Assembly (NCBI RefSeq): GCF_021730305.1
Contig: NZ_CP032674.1
Span: 729,001 to 793,000 of the forward strand
Reading direction: 5' to 3'
From: Xanthobacter sp. YC-JY1
GTDB lineage: Bacteria; Pseudomonadota; Alphaproteobacteria; Rhizobiales; Xanthobacteraceae
Length of the DNA stretch: 64,000 nucleotides
Shown: positions 1 through 64,000 of the stretch, one piece after another
How the letters are laid out: each line of letters begins with the position of its first letter
How positions within the stretch are numbered: the stretch's first letter is position 1
Notes under the pieces: model-generated
Database searches by the model: none
Seen by the model: only the letters and a program-made list of their open reading frames with translations
Told to the model about the DNA's origin: nothing
Program-made: the position numbers and the translations under genes

Positions 1-207
1 AAGGTGATCTATCCGGTGCCCGGCGGCACCAAGTCCGAGCCCATTCACGGCACGATCACGCCCGACCTGAAGACCGTCTATGTGGTGGGCGACGACGGCT
101 TCCACATCGGCACGCTGCAGCCCGACGGCAAGTTCGACCTCTGCTATCTGGAAGTCGACGACGACGACGCGCTGGCGCTCTGCGCGCGCCTCACCAAGCA
201 GCCCTGA
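1..207 (+). CDS. C-terminal part of an unknown protein (truncated by window edge)
   Basis: The frame is open from base 1 and stops with TGA at 207. The first GTG (base 4) is probably internal, because the reading frame enters from outside the window. The visible 68 residues are acidic near the end (a run of four Asp) and contain a short stretch resembling beta-strand repeats (VYVVGDDGFHIGTLQPDGKF). I do not recognise the family and no function is proposed. It is convergent with the RNase T2 gene that ends at 238. Confidence 0.5.
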   Translation, partial: KVIYPVPGGTKSEPIHGTITPDLKTVYVVGDDGFHIGTLQPDGKFDLCYLEVDDDDALALCARLTKQP

Positions 208-237
208 AGACGGATCGCGCACCGGCCGGCGGGGGCC

Positions 238-930
238 TCAGCGCCCGCCGCGCACCGGCGGCATCACCATGCGCGAGAGCCGGCAGGCGCGGCGGTCCAC
301 CTCCGGGCAGGGCTGGAAGGCGAGGTCACGGCTGAGGCACACCCGCACTTCGCGCAGCCGGCGCCGGTCGCAATCCACAGAGATCATGCCGGTGTCGAGG
401 CCGGGATTGGCAGCGCGGAAGGCGTCTTCCACCTCCTGCGGCGAGACCATCTTGTAGTCGTCGAGGCGGGAGAACTCCGCCGGGATGACCACCTTCGCCT
501 TCGCCGCGCGCACCTGATCGAAATAGGCCTGCGGCGACAGGCCGGAGCAGGTGCCGTGCTTCTTCCATTCGTAGATGACGAGACGCCGGCTCGGCATCAC
601 GTCCAGCATGGAATTGACCAAAGGATTGGGCACGTAGGGCGGCGGGTTCTGGCAATATTGCGGGAAGCCCCGCTCATATTGCGGCCACAGCCCGTGCACC
701 ACGAAGGCGTAGGGGCGGGTGAGCGAGCATTGCGGCTCGCTGTCCGCGCGGCGGCCCTGATCCTCGCAATAGGTCGGCGACCAGGACAAGGAGAGCACAT
801 AGAAATCGAACTGGCCGGGCTGGCCCTCGGCGCGCGCGGGACCATGGGCCGCGAACGCCAGCAGCAGCGCGAGACCGGCGGCGAGCCGGCCCGCGGTCGC
901 CCGCAGGGCCCGCGCGAAAGGCCGCGTCAC
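238..930 (-). CDS. Secreted ribonuclease T2 family protein
   Basis: RNase T2 enzymes are secreted endoribonucleases that cut RNA through a 2',3'-cyclic phosphate. Both catalytic blocks are visible: CAS-1 VHGLWPQY (His about residue 79) and CAS-2 YEWKKHGTCSG (Glu 121, His 125). Paired cysteines fit an exported protein, and residues 1-34 look like a signal peptide ending PARA. The start is taken at GTG 930, which overlaps the stop of the upstream gene as GTGA and implies translational coupling. The protein is 230 residues, the usual size for bacterial members. Substrate and physiological role (periplasmic RNA scavenging or toxin) cannot be told from sequence. Confidence 0.88.
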   Translation of the reverse strand: MTRPFARALRATAGRLAAGLALLLAFAAHGPARAEGQPGQFDFYVLSLSWSPTYCEDQGRRADSEPQCSLTRPYAFVVHGLWPQYERGFPQYCQNPPPYVPNPLVNSMLDVMPSRRLVIYEWKKHGTCSGLSPQAYFDQVRAAKAKVVIPAEFSRLDDYKMVSPQEVEDAFRAANPGLDTGMISVDCDRRRLREVRVCLSRDLAFQPCPEVDRRACRLSRMVMPPVRGGR

Positions 931-1415
931 GGACCCGCCATCTTGCAGGACGGGGCGTAGGCGTAGTTGCGGTCGAGACCCACCACGCACCATTCCACGC
1001 CCCAGCTGGCGCCGATGAAGCCGCCGTCCTCGATGATGGAATAATAGATGGCGCGCTTCTTGAGATCGTTGGTGAAGACCGTGCCACGGCAATAGCGGCG
1101 CGGCTGGTATTCCGGTCCCCACGGGCGATAGGCGATCTCGTGCACCTTCTCGAAGTCGGTGATGGAGAGGGTGGAAGCCCAGAAGCGCCGCTCGGTCTCG
1201 GCGAAGCGGGTGGCGATGAGGTCGAGCGCCTCCTGGCTGTCGCAGGCCGGGATGACGCCGGAATAATTGGGGCCGGAGAGCCAGAAATTCAGCTCGGCCA
1301 GATTCGCCGCCTTGGCGGGGGCGAAGGATACGGGCGCGAACGCAAGCGCGGCCACGGCGGCCGCCGCGGCGATCCGGCCGAAGGCGCCTCCCATGGCCGC
1401 GCGCATGCGCTTCAT
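927..1415 (-). CDS. Secreted hypothetical protein, partner of RNase T2 gene
   Basis: The protein has an Ala-rich signal peptide (cleavage likely after APAKA) and a mature part of about 125 residues with four cysteines, tryptophans and a conserved-looking core (WGPEYQPRRYCRG, GASWGVEWCVVG). No domain was recognised. The start at 1415 (MKRMRAAM) gives a normal signal peptide; an upstream ATG at 1481 would add 22 residues before it. Its stop overlaps the RNase T2 start by 4 bases, so the two are probably made together. An inhibitor, chaperone or co-secreted factor for the RNase is possible, but this is only an inference from context. Confidence 0.75.
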   Translation of the reverse strand: MKRMRAAMGGAFGRIAAAAAVAALAFAPVSFAPAKAANLAELNFWLSGPNYSGVIPACDSQEALDLIATRFAETERRFWASTLSITDFEKVHEIAYRPWGPEYQPRRYCRGTVFTNDLKKRAIYYSIIEDGGFIGASWGVEWCVVGLDRNYAYAPSCKMAGP

Positions 1416-1666
1416 CTTGCCGCCAGCCTTGTCGCCAACGGCCTTCGCGCCCAGCGCCCGCTCACCCATGGTCGTCTCCACTTCGCGGCCTCTCGCCCCT
1501 CCGGGCGTACCTCGGCGGGACGATGCGACCGGCTTTTGCTGCGGTCAAGGACGCGGCGGCAACACCTTAAGAGAAAATGAACGAGCGGTTCGATGGCGGG
1601 TGTCGTGCTCTCGCCGGAAAAGACCGGCAAGGTGGCGGCGTCCGACTCGTGCGGGAGGAGCCCCGA

Positions 1667-2956
1667 ATGCCGCAAACGACGCCCCACCTCGTGGCCGCAA
1701 GCCGCAGCGGACCTGAACCCTCCGCCTTGCCGCGCTTCGCCACCGGCCGGGAGGCGGCGCTGGAGATGCGGCCGGACCAGCCGGTCTATTGCTTCCGCCC
1801 GGACGTGCTGGCCGCCGACGCCGCGGCCTTCCTCAAAGCCTTTCCGGGCAAGACCGCCTATGCGGTGAAGACCAATGGCGAGCCCATGGTGCTCGACGTG
1901 CTGGCGCGCGCCGGCATCAACGCCTTCGATGTGGCCTCGCCCGCCGAGTTCGCGGCGGCGCGCGCCGCCGCGCCGGGGGCGGAGCTCTTTTACATGCACC
2001 CGGTGAAGGCGCAGTCGGACATCCGCCTCGCGCTGGAGCATTACCGCATCCGCGCTACCGCCCTCGACCATGAGGACGAGGTGGCGAAGATCGTGCGCAT
2101 CGTCCGCGCGCTGGATCTAGACCCGGAAGACCTCACCTTGTTCGTGCGCATCGCCTCCAAGGGGGAGGCGGCCTACGAGCTGTCGCGCAAGTTCGGCGCG
2201 GCGCCGGGCCATGCGGCGGAACTGCTCCAGCGCATCGATGGCCTCGGCATACGCTGTGGCCTGTGCTTCCACGTGGGCAGCCAGGTGGAGGACGTGGACA
2301 CCTATGCCCGCGCCGTCGCCACCGCCGCCGAGGTGCGCGACGCGGCCAAGGTGCCCATCACTGCACTCGACGTGGGCGGCGGCTTCCCGGCGACCTATGC
2401 GGTGGACCCCCGCCGGCCGGTGCCGCCCATGCCGCCGCTGGGCGAGATCGTCGGCGGGCTGATGGGGGCGGTTGAGCGGCACGGCTTTTCCGGCATCCCG
2501 CTGGTGGCGGAGCCGGGGCGCGTCATCGTCGCCCGCGCCTTCTCGGTCATCGTGCGGGTGCTGCTGAAGAAGGGCCAGCGGCTCTACATCAATGACGGCG
2601 TGTGGTCGTCTTTGTCGGATTCGTGGACGGGGAAGATCCTGCTTCCGGTGCGTCATATCCCCGATCCCGCCCGCCGCCGCCGGCCGGGGCGGGCGGACGT
2701 GATGGCGCCGTTCCGCATCTACGGCGCCACCTGCGACAGCGTGGACGTGCTCTCCCGCCCCTTCTATCTGCCGGAGAGCGTGGATACGGGCGACTGGATC
2801 GAGATCGGCCACATCGGGGCCTATTCCCTCTCTTTGCGCACCCGCTTCAACGGCTTCTACCCCGACACCTTCGTGGAGGTGACGACGCCGTTCGACGCCG
2901 GAGAGGCACCGGACGGCTTCGCCGAACCCGAGCGGCGGGGCGGCGTGGAGGGGTAA
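1667..2956 (+). CDS. Type III PLP-dependent decarboxylase (ornithine/diaminopimelate decarboxylase superfamily)
   Basis: The alanine-racemase fold of the Orn/DAP/Arg decarboxylase group is clear. It has the PLP lysine motif AYAVKTN (Lys about 68), HVGSQ, the phosphate loop GGGFP, EPGR and the C-terminal YGATCDSVDVL and GAYSLSLRTRFNGF. The start ATG 1667 follows GGGAGGAG; the frame is open further upstream but without a better signal. At 429 residues it is longer than many bacterial ornithine decarboxylases (about 380). The N-terminal 25 residues look unstructured. Likely reaction: amino-acid decarboxylation for polyamines or a related metabolite. Ornithine, lysine or another substrate cannot be chosen here. 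Confidence 0.85.
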   Translation: MPQTTPHLVAASRSGPEPSALPRFATGREAALEMRPDQPVYCFRPDVLAADAAAFLKAFPGKTAYAVKTNGEPMVLDVLARAGINAFDVASPAEFAAARAAAPGAELFYMHPVKAQSDIRLALEHYRIRATALDHEDEVAKIVRIVRALDLDPEDLTLFVRIASKGEAAYELSRKFGAAPGHAAELLQRIDGLGIRCGLCFHVGSQVEDVDTYARAVATAAEVRDAAKVPITALDVGGGFPATYAVDPRRPVPPMPPLGEIVGGLMGAVERHGFSGIPLVAEPGRVIVARAFSVIVRVLLKKGQRLYINDGVWSSLSDSWTGKILLPVRHIPDPARRRRPGRADVMAPFRIYGATCDSVDVLSRPFYLPESVDTGDWIEIGHIGAYSLSLRTRFNGFYPDTFVEVTTPFDAGEAPDGFAEPERRGGVEG

Positions 2957-2983
2957 GGAAAGGCGGAGCCTTCAACCTGAGCT

Positions 2984-3090
2984 GTCATGCCCCGGCTTGT
3001 CCGGGGCATCCACTGTGCCGACTGCGCGATGTCTGAACCATGAGCGGCCCCGTCCGCCCGGTGGATCCCCCGGACAAGCCGGGGGATGAC
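2984..3090. repeat. Two-armed palindromic intergenic repeat, copy 1
   Basis: The left arm (2984-3012) is the palindrome gtcatgccccggcttgtccg and continues to catccac. The right arm (3061-3090) starts gtggatcccccggacaagcc and ends gatgac. Each arm folds on itself around cggcttgtccg or cggacaagccg, and the arms are inverted relative to each other across a 48-base unlike spacer. Very similar structures occur near 27839, 32798, 50031 and, decayed, 16759 and 51829. It lies downstream of the decarboxylase and of msrP (convergent), a typical REP/BIME-like position. Confidence 0.85.
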
Positions 3091-3117
3091 GGCCGAAAGG
3101 GATGGTGAGGGTCCCCC

Positions 3118-4095
3118 CTAGAACCAGATCTTCTGCGTCTCGCGGCCCTTGTAGAGGTCCGCGACATACTCGCCGTAGCCGTTGAAGATCACGGTGGGCA
3201 CGCGCTCGCCGGTGGCGATGTCCTCCTCGCTGGCCTGGCTCCAGCGCGGATGCGGCACCTTGGGGTTCACATTGGCCCAGAAGCCGTATTCAGAGCCCTG
3301 CAACTGCTCCCAGAAGCTCACCGGCTGCTTGTCGGTGAAGGTGAAGCGGACGATGCCCTTGATGGACTTGAAGCCGTATTTCCACGGCAGCACGAGCCGC
3401 AGCGGCGCGCCGAACTGGTTGGGCGCGGGCTTGCCGTAGACGCCGGTGACGAGGAAGGCGAGCTCGTTGGTCGCTTCTTCCAGGGTCAGGCCTTCGACGT
3501 ATGGCCACGTATAGCGGAAGTCCCGCTGGTTGGGCGCCACCTTGGGATCGAGGAAGGTTTCCATCTTGATGTATTTCGCGCCCGAGGTGGGGGCGGCGAG
3601 GGCCACGAGGTCCTTCATGGGAAAGCCCGTCCACGGCACCGCCATGGACCACGCCTCGACGCAGCGGTGGCGATAGAGACGCTCCTCGAACTTCACTTTC
3701 TTGAACAGATCGTCGATGCCCATCTCCTGGGGCTTCTCCACCAGCCCGTCGATCTTGACGAGCCACGGCCGGCGCTGGAAGCGCGTCATGGAGGGGCCGA
3801 CGACCTTGCCGTAGCTGAACTCGTAATAATTGTTCACGAGGCTCGACTTCGCCTCGGGCGTCACCGGCCTCTCGAGCGTGTAGCGGGGGTTCCGCGGGGC
3901 GGGGTAGAGGCTGGCCGAGGGGTCGGGCACGTCGCCGACGCGCTGGGCTGCGGCAGGGCTGGAGAGCGTCCCGGCGCCGAGGCCGGCGAGGAGCATCGCG
4001 CCCGCACCCATGGCCTGCCGACGGTTGAGATAGACGTCCTCCGGCGTCGCCGCCGATTCGGGAAGTTCCCAGCCACGCCTTGATCTGATGAGCAT
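3118..4095 (-). CDS. msrP: Protein-methionine-sulfoxide reductase, catalytic molybdoenzyme subunit MsrP
   Basis: MsrP (formerly YedY) is a periplasmic molybdopterin enzyme that reduces oxidised methionines in envelope proteins. The 325-residue protein has a Tat signal (NRRQAMG near residue 24, then a hydrophobic run ending PAAA). The sulfite-oxidase-type core carries the Mo-ligating cysteine in YRHRCVEAWSM (Cys about 145). GAPLRLVLPWKYGFKSIK and the C-terminal KIWF fit the family. The start ATG 4095 has GGAGG 9 bases upstream. The usual membrane haem partner MsrQ is not beside it; it may be elsewhere or the electrons may come from another quinol donor. Confidence 0.93.
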   Translation of the reverse strand: MLIRSRRGWELPESAATPEDVYLNRRQAMGAGAMLLAGLGAGTLSSPAAAQRVGDVPDPSASLYPAPRNPRYTLERPVTPEAKSSLVNNYYEFSYGKVVGPSMTRFQRRPWLVKIDGLVEKPQEMGIDDLFKKVKFEERLYRHRCVEAWSMAVPWTGFPMKDLVALAAPTSGAKYIKMETFLDPKVAPNQRDFRYTWPYVEGLTLEEATNELAFLVTGVYGKPAPNQFGAPLRLVLPWKYGFKSIKGIVRFTFTDKQPVSFWEQLQGSEYGFWANVNPKVPHPRWSQASEEDIATGERVPTVIFNGYGEYVADLYKGRETQKIWF

Positions 4096-4149
4096 TCAGT
4101 GTCCTCCGTCGCGGCGCCAAGATCAGGGCGGGGGGACGAAGGGGCAAGT

Positions 4150-4179
4150 CACACGGGCGTGTCTCACACGGGCGTGTCT
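4150..4179. repeat. Two perfect tandem copies of a 15-bp palindromic unit
   Basis: cacacgggcgtgtct occurs twice head to tail (4150-4164 and 4165-4179). Each unit contains the inverted repeat ACACG-GG-CGTGT. It lies between the start of msrP and the end of the first DUF992 gene. It could be a doubled operator for msrP or part of a terminator for the DUF992 gene; nothing distinguishes these. Confidence 0.6.
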
Positions 4180-4198
4180 TACGCGCCGGTGTAGAGCC

Positions 4199-4708
4199 TC
4201 ATTGCGGGTTGGCGCCGGATTGCTCCAGCGTCAGCGTCGCTCCGGCGATGGAGACGCTGAGGCCGCTGTCGGAGGATACGCTGAGCGGCTGAAGCGTCAC
4301 CTGCTTGGTGGCGTCGTCGGAGGCCAGCATGTTGGCGGAAAAGCCCGGGCCGAGGGAGAAGCCGGTGGAGATGCCGACATATTTCCCGGCGAGCGCGCCG
4401 GGCGCCACGGCCGGCGAGGTGGCGATCACCGCCCATAGCATGCTGGCCTGATCGGACACGCCGAAGTCGAGCCCGATCCGCTCCATGGTGCCGCTGTAAT
4501 AGTGGTTGACCCCCATGGAGGGCCGGTATTCGCATTTCACGGAGCGCGAAGAGCCGAAGCCGTAGCCGGTGGCGAAGGCGCTGCGGCATTCCAGCAGGCC
4601 GGCCGCCACCTGCGGCATCGCCGGGCCGCCCAAGGCCGGCGCCAGCATGGCGGCGAGGCCTGTCGCGCCAAGCGCGACCGCCACGGAACGAGACACAAAC
4701 CTGGACAT
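4199..4708 (-). CDS. DUF992 family secreted protein, paralogue 1
   Basis: DUF992 proteins are small exported proteins of unknown function, common in alphaproteobacteria. This 169-residue copy has a signal peptide ending near GGPAMP. It keeps the family pattern: a cysteine-bearing first segment (GLLECRSAFATGYG), GTMERIGLDFGV, LAGKYVGIS and a closing beta segment (VTLQPLSVSSDSGLSVS). The start ATG 4708 follows GGAGGGG. It is the most diverged of three tandem copies, lacking the canonical NVLVGGS block (here NMLASDD). It is the last of three same-strand paralogues. Confidence 0.82.
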   Translation of the reverse strand: MSRFVSRSVAVALGATGLAAMLAPALGGPAMPQVAAGLLECRSAFATGYGFGSSRSVKCEYRPSMGVNHYYSGTMERIGLDFGVSDQASMLWAVIATSPAVAPGALAGKYVGISTGFSLGPGFSANMLASDDATKQVTLQPLSVSSDSGLSVSIAGATLTLEQSGANPQ

Positions 4709-4822
4709 GCCGAACCCCTCCGCACAGGGATGGCGCCTCGGCGGGGACATGTCGTCCGGCCGAGGCAAAGCTCACTCTGCCACGAAGGCTGCGGCCCTTT
4801 TGTGGTGGGTCGCGAAATACCT

Positions 4823-5353
4823 TCAGTTCGGCAGCAGAACGAGGGTGAGGTCGGCGATGCCGGCCGCGACGTCGGCGCCCACCATGCCCTCCACCGAGAC
4901 GGTCTGCAGGGCGATCTGGTTGCTGGAGCCGCCGAGCAGCACGTTGGCGCCCGCGCCGATGGTCCAGGCGGCATCGGCCGAGACGCCGATATAGCTGCCG
5001 GCGATGTCGTTCGGGTTGGGCCGGGCGGTGGGGGCGAACACGGCCCAGGCGAGCGTATCGGCGGCGAGCACGCCGAGATCGATGCCGAAGCGGGAGATGG
5101 TGCCCTTGTAGCGCGACAGCACCACATAAGGCTGCGCCGCATTGTCCCGGAATTCGCAGGCCGCCTCGCGCATGGAGCCGATCACGAAGCCGATGGACGG
5201 CGCGACCTTGCACACCAGCATGCCGGACTGGACCAGCGGTCCGGTCGGGGGCGGGGGAAGCTGCACCGGCGGGAGGGGCTGGGCAGAGGCCGGAACCGCA
5301 GCGGCGAGCACGGTCGAGACGGCAAGGACGGCGGCGGCGATGGTGGCGCGCAT
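4823..5353 (-). CDS. DUF992 family secreted protein, paralogue 2
   Basis: The 176-residue protein begins with a clear signal peptide (residues 1-22, ending ASA), then a proline-rich linker (PLPPVQLPPPPTGP). The DUF992 core follows: SGMLVCKVAPSIGFVIGSMREAACEF, GTISRFGIDLGVL, IAGSYIGVSADAAW, GANVLLGGSSNQIALQTVSVEG. The start ATG 5353 has GGGGGA upstream. The proline linker is not in the neighbouring paralogues. Two conserved cysteines could form a disulfide in the periplasm. Function is unknown. Confidence 0.87.
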   Translation of the reverse strand: MRATIAAAVLAVSTVLAAAVPASAQPLPPVQLPPPPTGPLVQSGMLVCKVAPSIGFVIGSMREAACEFRDNAAQPYVVLSRYKGTISRFGIDLGVLAADTLAWAVFAPTARPNPNDIAGSYIGVSADAAWTIGAGANVLLGGSSNQIALQTVSVEGMVGADVAAGIADLTLVLLPN

Positions 5354-5585
5354 GGAATATCCCCCGGATGGCGACGTGAGAGAGGTACGTGGCCGAGGAG
5401 TCTCGCGCAATCTCGACGTCCGTCGGCGTGGCGCGGGCGGAATCATCGGGGCGCGCGCGGGGAGTCGGGGGCTTGAAAATGCTCGCGCCCCCGGTTGGGC
5501 CGGGGGCGCGGGGCAGGCTTGCAATTAGCTCTATGCCGCTGCGGCAGGTGGCGTTTCGGCCGTCCTGCCGCGGGGTGGAGCCGAA

Positions 5586-6059
5586 TCAGCGCAGGGTGAG
5601 GTCCGACACGCCGAGGGCGAGGTTGAGACCGGTCTGGCCTTCGAGCGACAGCGGCTGCAGCGCGAAGGTGTTCTGCGAACCGCCGACCAGCACGTTGGCG
5701 CCGAGGCCCACGCCGATGGAGGCCGAGCCAGCCGCACCCACATAGGTGCCGCGCAGGGCGCCGGCGGGAACCTTGGCGGACGGAGCGAACACGCCCCACA
5801 CCAGGGTGCCACGGCCGTTCACGCCGATGTCGAGGCCGAAGCGGCGCACGGTGCCCTGATAGGTGGCGCGCTTCACGCCATGCACGGCGGGACGGAACGC
5901 GCAGCTCATCTCGCGCACGGAGCCGATGACGAAGGCCACGTTGGGTGCCAGGTTGCAGGTCAGCGTGCCCACCTGGACGCGCGACTGGGCAGAAGCGGGA
6001 AGCGCGCCGGCGACGAGCACAGCGGCCGCAGCGAGGCCGGCCTTGAGAACAGTCTTCAT
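5586..6059 (-). CDS. DUF992 family secreted protein, paralogue 3
   Basis: This 157-residue copy is closest to the family norm. It has a signal peptide ending LPASA, then VQVGTLTCNLAPNVAFVIGS, the second cysteine in REMSCAF, GTVRRFGLDIGVNG, GTYVGAAGSASIG, GANVLVGGSQNTFALQPLSLEGQ and LGVSDLTLR. The start ATG 6059 follows AGGAGG. It is the first of the three tandem genes (6059, 5353, 4708). Gaps of 232 and 114 bases between them leave room for separate promoters. Function is unknown. Confidence 0.88.
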   Translation of the reverse strand: MKTVLKAGLAAAAVLVAGALPASAQSRVQVGTLTCNLAPNVAFVIGSVREMSCAFRPAVHGVKRATYQGTVRRFGLDIGVNGRGTLVWGVFAPSAKVPAGALRGTYVGAAGSASIGVGLGANVLVGGSQNTFALQPLSLEGQTGLNLALGVSDLTLR

Positions 6060-6296
6060 GATGTCGTTCCTCCTGTGGGAAGCGGGCGGGTCGAATCCGG
6101 CGCCCGACGACCGCGCAGCCTTAGCCCAGACTTCACCGCTGCGCCAACGCTCCAGTTGGCGCCGGGTTCCGTTTTCCCGCTGCTGTTGCAATTCCCACCC
6201 TGCCGAAAGGTCACTTTCGCGGGAGGTGGGGGGACGAGGGGCCGGTGCGCTGGCCGGGTCGAACGCGAGCGGCGTGCGCCGCTCGCGATGCTTGGG

Positions 6297-7607
<1,311 letters not shown>

Positions 7608-7760
7608 TCAGAGCTTTGCCGCGAACAAGCAAGGATCGTGAATGTCGCGCCACGCCGGATTGATGGATCGCCGCGCGGTGCGGCCGGCTGCAATCGGGGC
7701 TTGCAGCCACCCCGGCCTGCCGCCACATGCTGGGGCGTCGGGGGTGGGAGGACGGTTGAG

Positions 7761-8399
7761 GTGCTGACGCTCTATTCCACGCAGTCGTCGGGCAATTCCT
7801 ACAAGGTGCGCCTGATGCTGGCGAAGCTCGGCCGGCCGTTCCGCCTCGTGGAGGTGGACATCTTCGCCGGCGAGCACCGCACGCCCGAATTCCTCGCCAT
7901 GAACGTGGAGGGGCGGGTGCCGCTCCTCGATGTGGACGGGCGCTTCCTCGCCGAGTCCAACGCCATCCTCTTCTATCTCGCCGAGGGCACGCCGCTTCTG
8001 CCCGTCGACGCCTTCGCCCGCGCCGAGGTGTTGCGCTGGATGTTCTTCGAGCAGAACAGCCACGAGCCCGGCATCGCCACCGCCCGCTTCTGGCTGCGTC
8101 AGGTGCGCGGCGGCCGCGAGTTGCGCGCCCATGACGTGGATCGCTGGATGGAGGAGGGCTATGCGGCGCTCAAGGTGATGGAGCGGCACCTGTCCGCCCG
8201 CCGCTATTTCGTCGGCGATGCGCTGACCATCGCCGACATCGCCCTGTTCGCCCACACCCATGTGGCGGAGGAGGGGGACTTCTCCCTCGCCGCCTTCCCC
8301 GTGGTGCGCGACTGGCTCGCCCGCGTCGCGGCGGAGCCGGGGCACGTGGACATGGGCTGGCGGCCCGAGAACGCGGCGGCCGACCCGGCGCTCGCCTGA
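7761..8399 (+). CDS. Glutathione S-transferase family protein
   Basis: The protein has an N-terminal thioredoxin-like domain (residues 1-80: LTLYSTQSSGNSYKVRLML, VNVEGRVPLL-type segment, LAESNAILFYLAEG). An all-helical C-terminal domain follows, with the N-capping box region FVGDALTIADIALFAHTHVA. The active-site Ser or Tyr lies in the first loop (YSTQSSGNSYK). GTG 7761 is taken as start because GGGAGG lies just upstream; the frame stays open to 7638. It is 212 residues, normal for the family. The substrate is unknown; detoxification by glutathione conjugation is the general role. Confidence 0.88.
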   Translation: MLTLYSTQSSGNSYKVRLMLAKLGRPFRLVEVDIFAGEHRTPEFLAMNVEGRVPLLDVDGRFLAESNAILFYLAEGTPLLPVDAFARAEVLRWMFFEQNSHEPGIATARFWLRQVRGGRELRAHDVDRWMEEGYAALKVMERHLSARRYFVGDALTIADIALFAHTHVAEEGDFSLAAFPVVRDWLARVAAEPGHVDMGWRPENAAADPALA

Positions 8400-8598
8400 G
8401 CGGCGCAATGGCGCGGCAAAACAGCGGGGATGGCTCGCGCGTCCGTGAGCGACCGACATCATCTTGCCATCATCCGTGAAGGCTAAGCCGCGGTCGCGCC
8501 ACGATTCTTTTCCACCCTGCCTTGTGTCGGCGGAACTGATTCGCCCCTTTTCACGTTGCCAGAGTGCGCGCGGAACAGGGGATGAGGAGGCTGCCCCA

Positions 8599-8982
8599 AT
8601 GAGCGAGACCATCATGTCCGGACGTTGTGACGTCGGCGGTTACATGGAAGCAGGGCACTTTTCCCTCACCCGCCGGGCCGTGCGCCAGTCGCCGGCGGAT
8701 CCCGAGCTGCTGGCCCGCGCCGTGCGCGCCCACAAGGAAGGCGACGCGCTGGCCCAGGCCGTTCTCACCTTTGCCCTCATGGTCGCCATCGGCGCCGTGG
8801 CTTTGGTCCTCGGCGGTCATGCGGCCATGGCGGGGGATCTGATCGCCGGCGGCGTCAAGGAGTCTTCCGGCTTCCTCCTGTCGCTCGGCGCGGTCGGCGG
8901 CGCGGTTCTCCTGTCGGCCCTTGCGGCGCGGCGCCTCGCCACCTCTCGCGTTGAAGCCCGCGCGCGTGCGCGGTCGCGTTGA
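8599..8982 (+). CDS. Small membrane protein of unknown function
   Basis: The protein is 127 residues with two predicted membrane helices (AQAVLTFALMVAIGAVALVLGG and FLLSLGAVGGAVLLSALAA) separated by a short hydrophilic loop, and a basic C terminus (RVEARARARSR). The start ATG 8599 follows GAGGAGG. No family was recognised. A sugar-dehydrogenase gene begins just after its end. Confidence 0.7.
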   Translation: MSETIMSGRCDVGGYMEAGHFSLTRRAVRQSPADPELLARAVRAHKEGDALAQAVLTFALMVAIGAVALVLGGHAAMAGDLIAGGVKESSGFLLSLGAVGGAVLLSALAARRLATSRVEARARARSR

Positions 8983-9019
8983 TCCGGCAGCGCGGCATAC
9001 GCCCACGCCGCTGAACGCC

Positions 9020-10204
9020 GTGCTGCCCGAGGCGCAGCTTGCCGCCGGGCCGCGAACAAAGCGGCGGCGCGGCACAGGCGGAGCGGCGCTCGGCGCCATC
9101 CTTATTCTCATCCTGATTGCGGCGGCGACCTACGCCTTCGCCCAGCCCGTAGAGGCTCGCCTCGGCGGCGAGCAGGTGCGCGTGGTGCCCTTCGCCACCG
9201 GCCTCGATACGCCCTGGAGCATCGCCTTCCTCCCCGATGGCCGCCTCCTCGTCACCGAGCGCGACGGGCGGCTGCGCCCCATCGATGCGACGGGCAAGGT
9301 GGGCGCGCCTATCTCCGGCGTGCCCAAGGTGGCGGCGCGGGGGCAGGGCGGCCTGCTGGACGTGGTGCTCGATCCCAAATTCGCGCAGAACCGCCTGATC
9401 TATCTCAGCTATGCCGAGCCGCGACCGGAAGGCGCCGCCACCGCCGTCGCCCGCGGCAGGCTCTCCGATGACCTCACCCGCCTCACCGACCTGGACGTGA
9501 TCTTCCGCCAGCAGCCGGCGGTGTCCGGCGGCAACCATTTCGGCTCGCGCCTCGTGTTCGCGCCCGATGGCATGCTGTTCGTCACCCTCGGCGAGCGCTT
9601 CAACCACATGGACAAGGCGCAGGACCTCTCGACGACGCTGGGCAAGGTCGTCCGCATCGCGCCGGATGGCTCCATCCCCGCCGACAATCCCTTCGTCGAA
9701 AGGGTCGGCGCCCGGCCTGAAATCTGGAGCTTTGGCCACCGCAACGTGCAGGCCGCGGCCATCGAGCCGGGCACCGGCGCGCTGTGGACCGTCGAACATG
9801 GCCCGCGCGGTGGCGACGAGGTGAACCGGCCGGAGGCGGGCGAGAACTACGGCTGGCCGGTGATCGGCTATGGCCGGCACTATTCCGGCGCCCAGATCGG
9901 CGTCGGCACGGCCAAGGAGGGCATGGAGCAGCCCTTGTTCTACTGGGACCCCTCCATCGCCCCGTCCGGCGCCGCCTTCTATACGGGCGATGCGCTGCCG
10001 GGCTGGCGCGGCCAGCTCTTCGTCGGCGCGCTGGCGGGTCAGGCGCTGGTGATGGTGAAGGTGCGCGACGGCGCTGTCATCGGCGAGGAGCGCCTGCCCC
10101 TCGGCAAGCGCATCCGCGACGTGCGCATGGGGCCGGACGGCGCGCTCTGGCTCGCCGCCGAGAGCACGGGTGAGATCCTGCGCGTGGTGCCGGCCGGGCG
10201 CTGA
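9020..10204 (+). CDS. PQQ-dependent aldose sugar dehydrogenase-like protein (YliI/Asd family)
   Basis: This is a six-bladed beta-propeller of the soluble glucose/sorbosone dehydrogenase family, which oxidises sugars in the periplasm with PQQ. Recognisable blocks are GLDTPWSIAFLPDGRLLVTERDGRL, GQGGLLDVVLDP, the catalytic-His region SGGNHFGSRLVF, WSFGHRNVQ, EHGPRGGDEVN and ENYGWPVIGYG. An N-terminal hydrophobic segment (AILILILIAAATYAFA) should export or anchor it. The start is uncertain: GTG 9020 gives a compact signal region, but GTG 8966 or an even earlier TTG 8921 overlapping the preceding gene is possible. No PQQ synthesis genes lie nearby. Confidence 0.85.
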   Translation: MLPEAQLAAGPRTKRRRGTGGAALGAILILILIAAATYAFAQPVEARLGGEQVRVVPFATGLDTPWSIAFLPDGRLLVTERDGRLRPIDATGKVGAPISGVPKVAARGQGGLLDVVLDPKFAQNRLIYLSYAEPRPEGAATAVARGRLSDDLTRLTDLDVIFRQQPAVSGGNHFGSRLVFAPDGMLFVTLGERFNHMDKAQDLSTTLGKVVRIAPDGSIPADNPFVERVGARPEIWSFGHRNVQAAAIEPGTGALWTVEHGPRGGDEVNRPEAGENYGWPVIGYGRHYSGAQIGVGTAKEGMEQPLFYWDPSIAPSGAAFYTGDALPGWRGQLFVGALAGQALVMVKVRDGAVIGEERLPLGKRIRDVRMGPDGALWLAAESTGEILRVVPAGR

Positions 10205-10279
10205 CCGGATTCCCTCGGTCCCCAAAGCTACCTAAGATCGGCGGGCCGCAGACGCGCGGCGCCGTCTTCCGGAGTTCCC

Positions 10280-11644
10280 ATGGCCTCGACCCTGCTCGCC
10301 CGCAACGCCCTCGTGCTCGTGACCATGGACGGCGCGCGGCGGGAGATCGCGGGCGGCGGGCTCTATGTGGAGGACGGCCGCATCGTCGCCGTGGGCCGGC
10401 CGCAGGACCTGCCGGCGAGCGCCGACGAGGTGATCGACCTGTCCGGCCATGTGGTGATGCCCGGCATGGTCAACACCCACCATCACATGGTGCAGAGCCT
10501 GACCCGCGCCGTGCCGGCGGCGCAGGACGGGGAGCTGTTCACCTGGCTGAAATCGCTCTATCCGCTGTGGGCGGGCCTGACCGGCGAGATGGTGGAGGCG
10601 GCGACGGAAACCGCCATGGCGGAGCTGATCCTCTCCGGCTGCACCACCTCCTCGGACCATCTCTACATCTATCCCAACGGCGCGCGGCTCGACGATTCCA
10701 TCCGTGCGGCGCGGCGGATCGGCATGCGCTTCCACGCGGCGCGGGGCGCCATGACCATCGGGGAGAGCAAAGGCGGCCTGCCGCCCGACCGGGTGGTGGA
10801 GGACGAGGACTTCGTGATGAAGGACTCCGAGCGGCTGATCGGCGCCTATCACGACCCCGCCCGCTATTCCATGCTGCGCATCGTGCTCGCGCCCTGCTCG
10901 CCCTTCACGGTGAGTCGCGACTTCATGCTGGAGACGCTGAAGCTCGGCCGCGACAACGGCCTGACGCTGCACACCCACCTCGCCGAGAACGACAGCGACG
11001 TGGCCTTCTCCGAGAAGACCTTCGGCATGGGGCCGACCGAATATGTGCGCTCGCTGGGCTGGGTGGGGCCGGATGTCTGGCACGCCCACTGCGTGAAGCT
11101 GGACGATGACGGCATCGCCCTGTTCGCGAAGACCGGCACGGGCATCGCCCATTGCCCCTGCTCCAACATGCGCCTCGCCTCGGGCGTTGCGCCGGTCAAG
11201 CGCTTCCTCGCCGAGGGCATCCGCGTGGGGCTCGGGGTGGATGGCTCCGCCTCCAACGACAGCGGCCACATGCTGAGCGAGGCGCGGCAGGCCATGCTGC
11301 TGCAGCGCGTCGCTTATGGTCCCGACGCCATGAGCGCGCGCACGGCGCTGGAGCTGGCGACCCTGGGCGGCGCCCGGGTGCTCGGGCGCGACGATATCGG
11401 CGCGCTGGCCCCGGGGATGGCGGCGGATTTCATCGCCTTCGACATGTCGCGCCTCGCTTACGCCGGGGCGCTGCATGATCCGGTGGCGGCGCTCATCTTC
11501 TGCCAGTCGCAGGATGTGTCCCTCAGTGTCATCAACGGGCGGGTGGTGGTGCGCGACGGGCGCCTCCTCACCATCGACCTCGGCGCCGCGGTGGCGCGGC
11601 ACAACGCCATGGCCGCCGAACTGGCGCGCCTGGCTTCCGCTTGA
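10280..11644 (+). CDS. 8-oxoguanine deaminase-like amidohydrolase
   Basis: This 454-residue metal-dependent amidohydrolase belongs to the AtzB/TrzN/8-oxoguanine deaminase branch. Metal and substrate motifs are GMVNTHHHMVQSLTRA (HxH), LHTHLAEN, WHAHCVKL, AHCPCSNMRLASG and LGVDGSASND. Known members convert 8-oxoguanine to urate or act on chlorinated s-triazines. Purine salvage is the likelier natural role, but the substrate is inferred from family resemblance. Start ATG 10280 is preceded by CCGGAG. It is followed after 85 bases by a glycosyltransferase-like gene on the same strand. Confidence 0.8.
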   Translation: MASTLLARNALVLVTMDGARREIAGGGLYVEDGRIVAVGRPQDLPASADEVIDLSGHVVMPGMVNTHHHMVQSLTRAVPAAQDGELFTWLKSLYPLWAGLTGEMVEAATETAMAELILSGCTTSSDHLYIYPNGARLDDSIRAARRIGMRFHAARGAMTIGESKGGLPPDRVVEDEDFVMKDSERLIGAYHDPARYSMLRIVLAPCSPFTVSRDFMLETLKLGRDNGLTLHTHLAENDSDVAFSEKTFGMGPTEYVRSLGWVGPDVWHAHCVKLDDDGIALFAKTGTGIAHCPCSNMRLASGVAPVKRFLAEGIRVGLGVDGSASNDSGHMLSEARQAMLLQRVAYGPDAMSARTALELATLGGARVLGRDDIGALAPGMAADFIAFDMSRLAYAGALHDPVAALIFCQSQDVSLSVINGRVVVRDGRLLTIDLGAAVARHNAMAAELARLASA

Positions 11645-11729
11645 TAAGACGACCGCGGCGGCTGGCGGCCCGCCCTCCCGGTGCCGGAAACGGCGCCGCC
11701 TTTTTGAAGACGACCGTCCGGAGTTGACG

Positions 11730-12512
11730 ATGGGTAAACGCATCGTCGCGGTGCGCTACAGTCCCGACTGGCTCGCCTTGACCGACGACGACACCCGCCG
11801 CTTCCTGCGCCGCCACCACATCGACGAGAATCTGCTCGTGGATTTCATGGCGCTGTGGGATCGGAACCTGAAGGTGGATTACCGCAGCTTCCGCGACGAG
11901 ATCGCCAAGCTCTCCCGCGCGAGCTTCGCCGCCGTGCGGGGCGCCGAGGTGATCTCCCACGAGGTGCTGCGTCAGACGAAGCGCGCGAGCGACGATCTCA
12001 TCGCCTTCGTGGACGACGACGACTGGCTGTCCCCCGGCCTGTTCGAGGAACTGGACAAGGCCTGCCCGCGCCCGCTCAACGGCATCTGGTGGGGCTCGAT
12101 CCTGGTCGGCCCGCAGCTGACCACCTATGAGGACTCCCAGACCGTCCCGCTGATCGAACTGCGGCCGCTCAAGCGGGTGATCTACACCAACAATTACGCC
12201 GTGACCGGCCGCGCGCTGAACCATCACGGCTATCCGCGCCTGTTCGAGCACTATCACGCGGACCGGCGGTTCGGAAAATTCTGGTGGCCGCCCAAGAAGG
12301 TGCCGCTCTATCTCTCGGCCGCCTCCAAGCACCCGTGCTCCACGGTCTCCGTGCAGTTCTTCATGGCCCAGCCCCAGTTTCGCGCCGACCCGCGCCGCCA
12401 CGTGGAGCGTTTCGCCGACCAGTTGGCCGAGGCGGTGATCCCGGCCGAATATGGCTGGCTGAAGCAGCCCGTGAACGCCGTCGAGGCGCTGGTGCGCCGC
12501 GCGCTGGCCTGA
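11730..12512 (+). CDS. Glycosyltransferase-like hypothetical protein
   Basis: The protein is 260 residues. A central acidic cluster, LIAFVDDDDWLSPGLFEEL, resembles the DxD metal-nucleotide site of GT-A glycosyltransferases. Upstream residues (ASFAAVRGAEVISHEVLRQ) could form a Rossmann-like half. No signal peptide or membrane segment is seen. The start ATG 11730 has GGAG 10 bases upstream. The assignment rests on one motif; the acceptor and donor are unknown. Confidence 0.7.
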   Translation: MGKRIVAVRYSPDWLALTDDDTRRFLRRHHIDENLLVDFMALWDRNLKVDYRSFRDEIAKLSRASFAAVRGAEVISHEVLRQTKRASDDLIAFVDDDDWLSPGLFEELDKACPRPLNGIWWGSILVGPQLTTYEDSQTVPLIELRPLKRVIYTNNYAVTGRALNHHGYPRLFEHYHADRRFGKFWWPPKKVPLYLSAASKHPCSTVSVQFFMAQPQFRADPRRHVERFADQLAEAVIPAEYGWLKQPVNAVEALVRRALA

Positions 12513-12538
12513 GCGGTTTTCGTCGTTGCTTTCGCTCA

Positions 12539-12567
12539 GGCGCCGCGCGGGCTGATCGCGCGGCGCC
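12539..12567. terminator. Hairpin between convergent genes (probable bidirectional terminator)
   Basis: GGCGCCGCGC (12539-12548) pairs perfectly with GCGCGGCGCC (12558-12567) across a 9-base loop. It sits 27 bases after the glycosyltransferase-like gene and 42 bases beyond the end of the convergent DUF486 gene. There is no clear T tract on either side, so termination may be weak or Rho-aided. The left arm is part of a 19-base sequence repeated near 22.7 kb. Confidence 0.5.
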
Positions 12568-12608
12568 GGGCGGGTGGCTGTGTTCCTCCCGCCCCGGCGT
12601 CGCGCCGC

Positions 12609-12971
12609 TCAGAACTTGTGGAAGATGAAGAAGGCGCCGGCCGAGATGAAGGCGAAGCCGAGCAGGTGGTTCCAGCCCAGCGGTTCCTTTAGGTAAAGCA
12701 CCGAGAAGCCGGCGAAGACGACGAGGGTGATGACCTCCTGCATCGTCTTGAGCTGTGCCGTGGAATACACCTCCGAGCCGAAGCGGTTGGCCGGCACGGC
12801 GAGGCAATACTCGAAAAAGGCGATACCCCAGCTCGCGACGATGGCGAGAACGAGCGGCGCCGACTTGTGCTTGAGGTGTCCGTACCAGGCGAACGTCATG
12901 AAGACGTTCGAGGCCACGAGCATGACGATGGGCAGGATTTGGGGGGGCAGAAGGTTCGTCAGGGGGGGCAT
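12609..12971 (-). CDS. DMT-type small membrane protein (DUF486 family)
   Basis: The 120-residue protein has four hydrophobic helices and the DUF486 signatures NVFMTFAWYGHLK, ASWGIAFFEYCLAVPANR and QEVITLVVFAGFSVLYLKE. The family is related to small multidrug resistance and DMT transporters; no substrate is known. The start ATG 12971 lies after a C-rich stretch with only a weak ribosome site; the frame is open upstream but those residues do not resemble the family. Confidence 0.88.
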   Translation of the reverse strand: MPPLTNLLPPQILPIVMLVASNVFMTFAWYGHLKHKSAPLVLAIVASWGIAFFEYCLAVPANRFGSEVYSTAQLKTMQEVITLVVFAGFSVLYLKEPLGWNHLLGFAFISAGAFFIFHKF

Positions 12972-13369
12972 AAGGCAGTGTTCCGGCGGATCTGAACCGA
13001 TCCGCCCTCTAGCACGAAATGCCCCGCGCCAAGACCTGCCGCCTATTTTTTGCTTATCCTGCGGCTTCGTCCGGGGCGTGATGCAGGCCGCGATTGCGTT
13101 GCGGCCGAGGGGCCTGCCGCACATTCGTCGCGGGGCCCTTCACCCAATCGTGGTGCCCGCCGCAATTTCAAGATGGTGGCTTGGAGCGCGCTGACGTTAG
13201 CAACGCTTGTGCCGACTCATTGATTTGAAGCTTTCCCGTATTGGTTGCAATTATTGATAGTTGCAAGTTTGCATCTATGTATTCTTTTTCGCAGTTTCAA
13301 AGGGGCTGCACGTTGACCGTGCTTCGAACTCGTATGCAACTAAAAGGGGCATACGAATTGGGGGCACTT
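12972..13369. other. Intergenic region, relatively AT-rich in its second half
   Basis: About 400 bases separate the DUF486 gene from the lipoprotein gene. The first 220 bases have the usual high GC. From about 13196 the sequence becomes visibly AT-richer (for example attgatttgaagctttcccg and gcaattattgatagttgcaa) and continues so into the lipoprotein gene. I see no convincing gene, terminator or RNA. It probably holds the lipoprotein promoter; one candidate is ttgcaa at 13246-13251 or 13260-13265 with a downstream AT-rich segment, but it is not strong enough to annotate. Confidence 0.5.
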
Positions 13370-14017
13370 ATGAAGAGAGGAATTTTGATCCTGATGACGG
13401 GCTTGGGCCTGTCGGCCTGCGGGATACCTCCCGGCGCGAGGGTGGTCATCCCTCCGAAGGGAGACCTCAAGGTCGGTGCCCTCTACACTTCGCGTCAAAG
13501 CGACAGGAACAGCGGACCGGTATCTTTGGACCGTCTGTGTAACATTCCTTCCTCTATAGCATCTGCAATCACTGTGCCTCCATCTGGAGGTATCGACGAG
13601 ATGGATCTGACCTCGTCCTTGTCCGCGGAGGGTGGAATTACTGGAATTCAGGCATCCGTCGTTTCGGCTGATCTGAGCGGAAAGCTGACGGACTATTATG
13701 ATCTGAAGCTCAAAGGCGTGACCCGATACGAGGTGTCAAGCGAAACGGCGCGCGATGCCTTCGCGATGTTCATGCAACGAGCTGGGTGCCGTGACACTTA
13801 TCAGGAAGATGGCCGGAAATTCTACGTCTATCAAATTCGTACGGCCTATGTGGGTGACGTCAGCCTGGATGTTAAGCGAAGCCTCGCGTTCAATACGGAA
13901 CTCGTTGCCAAGCTCAAAGCTCTCGAGCCCAAGGCAAAGCTCCAGTTTTCCAAGGCTTATCAGATTGCATTCACTGGCAAGCAACTGGTCGGCGTTGTGG
14001 ATCTGATCAGGCGTTGA
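13370..14017 (+). CDS. Putative lipoprotein of unknown function
   Basis: The 215-residue protein starts [18 protein letters not shown], a lipoprotein signal with the lipidated Cys at residue 17. A repetitive-free, mainly polar mature part follows and ends VVDLIRR. No domain was recognised. The start ATG 13370 was chosen because it gives the lipobox. The gene and its upstream DNA are noticeably less GC-rich than the neighbours and use codons such as ttg, aga, ata and gaa more often. This suggests recent acquisition, though no mobile gene flanks it. Confidence 0.8.
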
Positions 14018-14069
14018 GCCTTCGACAGGAGGCTTCCGTCCGACGCCTCCTGCCCCCATATTCCCCCCC

Positions 14070-16730
<2,661 letters not shown>

Positions 16731-16758
16731 GGGGCTTCGAAGGCTCGCCTGAGCGGGC

Positions 16759-16872
16759 CGTCACCCTCCCGGCTTGTCCGGAGGGGCCACGGAGTGGCCG
16801 GGCTGGCGTTTTGCTTTTGGGCACCCGGCGAGGGGCGCAGTGGATGCCCCGGAGGGGCCGGGGCATGACGGC
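16759..16872. repeat. Two-armed palindromic intergenic repeat, decayed copy 2
   Basis: The left arm gtcaccctcccggcttgtcc and right arm gtggatgccccggaggggcc match the family described at 2984, with several changes in both arms. The copy lies directly after uvrB and just before the end of the convergent 90-residue protein gene. Confidence 0.55.
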
Positions 16873-17144
16873 TACCCGCGCCGGCTGATCCGCCCGATGA
16901 CCAGTTCGTCGATCTCCAGCCGACGGATGCGCGCGCGGCCGATGGCGAGGCGGCCGATGGCGACGGCGCCCACGGCGAGCGCTCCGAAGGCCAGTGCGCC
17001 GATGGCGATGGCGCCGATGGACCCGGCGCCCAGAGACCCCGCACCCACGGTGCCCGCGCCGACCGCCCCGGCCCCCACGCCCACCTTGCGGATGCGGCGC
17101 TTGCGGGCGGGCGTTGCGGCGGGGGCCTCGGGGTCGGCGGTCAT
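16872..17144 (-). CDS. Small Gly/Ala quasi-repeat protein
   Basis: The 90-residue protein has a basic N-terminal third (ARKRRIRKVG). A regular run of glycines spaced about every five to six residues follows (VGAGAVGAGTVGAGSLGAG, then AIGALAFGALAVGAVAIG), ending RRLEIDELVIGRI. The periodicity could give a beta-helix-like or glycine-zipper structure that packs on membranes or itself. No family name can be given. Start ATG 17144 is 58 bases beyond the DUF930 stop on the same strand. Its existence rests on open frame and ordered composition only. Confidence 0.6.
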   Translation of the reverse strand: MTADPEAPAATPARKRRIRKVGVGAGAVGAGTVGAGSLGAGSIGAIAIGALAFGALAVGAVAIGRLAIGRARIRRLEIDELVIGRISRRG

Positions 17145-17202
17145 CGCATGTCCTCGGATCTGGGGCCTGGGATCGGCGGGCTTGGGATCGGATTGCGGTG
17201 GG

Positions 17203-17610
17203 TCACGGCACGAGGCTGTGGGCGTCCCAGTCCTGCCGCGGCACCTCGGCGCCCAAGGTGTAGCTGAAGGCTACCACATCCATGCCGTCCGGGCTGGTCT
17301 TGCAGCGGTAGGCGAGGTGATACCAGTGCTGCCGGCTTCGGATGGCCGCGCCGGGGGCGGAGATGGCGGCATCGCCGTGCCGGAAGTCGCCGAGCTTGGG
17401 ATCGGCGAAGGCATAGGCCACCACCTCCTCCGGCCGCATGTCCTTGTGCTCGCGCCCGATCTCGCCCATGGCGCGGGCGTTGCAGCGCTGCTCGATGCGG
17501 GTGCCGGGGTCCACGTGCAGCATCATGTCGTCGTGTCGGCCGGGGCCTGCGAGCGCCGGGGCAGCCGTCGCGGCAGTGAGGAGGACGAGGGGCAAAGCAA
17601 GGCGAATCAC
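17203..17610 (-). CDS. DUF930 domain secreted protein
   Basis: The 135-residue protein has a signal peptide (ending APALAG). The DUF930 core follows: EQRCNARAMGEIGREHKDMRPEEVVAYAFADP, then GAAIRSRQHWYHLAYRCKTSPDGMDVVAFSYTLG and PRQDWDAH. Two cysteines (RCN and RCKT) probably form a disulfide. The family is restricted mainly to Hyphomicrobiales and has no known function. It is followed on the same strand by the Gly/Ala repeat protein. Confidence 0.88.
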   Translation of the reverse strand: MIRLALPLVLLTAATAAPALAGPGRHDDMMLHVDPGTRIEQRCNARAMGEIGREHKDMRPEEVVAYAFADPKLGDFRHGDAAISAPGAAIRSRQHWYHLAYRCKTSPDGMDVVAFSYTLGAEVPRQDWDAHSLVP

Positions 17611-17803
17611 GGCGCGGGCGTCTCCGCAGAACAGGGAAGCGCGCCGCCTCTAGGCCGAATCTGTGGCAGGGATGGGACGGGACGGTGGCGTGGTACGCAA
17701 GAGGGGTCTCGCACGCCATGGCGCCCGCGTGTTATGGTGTTCACGATACAGCTTCGGCTGTCGGGGCCACGGGCGGACCGGCCGGCAACGGCGCAGAGGA
17801 CGG

Positions 17804-18364
17804 ATGTTCGGGATGACGGGGGACGAACGGCCGATGATCCTCGCCCTGCAGGGCGGCGACCGGGAAGAGATCCAGTCCTTGCTGGCGGAAGCCGCGCGGC
17901 AGCTTGCCGCGCAGGGCGTGCGCGTGCTCGGCGTGGTGGAGCACCTGACCCCCGGCTGCGCCCATGAGGACGTGCTGCTGCTCGATCTCGTCTCCGGCGA
18001 GACCAACCGCCTGCATCAGGATCTCGGTCCCGGCGCGGCCGGGTGCAGCCTCGATCCGGCGGGCCTTGCGGCTGCCTCCGCCGGCGTGGAGCGCGCCATC
18101 GCCGATCGCCTCGCCGAGGGCGGCGACCTGTCCGACACGGTGGTGGTGCTCTCCAAGTTCGGCCGGCAGGAAGCCGATGGCCGCGGCCTCACCGCCGCCT
18201 TCCATGCGGCGGTGGCGGCCGAGCTGTGCGTCATCACTTCGGTTTCGCCCAGCATCACCGACGAATGGGCGGGCTTCGCCGGCGACCTCGCCGAGCTGCG
18301 CCCGGCCGTGCTGGCCTCCATCGACGCGTGGTGGAGCGCGCGCGTTCCCGAACCGGCGGAATAG
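17804..18364 (+). CDS. DUF2478 family protein
   Basis: This is a cytosolic protein of 186 residues. The family pattern is seen in ILALQGGDREEIQSLLAEAARQL, VLLLDLVSGE, LDPAGLAAASAGVERAI, the block VVVLSKFGRQEADGRGLTAAF and ELCVITSV. DUF2478 genes are sometimes found near molybdate transport or nitrogenase-related genes, but the biochemical role is unknown. The fold suggests a P-loop NTPase relative with a poor Walker A. The start is either ATG 17804 (AGAGGA four bases upstream) or ATG 17813. It lies alone between DUF930 (divergent) and an MFS gene (convergent). Confidence 0.75.
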   Translation: MFGMTGDERPMILALQGGDREEIQSLLAEAARQLAAQGVRVLGVVEHLTPGCAHEDVLLLDLVSGETNRLHQDLGPGAAGCSLDPAGLAAASAGVERAIADRLAEGGDLSDTVVVLSKFGRQEADGRGLTAAFHAAVAAELCVITSVSPSITDEWAGFAGDLAELRPAVLASIDAWWSARVPEPAE

Positions 18365-18423
18365 CCGGAGCGTTTCCGAGCGAAGTGGGCCCCGGTTCGC
18401 GTGAAGGAAACGCGTAAAACCCC

Positions 18424-19926
18424 CTACAGCCCGATATCGTCCAGGCTGCGCCCGCGCGTCTCGATGCGGTAGTGCCAGGTCACCACCGCGCCCAGCAGCG
18501 AGGCGCCGATCAGCAGGAACAGCAGCGTGCGGGTGCCGAAGTCCGCGAGCAGGATCGGGAACAGGAAGGCGGTGAGCACTGCCCCGATCTTGGCGAAGGC
18601 CGCGGCAAAGCCCGCGCCCATGCCGCGGATGCGGGTGGGGAAGACCTCGCCGGCGATCAGGTAGGTCTGCGCGTTGGGGCCGAGATTGGTCATGAAATTG
18701 AACAGCATGAAGCCGATGACCACCATCGTGACGGCGCGGTCGCCGCTGTAATAGGTGGAGAGCGCGGCCACCAGCAGCCCCGCCGCACAGCCGACGAAGC
18801 CGGCGATCTGGAGCGGGATGCGGCCGATGCGGTCGGACAGCGCCACCGCCACGCCGATGCCCACGAGCAGCAGCAGGTCCACCAGCGCCGCCCCCTCCGA
18901 GGCGAGGAGATCCGCCGAGACGAGATCACTCAAATTGCGCCCGACATCCGCCTGATGGCCGAAGGCGGCGGCGAGGATGGTCGGCGTGAAGATGCCGATG
19001 CCGTAGGTGGACAAATCCTGCAGGAACCACGGCACGCTCGCGAGGATGGTCGCGCGCCGGTTGTGCGGGGTCTTGAGCAAAGCGAGGGGGGTGCGCTCGT
19101 GGACATGATCGTGCCCGCCGGCCCCGGCCGCACCGGTATGGTGGCTGCGACGGGCGAGCTCGATGGATTTCGGATATTGCGGCGACCGGGCGAGCAGACG
19201 CTGCGCCGCTTGCTGCGCTTCCTCCACGCGGCCGTGGGCGAGCAGCCAGCTCGCGCTTTCCGGCACGAACAGGCGGGCCACCGCCACGGCCACCGCCGGC
19301 AGGATGGCCGCCGCATACATGATGCGCCAGGCAGAGACCGTCTCGATGTTGGACAGAACGAGATAGCCGAGCAGCGTGCCGGTGAGCGCGCCCACCGCCT
19401 GGAAGCCGAAGGCGCTGAGCACGAGGCGCCCGCGCGCCACGGAGGGGATGCTCTCGGAGATCACCAGATGGGCGGTGGGATAATCGCAGCCGAGCGCAAT
19501 GCCGATGCCGAACAGGAACACCACGGTCCAGCCGAAGGAGGGGCTGACCGCCAGAAGCGCGAGGAAGATGATGAAGATCACCATCTCCGCCACGAACATC
19601 AGCTTGCGGCCGAACTGATCGGCGAACCCGCCGAGCAGCAGCGCGCCGACCAGGATGCCGGCGAGGCTCGCCGCGCCCACGAGGCCGTGCTGGAAGGCGT
19701 CCATGCCGAATTCGCGGGACATGAGGGGCAGCGTCACGCCCGTCATGAAGACCACGAGGCCCTCGAAGAACTTGCCCGCCGCGGCCAGCCACCAGATGCG
19801 CCACTGCATGGCGGTCATGGGCGTCGCGGCCACCTGCGTGCCGTCGCGCCAGATCGGGGTCTCGTCGATATAGTCCTGCACCGAGCGCTTGTGGTTGAAC
19901 CCGCGCAGGTCCCGCATCTCGTTCAT
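18424..19926 (-). CDS. MFS transporter
   Basis: The 500-residue major facilitator protein has about twelve hydrophobic segments. It has the loop 2-3 motif GGFADQFGRKLMF, the half-repeat signature LSDRIGRIPLQ, and sugar/organic-acid-porter marks (PESASWLLAHGR, AGEVFPTRIRGMG, ETRGRSLDDI). A His-rich cytoplasmic loop (RRSHHTGAAGAGGHDHVHE) in the middle is unusual and might bind metal. An N-terminal extension of about 40 residues precedes helix 1. Substrate is not predictable. Start ATG 19926 fits the downstream hydrophobic pattern. Confidence 0.88.
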   Translation of the reverse strand: MNEMRDLRGFNHKRSVQDYIDETPIWRDGTQVAATPMTAMQWRIWWLAAAGKFFEGLVVFMTGVTLPLMSREFGMDAFQHGLVGAASLAGILVGALLLGGFADQFGRKLMFVAEMVIFIIFLALLAVSPSFGWTVVFLFGIGIALGCDYPTAHLVISESIPSVARGRLVLSAFGFQAVGALTGTLLGYLVLSNIETVSAWRIMYAAAILPAVAVAVARLFVPESASWLLAHGRVEEAQQAAQRLLARSPQYPKSIELARRSHHTGAAGAGGHDHVHERTPLALLKTPHNRRATILASVPWFLQDLSTYGIGIFTPTILAAAFGHQADVGRNLSDLVSADLLASEGAALVDLLLLVGIGVAVALSDRIGRIPLQIAGFVGCAAGLLVAALSTYYSGDRAVTMVVIGFMLFNFMTNLGPNAQTYLIAGEVFPTRIRGMGAGFAAAFAKIGAVLTAFLFPILLADFGTRTLLFLLIGASLLGAVVTWHYRIETRGRSLDDIGL

Positions 19927-20128
19927 GGCCTTCCCCCACGCTCCAGCGTGACAGAAAGCGTGCGAGCCGTGAATTGCCTATGACGGTCGCGGGGCCCGCT
20001 ACCGCCCCGGGGACTGGCGGGGCGAAAGGGGAGCGGCTAAGAAAGGCATTCACCGGCGTGCTGCCCGGCCGTTTCCGCGGCCTCTCAGCCCTTGGCGCGC
20101 CCCCTCCCGTCCGGCGCCGCAGGTTCCC

Positions 20129-20833
20129 ATGGTCTCTTCCCGCGTCTCTGCTCTGTCCCTCGCGGCGCTCGCCGCGGGCCTCGCCCTCGCCGCCTGCCAG
20201 GGCAATCCGGACAGCTGGGGCACCGGCGTGGTGAAGCAGACGGACGCGTTCGGCGACTATTCGGAGACGGTGGTCTCCGTGCCCAAGCCCACCGCCGGGC
20301 CGCGCCAGTTCGAATGCACGGGCCCGTTCGCGCCCAACACCACCGCCATCAACATCGCCGCCGACTTCGGGCAGGCGAACGTCATCACCGGCAACATCAT
20401 GTCGCCGGACGGCAGCACCGCGCCGGGCATCATCCTTCTGCCCAACGATCCCGCCTTGAGCCTGGAGATCGCCTGGAAGGACCCGGCCAACATGGTCGCC
20501 CCGCGCCGCGTCGCCTTCACCGAGAGCACGGCCTGGACGGTGAACGGCATCGGCATCGGCACCAGCCTGTCCGACCTCGAGCGGGCCAACGGCAAGCCGT
20601 TCCGCATCCAGGGCTTCGGTGGCAATTCCGGTGGCGTGGTGGCCGACTGGCGCGGCGGACGGCTGGGCAATCTGGGCGGCGGCTGCGTGCTCGGGGTGCA
20701 GATGGCGCTTTCGGCTGGGGCCTCGGACGGCACGCAGGCGCGCATTTCCGGCCCCAAGGTCTATGCCTCCAACGACCCCGCCATCCGCGCCGCCAACCCC
20801 AGCGTGGGCGTGTTCTGGGTGAACTACCGGTAG
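20129..20833 (+). CDS. Putative lipoprotein of unknown function
   Basis: The protein is 234 residues with a lipoprotein signal (LALAACQG, Cys 24). The mature part is Gly-rich and probably all-beta (IQGFGGNSGGVVADW, GGGCVLGVQMALS), including NIAADFGQANVITGNI. No family was recognised. The start ATG 20129 gives the lipobox. It stands alone, 162 bases before the next secreted-protein gene. Confidence 0.8.
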   Translation: MVSSRVSALSLAALAAGLALAACQGNPDSWGTGVVKQTDAFGDYSETVVSVPKPTAGPRQFECTGPFAPNTTAINIAADFGQANVITGNIMSPDGSTAPGIILLPNDPALSLEIAWKDPANMVAPRRVAFTESTAWTVNGIGIGTSLSDLERANGKPFRIQGFGGNSGGVVADWRGGRLGNLGGGCVLGVQMALSAGASDGTQARISGPKVYASNDPAIRAANPSVGVFWVNYR

Positions 20834-20995
20834 CGGGACCGGGGCCGGCCGTCGCGATTTGCGAAAACGGGGCCGGCGTTAAGATTAACGCTCTCTAAAT
20901 ACCGCCGGGCGCGCGCCGTCATCTTTGCAAGAAGCGTGGCGGTTGTAGAGTGCCACTGCGCGTCGCGGACCCAACCGCGCGCAGGAGATACTCCA

Positions 20996-21568
20996 ATGAA
21001 ACGCCTGATCCTAGGAGCACTGCTGGGGGCCGTCTGTGCCGTCAGCGGAGCCTTCGCACAGGGGGCGCCTGCCAATGCCCCCGCCGCGAGTGGCCGGCCC
21101 GCCAACATCGAAGAGTTGAATGGCGTCCAGTGGTTGTTCGTGCAGGTGGCGGATTCCATTTCCGTCACCGACAAGACCATCACGCTGAAGGGCGTCGCGC
21201 CGCAGGTCATCATGTTCGCCGACCGCCCCGAGCGGATCACCGGCGACGCGTCGACGGCGACCTTCATCAAGATCTGGAACGAGGGCAAGGACAGCTTCCA
21301 GAAGGACCCGCCCAACGCCACCCTCTCGGTGACGGTGAACGGCGAGCCCAACCTGTCGGTGATCGAGCTGTCGAATCCGGTGCTCTCCGGCGACACGCTG
21401 ACCTATGACTACAAGCTCCTCAGCGAGGACAAGCCCCTCTCCGGCACCAATGCCAGCCTGTTCATCGACTGGTGGCATTATCACCGCTGGTGGGGTCCCG
21501 GACCCGGCCGCTGGGGCGGTGGCGGCTGCTGGCGCGGCCCGTACGGCGGCCTGCACTGCCGCTGGTGA
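20996..21568 (+). CDS. Secreted protein with Gly/Trp-rich C terminus
   Basis: The protein is 190 residues with a signal peptide ending GAFAQ. A middle domain follows (NGVQWLFVQVADSISVTDKTITLKGV, then DRPERITGDASTATFIKIWNEGKDSF, PNATLSV, DTLTYDYKLL). The last 30 residues are very rich in Trp, His and Gly (HYHRWWGPGPGRWGGGGCWRG). The central pattern resembles proteins that other alphaproteobacteria export, but no function is known. ATG 20996 has AGGAGAT in the right place. Confidence 0.82.
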   Translation: MKRLILGALLGAVCAVSGAFAQGAPANAPAASGRPANIEELNGVQWLFVQVADSISVTDKTITLKGVAPQVIMFADRPERITGDASTATFIKIWNEGKDSFQKDPPNATLSVTVNGEPNLSVIELSNPVLSGDTLTYDYKLLSEDKPLSGTNASLFIDWWHYHRWWGPGPGRWGGGGCWRGPYGGLHCRW

Positions 21569-21592
21569 GCCTGATCTCCCCCCATTGACGCG

Positions 21593-21620
21593 CGCCCCGC
21601 CCGGAACCCGTGGCGGGGCG
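21593..21620 (+). terminator. Probable Rho-independent terminator
   Basis: CGCCCCGCC (21593-21601) pairs with GGCGGGGCG (21612-21620) over a 10-base loop and is followed by TTT. It lies 24 bases after the Gly/Trp-rich protein gene. The T tract is short, so strength is uncertain. Confidence 0.6.
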
Positions 21621-21735
21621 TTTGCGTCCGTGGCGCGTCTGCCATGATGGTGCCGTCTTGATGGTGCCGTTTCACCGGCGCGTGTCAGCACCCCGCTGCC
21701 GCCGGACGTTGTTCCTCGAAACCGTGAGAGACATC

Positions 21736-21990
21736 ATGATCCGCTCCAAGGCCGCCCTGCGCCCGCTGACCCTCGCGCTGACCTTCGCCGCGGGCCTTGC
21801 CACGGCCGGGCTCGTGCAGTCGGCCTTTGCCGACCAGCCCAACATGCAGCGCGCGCTCGAAGCGCTGCGCACCGCGCGCGCCTTCCTGCAGCAGGCGGAG
21901 CCCAACAAGGGCGGCCATCGCGAGCGCGCCATCGACCTCGTGGACCGGGCCATCGGCGAGACCGAGGCCGGCATCCAGTTTGCGCGCTGA
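21736..21990 (+). CDS. Small exported helical protein
   Basis: The 84-residue protein has a signal peptide (ending SAFA). Its mature part (DQPNMQRALEALRTARAFLQQAEPNKGGHRERAIDLVDRAIGETEAGIQFAR) is mostly amphipathic helix. Similar small periplasmic proteins occur in many proteobacteria without known function. Start ATG 21736 follows GAGAG. Confidence 0.78.
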   Translation: MIRSKAALRPLTLALTFAAGLATAGLVQSAFADQPNMQRALEALRTARAFLQQAEPNKGGHRERAIDLVDRAIGETEAGIQFAR

Positions 21991-22023
21991 TCGCGGCGCC
22001 GCCTTGTTTTCGGAAAGTTGCTG

Positions 22024-22719
22024 ATGGCCGATTGGATCTCGTTCTGGAACGGTAGTCACGCCATCTATGTGAATGACCGGCACAAGGCGGTGCATTATGC
22101 GGCCATCGCGGCCGACCTCGTCGGCTTCGTGCCGGGGCCGCACGCGCGGGTTCTGGACTTCGGCTGCGGCGAGGCCCTCGCCTCGGCCGAGCTGGCGTTT
22201 CGCTGCGGGCGCCTCGTGCTCAGCGATGCCGCGCCGGCGGTGCGCAATCGCCTGAAGGGCCGCTTCGTCGCCGCTCCCGCCATCGACGTGATGTCGCCTG
22301 AGGAGGTCTCGGCGCTGCCGGACGGCAGCTTCGACCTCATCATCTGCAATTCGGTGGCGCAGTATCTCTCGCGCGACCTGCTCGCCAGCCTCGTCCGGGA
22401 ATGGCGGCGACTGCTGGCGCCGGGTGGACGGCTGCTCCTCGCCGACGTGATCCCTCCCCATGTGAGCGCGCTGGCCGATGCGGAGGCGCTGCTGCGGCTG
22501 GCGGCGCGCGAGAAGTTCCTGCTGGCCGCGGTCGCCGGCCTTGCCCGCACCGCCATCTCGCCCTATCGCAAGCTGCGCGCGGAACTCGGGCTGACCACCT
22601 ATGAGGAGTCGGAGGTGCTGGCCTTGCTCACCCAGGCCGGCCTCGCGGCGCGGCGGGTCCAGCCCAATATCGGCCACAACCAGCAGCGCATGGCCTTTAT
22701 CGGCGAACGCGGAGCCTGA
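22024..22719 (+). CDS. Class I SAM-dependent methyltransferase
   Basis: The 231-residue protein has a Rossmann SAM-binding motif I VLDFGCGEALAS (about residues 41-52), an acidic motif II (LVLSDAAP), FDLIICNSVAQYL and LLAPGGRLLLADVIPP. The N terminus (WISFWNGSHAIYVNDRHKAVHY) is typical of methyltransferases found near glycan or polyketide genes. Next to it, convergent, lies a GtrA-type membrane protein, so a polysaccharide or lipid role is possible. Substrate unknown. ATG 22024 is used; an in-frame TTG lies two codons before. Confidence 0.85.
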   Translation: MADWISFWNGSHAIYVNDRHKAVHYAAIAADLVGFVPGPHARVLDFGCGEALASAELAFRCGRLVLSDAAPAVRNRLKGRFVAAPAIDVMSPEEVSALPDGSFDLIICNSVAQYLSRDLLASLVREWRRLLAPGGRLLLADVIPPHVSALADAEALLRLAAREKFLLAAVAGLARTAISPYRKLRAELGLTTYEESEVLALLTQAGLAARRVQPNIGHNQQRMAFIGERGA

Positions 22720-22722
22720 AAG

Positions 22723-22805
22723 CCCGCGCGGCGCCTGAGCGGACGGAGCGCGTGAAGCCCGCGCGGCGCCTGAGCGCAACACGATCCCCGCGCGGCGCCT
22801 GAGCG
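22723..22805. repeat. Three copies of a 19-base repeat
   Basis: cccgcgcggcgcctgagcg occurs exactly at 22723-22741, 22758-22776 and 22787-22805, separated by unlike 16- and 10-base spacers. The exact reverse complement occurs at 12533-12551. It lies between the convergent methyltransferase and GtrA genes. Confidence 0.8.
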
Positions 22806-22827
22806 TAGGCCGTGCCGGCGTGGCTTC

Positions 22828-23274
22828 TCAGCCGCGCACTGCGCTGCGGTGGGCGAAGGCCCAGACGCGGTAGCCGGTGAAGGTCCACATCATGGTGATG
22901 CCCGTGGTGAGGAACTGGGCGAGCAGATAGAACAGCCCTGCCTTGTCCACGAACAGCCACATGAGGGTTTCGTTCAGCACGAAGGCCACCCCCGCCACCA
23001 CGATGAAGCGCGGCACCGCCCCGGCATGGGAGCGCGTGGCGTCGAAGGTGAAGCGGCGGTTGAGGATGTAGGACATGATACCGCCCACGACGAACCCCAC
23101 CGCCGAGCCGAGCACGGGGCCGACGGCATCCATCTCCACCAGAATGGCCAGCGTGGAGAAATGGGCGAAGGCGGCAGTGAGGCCCACGCCAACGAATCGG
23201 GCGAACTGGTTGACCAGATCGCCGTGGCGCGTGCGGTATTCATTGACCGTCCGGGCGAGGGAGGGCGGCAGCAC
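22828..23274 (-). CDS. GtrA family membrane protein
   Basis: The 148-residue protein has four transmembrane helices and GtrA family marks: QFARFVGVGLTAAF, SAVGFVVGGIMSYILNRRFTF and the last helix ending TGYRVWAF. GtrA proteins are thought to flip undecaprenyl-linked sugars across the inner membrane for surface-glycan decoration. The start is GTG 23274. No glycosyltransferase follows it here, unlike classic gtrAB operons. Confidence 0.9.
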   Translation of the reverse strand: MLPPSLARTVNEYRTRHGDLVNQFARFVGVGLTAAFAHFSTLAILVEMDAVGPVLGSAVGFVVGGIMSYILNRRFTFDATRSHAGAVPRFIVVAGVAFVLNETLMWLFVDKAGLFYLLAQFLTTGITMMWTFTGYRVWAFAHRSAVRG

Positions 23275-23695
23275 TGGCGTCTCCGGCAGGAAAGCTTACA
23301 GGAATCCTCAAGGCCGAGCTGGCGCGGGGCGGGCGCCGGACACCCCGCGAGGATGTGTATTCCGAGCGTGGCGTCATCTCGGTGACATGGCTTCCGTCGC
23401 CGCAAATTATGGTCTAAGGAAGCCCATCAGCGCCAAGGGCCCGGGAAATTGCGCAGGTGTGACATCCTTGAGGTGTGACATCCGCGCCGCGTCCCGCCCG
23501 CGCGCAAGTCTGGGAGCAGGCCCCGGCCAAGCTCGTACCTTTCTGGGGCGCGTGACCCGCGGCCCTTTTTTTGCGCCCGGCGGGCGCTAGGAAGGGGCGG
23601 GCGCTGCGACGGGGCGGCTCCTGATGGAAACGGATCCCGTTGTCCTCGCCGGCTCAGCGGCGCGGGTGGCGGCGGTCGAGAGCTCAAAGACGGAT
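23275..23695. other. Divergent intergenic region upstream of carB
   Basis: The region is 421 bases between the divergent GtrA gene and carB. The stretch 23370-23430 is less GC-rich (gtcgccgcaaattatggtct). It contains a 13-base direct repeat at 23455 and 23471 (entered separately) and the run cccttttt near 23570. No gene is convincing. It probably holds the carB promoter and leader. Confidence 0.5.
23455..23483. promoter_or_regulatory. 13-base direct repeat upstream of carB (possible operator)
   Basis: aggtgtgacatcc occurs at 23455-23467 and 23471-23483, a 16-base period. It lies about 215 bases before the carB start. Two perfect close direct repeats in an otherwise unique leader suggest a protein-binding site. 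The binding protein is unknown. Confidence 0.4.
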
Positions 23696-27070
<3,375 letters not shown>

Positions 27071-27219
27071 TCCCGGAAGGGAACACCGGCGCGCGGCCTT
27101 TGGGCCGGCGCGCATCCGTCGCGGCCGTCCGGCGTCTCAAGGCGCGGGGCGGGCGCATCGCCCGGGGGCCATGGATCGCCCGAACCGGGACAGTCGCCGC
27201 AGCCGAGGCGCCGAAAGGC

Positions 27220-27240
27220 GCCGCGGGGCGGCTTTCTTTT
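27220..27240 (+). terminator. Possible Rho-independent terminator before greA
   Basis: GCCGC (27220-27224) pairs with GCGGC (27228-27232) around GGG and is followed by TTTCTTTT. Just upstream is a second hairpin, ggcgcc-gaaa-ggcgcc. Together they could end carB transcription or act in the greA leader. Confidence 0.45.
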
Positions 27241-27308
27241 CGGCGCCGGCACCACCTGAGGTGGGTCTCCGGCGCACCGAGCAGTTTCAGGAGGTCTGAC
27301 AAGGACCC

Positions 27309-27782
27309 ATGGAGAAGATTCCGATGACGGCCGGCGGCTTTGCCGCCCTCGAGCGAGAGTTGAAGCAGCGTCAGCAGGTGGAGCGTCCGCGCATCATCAA
27401 TGCCATCTCGGAGGCGCGCGCCCATGGCGACCTGTCCGAGAACGCGGAATATCACGCCGCCAAGGAGCAGCAGTCGCTGAACGAGGGCCGCATCGCCGAT
27501 CTGGAGGACAAGATCTCCCGCGCCGAGGTGATCGACGTCTCGAAGCTCTCCGGCGACATCGTCAAGTTCGGCGCCACCGTGACGCTGGTGGACGAGGACA
27601 CCGAGGAAGAGAAGGTCTGGCAGATCGTCGGCGACAGCGAGGCTGACGCCAAGGCCGGCCGCATCTCCATCTCCTCGCCGGTCGCCCGCGCGCTCATCGG
27701 CAAGAAGAAGGGCGCCTCGGTGGAGGTCGTCACCCCCAAGGGCGCCCGCTCGTTCGAGATCGCGGACGTCCGCTGGGCCTGA
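27309..27782 (+). CDS. greA: Transcription elongation factor GreA
   Basis: GreA rescues backtracked RNA polymerase by stimulating transcript cleavage. The 157-residue protein has the N-terminal coiled coil with the tip acidic residues ([16 protein letters not shown]) and the C-terminal FKBP-like domain ([33 protein letters not shown]). Start ATG 27309 follows GGAGGTCTGACAAGGACCC. This is the standard greA length. It follows carB on the same strand after 238 bases containing hairpins. Confidence 0.97.
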
Positions 27783-27838
27783 GGGGCACGCGCGGTTCTC
27801 ATGTCTTGGCCAGGGTGACTTGGCCCATCGTCTCCGCC

Positions 27839-27947
27839 GTCATGCCCCGGCTTGTCCGGGGCATCCACATCGCGGCAGGCGCAGTGCCGAGACGCGAGAA
27901 GCCAGCCCGGTCACACGGTGGATCCCCCGGACAAGCCGGGGGATGAC
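27839..27947. repeat. Two-armed palindromic intergenic repeat, copy 3
   Basis: The left arm at 27839-27868 and right arm at about 27918-27947 are essentially identical to the copy at 2984. The spacer is unrelated. It lies between the convergent greA and Lrp-type genes. Confidence 0.85.
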
Positions 27948-28022
27948 GGCGCTCAAGTTCAAAAGGATCTGTGACTCTCGCGTCGCGCGCCGGGGGTACG
28001 CCTTGCGCTCACGCCCCTCCCG

Positions 28023-28508
28023 TCACGCCCCCTTGGGCAGTCCGGCTTCCAGCGGCACGATGGGCGCGTCCTTGGACTGCTTCAGCGTCAGGGCCGTCTT
28101 CACGTTGCGCACGTTGGGCGCGGCGGTGATGTCCAGAACGAAGGTCTGGAAGGTGCGCAGGTCCGGCGCCACGCACAGCATCAGGAAATCCACGTCGCCC
28201 GAGAGCATCCAGGCGCTGCGCACCAGCGGCCAGCCGGAGATGCGCTCCTGGAAGGCGGCGAGGTCGGCTTCCGCCTGGCTGATGAGGTGCACCATGGCGA
28301 AGGCCATCAGGTCGTAGCCCAGGCGCTTCTCGTCGAGCAGCGCGCGATAGCCCTCGATGATGCCTTCCTCTTCCAGCGCGCGCACGCGCCTGAGGCAGGG
28401 CGGGGCGGAGATGCCGACCCGCCGGGACAATTCCACATTGGTCATGCGACCGTCCCGCTGCAGCTCGTCGAGGATCTTCCAGTCGACAGCATCAAGGCGA
28501 ACGGTCAA
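28023..28508 (-). CDS. Lrp/AsnC family transcriptional regulator
   Basis: The 161-residue protein has an N-terminal AsnC helix-turn-helix (LDAVDWKILDELQRDGRMTNVELSRRVGISAPPCLRRVRALEEEG). A RAM ligand-binding domain follows (FAMVHLI through DVDFLMLCVA). TTG 28508 is preferred because AAGGAG lies seven bases upstream and the protein then starts at the domain; another TTG at 28529 is possible. It faces trxB divergently, a gene order well known in Hyphomicrobiales. The effector amino acid is unknown. Confidence 0.9.
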   Translation of the reverse strand: MTVRLDAVDWKILDELQRDGRMTNVELSRRVGISAPPCLRRVRALEEEGIIEGYRALLDEKRLGYDLMAFAMVHLISQAEADLAAFQERISGWPLVRSAWMLSGDVDFLMLCVAPDLRTFQTFVLDITAAPNVRNVKTALTLKQSKDAPIVPLEAGLPKGA

Positions 28509-28596
28509 GGCACGGCTCCTTGGGGGCAAGGTTGGGAACGCGGCCGCGGACGCGGCGGGCAGGGGTTACGTCCGCGCACCTTAGTCTCCGTATGCG

Positions 28597-28630
28597 GCAA
28601 CGCAACGAAATAATATTGCGTCGGTTGCGC
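28597..28630. promoter_or_regulatory. Inverted repeat between lrp-type gene and trxB (candidate operator)
   Basis: CGCAA (28601-28605) and TTGCG (28616-28620) flank the AT-rich core cgaaataata, inside a GC-rich divergent promoter region. GCAAC (28597-28601) and GTTGC (28624-28628) make an outer inverted pair. Lrp/AsnC regulators often bind such A/T-centred sites next to their own genes, so autoregulation is a reasonable guess. Confidence 0.4.
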
Positions 28631-28787
28631 TGCGAAGGGACAGAAGCTGCCGCCTTGTGGGCACGCGGGGGAGCCCCTACATTCGGGCATAGCTCACGCT
28701 GCGGCCATCGGGCGGGCCCGCCATACGTCCCGTCCCCTCTCTTGTCGCGGCTTTCAGCCTTTCGAGCTTCTGGTTTTCGAGGACGTC

Positions 28788-29750
28788 ATGACCACCCACA
28801 GCGCCAAGGTCGTCATCATCGGGTCGGGTCCCGCCGGCTATACCGCAGCCATCTATGCGGCTCGCGCAATGCTGGAGCCGGTCCTGTTCGAGGGCATCCA
28901 GCCCGGCGGCCAGCTCACCATCACCACGGATGTGGAGAACTATCCCGGCTTCGCCGATCCCATCCAGGGCCCCTGGCTGATGGAGCAGATGCGCGCCCAG
29001 GCCGAGCATGTGGGCACCAGGATCATCGCCGATCACGTGAACAGCCTCGATTTGTCCCGCCGGCCGTTCCGCATGGAGACCGAATCGGGCGACACGTGGC
29101 TCGCCGACGTGGTGATCCTCGCCACCGGCGCCCAGGCGCGCTGGCTCGGCCTCGAATCGGAAGCGGCGTTCCGCGGCTTCGGCGTCTCGGCCTGCGCCAC
29201 CTGCGACGGCTTCTTCTACCGCGGCAAGGAGGTCGTGGTGGTGGGCGGCGGCAACACGGCGGTGGAGGAAGCGCTCTTCCTCACCAATTTCGCCTCCAAG
29301 GTCACGCTGGTGCACCGCCGCGACGCCTTCCGCGCCGAGCGCATCCTGCAGGATCGCCTGTTCGCCAACCCCAAGGTGAATGTCGTCTGGCATTCGGAAG
29401 TTGCCGACGTGGTGGGCGAGACCGGCGACATCTCCAAGGTCACCGGCGCGCGCCTGCGCGACGTGCGGACGGGAACCCTCACCGAGCTACCCGCTGACGG
29501 CATATTCATCGCCATCGGTCATGCGCCTGCCACAGAGCTGGTCAAAGACCAGTTGAAGCTCAAGGAGAGCGGATACGTGTGGACGGCGCCCGATTCGACG
29601 GCGACGTCCGTGCCGGGCGTGTTCGCGGCCGGCGACGTGGCCGACGATGTGTATCGCCAGGCGGTCACGGCCGCGGGGCGGGGCTGCATGGCGGCGCTGG
29701 AGGCGGAGCGGTTTCTCGCCCACCACAGCGTGGCGCAGGCGGCGGAGTAA
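28788..29750 (+). CDS. trxB: Thioredoxin-disulfide reductase
   Basis: This NADPH-dependent flavoenzyme keeps thioredoxin reduced. The 320-residue protein has the FAD motif VIIGSGPAGYTAAIYAARA, the redox-active SACATCDG (Cys 136, Cys 139), the NADPH motif VVVVGGGNTAVEEALFL and the C-terminal FAD contact GVFAAGDVADDVYRQAVTAAG. The start ATG 28788 gives the family N terminus. Downstream hairpins (29756-29777 and 29804-29828) separate it from lsrB. Confidence 0.96.
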   Translation: MTTHSAKVVIIGSGPAGYTAAIYAARAMLEPVLFEGIQPGGQLTITTDVENYPGFADPIQGPWLMEQMRAQAEHVGTRIIADHVNSLDLSRRPFRMETESGDTWLADVVILATGAQARWLGLESEAAFRGFGVSACATCDGFFYRGKEVVVVGGGNTAVEEALFLTNFASKVTLVHRRDAFRAERILQDRLFANPKVNVVWHSEVADVVGETGDISKVTGARLRDVRTGTLTELPADGIFIAIGHAPATELVKDQLKLKESGYVWTAPDSTATSVPGVFAAGDVADDVYRQAVTAAGRGCMAALEAERFLAHHSVAQAAE

Positions 29751-29803
29751 AACGTCCGGGCGCGGGGAACCGCCCGGTGACGATCTAAAAGGGTTCAAGG
29801 AAG

Positions 29804-29828
29804 GCCGCGGGGCAGGGGAGCCCGCGGC
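29804..29828 (+). terminator. Hairpin after trxB
   Basis: GCCGCGGG (29804-29811) pairs with CCCGCGGC (29821-29828) around a 9-base loop, then TT. A second stem, CCGGGCG with CGCCCGG, lies at 29758-29776. Neither has a long T tract, so termination is only probable. Confidence 0.45.
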
Positions 29829-29902
29829 TTCTCCCGAGACAAGCGAAAAACAGCGCCACCTCGCCGGCCGGATGCCGGTGATGCTCAAGGGGCTCGGGCC
29901 GG

Positions 29903-30793
29903 ATGGATTGGGACAAGCTTAAGGTCTTCCACGTGGCCGCGGAAGCGGGCTCCTTTACCCATGCCGGCGAGACACTGGGGCTCTCCCAGTCGGCGGTGAG
30001 CCGTCAGGTCTCGGCGCTGGAGGCGGAACTGAAGGTTCCGCTGTTCCACCGCCACGCCCGCGGCCTCATCCTCACCGAGCAGGGCGAGCTGCTCTACCGC
30101 ACCGCCCATGAGGTGTTCCTCAAGCTGGAATCGGCGCGCGCCCAGCTCACCGACAGCCGCGAGAAGCCCAACGGCGACCTGCGCGTCACCACCACCATGG
30201 GCCTCGGCACCCACTGGCTCACCGCGCGGGTGGGCGAGTTCGTGGAGCTGTTCCCGGACATCCGCATCCAGCTCATCCTCACCGACGAGGAGCTGGACCT
30301 TGCCATGCGCGAGGCGGACGTCGCCATCCGCATGCGCCAGCCGGTGCAGCCGGATCTGGTGCAGCGCAAGCTCTTCACCGTCCATTTCCATGCCTATGCC
30401 TCGGCCGACTATCTCAAGCGCCACGGCCATCCGCGCACGCTGGACGAACTGGACAAGCACCGCATCCTGCTGCTCGGCGGGCCGATCCCCTCCTATTTCC
30501 AGGGGCTGAACTGGCTGGAGCATGCCGGCCGCGACGGCTCCACGCCGCGTATTCCCGCCTTCGAGGTCAACAACGTGCTCGGCCTCAAGCGCGCGGTGGA
30601 GCGGGGCGTGGGCATCGGCACGCTGCCGGACTATCTCTCCGACGATTCCACCTCGCTGGTGCAGCTCTTCACCGATCGCGAGACGCCCAAGCTGGAGGCA
30701 TACTTCACATATGCCCAGGAAATGCGCTCGGTGGCCCGGATTCAGGTCTTCCGCGACTTCCTGATTTCCAAGGCGCAGCGCTGGAATTACTGA
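29903..30793 (+). CDS. lsrB: LysR family regulator of the LsrB/VtlR type
   Basis: The 296-residue LysR protein has a classic winged HTH (KLKVFHVAAEAGSFTHAGETLGLSQSAVSRQVSALE) and a substrate-binding domain (GDLRVTTTMGLGTHWL, RMRQPVQPDLVQRKLF, GVGIGTLPDYL). The position directly after trxB, plus the probable AbcR sRNA just downstream, matches lsrB of Sinorhizobium and vtlR of Brucella and Agrobacterium. In those species it affects oxidative-stress and envelope genes and activates AbcR-type sRNA. The symbol is inferred from order and family. Start ATG 29903 (MDWDKLKVF) fits the family. Confidence 0.88.
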   Translation: MDWDKLKVFHVAAEAGSFTHAGETLGLSQSAVSRQVSALEAELKVPLFHRHARGLILTEQGELLYRTAHEVFLKLESARAQLTDSREKPNGDLRVTTTMGLGTHWLTARVGEFVELFPDIRIQLILTDEELDLAMREADVAIRMRQPVQPDLVQRKLFTVHFHAYASADYLKRHGHPRTLDELDKHRILLLGGPIPSYFQGLNWLEHAGRDGSTPRIPAFEVNNVLGLKRAVERGVGIGTLPDYLSDDSTSLVQLFTDRETPKLEAYFTYAQEMRSVARIQVFRDFLISKAQRWNY

Positions 30794-30823
30794 TTTATGA
30801 CGTTCGTAGGTGCTATGGTAGGG

Positions 30824-30842
30824 CTTGGATTGCCTAGCCAAG
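30824..30842. promoter_or_regulatory. Inverted repeat of LysR-box type upstream of the sRNA
   Basis: CTTGG (30824-30828) and CCAAG (30838-30842) are separated by nine bases, giving a T-N11-A pattern typical of LysR regulators. Its centre lies about 68 bases before the inferred sRNA start, the usual place for LysR activation. Binding by the adjacent LsrB/VtlR-type protein is inferred. Confidence 0.5.
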
Positions 30843-30900
30843 CGCTGGGCACATGCCTGATATGCGGTCAGTATACGTTGCATTCTGCCTATTCGGGGAG

Positions 30901-31014
30901 CATCTTTCCCTTGCGCTGATTGCATCCTGTGCGGTGCATCAGCTGTTCCCCTCTGGAAGGTTCGCTGCTCTGCAGCGATACTTGCCGGGTCCCGACCAGG
31001 ACCCGGCATTTTTC
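30901..31014 (+). ncRNA. Probable AbcR (alpha-r15) family trans-acting sRNA
   Basis: AbcR sRNAs are Hfq-dependent repressors of many ABC-transporter mRNAs in Hyphomicrobiales, encoded next to lsrB/vtlR. Here the gap after that gene has two C-rich single-stranded-looking anti-Shine-Dalgarno stretches (ctttccc at 30904-30910 and gttcccctct at 30945-30954). A small hairpin follows (CGCTGC/GCAGCG, 30963-30977), then a strong terminator. The 5' end is an estimate: a tattcg -10-like element at 30890-30895 would start RNA near 30901, giving about 114 bases, close to known AbcR lengths. Identification rests on position and motifs, not alignment. Confidence 0.62.
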
Positions 31015-31018
31015 TTTT
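30983..31018 (+). terminator. Strong Rho-independent terminator of the sRNA
   Basis: TGCCGGGTCC (30983-30992) pairs perfectly with GGACCCGGCA (30999-31008) over a six-base loop, followed by TTTTTCTTTT. It is the best intrinsic terminator I noticed in the window. It is about 190 bases after the lsrB stop, with no protein gene in between. Confidence 0.9.
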
Positions 31019-31110
31019 GTGCGGTTCATTTTTCAGGGTGCCGCAGCGGCTCTTTTCCCCCAATGTCAGGCACCGGCCCTCAGGCCGGAGCAACTTGACC
31101 GGGGTAAGTC

Positions 31111-31629
31111 ATGGCACTTCTCAAGCGTGGGCTCGCGGGCGAGCCCGTGAAGATCCTTCAGGCGAAGCTCGGCGTGACTGCGGACGGCCAGTTCGGCCCC
31201 GCCACCGAGACGGCCCTCAAGGCCTACCAGACCCAGCACGGCCTCGCCGCGGACGGCATCGCCGGGCCGGATACCTTCACGGCCCTCGGCCTGCCAGAGC
31301 TGGTGCTGCTCACGGTGGGCACCAAGGGCGAGGCGGTGAAGAAGCTGCAGACGGCGCTGGGCATTCCCGCCGACGGCGCCTTCGGCCCTGCCACCGCCAA
31401 GGCGGTGAAGGAATTCCAGGAAAAGAACGGGCTGGACGCGGACGGCATGGCCGGCCCCGACACGCTCGCCAAGATTCCCGCCTTCGCCGGCGTCTTCTCG
31501 CCGGAAGCGGTGGCGAAGTCGCAGGCCGCGCCGGGCACGATCTCTGCCGATGCCAAGCCCGCCGAGGCCGGCGCCACCGCCGCGCCGAAGAAGAGCATCT
31601 GGCAGACCATCACCTCCTTCTTCTCCTGA
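31111..31629 (+). CDS. Protein with two peptidoglycan-binding domains
   Basis: The 172-residue protein contains two PG_binding_1 repeats: residues about 4-60 (KILQAKLGVTADGQFGPATETALKAYQ, then ADGIAGPDTFTAL) and about 65-125 (AVKKLQTALGIPADGAFGPATAKAVKEFQ, then ADGMAGPDTLAKI). An Ala/Lys tail ends in the hydrophobic IWQTITSFFS. There is no signal peptide, so it may be cytosolic, exported by another route or anchored by its C terminus. Start ATG 31111 is preceded by GGGGTAAG. No catalytic domain is attached, unlike many members. Confidence 0.87.
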   Translation: MALLKRGLAGEPVKILQAKLGVTADGQFGPATETALKAYQTQHGLAADGIAGPDTFTALGLPELVLLTVGTKGEAVKKLQTALGIPADGAFGPATAKAVKEFQEKNGLDADGMAGPDTLAKIPAFAGVFSPEAVAKSQAAPGTISADAKPAEAGATAAPKKSIWQTITSFFS

Positions 31630-31681
31630 TCCGCGGGAAACCGCGGGGGGAACAGGGGCAGGTCCCGGGCGTTGGCCCGGG

Positions 31682-32002
31682 ATGAACCTTGCCCCTTTCC
31701 ACCCGCTGCGCTCCGGCGCTGAATACGATATGGCCGCCCCCATGGGCGGCCGGTCCTCCTCTTCAGGCTTGGCCGCCCTCGTGGGCGGCCCGTTCCCGCC
31801 CGAGCCCGGCCGTCCGCCGGAGCCGCCCATCCTGCCGCCCGACCCGGTGGAGGACCCGCCCGACCTGCCGGAGCCCGGCCCGGACCTGCCGCCGCTGCCC
31901 GAGGGCGATCCCTCCCGCGAGCCGCGCCGCGATCCCGAGCCGGAGCCGCCGCCGTTCCGCGATCCCGTCGATCCCACCGACCCGCCCGCGCGCATGGGCT
32001 GA
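31682..32002 (+). CDS. Possible small proline-rich protein
   Basis: The frame encodes about 106 residues, or 90 from a second ATG at 31730. The second half is strongly Pro/Asp/Glu-rich (EPPILPPDPVEDPPDLPEP, then DPSREPRRDPEPEPPPF). Regular proline spacing and a clean stop before the VanX-like gene suggest a real extended, disordered protein. High GC makes chance open frames common, so doubt remains. Confidence 0.4.
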   Translation: MNLAPFHPLRSGAEYDMAAPMGGRSSSSGLAALVGGPFPPEPGRPPEPPILPPDPVEDPPDLPEPGPDLPPLPEGDPSREPRRDPEPEPPPFRDPVDPTDPPARMG

Positions 32003-32047
32003 GCGCCCGCTCTGGCGGGCCTCTGCGGTGCGGCTTATGCTGAAGCC

Positions 32048-32761
32048 ATGCAACGCAGCATGGCCAAGGCCCTGATGGATCGACTGGTGAAGCCCGCCGC
32101 ACTTGCCCTCACCATTGCGGGCCTCCCGCTCGCGGCCGACGCCCGCACCGACCGGCCGGACCTGTTCGTGGATGTCGCAAGCGTGGTGCCGGACGCGGTG
32201 TTCGACGTGCGCTATTTCTCCACCGACAATTTCGTCGGCACGCGCGTGGACGGCTACGGCGCCGCCCGCTGCTTCCTCACCCGCCCGGCCGCCGAGGCGC
32301 TGGCCAAGGTGGCGGCGGAGGCGAAGAAGAAGGGCCTCGGCCTGCGCATCTTCGATTGCTACCGCCCGGCCCGCGCCGTCGCCCATTTCGCCCGCTGGGC
32401 CAGCGACCTGCGGGACGAGAAGACGAAGCCCACCTATTATCCCGACGTTGCCAAGAAGGACCTGTTCGCGGAGGGCTACATCGCCGCCCGCTCGGGCCAT
32501 TCGCGCGGCTCGACGCTGGACCTGACCCTGTTCGATCTCGCGACGCGGCGGGACATCGACATGGGCACGCCGTTCGACCTGTTCAGCCCGCGCTCCTGGC
32601 CGGATTCCGCCGCCGTCACCGCCGCCCAGCGCGCCAATCGCCGGCTGCTCGCGGGGCTGATGAGCGAGAACGGCTTCAAGCCGTTCGACAAGGAATGGTG
32701 GCACTTCACCCTGAAGGACGAGCCCTTCCCGGACACCTATTTCGATTTTCCCATCGAGTAG
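32048..32761 (+). CDS. D-alanyl-D-alanine dipeptidase (VanX/DdpX family)
   Basis: The 237-residue M15-type zinc dipeptidase has a signal peptide (ending AADA), IFDCYRPARA, the zinc block SGHSRGSTLDL (His 151, Asp 158) and EWWHF (Glu 216 as base, His 219 as third zinc ligand). It should hydrolyse D-Ala-D-Ala in the periplasm for wall recycling. No vanH or vanA partner is present, so this is not a vancomycin-resistance operon. ATG 32048 gives the signal peptide; ATG 32060 is also possible. Confidence 0.92.
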   Translation: MQRSMAKALMDRLVKPAALALTIAGLPLAADARTDRPDLFVDVASVVPDAVFDVRYFSTDNFVGTRVDGYGAARCFLTRPAAEALAKVAAEAKKKGLGLRIFDCYRPARAVAHFARWASDLRDEKTKPTYYPDVAKKDLFAEGYIAARSGHSRGSTLDLTLFDLATRRDIDMGTPFDLFSPRSWPDSAAVTAAQRANRRLLAGLMSENGFKPFDKEWWHFTLKDEPFPDTYFDFPIE

Positions 32762-32797
32762 GGGCGGGGGAGGCAACACCGGCAGGCCTCCGCTGCC

Positions 32798-32901
32798 GTC
32801 ATCCCCCGCCTTGTGCGGGGGATCCACCCCACCGCTCGCGCCGAGCGGGAAGGCATCGCGCAAGCGGCACCGTGGATGCCCCGGACGAGCCGGGGCATGA
32901 C
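32798..32901. repeat. Two-armed palindromic intergenic repeat, copy 4
   Basis: The left arm gtcatcccccgccttgtgcg and the right arm gtggatgccccggacgagcc (ending gcatgac at 32901) show a few differences from the copies at 2984 and 27839. It lies between the convergent VanX-like gene and the last gene of the formate/selenium operon. Confidence 0.8.
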
Positions 32902-32936
32902 GGCCTCAAAACGCTGCAGCCGGCCCATGCCAAGCC

Positions 32937-33308
32937 TCAGTTCGGCGCGATCTCCTCCACCTTCAGCCGGCGGCCGAAGGTGTCGAAGAAATCGCCTTCG
33001 TTCAGCACCAGCCGGTTCTCGCGGATGCGCTGCTCCAGCGCGCGCAGGCGGCCGCGCGCCTCGCCATTCTCCAGCGGGCCGCCATCCTCCGTCTGGGCGA
33101 AGAAGGCGGCGCCGTCCCACGCCTGCCGCGAGCCCGCGAACAGGGTGATCATGCCGGCCCAGTCCACCTCGTCGCCGATGATGTTGAGGAAGGTGGAGGC
33201 GAGCGGCTTCACCTCTGGCTCGGCAATGCGCACCAGCACCACCAGCGCGGTGAAGCCGCCATGGTCGGCGAAGGTGGCGGCGAGCCAGTCGTCGAAATCG
33301 GTGGCCAT
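32937..33308 (-). CDS. Unknown protein, last gene of the fdh-sel operon
   Basis: The 123-residue soluble protein starts MATDFDDWLAATFADHGGFTAL and contains EVKPLASTFLNIIGDEVDWAGMITLFAGSRQAWDGAAFF and a charged C-terminal half (ARGRLRALEQRIRENRLVLNEGDFFDTFGRRLKVEEIAP). There are no Cys motifs, signal or membrane segments. It begins six bases after the preceding unknown gene, so it is very likely cotranscribed with selB. I do not recognise the family; a role in formate dehydrogenase or selenium handling is only suggested by position. Confidence 0.78.
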   Translation of the reverse strand: MATDFDDWLAATFADHGGFTALVVLVRIAEPEVKPLASTFLNIIGDEVDWAGMITLFAGSRQAWDGAAFFAQTEDGGPLENGEARGRLRALEQRIRENRLVLNEGDFFDTFGRRLKVEEIAPN

Positions 33309-33314
33309 GGGCTT

Positions 33315-33809
33315 TCAGAAGTCCACGAGGGGCGTGTCGGGAAGATAGTGCTCAAACAGGTACCAGAAGGCGCTCTGCCGCGTCGTGGCGTACCAGTCCT
33401 CGAACGCCGCGAGGGCGGTCTGCGGCGCCGTCTCGCTCTCCATCTCGAACAGCGCCACAGCGACCGGGGCGAAGCGCACGAGCACCTCGGCGCGGGCCTC
33501 GCTGTCGTCGGACCAGCCGAGCCGGGCGCGCAGCAGCGCCTGCCCGGCGGCAACCGCCATCTCGGCATCGCCGATGCCGTCGAGGGCGGTGGCGAGGGAT
33601 CGCATCAGGTCGGCCCGGCGCCAGGCGTGGGCCCGATCGCGCGCCAGTTCCTCGGTGCGGCGGGCGGCCTCGGCGCGATAGGCCGTCTCGGCCACATCGG
33701 CCGCGACCTTCGCGGCATCGAGGCGCGCCAGCACGGCGGCGCGGGCCTCACGGGCAGGGTCGGGCGCGGCTTCGGGGGGCGGGGCGGGGAGGTCGGTCTC
33801 GGGGCTCAT
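33315..33809 (-). CDS. Unknown helical protein coupled to selB
   Basis: The 164-residue protein is Ala/Glu/Arg-rich with a proline-rich start and long predicted helices (AREARAAVLARLDAAKVAADVAETAYRAEAARR and onward). It ends with an aromatic-rich segment (FEDWYATTRQSAFWYLFEHYLP). Its ATG (33807-33809) overlaps the TGA of selB (33806-33808) as ATGA, so its translation is probably coupled to selB. No known domain. The C-terminal aromatic part may be a binding surface. Confidence 0.8.
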   Translation of the reverse strand: MSPETDLPAPPPEAAPDPAREARAAVLARLDAAKVAADVAETAYRAEAARRTEELARDRAHAWRRADLMRSLATALDGIGDAEMAVAAGQALLRARLGWSDDSEARAEVLVRFAPVAVALFEMESETAPQTALAAFEDWYATTRQSAFWYLFEHYLPDTPLVDF

Positions 33810-35941
33810 CGTCCCTTCCCGTAGCTGCGGGGGCGCGCATCGGGCGCGGGCTGCTTCGGCGCAGCGGAATTTGGCGCAATGGAATTTGGCGGAAGAGAGT
33901 GGGAGTCGAACCCACCAAGGACCGGCTCGCGGCCCCTCCCGGATTTGAAGTCCGGACGCCCCACCAGGGACGCTTCTCTTCCCCGCGACGGCGCCGCCGC
34001 GGTGATTTCAGGCGCATCGTCCGCCGCTCCGGCGAACAGGTCCAGCCGGAACGGATTGATGCGCCTCAGATCGCCGCGACGCAAGGTGAGGCCGTGGCGG
34101 TCGAAGAATTCGAGGATCTGGATCGCCACCTTGCGCCCGTTCTGCACTTCGTCGCGGAAGGCGGCGGCGGTGAACTCGTCCTTCATGCGGGGGCCGGAAA
34201 GGCGGGTGATGATCTCCACCATCTCCGACACCACCGGGCGCAGGAAGAAGTGGTCGTGGGCCACCTCGTCCACCCGGCCCATGCGGCCGAGCAGCTTCAT
34301 CAGGCGGCGCACCTCCGGCTCCGGCACGGCGAGGAGGCCGGCGATGTCGCGCACGCGGGGCGGGCGGAAGCGCTCCTCGCCCGTGAGCAGCGGCTTGATG
34401 CGCGCCCACAGCGCCTCGTCGGCGGCGGCGAGCTTCACGGAGAAATCCGCGCGGCGCACCCAGGCGCCCTCCTGCCGGATTGTGCCGGCGGGCAAAGCGG
34501 CGAGCGCGGCGAGGAAGGCGGCGGACGGCAGGCGCGGCTCCAGCATCATGCGCAGCCGCTCGCGGCCGAGGCCCGGCATGTCCGGGTTCTCCGCATGGAA
34601 GGCGTCGAGCACGGCCATCACGCTGGCGCAGAAGGTGGCCAGCGTCGCCCGGGTCAGCGCCAGCGTGGTGGCGCCCGCGGCGAGGCGGGCGAGATCGAGC
34701 CGCTGCGCCAGCGCCTCCACCTCTTCGGCGGAGAGCGCCCGGTCGCGGGCGAAGGCGTCGAGATCGACGAAATGCGGCGGCACGGCCAGAAGCCCCGCCA
34801 AAGCCGCGGCGGGATCGCGCTGCGCCAGCGCATCGAGCTGGGCGATGCGCTCGGGCGTGCGGCGCTTGCGGCGCGGTCCGCGCAGATCGAGGAAGCGGCC
34901 GCCGCCGATGGTGCGCTGGGCCGAGGTGTCGCGGATGACGAAGCGGTCGCCCGCCGCCGCCGCGATGGGCGCCTCCAGCACCAGTTGCACCTTGCCGGTG
35001 CCACCGGGCGCGATGGCATCGCCGAGCAGCACGAGGCGCGCCCCCACCTCACGCGCGGCATGGTGCAGGCGCACCGGCAGCCACTGGGCGATGGGGCGGG
35101 GCTCGGTGGCCAGAACCTTCAGCTCGGCGTCGATATGGTCGGCGGGGGCGTGCAGCGCCGGGTCCAGCACCACGTCGCCACGGGAAATGGCATCCTTGGA
35201 GATGGCCTCGCCGGCGAGGTTGATCCCGCAGCGGTCGCCGGCGACGCCGGTCTCGGCCACGCGGTCCTGCGCGCGGATGGAGCGGACGCGGGCGGAAAGG
35301 CCGGAGGGGCTCACCGTGACCCGGTCGCCCACCTTCACCGCGCCGGACAGCACCGTGCCCGTCACCACCGTTCCGGCGCCGGACAGGGTGAAGCTGCGGT
35401 CCACGGCGAGGCGGAACCGCCCGCCGCCGGCCCGCCGGCCCAACGTGCGCGCGGCCTCCACCAGCATGTCGCGCAGGGCATCCACCCCGTCGCCCCGCGC
35501 TGCCGCCACGGGCAGGATGGGGGCGCCTGCCAAGCCGGTGGGGGCGAGGAGGGCGGTGATCTCGGCTTCCACCGCAGCGAGGCGGTCGGCATCGGCGAGG
35601 TCGGACTTGGTGAGGGCGACCACGCCCTTGTCGATGCCGAGCAGGTCCAGGATGGCGAGGTGCTCGCGGGTCTGCGGCATCACACCGTCATCGGCGGCCA
35701 CCACAAGCAGCGCGAAATCGATGCCCCCCGCGCCGGAGAGCATGGTGTGCACGAACTTCTCGTGCCCGGGCACGTCCACGAAACCCAGCACCTCGTCCCC
35801 CACCGGGAGATAGGCGAAGCCGAGGTCGATGGAGATGCCGCGGGCCTTCTCTTCCTTCAGGCGGTCGGTATCGACACCGGTGAGCGCACGCACCAGCGTG
35901 GTCTTGCCATGGTCGATATGTCCGGCCGTGCCGATGATCAC
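33806..35941 (-). CDS. selB: Selenocysteine-specific elongation factor SelB, reading through selC
   Basis: SelB is the EF-Tu-like GTPase that binds Sec-tRNA and the SECIS hairpin and inserts selenocysteine at UGA. Visible are G1 [19 protein letters not shown], the switch region [16 protein letters not shown]3 [14 protein letters not shown]4 ALTKSDLAD, a domain III segment ([10 protein letters not shown]) and C-terminal winged helices ending [21 protein letters not shown]. The start is GTG 35941, directly after the preceding TAG, with GGGGGAG upstream. At 711 residues it is about 100 longer than E. coli SelB. The family core ends near residue 637, yet no stop follows and the frame runs through the selenocysteine tRNA gene (residues about 654-685) to overlap the next gene by ATGA. 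Confidence 0.93.
33887..33982 (-). tRNA. selC: tRNA-Sec (anticodon UCA), inside the selB frame
   Basis: Read on the minus strand it starts GGAAGAGA and ends TCTCTTCC-G-CCA, an eight-pair acceptor stem as required for bacterial tRNA-Sec. The anticodon loop ACTTCAAAT with UCA sits on a GC stem (CCGGA/TCCGG). The long variable arm and the T arm GTGGGTTCGACTCCCAC match the family. It is 96 bases with encoded CCA. It reads selenocysteine at UGA after SelA converts the attached serine. It lies fully within the open 3' extension of selB on the same strand, so its precursor is also selB mRNA. Confidence 0.95.
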
Positions 35942-37279
35942 CTAGGGCAGCTCCCCCAGCGGAATGGCGGCGCGGCGCTGGGCGGCGGCGGCTTCTTCCG
36001 GGCTCAGCGTGGCGCTGACCGCGTCGAAGAAGCGGTCAGCGAGGGCGCTGTGGCCGGCGCGGGCGCGCAGCAGCCAGGCGAAGGCGGCGATCTTGTCGTG
36101 GGGTACGCCGGCACCGAGATGGTAGGCGGCGCCGAGCATGGCCTGCCCGTCCGCGTCGCCCGCCTCGGCGCCCTTGCGCCACCAGCGCGCGGCCTCCACC
36201 GGATCGCGATCCGTGCCGAGCGCATTGTGGGCGATCATGCCCAGGCGCGTCATGGAGGAGCCGACGCCCTGCTCGGCCGCGGCCAACGCCCAGCGGCGGG
36301 CCTCGGTGGTGTCGGGCGGCATCACCTCGCCCTCCAGCAGCATCCAGCTCAGCATGTCCTGCGCGGGGGCGTCGCCGTCCTCGGCCGCGGCGCGGTACAG
36401 CTCGGCGGCGCGGGCATAGTCCTGCGCCACGCCCTGGCCCTTGAAATAGAGGGTCGCGAGGTTGCGCCGGCCCACCGGATCGCCGCCCTCGGCGGCCAGC
36501 TCTAGCCAGCGGCGGGCGAGGTCGAGGTCCTGGTCGACGCCGAGGCCGTCCACGAAGCAGGCGCCGATATTGTTCTGGGCGCGGGCATTGCCGGCGCGGG
36601 CCAGCGGCTCCCAGATGTTGAGCGCGGTCTCGTACTGGCCGGCGGTGGCCGCCGTCAGCGCCTCGGCCATCAGCTCCTCGGGGGAGCGGGTGTCGGCCAC
36701 CGGCTCTTCCGGCGCTTCCTCGGTGAAGGCGGGTTCGGTGTAGGAAACCGCGGCATAGCTCGCCTCGGCCACGTCGGTCTCGACGAAATCGGGCGCCACG
36801 ACCTCGGGTGCCGCGACATGCGGCGCGGGTTCGGGCGCGGGGGCGTCGACGGCGGGCGCGTCCGACGTGCTGGGCGCGCGGGCGAACACGATCTCCTCGA
36901 AATTCAGCTCCACCGCCGGGGCTTCCGGCTCGCGCGCGGGCGGCTCGTGGGCGACCGGCTCCGGCTCGGAGACGGGGGCGAAGGGATTGTCCTCGCGCAT
37001 GCGTTCGCCAAGGCGGGGCCGGCGCGGCGCGGGGGCGACGGGACGTTCCTCGGCCGCGGGGCGCGTGGGGGCAAGGCCGCTGGCGATGTCGCCGAGCAGG
37101 GCGTCGAGGTCCACCTCGGCCTCGCTCACCGGGCGGCGCTCGCTGGCGCGCTGCAGGCGGGGCATGGGCGGATGCACATGGGGCGGCCGGGGCGGCGCGC
37201 GATCCTGCGGCGCATCGGTCGGCGCTTCCGGCTCGTCCGGTCCCCCGCCCTTGCCCTTCAGTCGGTCAAGCCAGCTCAT
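35942..37279 (-). CDS. Sel1-repeat (SLR/TPR-like) protein between selA and selB
   Basis: The 445-residue protein has a disordered Pro/Ala/Glu-rich first half (residues about 10-215). At least four Sel1-like repeats of about 36 residues follow ([76 protein letters not shown]). Such repeats make alpha-solenoids for protein binding. There is no signal peptide or membrane helix. It overlaps the end of selA by 14 bases and ends directly at the selB GTG, so it belongs to the operon. The name Sel1 comes from a nematode gene and has nothing to do with selenium; here a scaffold role in Sec or formate-dehydrogenase assembly is only an inference. Confidence 0.85.
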
Positions 37280-38696
37280 GTGCCCCCTCCAAAGCGGTCA
37301 CGGACGCGACAAGCGCCGCTTCGTCATCAAGGCACCTCACATCCAGCACCAGCGCCTGATCGTCAATCCGTCCGATGACCGGAACCGGCAACCGGCGCAT
37401 GGCATCGGCCAACCGGCCGATGGTGCCGCCGCTGCCGTCGCGGGCGCGGATGGCGAGGCCCACGCCCTCAAGCGTCTCCAGCGGCAGCGCCCCGGAGCCG
37501 ATCTGGCTGCGGCACGGCACGCTCTCTACGGTGAAACGAGCACCAAGGATGCGCTGAAGATGCGGCGCCAGTCGGGCAGCTTGGGCGGCGAGATCCTCGC
37601 GCGACCGGGTGAGGTAACGAAGTGTGGGAAGCCGCGCTGCGAGGCGATCGGGGTCGCGGTAGAGCCGCAGGGTCGCCTCGATGGCGGCGAGGCGCACCTT
37701 GTCCACGCGCAGCGCCCGCTTCATGGGGTTCTTGTTGATGCGGGCGATGAGATCGCGCCGCCCCACGATGAAGCCGGCCTGCGGCCCGCCGAGCAGCTTG
37801 TCGCCGGAGAAGGTCACGATGTCCGCGCCCTCCGCCAGCGCCTCCCGCACGGTGGGCTCGTGCACGAGGCCGTAGCGGGAGAGGTCGGCGAGGGTGCCGG
37901 AGCCGAGGTCGTTGACGAGGGGCACGCCGCCGGCACGGGCGATCTCGGCGAGGTCGCGGGGGGGCACCTCGGCGGTGAAGCCCTCGATGCGGTAATTGGA
38001 GGTGTGGACCTTCAGGATCACCCCGGTCTCGGGCGCGATGGCGTCGCGATAGTCGCGCGGATGGGTGCGGTTGGTGGTGCCCACCTCCGCCAGCTCGGCG
38101 CCGGCCCGGCGCATGATCTCCGGCATGCGGAAGGCGCCGCCGATCTCGATCAGCTCGCCGCGCGAGACCAGCGCCGGCTTTCCCGGCGACAGGGTGTTGA
38201 GCACGATGAGGACGGCGGCGGCGTTGTTGTTCACCAGCGTCGCGTCCTCGGCGCCGGTGAGTTCGCAGATGAGGCCGCGCACATGGTCGTCGCGCTCGCC
38301 GCGTCGGCCGCCGTCGAGGTCGTATTCCAGCGACACGGCGTTGCGCATAGCGCGGGTAGCGGCCTCGATGGCCTCCTCGGGGAAGATGGCGCGGCCGAGA
38401 TTGGTGTGCAGCACCGTGCCGGTGAGATTGAACACCGGCTTCAGGCTGGGGGCGGCGGCGACATCGAGGCGGGCGAGGGCGGCGGCGGCGATCTCCTCGG
38501 GCGTCGCGGGGGCGCCGGCACCGGCCTTGAGCGCGGCGCGGCGCTCGTCGAGGGCGTCGCGCACCGCCTGCGTCGCCGCCTGCCGGCCATGGCGCTCCAC
38601 GGCGGCGCGGGCGGCCTCCGCCTTCAGCACCTGATCCACGGAGGGAAGCAGGCGCAAGGGCGGGGCGGGGGAGAGGGCCGCCGGTGCGTTCGCCAT
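37266..38696 (-). CDS. selA: L-seryl-tRNA(Sec) selenium transferase
   Basis: SelA is a PLP enzyme that converts seryl-tRNA(Sec) to selenocysteyl-tRNA(Sec) with selenophosphate. The 476-residue protein shows LLPSVDQVLK at the N terminus, NLTGTVLHTNLGRA, NNNAAAVLIVLNTLS, GTTNRTHPRDYRDAI, VNDLGSGTLADL and the PLP lysine in FSGDKLLGGPQAG (Lys 300). ATG 38696 is preferred; it has GAGGGCGAG just upstream and gives the family N terminus, though the frame extends 41 codons into fdhE. It is ten bases after the fdhE stop. Confidence 0.96.
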   Translation of the reverse strand: MANAPAALSPAPPLRLLPSVDQVLKAEAARAAVERHGRQAATQAVRDALDERRAALKAGAGAPATPEEIAAAALARLDVAAAPSLKPVFNLTGTVLHTNLGRAIFPEEAIEAATRAMRNAVSLEYDLDGGRRGERDDHVRGLICELTGAEDATLVNNNAAAVLIVLNTLSPGKPALVSRGELIEIGGAFRMPEIMRRAGAELAEVGTTNRTHPRDYRDAIAPETGVILKVHTSNYRIEGFTAEVPPRDLAEIARAGGVPLVNDLGSGTLADLSRYGLVHEPTVREALAEGADIVTFSGDKLLGGPQAGFIVGRRDLIARINKNPMKRALRVDKVRLAAIEATLRLYRDPDRLAARLPTLRYLTRSREDLAAQAARLAPHLQRILGARFTVESVPCRSQIGSGALPLETLEGVGLAIRARDGSGGTIGRLADAMRRLPVPVIGRIDDQALVLDVRCLDDEAALVASVTALEGAHELA

Positions 38697-38706
38697 CTCG
38701 CCGCCC

Positions 38707-39639
38707 TCAATAGCCGAGGAGGAAGGGATTGAAGGCGGCGCGCCGATACGGGCCATCCTTCTGCTTGATGTCGAGGGCGAGGCTCGCCACGTCGTCGGCC
38801 ACCGGATCGAGGCCGTCATCCTGGGTGAGGTAGAACACCTTGGAATAAGCGTGGCAGGTGTCGCAGGTCTCGGCCTTCACCGCGCCGTTGCCGCCCTCCA
38901 TTTCCTGATAGCCGATGCCGGCGGTGGAGCCGCAGGCGGTGCAGCGCACCCGCACATAGTTCCAGAGCGTGCCGCACAGGGCGCAGGCGCAATAGCGGGC
39001 GCCATGGGAGGTCGGCCAGTTGACGATGAGGCTGCCCACCGGCGGCCCGCCGCAGGTGGGGCACACGCCGTCGCCCACCGGAACGAGCCTGGCGGCATCG
39101 AGCTGGGACGCGAGGCGGGCGAAATGGGCTTCCAGCGCCGCCGCCACATAGAGGTGCTCGGCCAAAGCTTCCTCGGGGATGGAGGAGGCGAGCACGTTGC
39201 GGATCATCTCGCCGCGCGCCACGTCGGAGGCCATGCGCACCCGCTCCAGCGCGGTGCGGGCGGCCTCGGGCTGCTCGATCTTGGTCGCTTCCGCCAGCGC
39301 CCGCTCGAACAGGGTGTCGAAGGCGGCGTCGGTGGTGAAATGGCTGCGGTCGAGGGGCGGCATCTCGTTGGCGCGGGCGCGCTCCACCTGCGCCGCCTCC
39401 ACCGGCTCGGGCGCGGGCGTCGCGGCGATGGCGGCGTGCTGCGCCTCGCAGAGCCCGGCGAGGAAGGTGAGATAGGGGGCGAGGGGATTGTTCTGCGCCA
39501 GATGCCGGAACCGCGCCGCGCGCCGCGCGAACAGGATCGAAGGGTCCGGCAGATAGGCGAAGGTCGGCGCCGTCACGCCCTCCAGCACGGAGGGATCGGG
39601 AATCGGGGGCGCCGAACTGGGGCCGAAGGTACGCGACAT
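38707..39639 (-). CDS. fdhE: Formate dehydrogenase accessory protein FdhE
   Basis: FdhE is a cytosolic rubredoxin-like protein needed to mature respiratory formate dehydrogenases before Tat export. The 310-residue protein has a helical N-terminal half (FRHLAQNNPLAPYLTFLAGLCEAQ) and the expected zinc or iron CxxC sites: CPTCGG, CALCGTLW, RCTACGS and ETCDTCHAY. ATG 39639 starts the family sequence MSRTFGPS. It is 90 bases downstream of fdhI and ten bases upstream of selA. Confidence 0.94.
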   Translation of the reverse strand: MSRTFGPSSAPPIPDPSVLEGVTAPTFAYLPDPSILFARRAARFRHLAQNNPLAPYLTFLAGLCEAQHAAIAATPAPEPVEAAQVERARANEMPPLDRSHFTTDAAFDTLFERALAEATKIEQPEAARTALERVRMASDVARGEMIRNVLASSIPEEALAEHLYVAAALEAHFARLASQLDAARLVPVGDGVCPTCGGPPVGSLIVNWPTSHGARYCACALCGTLWNYVRVRCTACGSTAGIGYQEMEGGNGAVKAETCDTCHAYSKVFYLTQDDGLDPVADDVASLALDIKQKDGPYRRAAFNPFLLGY

Positions 39640-39729
39640 GATGACCTCACGAACCTCACGGGTCACGTGCACCGGACATGAACCTCCCGGTCGCACGCGG
39701 CGGCCGGGAGGCCATTATAGGGAAAAGGC

Positions 39730-40428
39730 CTACTCCGCGGGAGTCCCGCGGGTCCCCGACTTGCGGGAGCTGACCAGCTCGCGGAACCACTTCCTGTGGT
39801 GCCGCCACGCCCAGCCGCCCGTCACCTGCCCCTTGGTCATGGCGCTGATGGTGCCCTTGACCCAGATGGCCGCGTAGACGTGGACGATCCACACGCAGAT
39901 GATCGCCACCGCCGCCAGCGCATGCACCAGAAGGGCGATGCGCTGCTGCTCGATGGTGGTGTAGGAGGCGAAGTAGGCCTGCCAGATCACCACGCCCGAG
40001 GTGATGAGCACCATGATGAGCAGGCTCATGCCCCAGAACACCATCTTCTGCCCGGCATTGTACTTGCCGAGCTCCGGCAGCTTCTCCTCATGGCCGGCGA
40101 TGACGTCGCGGATGCGGCGCATCCAGGTGCCGTCCTCGCTCTTCCAGAGGTTGGCCTTCCAGAAGCGCAGGAACATGCCGGCGAAGGAAAAGAAGAGCAC
40201 CACGCCGATCCAGGGGTGGATGGTGCGCGTCATCTGCCCGCCGCCGAAAAGGCCGGTGAGGAAATAGAGGCTGGGGTGGAACAAGGCGAGGCCCGAAATC
40301 GCCAGCAGGATCAGGCTGATGGCCGTGATCCAGTGGTTGATGCGGGCGCCCACGGTGTAGCGGTCCACTTGCACGGGGCGACCCGGATGAACCGCGTCGC
40401 CTTTCTCCAGATCGTAGGGTGCGCTCAT
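39730..40428 (-). CDS. fdhI: Formate dehydrogenase gamma subunit (cytochrome b556)
   Basis: This di-haem membrane subunit passes electrons from the beta subunit to the quinone pool. The 232-residue protein has four transmembrane segments. Histidine-bearing blocks are seen: [21 protein letters not shown] in helix 1, [13 protein letters not shown] in helix 2 and [24 protein letters not shown] near the end. Its ATG (40426-40428) overlaps the fdhH stop as ATGA. Length is like E. coli FdnI (217). Confidence 0.94.
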
Positions 40429-41381
40429 GACCGGCCTCCAGACGACAGCTTGTCAGCCGCCAGCTTCTCGGCGTTCGCCTCGTCTTCAGGCGACACCTTG
40501 TTGGCGCCGTTGACGAGGTAGTGCAGCGCGCCAGCGAGGGCGGCAAAGCCCATGACGCCGAGGCCCACATATTTGGTCACGCCCTTCCACGCCTCGACGA
40601 TGGGGCTGATGCGCGGATTGTCCGGCAGGCCCGCATAGATCGAGGGCTTGTCGGCGTGCTGCAGCACATACATGACGTGCGTGCCGCCCACGCCGGGCGG
40701 ATCATACAGGCCCGCATTCTTGTAGCCGCGGGACTTCAGATCCTTGATGCGGCCCTCGGCCCATTCCTTCATCTGCGTCTTGGTGCCGAAGACGATTGCC
40801 TGGGTGGGGCATGCCTTCTGGCAGGCGGGACCCTGGCCGACCGCCACGCGGTCCGAGCACAAAGTGCACTTGTAGGCCTTGTGATCGACCTGCGAGATGC
40901 GTGGGATGTTGAAGGGGCAGCCCTTCACGCAATAGCCGCAGCCGATGCACTTGGCGTGGTCGAAGTCCACGATGCCGTTGGAATACTGCACGATGGCGCC
41001 GGGCGCCGGGCAGGCCTTCAGGCACCCCGGATCGGCGCAATGCATGCAGCCGTCCTTGCGGATGAGCCATTCGAGATTGTCGGTCTCGGGGTTCACCCAC
41101 TCGGTGAAGCGCATGAGTGTCAACGACGCCGGCGTGAGGTCCGGCGGGTTGGTGTAGGTGCCGTTGAAGGTGCCGATCTCCTCATGGAGCTCGTTCCACT
41201 CAAGGCATGCCGACTGGCACGCCTTGCAGCCGATGCACTTCGACACGTCGATGAGCTTGGCCACCGGCTCCTTGAACTCGACCTGCGAGGGGGAACCGGA
41301 GGCCGAGCGGCGGACGAGGTCCGCATCGCTCATCTTGGGCGCCACGGGGGCGGTGGTGGGGTTCGGAATCGGAGGAAACAT
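40425..41381 (-). CDS. fdhH: Formate dehydrogenase beta subunit (4Fe-4S)
   Basis: The 318-residue electron-transfer subunit has four 4Fe-4S binding sets ([42 protein letters not shown] with CQKAC). A single C-terminal transmembrane helix ([20 protein letters not shown]) anchors it. It links the molybdenum subunit to the cytochrome b. Start ATG 41381 has AAGGAG upstream, 17 bases after the fdhG stop. The symbol follows FdnH/FdoH usage. Confidence 0.95.
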
Positions 41382-41398
41382 GCTGGTTCTCCTTTTCC

Positions 41399-44300
41399 TT
41401 ACGCCACCGGCCCGGTGGAGGGCTCGATGTTGACGAGGAACGCCTTGAATTCCGGCGTCTCGATGTTCGCGTCACCCACGAACGGGGTGAGCACGTTGGC
41501 CGGGAAGCCCTTCTTGGCGGCGCCGACGAAGCCCCAGTGGATGGGGATGCCGACGATGTGCACGGGCTTGCCGTCCACCATCAGGGGACGGATGCGCTTG
41601 GTCACGTAGGCCTTGGCGAAGACCGAGCCCCGCTTCGACCACACGCGCACCCAGCCGGCGTTCTGGATCGACTTCTCCTTCGCCAGTTGCTCGGAGATCT
41701 CCACAAAGAATTCGGGCTGGAGCACCGAATTCACGTGGTTGTTCTTCGTCCAGTAATGGAAGTGCTCGGTGAGCCGGTAGGAGGTCGCCGCATAGGGGAA
41801 CTCCTTCGACGCCACGTCCGCGAACTGGGCGAAGTCGTCCTTGAACACGCGCGCCACCGGGTTGCCCCGCACCTTGGGGGCGATCAGGTTGGCGACCGGG
41901 CTCTCGAACGGCTCGTAATGCACCGGGAACGGTCCATCCCGCATCATGCCCCGGGTGAACAGGCGGGAGACGCCTTCCGGGTTCATGATGAACGGGCCGA
42001 CATCCTGCGGCTTGGCGGTGGGGGCGATGTCGGGCACGTCGTAGCCCGTCCACTTGGCCCCGTCCCACCAGATCAGCTTGCGGGTGTCGTCCCACGGCTT
42101 GCCGTCGATGTTGCAGGAGGCGCGATTGTAGATGATGCGCCGGTTGGCCGGCCACGCGAACGACCACTTCAAGTAGGCGCCGGTGTCGTCGGGATCGGAA
42201 TTGTCCCGGCGCGCCATCATGTTGCCCGCCTCGGTGTAGCAGCCGGAATAGATCCAGCAGCCCGCCGCGGTGGAGCCGTCGTCGCGCAGCACGCCGAATG
42301 TCGGCACCTGCTTGCCCGCCTCCAGGACCTTCTTGGTGGGGTCGTTGGGGTCGAACACGTCCGAGACCACGTAGCCGTTGAGCTCCTTGGCAAGCTCGTC
42401 GGGCGAGGGCTCGTGCGGGTCCTTGTAGTTCCAGGTGAGGTTGACGATCGGATCGGGGAACGCGCCGCCGTCCTTCTTGTACATCTCCTTCAGGCGCAGA
42501 TGGATCTGCGCCATGATGTAGGTGTCGGGCTTGGCATCGCCCGGAGGGGTGCCGGCGGCCCAGTGCCATTGCAGCCAGCGGCCCGAATTCACCAGCGAGC
42601 CGTTGTCCTCGGCAAAGCAGGTGGTGGGCAGCTGGATGACCTCCGTCTGGATCTTGGACGGATCGGCCTGGTTGTAGACGCCGTGGTTTTCCCAGAAGCG
42701 CGCGGTCTCGGTCTCCAGCGGATCCATGATCACGAGGAGCTTGAGCTTGGCGAGCGCCTCCGCGAGCTTCGCCTTGTTGGGGAAGGCCTGCAGCGGGTTG
42801 AAGCCCTGGCAGAAGTAGATGTTCATCTTCCCCTGCTTCATCAGCTCGAACGCGCGCAGCACGTCATAGGCCGGCACGTCGAGCTTCGGCAGGTAGTCGT
42901 AGGCCCAATTGTTGTCCGCCGTCGCCGACGCACCCCACATGGCCTTCTGGAAGGAGACGAAGAACTTCTTGTAGTTCTGCCAGTAACTCATCTGGTTGGG
43001 ACGCAGCGGCTTGAAACCGCGCGTCGACATGTAGGCGTTGAAGTCCGGCTCCTTCTCCGTCGGGATCGTGAGATAGCCCGGGATCAGGTTGGACATCAGG
43101 CCGATGTCGGTGAGGCCCTGGATGTTGGAATGCCCGCGCAGGGCGTTCATGCCGCCGCCGCGCACGCCGATATTGCCGAGGAGCAGCTGGATCATCGCCA
43201 TGCAGCGGATGTTCTGCGAGCCCTTCGAGTGCTGGGTCCAGCCGAGCGCGTACATGGAGGTCATCGTCTTGGTGGGCGACGAGCACTCCGCCATCATGGA
43301 CGCCACCTTCAGGAACTTGTCCTTGGGCGTGCCCGTGATGCGTTCGACCAGCTCCGGCGTGTAGACGGAGACGTGCTGCTTCAGAAGGTTGAAGACGCAG
43401 CGGGGATGCTGGAGGGTGTTGTCCACGACCGCATAGCCGTCGGGGCCGATCTCGTAGTCCCAGGTGGAGCGGTTGTAGTCCCGCTTCATCTCGTCATAGC
43501 CCGTGAACAGGCCGTCCTGGTACCCGAAGCCTTCCTTGACGATGTAGCCGACGTTGGTGAACGCCTTCACATAGTCCCACTGAATCTTGTCGTTCTGGAT
43601 CAGGTAGTTGATGACGCCGAGCAGGAAGGCGATGTCGGTGCCTTGCCGGATCGGGGCGTAATAGTCCGCCACCGCGGCCGAGCGCGTGAAGCGCGGGTCC
43701 ACGACAACGAGCTTGGCGCCACGGGTGGCCTTCGCCTCCGTGACCCACTTGAATCCGCACGGGTGCGCTTCAGCGGCATTGCCGCCCATGATGATGACCA
43801 GATCCGTGTTCTTGATATCGGTCCACGAATTGGTCATCGCGCCACGGCCAAAAGTTGGGCCCAAACTGGACACCGTGGGGCCGTGTCAGACGCGCGCCTG
43901 ATTGTCGAAAGCCAGAATTCCGGTTGAGCGCACCACCTTGTAGGTGGCGAACGCGGTTTCGTTGGTGGTGGCGGAGGCGGCGAGGAAGCCGGCGGTGAGC
44001 CAGCGGTTCACCGTCACGCCGTCATTGTTCTTGGCGATGAAGTTGGCGTCGCGGTCCGCCTTCATGGCCTTGGCGATCTTGTCGAGCGCCTCGTCCCAGG
44101 AAATCTTCTCGAACTTGTCGGAGCCCGCGCGCCGGATCATGGGCTGCTTGAGGCGCTGCTCGGACTTGACGATGTCGAGCAGGGCCGCGCCCTTCGGGCA
44201 GAGCGTGCCGCGATTGGTGGGGTGGTCGGTGTCACCCTCGATATGGGTGATGTCCGCCTTCTCGCCCTTGGCGAGATTGCCCTTGGAGAAGATGAGGATG

Positions 44301-44485
44301 CCGCAGGCCACCGAGCAGTAGGTGCAGGTGTTGCGCACCTCGGTGGTGTTGACGAGGCGGAATGGCTTGATGGTGGAGGCCAGGGCCTCCTCGATGGGAC
44401 CGAATCCCAACGCGCCCAGCGTCGTTCCCGCCACGCCCGCGCCCGCCGTTTTCAAAAACTGGCGCCGCGAGAGCTCCATGTTCAT
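41399..44485 (-). CDS. fdhG: Formate dehydrogenase alpha subunit, selenocysteine-containing
   Basis: This catalytic molybdopterin subunit oxidises formate to CO2 on the periplasmic side. The complete protein is 1028 residues, like E. coli FdnG (1015). It has a Tat signal ([15 protein letters not shown]), an N-terminal 4Fe-4S set (CTYCSVACG through TLCPKG), and selenocysteine at residue 200 encoded by TGA at 43886-43888 in the context NQARV-U-HGPTV. The stop at 41399 is the real end. The frame does not shift at the TGA, so this is one gene, not two. A SECIS hairpin follows the TGA at the standard distance. ATG 44485 has GGAGG nine bases upstream. It is the first gene of the operon. Confidence 0.96.
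43857..43885 (-). promoter_or_regulatory. Bacterial SECIS element of fdhG
   Basis: On the mRNA strand the UGA is followed by 11 bases (CACGGCCCCAC) and then a hairpin: GG-(U)-GUCC, loop AGUUU, GGGC-CC at 43874-43857. A bulged U on the 5' side and GU in the loop are the features SelB recognises in E. coli fdhF. The 11-base distance from UGA to the apical stem is the same as in fdhF. Confidence 0.85.
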
Positions 44486-44814
44486 CGAAGGAAGCCTCCG
44501 ACCTTTCGTGCCCCGACCGGGGACGGTTTCGGACGGCCTCGGGGCCGCTCCGGGAGCTGGATCACCCAGCGTGACCGGACGGTATTTTGGAACTGGAATG
44601 ATGTCAATTTTCGCCCGCGCAACTCCGCGTGTTTGAACGAAAATCGCCTTCTTGTCGCATGTTGCGATGCGGCACGCGTGCGCCTGCCCGCTACCGCTTC
44701 TGACGTAACGGCATATGGTTTTGCGGCGCCTTCCTGTTGTGCGCTGCCGAAGCATGGCTGACATCACGGAAACGAGCGTTGACCGCGCTTGCAACCCTGA
44801 CGCAGAGTGACCGC
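44486..44814. other. Divergent intergenic region between fdhG and the tlpA-like gene
   Basis: About 330 bases include the fdhG promoter at 44579-44607 and some AT-richer DNA (44585-44720). The start of the TlpA-like gene is not certain and could extend into this region (TTG 44737). I see no sigma-54 element, riboswitch-like fold or further gene. Confidence 0.45.
44579..44607 (-). promoter_or_regulatory. Probable sigma-70-type promoter of the fdh-sel operon
   Basis: On the minus strand TTGACA (44607-44602) is followed by exactly 17 bases and TACCGT (44584-44579). The -35 is perfect and the -10 is weak, which would suit activator control. Transcription would start near 44572, leaving a leader of about 86 bases before fdhG. 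Confidence 0.5.
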
Positions 44815-45534
44815 GTGAAGGTCGGTTTGGCTCCCGCGGGTCGGGGCGCACAATCTATCCAGCCGGATATAACATTTCCCGGACCGCAGCGTCGCTGGCG
44901 GGGCCGAGGACGCGTATCCGCGCGATCCCGGACGGTCGGGTCTCTGCCTCAGCGCGGCGTGCTGGGCGCGATGGCGCTCGCCCTCGTGCTTGCGGCTGGC
45001 CCCCTGCTCATCGCACCCGCCATCGCGGCGGAGGAGGAGCGCGCTCCGCCGGGCCTTCTCGCCGCCGTCGAAGGCCGCCCCGTTGCCCCCGCGCTCTCGC
45101 TCGGCGCCCTCGATGGCGCGCCGGTGGCCCTTGCCGCGGACGCGCCGCCGACCATCGTCCATTTCTTCGCCACCTGGTGCGCGCCCTGCCGCACCGAGCT
45201 TCCCGCCCTCGCCGATTTCGCCCGTCGCAGCGGCGTGCGGGTGCTGCTGGTGGACGTGGCGGAGCCCGCCGACCGCATCCGCCGCTTCTTCGCCGAGGGA
45301 ACGGCCGGCGCCGCGCCCGGCCCCGTTCTGCTCGATCAGAACCGCGCGGCGGCGCGGGGCTGGGGTGTCAGCCTGCTGCCGGCGAGCTTCGTGGTGATCT
45401 CCGGCCGGCTCGCCCTCGCTTATGAGGGCGAGGTGGACTGGGCCGATCCCAAAACCCACGCCGCGATCGCCGCCGCGGCGGCGCCCCCGCAAAAAAACCA
45501 ACCAAAAGAAGCCCAGGGAGAACAGACCCGATGA
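44815..45534 (+). CDS. TlpA-like thioredoxin-fold protein
   Basis: The exported protein has a hydrophobic signal (LGAMALALVLAAGPLLIAP) preceded by a basic stretch and the redox motif FFATWCAPCRTELPAL. Further family blocks are VRVLLVDVAEP and a cis-Pro region GVSLLPASFVVI. Its role is probably periplasmic thiol reduction or cytochrome or cofactor maturation. The start is uncertain: GTG 44815 is used, GTG 44959 or TTG 44737 are alternatives. It overlaps the next gene by ATGA (45531-45534). The divergent position beside fdhG suggests a link to formate dehydrogenase, but this is an inference. Confidence 0.8.
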   Translation: MKVGLAPAGRGAQSIQPDITFPGPQRRWRGRGRVSARSRTVGSLPQRGVLGAMALALVLAAGPLLIAPAIAAEEERAPPGLLAAVEGRPVAPALSLGALDGAPVALAADAPPTIVHFFATWCAPCRTELPALADFARRSGVRVLLVDVAEPADRIRRFFAEGTAGAAPGPVLLDQNRAAARGWGVSLLPASFVVISGRLALAYEGEVDWADPKTHAAIAAAAAPPQKNQPKEAQGEQTR

Positions 45535-46655
45535 CCACCCGTCGCGACCTTCTGAAGGCCGGCGCGCTCGCCGGACTTTCCGCCGGTGCTGCCGCGCTGC
45601 TGCCTCGCGCCGCCTTTGCGCAGGCCGCAGAGGCGCGCGTGTTCGCCCCCACGGTGGGCAACTGGCGCAGCTTCCAGATCACCACCACGGTCGAGATCCT
45701 GAAGCCGGCCGGCAAGGTGCAGGCCTGGCTGCCGGTGGCTTCCTTCTCCAATCCGGACTGGTTCAAGCCCGGCGAGAACACCTGGACCACCAATGCCCGC
45801 TCGGCCAAGATCGTGCGCGATGCGCGCTCCGGCGCCGACATACTGCACGTCGCCTGGGCCGAGGGCGAGCCGGCGCCGAAGGTGGAGCTGGTCAGCCGCG
45901 CCACCACCCGCGACTTCGCCGTGGACCTGACCAAGCCCGGCAAGCCGACGCCCCTCACCGCCGAGGATCGCCGCCGTAACACCGCGGCCACGGACCTCAT
46001 CCCCACCGACGGCATCGTGAAGGCGACGTCCGACAAGATCGTCGCCGGCAAGGCGTCCGAGCTGGACAAGGTCGGCGCCATCTTCCAGTGGATCGTGGAG
46101 AACACCTATCGCAACGCCGCCACCCGTGGCTGCGGCATCGGCGATATCGCGGCACTGCTGAAGAGCGGCGATCTCGGCGGAAAGTGCGCCGATCTCAACG
46201 CTTTGTTCGTGGGCCTGGTGCGGGCGCAGGGCATTCCGGCGCGCGATGTCTACGGCCTGCGCGTGGTGCCCTCGCGCTTCGGCTACAAGAGCCTCGGCGC
46301 CAATTCCGAGATCGTCACCAAGGCGCAGCATTGCCGGGCCGAGGTGTTCCTCTCCGAGTTCGGCTGGACCCCCATGGACCCGGCCGACGTGCGCAAGGTG
46401 GTGCTGGAGGAGCCCCCGGGCAAGCTGGCGCTGGACGACCCCAAGGTGGTGGCCGCGCGCAAGGCGCTGTTCGGCTCGTGGGAGGGCAACTGGTTCGCCT
46501 ACAACACGGCGCACGACGTGGCGCTGCCCGGCTTCGACGGGCCGCATCTCGGCTTCCTCATGTATCCGCAGGCGGTGACCGCGAGCGGCCTGCTCGACTG
46601 CCTCGACCCGGACAATTTCAAATATACCATTCGCGCCGCTGAAATCGCGGTGTGA
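45531..46655 (+). CDS. Tat-exported transglutaminase-like protein
   Basis: The 374-residue protein starts [14 protein letters not shown], a Tat signal ending AAFAQ. An N-terminal beta domain follows ([21 protein letters not shown]) and then a transglutaminase-like core with Cys 219 ([24 protein letters not shown]), His 267 (QHCRAEVFL) and Asp 283 (WTPMDPADV). Such proteins may act as proteases or peptide ligases on envelope substrates. It is translationally coupled to the TlpA-like gene and lies 130 bases before selD. Substrate unknown. Confidence 0.88.
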
Positions 46656-46785
46656 TCACGTCGCCGGTCAGGGCGTGGTCCCCGCTGTGGCGGCGCTCAG
46701 CGTCGCCCGGCGGGGACATTCTTCCCGGCCTCCCTGCGCGGTGAAGCCCGCCGGGGGGCTGCTCCTTTCTTCCGGAACCCATTCC

Positions 46786-47862
46786 ATGCTCGACGTGCCC
46801 CACGCTTCACCGCAGGACCAGGCGCCGGTCCGCCTCACCAGCCTCGCCCATGGCGGCGGCTGCGGCTGCAAGCTTGCGCCTTCCGTGCTGCAGGAGCTGC
46901 TGGCGGGGCAGGCGAGCGGCGGGCCGTTCGAGCGGCTGCTGGTGGGCACCGAGACGGGCGACGATGCGGCGGCCTACGATCTCGACGGCGAGACCGCCAT
47001 CATCGCCACCACGGACTTCTTCATGCCCATGGTGGATGACCCCGACCATTTCGGCCGCATCGCCGCGACCAACGCCATTTCGGACGTCTACGCCATGGGC
47101 GGAGAGCCGCTGATGGCGCTCGCCATCCTCGGCATGCCCTTGGGCAAGATCGACACCGCCACCGTGCGGGCCATCCTCGCCGGCGGGCAGGCCATCTGCG
47201 CCGAGGCCGGCATTCCGGTGGCCGGCGGCCATTCCATCGACTGCCCGGAGCCGGTCTACGGCCTCGCCGTCATCGGCCGGGCGCCCAAGGCGCGGCTGCG
47301 CCGCAATTCCACGGCGCGCGCGGGCGATGCGCTCATCCTCACCAAGGCGCTGGGCGTCGGCGTCTATTCCGCCGCCTTCAAGAAGGAGGCGCTCTCCGCC
47401 GCCGCCTATGACGAGATGATCGCCTCGGTGACCAAGCTGAACCGCGTCGGCGCGGCGCTCGGCAAGGAGGTGGCGGTGAGCGCCATCACGGATGTGACCG
47501 GCTTCGGCATCCTCGGCCACGGGCTGGAGATGGCGCGCGGCTCGGGCGCCACCCTCGTCATCGAGCGCGCCGCGCTGCCCTGGCTCTCGGAGGCGGAAAT
47601 GCTGGTGCAGCAGGGCTTCGTCACCGGCGCCTCGCACCGCAACTGGTCGAGCTACGGCGCCGAGGTGGACCTGCCCGAAGGCACGCCCGACTGGCAGCGC
47701 CACCTCTTCACCGATCCGCAGACCTCCGGCGGCCTGCTGGTGGCCTGCGCGCCGGAGGAGGCCGACCGCCTGCTCGCCGATATTCGCGCGGCGGGCTATC
47801 CCGCGGCGGTTCGCATCGGGCGCGTGGAGGCCGGGCCGGGGCGGGTGCGCATCGCCGGCTGA
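46786..47862 (+). CDS. selD: Selenide, water dikinase (selenophosphate synthetase)
   Basis: SelD makes selenophosphate from selenide and ATP, the selenium donor for SelA. The 358-residue protein has the N-terminal catalytic GGGCGCKL (Cys 26 and Lys 29, equivalent to E. coli Cys17 and Lys20), [56 protein letters not shown] and [13 protein letters not shown]. The catalytic residue is Cys, not Sec. ATG 46786 gives the family start. No senX- or mnmH-like gene is fused or adjacent. Confidence 0.96.
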
Positions 47863-47955
47863 GGCGACAAGCGGGGGCTCTGGCGGGACGCCGGCGCCGA
47901 AATCAAGGAACCATGCGGCGTGGCAGGTCGTTCTCCCGGCGAAAGGAGAACGGAT

Positions 47956-48363
47956 ATGCCCTTCACCGACGCCTTGAACGCTTATTCGACGGCGCCCCGG
48001 CGCCCGTCTCCCATCGTGCTGCCTTCGCCGAACAGGGCGCGCATCTGCGCCACCGCGATCGTCGGCGGCATCATGTTCCTTCTGGTTTCGGGCGTACCCG
48101 CGCCGGCCGCCGCCCAGACCGCTGCACCCGCGGCCCAGACCGGCGCCTGCGAGGAGCCGCCCCACACCGCCGCGACGCCCCCCGCGCATGGCCCGGATTC
48201 CGGCACCAAGCCCGGCAGCGAAGGCTCCACCGCCTGGAGCGGCGGCACCGGCGGCTCCTATACCGGCCTCACGCCCCATGCGGGCACGCCGGCATCGCCC
48301 ACCCGCCAGCCGGATACGGTCTCCGGTGTCAATCCGAAGCCGGAGCCGCAGGGGAAGTGCTGA
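47956..48363 (+). CDS. Secreted low-complexity protein of unknown function
   Basis: The 135-residue protein has an internal hydrophobic signal (ICATAIVGGIMFLLVSGVPAPAAAQ) after a 33-residue lead. A Pro/Thr/Ser/Gly-rich mature part follows (SEGSTAWSGGTGGSYTGLTPHAGTP) with one Cys near each end. The start ATG 47956 has AAGGAGAA upstream. It overlaps the 3' end of the convergent kinase-like gene by 35 bases. Function unknown. Confidence 0.7.
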   Translation: MPFTDALNAYSTAPRRPSPIVLPSPNRARICATAIVGGIMFLLVSGVPAPAAAQTAAPAAQTGACEEPPHTAATPPAHGPDSGTKPGSEGSTAWSGGTGGSYTGLTPHAGTPASPTRQPDTVSGVNPKPEPQGKC

Positions 48364-49945
48364 CGGGGCGCTCGGCTCTCGCCCAATGGATGGGGCCGAG
48401 ATCATAGGCCAGCTGATGGCGCACCACGGCGGCATCGGCGTCTGACGCATCGCCGGTGCGGGCGGTCACCCGCCGCACCAGTTCCTCCGCCGGGGCATCG
48501 AGCCAGATACCGGCGAAGGGCAGGCCAGCCTGCGTCGCAACCTCTTCGATGGCGTCCCGCTCCTCGGGGCGCGCATGCACGGCATCCACGATGACCGTGT
48601 AACTGCTGGCGAGGACACGGCGCGCCAGCGTCCGCAGCCGCTCATAGACGCGCGGGCTCACCTCGGCCGCATAGGCTTCAGGGGGCAATTTTTCCGTTTC
48701 CGCTACATGGAACAAGCGCTTGCGCTCGATATCCGAGCGCAGGATGACCGCGCCGGGCGCCCGCGTGCCGACACCCACCGCCGCCTTGGCCGCCCACGTG
48801 CTCTTGCCGCTGCCGGACAGCCCGCCCACCGCCCAGAGCGTGGGCCGGGAGGGGTCGGCCGTTTTCACCGTCACATCGCCGAAGCGAACCGGATCGGGCT
48901 GCGTGGTGCCGAGGAGGTCGATGGTCTGCTGGAAGAAGTGGGCGACGCGCCCCTCCGCCTCAGTCCGCTTCTCCCCCTCCAGATGCGCGAGCCCCGCCGC
49001 CTCCACCTTCGCGCGGATGCCGGCGCGCAGGCTGAGGAAGAGCGGCAGCGCCGCGAGCCCGTCGAGCTGCGCGTCGTCGCTGGCCCACAGATAGCGGTTG
49101 AAGATGGCGTTGGCCTCTGTCCTCAGGCCCCGCTGCCACAGGTCCATGAGCAGGAAGGCGAGGTCGTAGAGCACGTCGCAGGTGGCGATCTCGTCGTTGA
49201 ACTCGATGGCGTCGAACAGCACCGGCTTGCCGTCGAGGAGCACGATGTTGCGCAGGTGCATGTCGCCATGGCAGCGGCGCACGAAGCCCGCCCCGGCGCG
49301 CGTCGCCAGCAGCGGGCGCACACGGGCCAGCGCCGCACGGGAGACTTCGGCGAGCCGCGCCACGTCTTCGGCCGGGAACAGGTCCGGCCGGGCGGAGAAT
49401 TCGGCGATATTGTCTTCCAGATAGGTGGAGAGCGCGGCAGCGGTGTCGAAGCCCCGGCGCTCGGGCGCGGCGGCGTGGGCGCTCACCACCATGGCCGCGA
49501 CGGCCTTGACCAGCTCGGGCGTGAGCTCGCCGCGCCCGGCGATCCTGTCGAGGGTGAGGTCGGTGTCGAAGCGGCGCATCTTCACCGCATAGTCCACCGC
49601 CTCGCCATCGCCGCCGAGCGCGAGGCCATGGGGCGTGCGCACGATGGGCACCACGCCGAGATAAAGGCCGGGTGCCCCCGCGCCCGAGATCGCCACCTCG
49701 GCGGCGCAGGCGGCGCGGCGCTTCTCCAGCGTGGAGAAATCCATGAAGGGGAAGAAGACCGCGCGCTTCACCTTGTAGGCGAACGGGCCGGCGAGGAAGA
49801 CGGCGGCGCCGTGGGTGTCGATGCGGATGATGTTCTCCGCAAGCCCATGGGTCGCGGGATCGGCGAGGAGGGCGAAGACGGCGCTTTGGTCGGCGACCAC
49901 GTGGTCGCCGGCGGTCTTTTGGGGCGGTTGCGCAGGTGCTGCCAT
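48329..49945 (-). CDS. Bifunctional aminoglycoside-phosphotransferase-like / P-loop kinase protein
   Basis: The 538-residue protein has two parts. Residues about 30-330 resemble APH/choline-kinase proteins (AFLAGPFAYKVKRAVFFPFMDFSTLEKR with the ATP Lys; RCHGDMHLRNIVLLDGKPVLFDAIEFND as catalytic loop and metal site). Residues about 360-525 are an AAA_33/gluconokinase-like P-loop domain (AVGGLSGSGKSTWAAKAA as Walker A, then VILRSDIERKRLF). This fusion is a known but uncharacterised family. ATG 49945 has GAGG upstream. Substrate unknown; antibiotic resistance should not be assumed. Confidence 0.87.
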   Translation of the reverse strand: MAAPAQPPQKTAGDHVVADQSAVFALLADPATHGLAENIIRIDTHGAAVFLAGPFAYKVKRAVFFPFMDFSTLEKRRAACAAEVAISGAGAPGLYLGVVPIVRTPHGLALGGDGEAVDYAVKMRRFDTDLTLDRIAGRGELTPELVKAVAAMVVSAHAAAPERRGFDTAAALSTYLEDNIAEFSARPDLFPAEDVARLAEVSRAALARVRPLLATRAGAGFVRRCHGDMHLRNIVLLDGKPVLFDAIEFNDEIATCDVLYDLAFLLMDLWQRGLRTEANAIFNRYLWASDDAQLDGLAALPLFLSLRAGIRAKVEAAGLAHLEGEKRTEAEGRVAHFFQQTIDLLGTTQPDPVRFGDVTVKTADPSRPTLWAVGGLSGSGKSTWAAKAAVGVGTRAPGAVILRSDIERKRLFHVAETEKLPPEAYAAEVSPRVYERLRTLARRVLASSYTVIVDAVHARPEERDAIEEVATQAGLPFAGIWLDAPAEELVRRVTARTGDASDADAAVVRHQLAYDLGPIHWARAERPVSTSPAAPASD

Positions 49946-50030
49946 GGTCGCCTCGCCACGCTTTCCCGTCCGAACCAAAGGGGCCGGGTCTTATGCGCTC
50001 TGGCCGGCACTCGCTCCGGCCCATCGGCGT

Positions 50031-50134
50031 GTCATCGCCCGGCTTGTCCGGGCGATCCACCCTGCCGTTTCAGCAATGGTCGAAAGATTGACCCCGGCCC
50101 ATCCGTGGATCGCCCGGACAAGCCGGGCGATGAC
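50031..50134. repeat. Two-armed palindromic intergenic repeat, copy 5
   Basis: The left arm gtcatcgcccggcttgtccg and the right arm gtggatcgcccggacaagcc (ending gatgac at 50134) are variants of the family at 2984 with matching changes in both arms. It lies between the kinase-like gene and the alcohol dehydrogenase. Confidence 0.85.
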
Positions 50135-50186
50135 GGCGGTCGAGTGTTCTCCCGCGAAGGGGAGAAGGGTAAAGCCGGCCTGCCCC

Positions 50187-51311
50187 CTACGGCGTGATGG
50201 CCACCTTGAGGACGCCGTCGCGCTGGTTGGCGAAGAGGTCGTAGGCGGCCTCGATCTCGTCCAGCTTGAAGCGGTGGGTGACGAGGGCGCGGGCGTCCAC
50301 CCGGCCGGAGGCGACCACGTCCATCAGCCGGCGCATGCGCTCCTTGCCGCCGGGGCAGAGCGAGGTGACGATGGCGTTGTCGCCGAGCCCCGCCGCGAAG
50401 GCATCGAGCGGAATTCTCAGGTCGCTCGAATAGACGCCGAGGGAAGAGAGCGTGCCGCCGGGCCTGAGCACGCGCAGCGCCGCCTCGAACGTCTCCTGCC
50501 GCCCCAGCGCCTCGATGGCGACATCCACGCCGCGCCCGTCGGTGAGGCGCAGGATCTCCTCCACCGGATCGACCTTGGAGAAGTCCACCACGAGGTCGGC
50601 GCCCATGGCGCGGGACATCTCGAGCCGCGCGGCGACGCGATCCACCGCGATGATGCGCGTCGCGCCCATGAGCTTGGCGCCGGCCGTGGCGCACAGGCCG
50701 ATGGGGCCCTGCGCGAACACGGCCACCGTGTCGCCGATCTTCACCTTGCCGCTCTCGGCGCCGGCGAAGCCGGTGGACATGATGTCCGGGCACATCAGGA
50801 CCTGTTCGTCGGACAGCGCCTCCGGCACCGGGGACAGGTTGGTCATGGCGTCGGGCACGACGAGATATTCCGCCTGCGCGCCGTCGATGGTGTTGCCGAA
50901 GCGCCAGCCGCCCATGGCCTTGAAGCCGTGCTTGGTGCGCGGGCCATCCTGCGAGCACTGGCCGCACAGGCAGGCGTTGGAATAGCCGGAGGGCGTGATG
51001 GCGCCGGCGATGACGCGCTGGCCTTCCTGGAAGCCCTCCACCGCCGAGCCGAGCTTCTCGATGATGCCCACCGGCTCGTGGCCGATGGTGAGACCCGTGG
51101 CCACCGGATACTCACCCTTGAGGATGTGCACGTCGGTGCCGCAGATGGTGGTGGTGGTGATGCGGATAAGCGCATCGAGCGGGCCGACATCGGGGATGGG
51201 CTTCTCGTCCAGCACGATGCGGTTCTTCTCGACGAAGATGGCCGCCTTCATCTTAGGCTGCCCGGGGCGCTGGCGTTCCACATAGGCTGCGGGGGAGAGC
51301 ATATCCGTCAT
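50187..51311 (-). CDS. Zinc-dependent alcohol dehydrogenase family protein
   Basis: The 374-residue MDR protein has the catalytic zinc site CGTDVHILKGEYP, GHEPVGIIEKLGS, and a Rossmann NAD(P) motif in VAVFAQGPIGLCATAGAKLMGATRIIAVD. A cysteine pair CLCGQCSQDGPR replaces the usual four-Cys structural zinc lobe. This form is seen in secondary-alcohol or isopropanol dehydrogenase-like enzymes. About 18 residues precede the family start MKAAIFVEKN, so ATG 51251 is an alternative. Substrate and cofactor preference not determined. Confidence 0.87.
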   Translation of the reverse strand: MTDMLSPAAYVERQRPGQPKMKAAIFVEKNRIVLDEKPIPDVGPLDALIRITTTTICGTDVHILKGEYPVATGLTIGHEPVGIIEKLGSAVEGFQEGQRVIAGAITPSGYSNACLCGQCSQDGPRTKHGFKAMGGWRFGNTIDGAQAEYLVVPDAMTNLSPVPEALSDEQVLMCPDIMSTGFAGAESGKVKIGDTVAVFAQGPIGLCATAGAKLMGATRIIAVDRVAARLEMSRAMGADLVVDFSKVDPVEEILRLTDGRGVDVAIEALGRQETFEAALRVLRPGGTLSSLGVYSSDLRIPLDAFAAGLGDNAIVTSLCPGGKERMRRLMDVVASGRVDARALVTHRFKLDEIEAAYDLFANQRDGVLKVAITP

Positions 51312-51498
51312 GGCGTTCCTGCCTTTCCGTCGAGCCGCCTGAGCGGCTGCCTTGCGGTATTTTAATATTGGTCGGGTGGCGGCGGGACATTGATGCCCGT
51401 CAACGTGGGCGCCACGGCTTCGGTACCGCAGGTTGAGAGTGTAGACTGGAACAAGCGGCCCTTTTCGGGCCGGACGATCATTTCAGCCGGGGATTTTC

Positions 51499-51804
51499 AT
51501 GACCGATCACAGCGAGGCGGCGCAGATCGCGCCGGAGGCCATTGCACGCTGGACAGGGCTGGCGCAGGACGCGCCGCTGCGCATCGCCCTCACGCGGACC
51601 GATCTCGACAATTTGCTGCTCGGCCTGCGCGCGCTCGCCATCGGCCAGAGCGAGCTGGCGGCGGCGCTGGTCGCGCATCTCAATCAGGATCCCGGCGCCT
51701 GTCATGAGGCGGTGATGCGGGCGGGGGAGCTCTCCCAAGCCGCCTTCGGCCGCATCAACGGCTTCGTCGGGGCCGTTATGGCCGGGGCCGTACCCGAGAG
51801 GTGA
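51499..51804 (+). CDS. Small unknown helical protein
   Basis: The 101-residue soluble protein is probably all helix: IAPEAIARWTGLAQDAPLRIALTRTDLDNLLLGLRALAIGQSEL, then CHEAVMRAGELSQAAFGRINGFV. No family was recognised. ATG 51499 has GGGGATTTTC upstream, a modest ribosome site. It stands alone, divergent from the alcohol dehydrogenase. Confidence 0.65.
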   Translation: MTDHSEAAQIAPEAIARWTGLAQDAPLRIALTRTDLDNLLLGLRALAIGQSELAAALVAHLNQDPGACHEAVMRAGELSQAAFGRINGFVGAVMAGAVPER

Positions 51805-51828
51805 GTGAACTGCGGAAGCTATCCCGCC

Positions 51829-51903
51829 GTCATGGCTGGGAACGCCTTACGGGGATTGTACCGTCGGTCTGACGTGGATGCCCGGGACAAGCCCGGGCAT
51901 GAC
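51829..51903. repeat. Two-armed palindromic repeat, partly decayed copy 6
   Basis: The right arm (51874-51903) starts gtggatgcccgggacaagcc and ends gcatgac, intact. The left arm gtcatggctgggaacgcctt has lost its palindrome and lies closer than in other copies. It lies between two convergent genes. Confidence 0.6.
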
Positions 51904-51932
51904 GGAAGCATTGGAGGCGGAGGCCTTGGGCC

Positions 51933-53579
51933 TCACGCGTGGGCCGGTTCGCCTTGAACCGCGGCGCCGGTGCGCGCCTTCTCCACCAGATGGCCGGCGA
52001 GGCGGTGGGCCAGCGCCATGATGGTGAGGGTGAGGTGCTTGTCCGGCAGCACGGGGATGACGCCGCCGTCGCAGACATAGACGTTGTCGAGGTCGTGCAG
52101 CTTCAGGTCCGCATCCACCACGCCCCGCTCGGGGTCGGCGGTGGTGGCGGTGGTGCCGGCATAATGGATGCCGGTGCCGGTATTGTCGCGCGAGGGATAG
52201 ATGGAGGTCGCCCCGGCATGGCGCAGCACTTGGCGGCCCCAGCCGTTCATGGCCTCCATCATCGCCTCCGCGCGCGGCGTGGCGGAGAAGTCCACGGCCA
52301 CATGGCGCACGCCGAAGCGGTCGCGGGTCGCGCCGGGCCGCACCCGGTTGGCGGGGGTCGGCTCGCCGGCGCAGAACAGGCCGAGCGTGACGTAGGAGTG
52401 GAACATGAAGCGGGCGAGCCGCTCCTTCATGAAGGGCGGGAAGCGCTTCATGCCCGCGAGATAGTGCGGGATATCCGGCACGCCGTGGATGGCGTGGCCG
52501 ATGAAGGGGAATTCCTCCCCGTCCGGCAGCGTGCCGCGCGACATGAGGATGAGCAGGTCGCCATAGCCGATGTCGAAATCGCGGCCCTTGCCCCACAGCT
52601 TCCACAGCGAGGTGGAGAGCACGGCCTTGGGATTGTCCTGCAGGCGCAGGCCGAGCTGGCCGGTGGCGTTGCCCATGCCCTCGGGGGCGGCGTCGTCGGC
52701 GGAGTTGAACAGGATGCGCGGGCTCTCGATGGCACCGGCCGCGAGCACCACGTGATCGGCGGTGAGCACGCGCGCCTCGCCGGTGGCCATGTCGCGATAT
52801 TCGACGCCCATCACCCGCTTGGTGCCGGGCTCGCGCAGCAGGCGCACCACCTTGGTGCCGGAGCGCAGCTCGTAGTTCGGCAGCGTCTCGATCTCCGGCA
52901 GCAGACGGGCGGTGAACTTGTAGACCGCGCCGGTGGGGCAGCCGGAGGTGCAGATGCCGGTGGAAACGCAGGCGTTGGGGCTGTCGGGGCGGGTGTCGAT
53001 GGCCTTGCGGTTGGGGATGGCGTGCGAATAGGGCTCGTCCATCGCGTTCACCGCATCGACGATCATCACGTCGGCGGGGCGCAGGGGCTTCGGCGGCACA
53101 TAGACGCCGTCGGGCAGCTCCTCCAGGTTTTCCTGGGTGCCGCAGACGACGATGCGCCGCTCCACCGCCTCGTAATGGGGCGCGAGGTCGGAATAGGAGA
53201 TCGGCCAGTCCCGGAAGTCGCGGGCGGAAAAGCGCACGCTCACCCCGTTCCAGAGGTTCTGGAGGCCGTTGACGGCGAGGATCTGGTAGTGGTGGAAGTT
53301 GTTGTCCGGCCAGCCGGTGGAGCCGTCCCCGCCCTTCTCGAACAAGGGATGGACGAACAGGCTGTCATGCGGCTCGGCCGGCCACACCGTGTTGGCGCGG
53401 ATGCCGAAATCAAGCTGGGTGCCCGGCGGGTCCACGCGCTTGAAATGGTCGTCGGCGAGGCGACCGCCCTGCTCCAGCGAGACCACGTTGAGCCCCGCCT
53501 TCGCCAGCTCGTAGGCCAGCATGCCGCCGCCGGCGCCGGTGCCGACGACGATCACGTCGCAATGGGTTGCCTTAGCCAT
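51933..53579 (-). CDS. GMC-family FAD oxidoreductase
   Basis: The 548-residue flavoprotein has the N-terminal FAD motif VIVVGTGAGGGMLAYELAKAGLNVVSLEQG, a mid-section LAAGAIESPRILFNSA, a Cys-bearing segment (CVSTGICTSGCPTGAVYKF) and the C-terminal VYVCDGGVIPVLPDKHLTLTIMALAHR. It resembles the membrane-linked gluconate, sorbitol or glucoside 3-dehydrogenase type GMC subunits more than choline dehydrogenase. ATG 53579 gives the FAD motif. It overlaps the 115-residue gene by eight bases, so the two may form a complex. The sugar substrate is unknown. Confidence 0.88.
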   Translation of the reverse strand: MAKATHCDVIVVGTGAGGGMLAYELAKAGLNVVSLEQGGRLADDHFKRVDPPGTQLDFGIRANTVWPAEPHDSLFVHPLFEKGGDGSTGWPDNNFHHYQILAVNGLQNLWNGVSVRFSARDFRDWPISYSDLAPHYEAVERRIVVCGTQENLEELPDGVYVPPKPLRPADVMIVDAVNAMDEPYSHAIPNRKAIDTRPDSPNACVSTGICTSGCPTGAVYKFTARLLPEIETLPNYELRSGTKVVRLLREPGTKRVMGVEYRDMATGEARVLTADHVVLAAGAIESPRILFNSADDAAPEGMGNATGQLGLRLQDNPKAVLSTSLWKLWGKGRDFDIGYGDLLILMSRGTLPDGEEFPFIGHAIHGVPDIPHYLAGMKRFPPFMKERLARFMFHSYVTLGLFCAGEPTPANRVRPGATRDRFGVRHVAVDFSATPRAEAMMEAMNGWGRQVLRHAGATSIYPSRDNTGTGIHYAGTTATTADPERGVVDADLKLHDLDNVYVCDGGVIPVLPDKHLTLTIMALAHRLAGHLVEKARTGAAVQGEPAHA

Positions 53580-53919
53580 GGGCGTCTCCCGAAGCCTTCC
53601 CGGCCAGCGGCCGCCCGCCGACCAGCGGCCATTCCCCCACCGAGCCCAGGAAGCTGGGCGAGGCGAAATGCACGTATTCGAAGAAGGTGCCCACCGCCTC
53701 GGCATCCTCGGCGAGGTGCTCGCGATGTACCGCGCCTTCGGGGAAGCCGGAGCGTTCGGCGATGCGCCGGAATGCGGCGTTGAGCTGGGTGTTCAGCGTG
53801 GCGATGCGGGCAAGGTCCGTCACCATCGGCGCCAGCGCCGCGTGGTAGGGGCCGAGCGGCAGGAGGGCTACGACCAGCGCCTCGAAATCGAGGGGGGCGT
53901 CGGGAGAGGTCTCGCTCAT
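53572..53919 (-). CDS. Small partner protein of the GMC oxidoreductase
   Basis: The 115-residue protein (ATG 53919 with GGAGACCCC upstream) is helical and hydrophobic in parts (LDFEALVVALLPLGPYHAAL, TLNTQLNAAFRRIAERSGF). It ends with FFEYVHFASPSFLGSVGEWPLVGG. Small helical subunits accompany other GMC dehydrogenases (gluconate 2-dehydrogenase subunit 3), and the eight-base overlap fits, but I could not confirm family membership. No Tat signal is seen, unlike typical subunit 3. Confidence 0.75.
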   Translation of the reverse strand: MSETSPDAPLDFEALVVALLPLGPYHAALAPMVTDLARIATLNTQLNAAFRRIAERSGFPEGAVHREHLAEDAEAVGTFFEYVHFASPSFLGSVGEWPLVGGRPLAGKASGDAHG

Positions 53920-53928
53920 GGGGTCTCC

Positions 53929-55293
53929 TCAGGCCGCGTGCAGGCGGCCGAGCTCGCGCAGGGGGCGGCCGCTTCTGAGGTGGCGCTCGATCTCTTCCAG
54001 GCTCACGCCGTTGGTCTCTGGCACCAGCCACTGGGTGAAGGCGAGGCCGGCGACGCACACCACGGCATAGAGGCCGAATACGCCGGCGAGGCCGAACTCG
54101 GCCACCAGAACCGGGAAGCTGAACACCACGATGAAGTTGAAGCCCCAGTTCACCAGAGAGGCGATGCTCATGCCCAGCGCCCGGCAATCCAGCGGGAACA
54201 CCTCGGACATCATCACCCACGGCAGCGGGCCGATGGCGATGGCGAAGGAGGCGATGTAGAGCACCAGCCCGGCGAGGGCGAGCACGCCGAGCGACGGGCT
54301 GCCGGTGGCGGCGGCGATGGCGATGGCACCGAGCGACACGGCGGTGCCGGTGAAGCCGATGAGCAGCAGCAGGCGGCGGCCGAGCCGGTCGATGAGCATC
54401 ATGCCCACCACGGTCATCAGCACGTTGACCACGCCGATGCCGGCGGTGGCGAGGATCTGGGTGGTGGTGGAGCTGAAGCCGGACAGCTCGAACACGGTGG
54501 GCGCGTAATAGATCACCGCGTTGATGCCGGAGAGTTGCTGCAACAGGAACAGCCCCATGGCGACGATGAGCGCCGGGCGCACGCGGGGCGAGAGCAGATC
54601 GGCGAAGGTCGCCTTGCGGCCCTCGTCGGCGGCCGCGGCGGCGCGGATCTCCTCGTATTCGGCGGCGACGGCGGGGTCGTTCTCCGGCTTCTCGCGCATG
54701 CGGGCGAGGGCGGCCTTGGCCTCGGCGCTGCGGCCGCGCATGGCGAGCCACCGGGGGGTATCGGACAGGGCGAAGATGCCGCCGAACAGCATCACCGCCG
54801 GCACCGCACCCATGGCGAACATCCAGCGCCAGTTCTCATGGAAGGCGTAGCCCACCACATAGGCGCCGAGGATGCCGAGGGTGATGGCGAGCTGGTAGAT
54901 GGAAACCAGCATGCCGCGCTCCTTGGCCGGGGCGCTTTCGGAGATGTAGAGCGGCGCCATCATGGCGGCGACGCCCACCGCGAGGCCGATGACGAGGCGC
55001 GCGAGGGTGAGGGTGATGAGGCCGCCGGCCAGCGCACTCAGGAGCGCGCCGCCGATGAACAGGATGGCGGACCACAGCAGCAGCTTGCGGCGCCCCGCGG
55101 CAGCGGCGAGCCGCCCGCCGACGATGGCGCCGATGAAGGCGCCGAAGGGCACCGCCGCCGTCATCATGCCTTCCGCGACGGGATCGATGCCGAGGTCCCT
55201 GCGCAGCGGTGCCAGCGCGCCGGCGATGACGCCCTCGTCGAAGCCGAACAGCGCCCCGGCGAGGCCGGCGATGGCGGCGATCAAATAGATCAT
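53929..55293 (-). CDS. MFS sugar porter
   Basis: The 454-residue protein has twelve helices and sugar-porter marks: GLAGALFGFDEGVIAGAL in helix 1, GGRLAAAAGRRKLLL, PLYISESAPAKERG, DTPRWLAMRGR, LFLLQQLSGINAVIYYAP (helix 7 QQxSGxNxxxYY), DRLGRRLLL, MSEVFPLDCRALGMS and PETNGVSLEEIE. It likely takes up a hexose, pentose or cyclitol by proton symport. It starts 80 bases after the DegT gene stop and ends ten bases before the 115-residue gene. Confidence 0.92.
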   Translation of the reverse strand: MIYLIAAIAGLAGALFGFDEGVIAGALAPLRRDLGIDPVAEGMMTAAVPFGAFIGAIVGGRLAAAAGRRKLLLWSAILFIGGALLSALAGGLITLTLARLVIGLAVGVAAMMAPLYISESAPAKERGMLVSIYQLAITLGILGAYVVGYAFHENWRWMFAMGAVPAVMLFGGIFALSDTPRWLAMRGRSAEAKAALARMREKPENDPAVAAEYEEIRAAAAADEGRKATFADLLSPRVRPALIVAMGLFLLQQLSGINAVIYYAPTVFELSGFSSTTTQILATAGIGVVNVLMTVVGMMLIDRLGRRLLLLIGFTGTAVSLGAIAIAAATGSPSLGVLALAGLVLYIASFAIAIGPLPWVMMSEVFPLDCRALGMSIASLVNWGFNFIVVFSFPVLVAEFGLAGVFGLYAVVCVAGLAFTQWLVPETNGVSLEEIERHLRSGRPLRELGRLHAA

Positions 55294-55373
55294 GGCGCTT
55301 CCCTTCGCGCTTTACCGCCCGCCGGACAGCCCCGCGGCGCGGCCCCTCTTTTTCATGAAAAGCCCTGCGGGCG

Positions 55374-56696
55374 TCAGGCCAGCACCACGCGCGCCACCTT
55401 GCGGACGGCGGCGATGATGTCGGCCTCGTCCTCGGGGGTGAGCGTGGAGGCGATGGTCAGCAGCGCGCCACGGGCGTGCAGGTCGTCGCAATGGGGCAGC
55501 GCGCCGGCGGCGTAGCTGTAGCTCTGGCCGAAGGCGTTGGACGGGTGCGTCCACGGGAAGCCGTCGCGGCTGTCCGAGCGCTTGTTCACAAGGCTCGGGA
55601 TGTTGGAATACCAGTGCATCCCCCACTCGCGCATGGCGAGGCAGGCGAGCGAGCCGGACGGCCCGGCGATGCCCTCGGCGCGCAGGGCATCCACGAAGCG
55701 GCGGGCGGTGGCCTCGTCCTTCAGCGTCATCAGCAGGAAGGGGCCGGTGTCGCCGGAGGGGTCGGGCACGGTGCGGAAGCCGAGGCCGGGGAGGTCGGCG
55801 AGGGCATCGCGGATGCGCCACTTGGACGAGCGCATGTTGCCGGTGATCTGCGGAAGCTTGCGCATCTGGGCAAGGCACATGGCGCCCGTCAGCTCCGACA
55901 TGCGGGCGCCGACGCCCCAGAGCTGGCAGTTCTCGTCCGAGGTGTCGAGCCGGCCCTTCTCGTTGCGCGGATAGCCGAGATCATGCAGCGCGACGATGCG
56001 GCGGAAAAGGTCGTCCCGCTCGGTCACCACCATGCCGCCGTCGCCGGAGGTCATGTTCTTGTTGAGCTGGAACGAGAAGATGCCGATGTCGCCGAAGGTG
56101 CCCACGGCCTTGCCGTTCTGGCTGGCGCCGGCGGTCTGGGCGCAATCCTCGATCAGGGCGATGCCGCGCTCGCGGCAGATGCGGGCGACGTCGGCGACCC
56201 GGCCGGGCGCGCCGCTCATGTGCACCATCAAGGCGGCGCGGGTGTTGGGGCCGATCTTGCGCTCCACGTCCGCCGGATCGAGGGTGAAGCAGTCGTCGAC
56301 ATCCACCAGCTTCGGGATGGCGCCAGCGCGCACCACGGCGGCGACGCAGCTCACCCACAGATAGCCGGGCACCAGCACCTCGTCGCCGGGGCCGATGTCG
56401 AGGGCCGACATGGCGATGGTCAGCGCGGCGGTGCCGGAGGAGACGCCCAGCGCGTGCTTGTGGCCGAAGGCGGCGCACCATTCCTTCTCCAGCGTGTCCA
56501 CCATGTGCTGGAGGTCGGGGCCGTAGAAGCGGAAGGGGCTCTGGGCGCGCACCACGCGGGAGACGAGTTCCAGCTCCTCCTCGCCGATCCAGTGGGCGCC
56601 CGGCAGCTCCCACGGCAGGGGCTTGGTGCGGACCGGTTCGCCGCCCTCGATGGCAAGGCGGTTGGCGTGTTCGTGGGTTGCCGCGGAAACGGTCAC
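55374..56696 (-). CDS. DegT/DnrJ/EryC1/StrS family aminotransferase
   Basis: The 440-residue PLP enzyme has SSGTAALTIAMSALDIGPGDEVLVPGYLW, the cofactor aspartate in IALIEDCAQTAG and the Schiff-base lysine in FSFQLNKNMTSGDGG (Lys 213). Members transaminate sugar ketones, cyclitol ketones or nucleotide-linked sugars. A linear GMC oxidase and two sugar porters lie close by, so a free-sugar or cyclitol substrate is more likely than a cell-wall sugar, but this is an inference. The start is GTG 56696. It is divergent from the second porter gene. Confidence 0.9.
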   Translation of the reverse strand: MTVSAATHEHANRLAIEGGEPVRTKPLPWELPGAHWIGEEELELVSRVVRAQSPFRFYGPDLQHMVDTLEKEWCAAFGHKHALGVSSGTAALTIAMSALDIGPGDEVLVPGYLWVSCVAAVVRAGAIPKLVDVDDCFTLDPADVERKIGPNTRAALMVHMSGAPGRVADVARICRERGIALIEDCAQTAGASQNGKAVGTFGDIGIFSFQLNKNMTSGDGGMVVTERDDLFRRIVALHDLGYPRNEKGRLDTSDENCQLWGVGARMSELTGAMCLAQMRKLPQITGNMRSSKWRIRDALADLPGLGFRTVPDPSGDTGPFLLMTLKDEATARRFVDALRAEGIAGPSGSLACLAMREWGMHWYSNIPSLVNKRSDSRDGFPWTHPSNAFGQSYSYAAGALPHCDDLHARGALLTIASTLTPEDEADIIAAVRKVARVVLA

Positions 56697-56854
56697 TGGG
56701 CGCCCTCCCTGACGGCAGCTCCGGCGAGATGCCGGGCCTATCGCCGCTCGATTTTTTGTACTTATGCTCTACTGTAGGTGGCGCTTACAAGTCCCGCAGG
56801 CCGCTCCATCTCGCGCACGTTATCCGCGCCCTACCCCCATACCCGTCGGATCAC

Positions 56855-58189
56855 ATGGCAACCTTGTTCCTCACGGCGGGGCTCGTGCTCCTCAACGGCA
56901 TGTTGTTCGGCTTCAGCACGGCGTCCATCGCCGGCGTGGTGGGCACCATCTCCGAGGCGTTCGCCCTCTCCACCCGCGCCACCGAGATGATGGTGACGTC
57001 GCTGCTGGCCGGCTGCTTCGTGGGCGCAGTGCTCGCCGCGCCGATTTCCCAGCGGATCGGCCGGCGTCCCTCCTGCCTCCTCGCCGCGGCGCTGGCCTTT
57101 GCCGGCTACGCGCTGGTGCCGATGGGACAGGTGATGGCGCCGGGCGTGGGGATGCTGGTGGCGGCGCGCATCCTCATCGGCCTCGGGGTGGGACTCTCCT
57201 CCATGGTGGTGCCCATGTATGCGGCGGAGGTGACGCCGGCGCGCCATCGCGGCGCGGTGGTCTCCCTGTTCCAGCTTGCCGTCACCATCGGCATCCTTCT
57301 GGGTTATGCGGTGCCCCTCGCGCTCACCGGCCACGCCACTTGGGCGCAGATGCTGGGCGGCGGCGTGCTCATCGCGGGGGCCTGCGCGGGCGCCGTGCTG
57401 CTGCTGCCGGAAAGCCCGCGCTGGCTCATCTCCCGCGGCCGGATGGCGGAGGGCGAGGCGGCGGCCCAGCGGCTGGGCCTTGCCGGCGAGATCTCCGCCG
57501 GCGACGGCGAGAGCGCGCCGGCCGGCAACTGGCGGGCCGTGCTCGGCCGGGGCAGCACCAAGGCGGTGCTGGTGCTGTGCAGCGTGCTGTTCGTGCTGCA
57601 GAACTTCTCCGGCATAGACGGCATCCTCTATTACGCCCCGCACATCTTCACCGAACTCGGCTTCCCGGCCGGCGTCGCCGCCCTCGCCGCCACTTTCGGC
57701 CTAGGCCTCGTCAACGTGCTGGCGACCATGGCGGCCATGATGCTGGTGGATCGCCTCGGGCGCCGCCCGCTGCTCATCGCCGGCTCGGCGGCCATGGCGG
57801 TGAGCCTGGCGCTGGTGATCGTCGCCGCGCTGGCGGACTGGCCCTATGTGGCGCTGGCGGGCCTGTGCGCCTACATCGTCGCCTTCGCCCTGAGCCTCGG
57901 GCCGCTGCCTTATGTGCTCATGTCCGAGCTGTTCCCCTCGGCCATCCGCGAGCGGGGCATTGCTGCCGCCTCGGCCACGAGCTGGCTGTTCAACGCCATC
58001 GTGGCGGCGAGCTTCCTCTCGGTGGTGGAGGGCATCGGCCTTGCCGCCACCATCGGCATCTTCCTCGTGGTGTGCGTCGCCTCGCTCTTCATCTCCCTCG
58101 CTTATGTGCCGGAGACGCGGCAGGTGGAGCTGGAGGACATCGAGAAGGACGTGCTCGCCGGAAAAGCGCTGCGCCGGCTGGGCGCGTAA
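56855..58189 (+). CDS. MFS sugar porter (second)
   Basis: The 444-residue protein is of the same family as the 53929 gene but diverged. It has MLFGFSTASIAGVVG in helix 1, QRIGRRPSCLL, VPMYAAEVTPARHRG, ESPRWLISRGR, LFVLQNFSGIDGILYYAP (helix 7), DRLGRRPLLI, MSELFPSAIRERG and PETRQVELEDIE. ATG 56855 matches the family N terminus; the frame stays open upstream through the promoter region. It is divergent from the DegT gene; the 158-base gap contains the AT-rich stretch gattttttgtacttatgctc, a likely promoter area. Confidence 0.92.
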   Translation: MATLFLTAGLVLLNGMLFGFSTASIAGVVGTISEAFALSTRATEMMVTSLLAGCFVGAVLAAPISQRIGRRPSCLLAAALAFAGYALVPMGQVMAPGVGMLVAARILIGLGVGLSSMVVPMYAAEVTPARHRGAVVSLFQLAVTIGILLGYAVPLALTGHATWAQMLGGGVLIAGACAGAVLLLPESPRWLISRGRMAEGEAAAQRLGLAGEISAGDGESAPAGNWRAVLGRGSTKAVLVLCSVLFVLQNFSGIDGILYYAPHIFTELGFPAGVAALAATFGLGLVNVLATMAAMMLVDRLGRRPLLIAGSAAMAVSLALVIVAALADWPYVALAGLCAYIVAFALSLGPLPYVLMSELFPSAIRERGIAAASATSWLFNAIVAASFLSVVEGIGLAATIGIFLVVCVASLFISLAYVPETRQVELEDIEKDVLAGKALRRLGA

Positions 58190-58254
58190 GCGTTTCGGCG
58201 CGTACCGGAATAGGCTAGAGGAGGGGCGGAGCAAGGTCACGCAGGGGGAGCCAG

Positions 58255-59463
58255 ATGCCGGCGACGTACGAGGTTTCGGGGCTGCTGACCTTCACCATCG
58301 CCATCCTCGTCTACTTCCTCGGCGCCGGCCTCAACGAGATCATCGCCCCGCTCAAGCGCTGGAACATCCCGGAGGCCGTCACCGGCGGCATCCTCGCTGC
58401 GCTCGCCACGCTCTTTGCCTACAAGGTGGTGGGCCTCGCGGTGAGCTTCGACCTCGACGCCCGGGACCTGCTGCTGCTCTATTTCTTCACCGGCATCGGC
58501 CTCAATGCCCGCGTCTCGGACCTCGCCACCGGCGGCAAGCCGCTGGTGATCCTGCTGCTGCTGACGGTCACCTATCTGGTGCTGCAGAACGTCGTCGCCG
58601 TCGGTGGCGCGGCGGTGCTCGGCCTGCCCCATGGCGTGGGGCCGCTTCTGGGCTCGGTGTCGCTGGTGGGAGGCCACGGCACCACCATCGCCTGGGCGCC
58701 GATGATCTCGCAAAGGTTCGATCTGCCCAACGCGCTGGAAATCGGCATCGCCAGTGCCACCCTGGGCCTTGTCATCGCCAGCCTCGTGGGCGGCCCGGTG
58801 GCGGGCCTGCTCATCTCCCGCTTCAACCTGCGTGGCACCGGCGACGACGCCCCCATGGTGGGCCTGCCGGATACCCCGGCCGAGCCCCAGGGCGGTTCGG
58901 TGGACTACAAGAACATCCTCGTCACCATCCTCGCGCTCAACCTCGTCATCATCATCGGCTATGCGCTGGAAGGCGTGGTGGAGAAAACCGGGCTCAAGCT
59001 GCCCATGTTCGTGGTGTGCATGCTGGTCGCCATCGTCATCACCAATATCCTGCCGAAGGTCGCGCCGCGCATGCCCTGGCCGGCCCGCACCCCGGCGCTG
59101 GCGCTGGTCTCGGACCTGTCGCTGAAGATCTTCCTGGCCATGTCGCTGATGAGCATGCAGCTCTGGACGCTGGGCGGCCTCGGCCCGGCGCTGGCCACGG
59201 TGCTGGGGCTGCAGACGCTGGTGGCGGTGGCCTACATCCTGTTCGTGGTGTTCCCCGCCATGGGCCGGAACTATCAGGCGGCGGTGCTGGCGGCGGGCTT
59301 CACCGGCATCAGCCTCGGCGCCACCCCCACCGCCATCGCCAACATGACGGCAGTGACCCGCACCCACGGCCCGGCCCCCATCGCCTTCATCATCCTGCCG
59401 CTGGTCTCCGCCTTCTTCATCGACATCGCCAATGCGCTCGCCATCGGCTTCATGCTGAGGTGA
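58255..59463 (+). CDS. gltS: Sodium/glutamate symporter
   Basis: This 402-residue GltS family transporter imports glutamate with sodium. It has ten or more helices in two inverted halves with the two conserved pore-loop motifs GGHGTTIAWAP and FTGISLGATPTAIANM. The N-terminal FTIAILVYFLGAGLNEIIAPLKRWNIPEAVTGG is standard. The start ATG 58255 follows AGGGGGAGCC. The gene is probably monocistronic; the repeats after 59507 follow it. Confidence 0.95.
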   Translation: MPATYEVSGLLTFTIAILVYFLGAGLNEIIAPLKRWNIPEAVTGGILAALATLFAYKVVGLAVSFDLDARDLLLLYFFTGIGLNARVSDLATGGKPLVILLLLTVTYLVLQNVVAVGGAAVLGLPHGVGPLLGSVSLVGGHGTTIAWAPMISQRFDLPNALEIGIASATLGLVIASLVGGPVAGLLISRFNLRGTGDDAPMVGLPDTPAEPQGGSVDYKNILVTILALNLVIIIGYALEGVVEKTGLKLPMFVVCMLVAIVITNILPKVAPRMPWPARTPALALVSDLSLKIFLAMSLMSMQLWTLGGLGPALATVLGLQTLVAVAYILFVVFPAMGRNYQAAVLAAGFTGISLGATPTAIANMTAVTRTHGPAPIAFIILPLVSAFFIDIANALAIGFMLR

Positions 59464-59506
59464 GGGGGCGCTCTGTGCGTCCGCGATGACGTGGGGGACG
59501 CCTTGG

Positions 59507-59840
59507 CCCCCTCATCCGTCACGCGGCTGCGCCGCGCGCCACCTTCTCCCGCGAGGGGAGAAGGGAGAAGCCTGCCAGTCGCTTCAGTATCTTAACGTGG
59601 GAGCCGGCCCAGCTCCCCTCTCCCCTCGCGGGAGAGGGGCTGGGGGTGAGGGGGTTCTCTCCGCAGCCGCGATGGCCGGGCGGACGCCCGCCCCCTCATC
59701 CGTCACACGGCTGCGCCGCGTGCCACCTTCTCCCGGGAGGGGAGAAGGAAGAAGTCTGCCAATCTCTTCAGTATCTTGACGTGGGAGCCGGCCCAGCTCC
59801 CCTCTCCCCTCGCGGGAGAGGGGCTGGGGGTGAGGGGGCT
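59507..59840. repeat. Imperfect tandem duplication (184-base period) of a palindrome-rich repeat
   Basis: Two copies run from about 59507-59652 and 59691-59840. Each contains ccccctcatccgtcac, a palindrome gcgg-ctgcgcc-gcg type stem, ccaccttctccc(g)gaggggagaagg, a spacer cagtatcttAACGTGGGAG and cccctctcccctcgcgggag followed by ggggctgggggtgaggg. This element type is widespread in alphaproteobacterial genomes between genes. The copies differ by about 12 scattered bases. Each contains several strong hairpins that would end transcription from gltS. Confidence 0.85.
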
Positions 59841-60079
59841 TTCTCCGCAGCTGCCCACCCTATCCCCGCGTCATGCCCAGCCTCGTGCCGCTGCCCGGTG
59901 AGGTGGTCCCGGCCCGGTCATGACCGCGCGGCGAGAGGGGCCGGCCGCCAAAAGACCTTCTCTTCAGCAAACCTCCCTCGAAGCCCCTGCGTCACCGGCC
60001 GATCCGCCCACCATCGAGGCATTCCAATGTCGGGTGCCCCCTGTTGTCTTCCATGAAACCTTGATGTCCAATGTTCATG

Positions 60080-60095
60080 CGATGCATTTGCATCG
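60080..60095. promoter_or_regulatory. Perfect inverted repeat upstream of flavodoxin (candidate operator)
   Basis: CGATGCA (60080-60086) and TGCATCG (60089-60095) are separated by TT. It lies about 90 bases before the flavodoxin start in an AT-richer patch. Flavodoxins are often repressed by iron-dependent regulators (Fur or Irr); this site resembles neither consensus exactly, so the regulator is open. Confidence 0.5.
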
Positions 60096-60185
60096 TCGAT
60101 GACTGTTTTTGGAGATGCCCGGAGGCTCGCATCATTGGCGAAGTCTGCGGCGTGATTTTGAATCATTCCATAAAGAGACGAGGAC

Positions 60186-60668
60186 ATGATCGTTAACGTG
60201 ATCTTCGGCTCCGACGGCGGAGCCACCAAGGGCGTTGCGTCCCGGATTTCCAAGAAGTGCCAGGGCCGTGCGGTGGACATCAAGACGGCGAGCCCGGCCG
60301 ACTTCGAGAATTGCGAACTGCTCATCCTCGGCTCGCCCACCTATGGCGACGGAACGCTCCAGACCGATTGGGAGGAGCATATCGACAAGCTCCGCGGTGC
60401 CCGGCTGAAGGGCAAGAAGGTGGCCCTGTTCGGCACCGGCGACCAGGAGAGCTATCCCGGCTCCTTCGTGGACGCCATGGGCATCCTCTATGACGAGGTG
60501 ACGGCGCTGGAGGCGGTGGTGGTCGGCTTCACCGACACCAAGGGCTACGACTATCTCAATTCGACCGCCGAGCGCGACGGCAAGTTCGTCGGCCTCGCCC
60601 TCGACCAGGACACCCAGTCCGGTCTCACCGACAAGCGAGTGACCGCATGGCTCAGCACCATTCTCTAG
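60186..60668 (+). CDS. Flavodoxin (long-chain, NifF/FldA-like)
   Basis: The 160-residue FMN electron carrier has the phosphate loop VIFGSDGGATKGVA (residues about 5-18, with Asp-Gly-Gly in place of the usual T-x-T), the 50s loop GSPTYGDGTLQTDWEEH and the 90s loop GTGDQESYPGSFVDAMGILYD. The C-terminal VGLALDQDTQSGLTDKRVTAWL is typical of long-chain members. It can replace ferredoxin when iron is short. It overlaps the next gene by 22 bases. The partner enzyme is unknown; no nif genes are present. Confidence 0.92.
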   Translation: MIVNVIFGSDGGATKGVASRISKKCQGRAVDIKTASPADFENCELLILGSPTYGDGTLQTDWEEHIDKLRGARLKGKKVALFGTGDQESYPGSFVDAMGILYDEVTALEAVVVGFTDTKGYDYLNSTAERDGKFVGLALDQDTQSGLTDKRVTAWLSTIL

Positions 60669-61105
60669 AAGCCGTCTGCGATCCGCCGCAGGAGGCGGAG
60701 GCCGACTGGCCGCCCGCGCTGGTGCGCCTTGCGGTGCCGAAGGAGGCAGGCGCCATGCAGCGCCTGTTTCACCATCATCTCTACGAGCTGGGGCGGGGCG
60801 TGCGGCCGCTGTTCCTGATGACGCTGGCGACGCGGGAGCTGCCGCCGCTTCTGGCGCGGCTGGAGCGGGCGGGCATCGACCATTTCGTGCAGCAGGTGAG
60901 CCCGGCCAAGGCCAACCTCTTCTTCGGCCGCGACGCCTTCGTCGCGGTGGCGCGGGCGTTCGTCACCCGGCCGCTCAACGCCCTGACGGCAGAAGAGGAC
61001 TTCATGCTGGGGACCATGCTCGGCTACGACCGCGAGCAGCAGTGCCGCCGCTACCTCACGCGCTCCGGCCGCGGGCTCGACCGGCCGGCGCTGGCGGCGG
61101 AATAA
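60647..61105 (+). CDS. DUF2023 family protein, flavodoxin partner
   Basis: The 152-residue cytosolic protein has MQRLFHHHLYELGRGVRPLFLMTLA, a middle segment ERAGIDHFVQQVSPAKANLFFGR and a C-terminal NALTAEEDFMLGTMLGYDREQQCRRYL. These blocks match DUF2023, known mainly next to flavodoxin genes in epsilonproteobacteria and others. It has a His-rich start (FHHHLYEL) and one Cys. The 22-base overlap with flavodoxin (ATG 60647) shows close coupling. Function is unknown; it may bind or mature the flavodoxin. The family assignment is from memory of motifs. Confidence 0.78.
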   Translation: MAQHHSLEAVCDPPQEAEADWPPALVRLAVPKEAGAMQRLFHHHLYELGRGVRPLFLMTLATRELPPLLARLERAGIDHFVQQVSPAKANLFFGRDAFVAVARAFVTRPLNALTAEEDFMLGTMLGYDREQQCRRYLTRSGRGLDRPALAAE

Positions 61106-61132
61106 GCTTCGACCGGTCTTCCGGCGAGAAGT

Positions 61133-61492
61133 TCAGACCGCACCCTCGGCATGGCGGGTCGCCAGCGGCAGGGAGGCGGTGGCGAGGAAGGAGCGGTAGC
61201 GCCGCCGGGCATCCATGGCGGTGCCGTTGTCGGAGATGGCGGCTTCCTGCAACTCCGCCAGCGCCCAGGGCGCCGGCTCCACCGGCACGGCGACGATGGC
61301 CGGCGCGGCGCGGGAGGTGATCTCGATCACGTCGTGGGGGGTGAGGGCCTGGAGGGCATGGGCGGCAAGCTGGCGCTGGTAGGCCCGCCGCTCGGGGGAC
61401 AGCTCCTCCCACGGCTCCAGCAGCGGATAACGCTGCTGCGAATAGGCGTGCATCGCCCGCGCCATCCGCTCCACCATGTCCGTCGAGACCAT
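61133..61492 (-). CDS. Unknown small protein
   Basis: The 119-residue soluble protein starts MVSTDMVERMARAMHAYSQQRYPLLEPWEELSPERRAYQRQLAAHAL. This resembles small phage- or regulator-linked proteins found across Hyphomicrobiales (pattern AxAMYxxxPxWxxLSxxxRxxY) but no name can be given. ATG 61492 is used; an upstream frame extends to 61573. It stands alone, convergent with the DUF2023 gene and divergent from transaldolase. Confidence 0.7.
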   Translation of the reverse strand: MVSTDMVERMARAMHAYSQQRYPLLEPWEELSPERRAYQRQLAAHALQALTPHDVIEITSRAAPAIVAVPVEPAPWALAELQEAAISDNGTAMDARRRYRSFLATASLPLATRHAEGAV

Positions 61493-61784
61493 GCCCGCCC
61501 CTCGATGCCCTGACCCTCTGGGTGCGACGGTATCAAGGTGCGCAACCTGGGCGCATCGCCGTCCTTCCGTCACAGCGAGGATGACCCGGCGGTTCTTTCA
61601 CGGAGGTTGCTGCCGGTCCGGCTGGCACCGGCGCATTCGATACATGGTGAACGCCCCCTTAACGCTACCGATACCCCTCCCGGCAACCTCGGGTGACACC
61701 CGGTTCGAATTGTGATTCCGGGCGGTGTCCAATTTGCCGCAAACGGCCTATAGGATGGCCGAAATCGTCAAGGGAGCCGAAGAG

Positions 61785-62534
61785 ATGTCCGTGAAGCTGA
61801 GCGACCTGAAGGTGAAGCTGTTCACCGACGGCGCCGACAAGGCGCAGATCGTGGAAATGGCGAAGCAGCCCCACATCGCCGGCTTCACCACCAACCCCTC
61901 TCTGCTGCGCAAAGCCGGCGTAACCGATTATGAATCCTACGCCCGCGACCTCGTGGCGGCGGTGCCGGACCGGCATATCTCGTTCGAGGTCTTCTCCGAC
62001 GACATCCCCGAAATCCGCGCCCAGGCCCGCGTCATCGCCACCTGGGGCGAGCATGTGCATGTGAAGCTCCCGGTCTCCACGACCCGCGGCGAAACCTTGT
62101 ACGAGCTGGTGCGGGACCTCGTGCAGGACGGCGTGAAGGTGAACCTCACCGCCATCTTCGACGTGCCCCAGGTGGACGAGGGCGTGAAGGCCCTGGCCGG
62201 CGGCGCCCCTTCCATCATCTCGGTTTTCGCCGGCCGGTTGGCCGATCTCGGCATCGACTACAAGCCGGCGATCTCCCGCGCCGTCGAGCTGTCCCGCGCC
62301 ACCCCGAACGTCGAAGTCATCTGGGCGTCCACCCGCGAGGTGTGGAACGTGATCGAGGCGGACGAGATGGGCTGCCACATCATCACCGCCCCCGCCGACG
62401 TGCTGAAGAAGCTGCCGGCGCTGGGTTCGCGCACCGCCGCCGAACTCTCCCTGGACGCGGTGAAGGCCTTCCGTACCGACGCCCTGGCCGCCGGCCTGAC
62501 CCTTGACCTCAAGGGCCGCGCCGCCGCCGAGTGA
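61785..62534 (+). CDS. Transaldolase family protein (TAL/FSA type)
   Basis: The 249-residue enzyme has LFTDGADKAQIVEMAKQPHIAGFTTNPSLLRKAG, the catalytic-Lys strand HVHVKLPV (Lys 94), VNLTAIFDVPQV and IISVFAGRLADLGIDY. It transfers dihydroxyacetone units in the pentose phosphate pathway, or cleaves fructose-6-phosphate if FSA-like. The start is ATG 61785, preceded by GGGAG; an earlier ATG at 61755 is possible. Length fits the short subfamily (about 220-250). It stands alone. Confidence 0.9.
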   Translation: MSVKLSDLKVKLFTDGADKAQIVEMAKQPHIAGFTTNPSLLRKAGVTDYESYARDLVAAVPDRHISFEVFSDDIPEIRAQARVIATWGEHVHVKLPVSTTRGETLYELVRDLVQDGVKVNLTAIFDVPQVDEGVKALAGGAPSIISVFAGRLADLGIDYKPAISRAVELSRATPNVEVIWASTREVWNVIEADEMGCHIITAPADVLKKLPALGSRTAAELSLDAVKAFRTDALAAGLTLDLKGRAAAE

Positions 62535-62680
62535 CCCTTATGTCCGCCTGATTACGAACAGGGCACGCCGCGGCATTGCGCAGCGGCGGCGCGCTGTTAC
62601 ACTGTCCGCAAGGCGCAGCCGGCCGCGGAGCTTCGCGGCGGCCTGAGCGCACGGGACCGCCTTGCGGCGAGGGACAGGAC

Positions 62681-63901
62681 ATGAGGGACGAGACGCACGG
62701 GCCCGGCGGGGGTCCGGAGCAGTCTTGCCGTAGCGGAACCGCTGCCGAGGCAACGGTTTCTCCGTTGCGTGCGGGGACGGGCGATGGTCCCAAGGACCAG
62801 CCTCCTGCCGCCCAGCCTTGCGCCACGTCCGCTCTCCCTCAGGATCGCCGGGCGGAGTCGCGATCGGCGAGCCCGCACGGCATCTATGCTGCCATCGACC
62901 TTGGCACCAACAATTGCCGCCTGCTGATCGCCCGCCCGACCGCCCGGAGCTTCCGGGTGGTGGATGCCTTCTCGCGCATCGTGCGCCTCGGCGAGGGGCT
63001 CGGCGCCTCCGGCCGACTGTGCGACGGCGCTATGGAACGGGCGCTGGGTGCGCTGGAAATCTGCGCCACCAAGATGGAACTGCGCGGTGTCACCCGCGCC
63101 CGCATGGTGGCGACCGAGGCCTGCCGCTCGGCCGTCAACGGGGAGGATTTCTGTTCTCAGGTCGAGGCCCGCACCGGCCTGACGCTGGAGGTGGTGGACC
63201 GCCGAACCGAGGCGGGACTTGCCGCCACGGGCTGCGCGCCACTGGTCGACCCTTCCTGCGAGGGGGCGGTGCTTTTCGACATTGGCGGCGGTTCGACCGA
63301 GGTGGTCTGGCTCGGCCGCCGCTCGGCCGGAGATGATGGCCCGCCACGTGCCCGCATCCGCTCCTGGGTCTCGCTGCCGGTGGGCGTCGTCTCCCTGTCC
63401 GAGCGCCACGGCGGCGTGAAGGTGTCGCCGGACGTGTTCCACACCATGGTGGACGAGGTCTGCGCCATGCTCGACGGCGTGCGCCAGAGCTGGGGCGTGC
63501 GCGCCCCCGCCCGGCTGCACTTGCTCGGTACGTCGGGCACCGTGACGACCGTCGCCGGCATTCATCTCGGCCTCGACCGCTATGATCGTGCCCGTGTCGA
63601 CGGGGCCTGGCTCGGCGCCAGCCACATCGAGCAGGTGGTGGATCGGCTGATGACAATGAGCTTCGAGGAGCGCGTCGCCAATCCCTGCATCGGCGCCCAG
63701 CGTGCGGATCTTGTGCTCGCGGGCTGCGCCATCATGGAGGCGGTTCGCCGTATTTTTCCCGCCGACCGGCTCCGGGTGGCCGATCGCGGGCTGAGGGAGG
63801 GAATGCTGGTGCAGATGATGCGGGCGGACGGCGTGTGGCGGAACGGCCGCGCGGCCGACGGCTACAACGCGACCCCGCCAAACGGAAGCCGTCCAGCGTG
63901 A
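62681..63901 (+). CDS. ppx: Ppx/GppA family exopolyphosphatase
   Basis: The 406-residue protein has the ASKHA ATPase phosphate loops YAAIDLGTNNCRLLIA and ILFDIGGGSTEVVWL-type segment (AVLFDIGGGSTEVVWLG), with TEACRSAVNGEDF and a C-terminal GCAIMEAVRRIFPADRLRVADRGLREGMLV. It hydrolyses polyphosphate or pppGpp. The first 65 residues are low-complexity and not part of the fold. ATG 62681 has GGGACAGGAC upstream. Its TGA overlaps the rlmE start as GTGA. Confidence 0.92.
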   Translation: MRDETHGPGGGPEQSCRSGTAAEATVSPLRAGTGDGPKDQPPAAQPCATSALPQDRRAESRSASPHGIYAAIDLGTNNCRLLIARPTARSFRVVDAFSRIVRLGEGLGASGRLCDGAMERALGALEICATKMELRGVTRARMVATEACRSAVNGEDFCSQVEARTGLTLEVVDRRTEAGLAATGCAPLVDPSCEGAVLFDIGGGSTEVVWLGRRSAGDDGPPRARIRSWVSLPVGVVSLSERHGGVKVSPDVFHTMVDEVCAMLDGVRQSWGVRAPARLHLLGTSGTVTTVAGIHLGLDRYDRARVDGAWLGASHIEQVVDRLMTMSFEERVANPCIGAQRADLVLAGCAIMEAVRRIFPADRLRVADRGLREGMLVQMMRADGVWRNGRAADGYNATPPNGSRPA

Positions 63902-64000
63902 CCACACCGCCCCGTGGGCCGGACGGCCGCCCGCTGAAAGTGCGCGTGAAGACCTCGCGCGGCCGCACCACCTCCCAGCAGAAATGGCTCCAGCGCCAGC
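63898..64000 (+). CDS. rlmE: 23S rRNA 2'-O-methyltransferase RlmE (FtsJ), N-terminal fragment
   Basis: The start GTG 63898 overlaps the ppx stop by four bases. The first 34 residues (VTTPPRGPDGRPLKVRVKTS, then RGRTTSQQKWLQRQ) match the N terminus of alphaproteobacterial RlmE, which methylates U2552 of 23S rRNA. The gene continues outside the window. The ppx-rlmE order is common in Hyphomicrobiales. Confidence 0.85.
   Translation, partial: MTTPPRGPDGRPLKVRVKTSRGRTTSQQKWLQRQ

Follow-up and report, generated by a model that had tools for sequence, protein, structure and literature searches.

Introduction

The nesting of selC, the gene for tRNA-Sec, within the reading frame of selB has already been published for Alphaproteobacteria (Mukai 2021, PMC8124441). 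In that description the tRNA-Sec of most nested cases is 96 or 93 nt long, and in many of them the selB stop codon overlaps the start of a downstream ORF; partial selB-selC overlaps were likewise reported from Gammaproteobacteria and Nitrospirae, together with losses. Mukai 2021 (PMC8124441) also put forward the hypotheses that processing of the tRNA destroys the selB message, which would make SelB and tRNA-Sec alternative products, and that the same processing represses SelB along with the downstream ORFs. The nested arrangement is repeated in two reviews, of 2022 (PMC9312934) and 2026 (PMC13188914).

A tRNA within a coding frame is of general interest because one RNA cannot serve both uses simultaneously, and nested selB-selC allows a clean test of how translation and tRNA processing compete. 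A sequence-only reading of the locus studied here had not known the arrangement to be described; on this point it had been anticipated, as both the arrangement and the same either/or model have been in print since 2021 (PMC8124441). In the text of that paper we found neither spacer lengths nor substitution patterns put to a test, and among the matches listed in the literature on tRNA genes overlapping bacterial protein genes no title came nearer to the subject. Here we test quantitatively how far frame and peptide are constrained, and we follow what becomes of the frame in loci that lack the downstream ORFs.

Results

Anatomy of the locus

The window, by which we mean the whole 64,000-nucleotide stretch of DNA that was analysed, contains one tRNA gene according to ARAGORN, a tRNA-SeC at 33887-33982 on the minus strand with the anticodon tca. 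This selC is 96 nt long with an encoded CCA, and it matches Rfam RF01852 at 33891-33982 with 78.8 bits against a gathering score of 47. It lies in frame with selB, the gene for the selenocysteine-specific elongation factor (33806..35941, minus strand), an ORF of 711 aa that is stop-free through selC. The SelB family TIGR00475 scores 422.5 bits against a curated cut-off of 242.25, and the SelB domains of Pfam and NCBIfam reach to about residue 627. When the SelB core is taken to residue 637, a spacer of 48 nt (33983..34030, minus strand) leads from the core into selC, whose segment of the selB frame spells GREASLV...SHSLPP, and a tail of 26 codons plus TGA follows on the 3' side of selC (33806..33886, minus strand).

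The sequence-only reading had therefore described the anatomy correctly. Indeed, ARAGORN, Rfam and the ORFs agree that selC at 33887-33982 is wholly within the open selB frame at 33806-35941 on the same (minus) strand, and the claimed SelB tail of about 74 residues, 32 of them spelled by the tRNA, is recovered by counting codons past residue 637 (16 in the spacer, 32 in selC and 26 after it). Similarly, the claimed overlap with the next gene by ATGA was found by ORF analysis at 33806..33809 (minus strand), where the TGA of selB shares the ATG of a 164-aa ORF (33315..33809, minus strand), hereafter ORF-A. An SD-like AAGG is positioned in the selB tail directly 5' of the ORF-A start. The predicted local mRNA fold contains the selC cloverleaf, and the overall fold stability of the local RNA does not stand out from that of shuffles (z -0.49).

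The next gene after ORF-A is ORF-B (32937..33308, minus strand; 123 aa). Each represents a conserved family that no Pfam or NCBIfam model matches over cut-off: ORF-A has no match in either database, the same being true of the ORF-A of four relatives, and for ORF-B there was nothing over cut-off in Pfam (best E 0.24) and nothing at E<=0.1 in NCBIfam. The structure predicted for ORF-A is helical, with a mean pLDDT of 92.3 and one helix of 58 residues, and a Foldseek search of this model against the PDB returned nothing at E<=0.001. On the other side, a Sel1-repeat protein of 445 aa (35942..37279, minus strand; Pfam) is encoded directly upstream of selB, with selA next to it on its own upstream side (37266..38819, minus strand; PF03841, E 8.7e-162). 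Farther upstream, two ORFs are linked by an in-frame UGA (41399..44851, minus strand, ORF start unrefined; UGA at 43886-43888 in the context RVUHGPT), and a SECIS element is found at 43833..43891 on the minus strand (Rfam RF01989, 79.9 bits). We take this pair of ORFs with its SECIS element to be, probably, the formate dehydrogenase alpha subunit, a selenoprotein.

Compared with the nested selBC genes of Mukai 2021 (PMC8124441), the window locus shows no substantive difference. In both, the whole of selC lies in selB on the same strand and measures 96 nt, a length that is a multiple of three; the translation of the tRNA segment has Gly first and Pro last; the stop codon of selB and the start codon of the next ORF overlap; and a Sel1-like gene, selA and formate dehydrogenase genes are close by. 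Judged by position, ORF-A would correspond to ORF1 or ORF2 of that paper. The overlaps of Gammaproteobacteria and Nitrospirae (PMC8124441) resemble the window in that the selB frame enters selC, but differ in that the stop falls midway through selC or selC is on the opposite strand. The mitochondrion of Armadillidium vulgare, as cited in PMC8124441, offers a tRNA-Lys wholly within cox1 in direct orientation, like selC in selB, although there the genome is mitochondrial and compact and the genes are unrelated. The arrangement in the window is real, conserved and previously described.

Relatives of the selB-selC locus

SelB matches were collected from overlapping samples of genomes of the order (30 of 397, E<=1e-60), the family (91 of 248, E<=1e-100) and the class (53 of 385, E<=1e-80), and further loci came from titled records, of which the best 80 of 569 were used; the closest named relative among these best 80 of 569 was Xanthobacter aminoxidans, with 94% SelB identity. 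The family of the window is presumably Xanthobacteraceae in the wide sense, judging by loci that duplicate titled records. A fragment in the family (G487) and three places in the class (G935, G850 and G747) were left out of the locus set, which held 248 SelB loci, or 235 distinct ones after removal of 13 duplicates. We scored selC as adjacent when ARAGORN placed it on the same strand between 60 nt before and 1500 nt after the core end, and arrangement classes were counted with the tRNA 5' end normalised.

By this scoring selC is nested in 104 of the 235 distinct selB loci and 131 are not scored as nested, counts that are not natural frequencies, since the sample is centred on the window. The 92 loci of the window's family comprise 78 nested, 4 partial and 6 stop-before loci, 3 without adjacent selC and 1 at a contig end, while the 143 loci outside the family comprise 26 nested, 8 partial and 67 stop-before loci, 38 without adjacent selC and 4 whose core is incomplete. 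The last 4 and the locus ending at a contig end are left out of the frame counts below. The tRNA is 96 nt long in 102 of the 104 nested loci.

Chance and constraint in the reading frame

Taken alone, the window could owe its open frame to chance in GC-rich DNA: 48% of shuffles of its non-tRNA tail stay open, and the tRNA itself is open in all three frames. Among the other tRNA genes of the genome, 30 of 43 hits were tested and 19 of these fall within some same-strand ORF, with at least 100 codons upstream of the tRNA in 3 cases and at least 200 in none.

The relatives give a different picture. In 103 of the 104 nested loci selC is in frame 0 of selB, and the tRNA is open in any frame in 90 of the 104. 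The 73 stop-before loci use the three frames 24/25/24 times, and the 28 of them with a tRNA open in all frames do so 14/10/4 times, a mild excess of frame 0. Measured from the matched core end, the spacers of nested loci are between -6 and 144 nt long. When changes in spacer length were reconstructed on a SelB tree (FastTree, 231 loci), 54 of the 55 changes among the 104 nested loci were multiples of three, as compared to 19 of 52 among 63 stop-before loci with gaps below 200 nt. With path-disjoint pairs the counts are 36 of 37 for nested and 10 of 29 for stop-before loci.

The nested class is itself defined by openness, and we simulated spacer deletions to gauge the bias that this introduces. 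The frame remained open through selC after 83% of 1-base and 77% of 2-base deletions, so that the definition of the class alone cannot explain the excess of in-frame changes. The share of in-frame changes expected without selection is about 0.385, against which the observed share has a binomial probability of 1e-21, the events being reconstructed and not strictly independent. When openness is not made a condition, 45 of the 52 spacer changes within the family come out in multiples of three. Openness of the frame in relatives is therefore clearly more than chance would produce.

These results bear on a check proposed in the sequence-only reading, namely whether relatives conserve the open frame through selC. 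In nested relatives it is conserved beyond chance, but 73 of the 189 loci with adjacent selC stop before it. The contrary case that had been named, a stop before selC with no constraint on frame, exists in part, in those 73 loci (24/25/24); the nested lineages do have a frame constraint.

The sole out-of-frame nested locus, L149, has a spacer change from 42 to 56 nt. Comparison of its DNA with that of three relatives indicates what appears to be a 5-nt duplication that shifts the frame within the final residues of the SelB core, whereas the spacer still leads in frame into both the tRNA and the ATGA. The genome is a single contig, and the tail after the duplication, the selC frame and the ATGA overlap are all intact in this locus, which has either a sequencing error or a true frameshift.

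The spacer and tail peptide

Substitutions were compared in 22 close pairs drawn from the 103 frame-0 nested loci. Over the final 200 core codons pN/pS comes to 0.22, whereas the spacer has 0.77, closer to the 0.98 and 0.92 obtained when it is read in the two shifted frames; 5 of the 22 pairs have spacers with differences at >40% of sites, and their ungapped alignment may be wrong. The 327 spacer substitutions are spread over codon positions 1, 2 and 3 as 104, 101 and 122, compared with 411, 313 and 1283 in the core. The spacer peptide therefore seems nearly unconstrained, with weak constraint possible, third positions being slightly favoured. In the tRNA segment pN/pS is 1.15, a value uninformative on peptide constraint, since the tRNA itself fixes this sequence. 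Together, the kept frame and these ratios suggest that selection keeps reading through selC more than it keeps the encoded tail peptide.

Downstream ORFs and nesting

Profiles detect ORF-A and/or ORF-B in 78 of the 104 nested loci. In 56 of the 104, all of them among those 78, an ORF of at least 80 codons starts in overlap with the selB stop, and an SD-like tetramer precedes the overlapped start in 39 of the 56, as compared to 18.6 in shuffles. In seven further nested loci (L066, L102, L108, L111, L117, L130 and L138) selB ends one codon past the tRNA 3' end, leaving a 3-nt tail, and there no ORF of at least 80 codons has a start overlapped by the selB stop.

Tabulating nesting against these ORFs requires 700 nt after selC, which retains 86 of the 92 family loci and 185 loci overall. 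Within the family, selC is nested in 63 of the 64 loci with ORF-A or ORF-B versus 13 of the 22 without (Fisher p 9e-6, kinship ignored), and of the 9 non-nested family loci without the ORFs 3 are distant extra SelB copies (L151, L153 and L155). Independent pairs lean the same way and are not significant (median p 0.25), with, on average, 3.5 of 7 pairs agreeing, 0.4 disagreeing and 3.1 showing no difference. An ORF is kept without nesting in 9 of the 185 loci with adjacent selC, and among loci without adjacent selC ORF-A is found in 5 and ORF-B in 8.

In one genus, coded g3, both ORFs are missing from 17 of the 18 loci, and in 6 of the 18 nesting has been lost. Of the 12 spacer changes in this genus 8 are multiples of three and 4 break the frame, versus 36 in-frame changes out of 37 in the rest of the family's main lineage (p 0.01); this in-frame share of 8/12 still exceeds one third (p 0.019). 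Across the whole sample, neither ORF is present in the DNA covered for 26 of the 104 nested loci, and for one of these (L044) that DNA extends just 80 nt downstream. Spacer changes in these 26 loci are multiples of three in 12 of 12 cases, some of which may be older than the loss of the ORFs.

Discussion

The comparison narrows the question raised by nested selB-selC genes, in that reading through selC would be what is selected and the resulting spacer peptide would hardly matter. The frame is strictly kept, yet the spacer peptide changes freely. This contrast, drawn from genome comparison, is what we would offer as the new contribution, and in nested lineages selection appears to act on translation through selC.

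Our preferred explanation, which we consider probable, is that ribosomes are kept moving through selC, most likely for delivery to the following gene, and that the tail is of minor importance. Ribosomes translating selB would stay in frame across all of selC and stop at the ATGA that is also the ORF-A start; there they would have to reach, or re-initiate at, ORF-A and ORF-B, with the tail serving as a translated linker. What selection preserves, as the comparison shows, is continuity of the frame and hardly the spacer residues. Ordinary tRNA processing would cut tRNA-Sec from the same polycistronic transcript, and that copy of selB would be sacrificed. Coupling may be unnecessary, since 39 of the 56 overlapping ORFs are preceded by their own SD-like sites. 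A bolder version, which we put forward speculatively and regard as rather unlikely, is that ribosome traffic on selB and excision of tRNA-Sec are mutually exclusive on each RNA, so that the rate of selB translation would set the output of tRNA-Sec, SelB, ORF-A and ORF-B, and the strictly kept frame across a linker almost free of sequence constraint would be the footprint of this coupling.

Delivery of ribosomes through selC is thus the likeliest explanation and the published switch its main rival, and the two are compatible. According to the latter, proposed in PMC8124441 and again in the sequence-only reading, a transcript gives either SelB or tRNA-Sec, the processed selB is a nonstop RNA, and the frame is kept for the sake of SelB repression. 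We hold this to be a possible but tentative account. It follows from the anatomy, and it fits the frame kept in nested loci without ORF-A or ORF-B, whose 12 in-frame changes out of 12 are left unexplained by coupling to the ORFs unless the changes precede ORF loss. On the other hand, many relatives lack nesting, which has also disappeared from part of g3 (6 of 18 loci), and neither PMC8124441 nor the available text of PMC9312934 and PMC13188914 reports a measurement of such a switch.

An own promoter for selC within selB, which would leave the overlap without regulatory meaning, seems unlikely. The consensus scan was limited to one promoter type, which leaves room for such a promoter, but it found no promoter-like or terminator-like site in 32900-39200, a weak indication against it (0.2 and 2.1 sites expected in shuffles), and an own promoter would leave the frame constraint unexplained. 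A tRNA-coded C-terminal tail that is a functional part of SelB, for example in RNA or ribosome binding, is very unlikely: the anticodon loop is read as FKS, FKT or FKAG in 102 of the 104 nested tails, but the tRNA alone constrains that sequence (pN/pS 1.15 in the tRNA segment), 131 of the 235 loci are not scored as nested, and we reject a functional tail peptide on the little amino-acid constraint seen in the spacer (pN/pS 0.77). A chance opening in GC-rich DNA, with SelB ending earlier or its tail being neutral read-through, is plausible from the window alone (48% of tail shuffles open, the tRNA open in all three frames) and would suit a barely constrained spacer peptide, but it is rejected as highly improbable on comparison, with one frame in 103 of 104 nested loci and 54 of 55 nested spacer changes in multiples of three versus 19 of 52 in stop-before loci.

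Other architectures of the locus also occur among the relatives. For example, one genome of the window's genus (G517) carries two selB-selC units, a nested copy (L039) and a second, distant SelB with 49% identity and selC after its stop (L153). Similarly, 5 of the 12 partial overlaps, all from distant taxa (L023, L171, L194, L215 and L253), have a common stop at selC nucleotides 46-48, the position noted for Dyella and Luteibacter by Mukai 2021 (PMC8124441).
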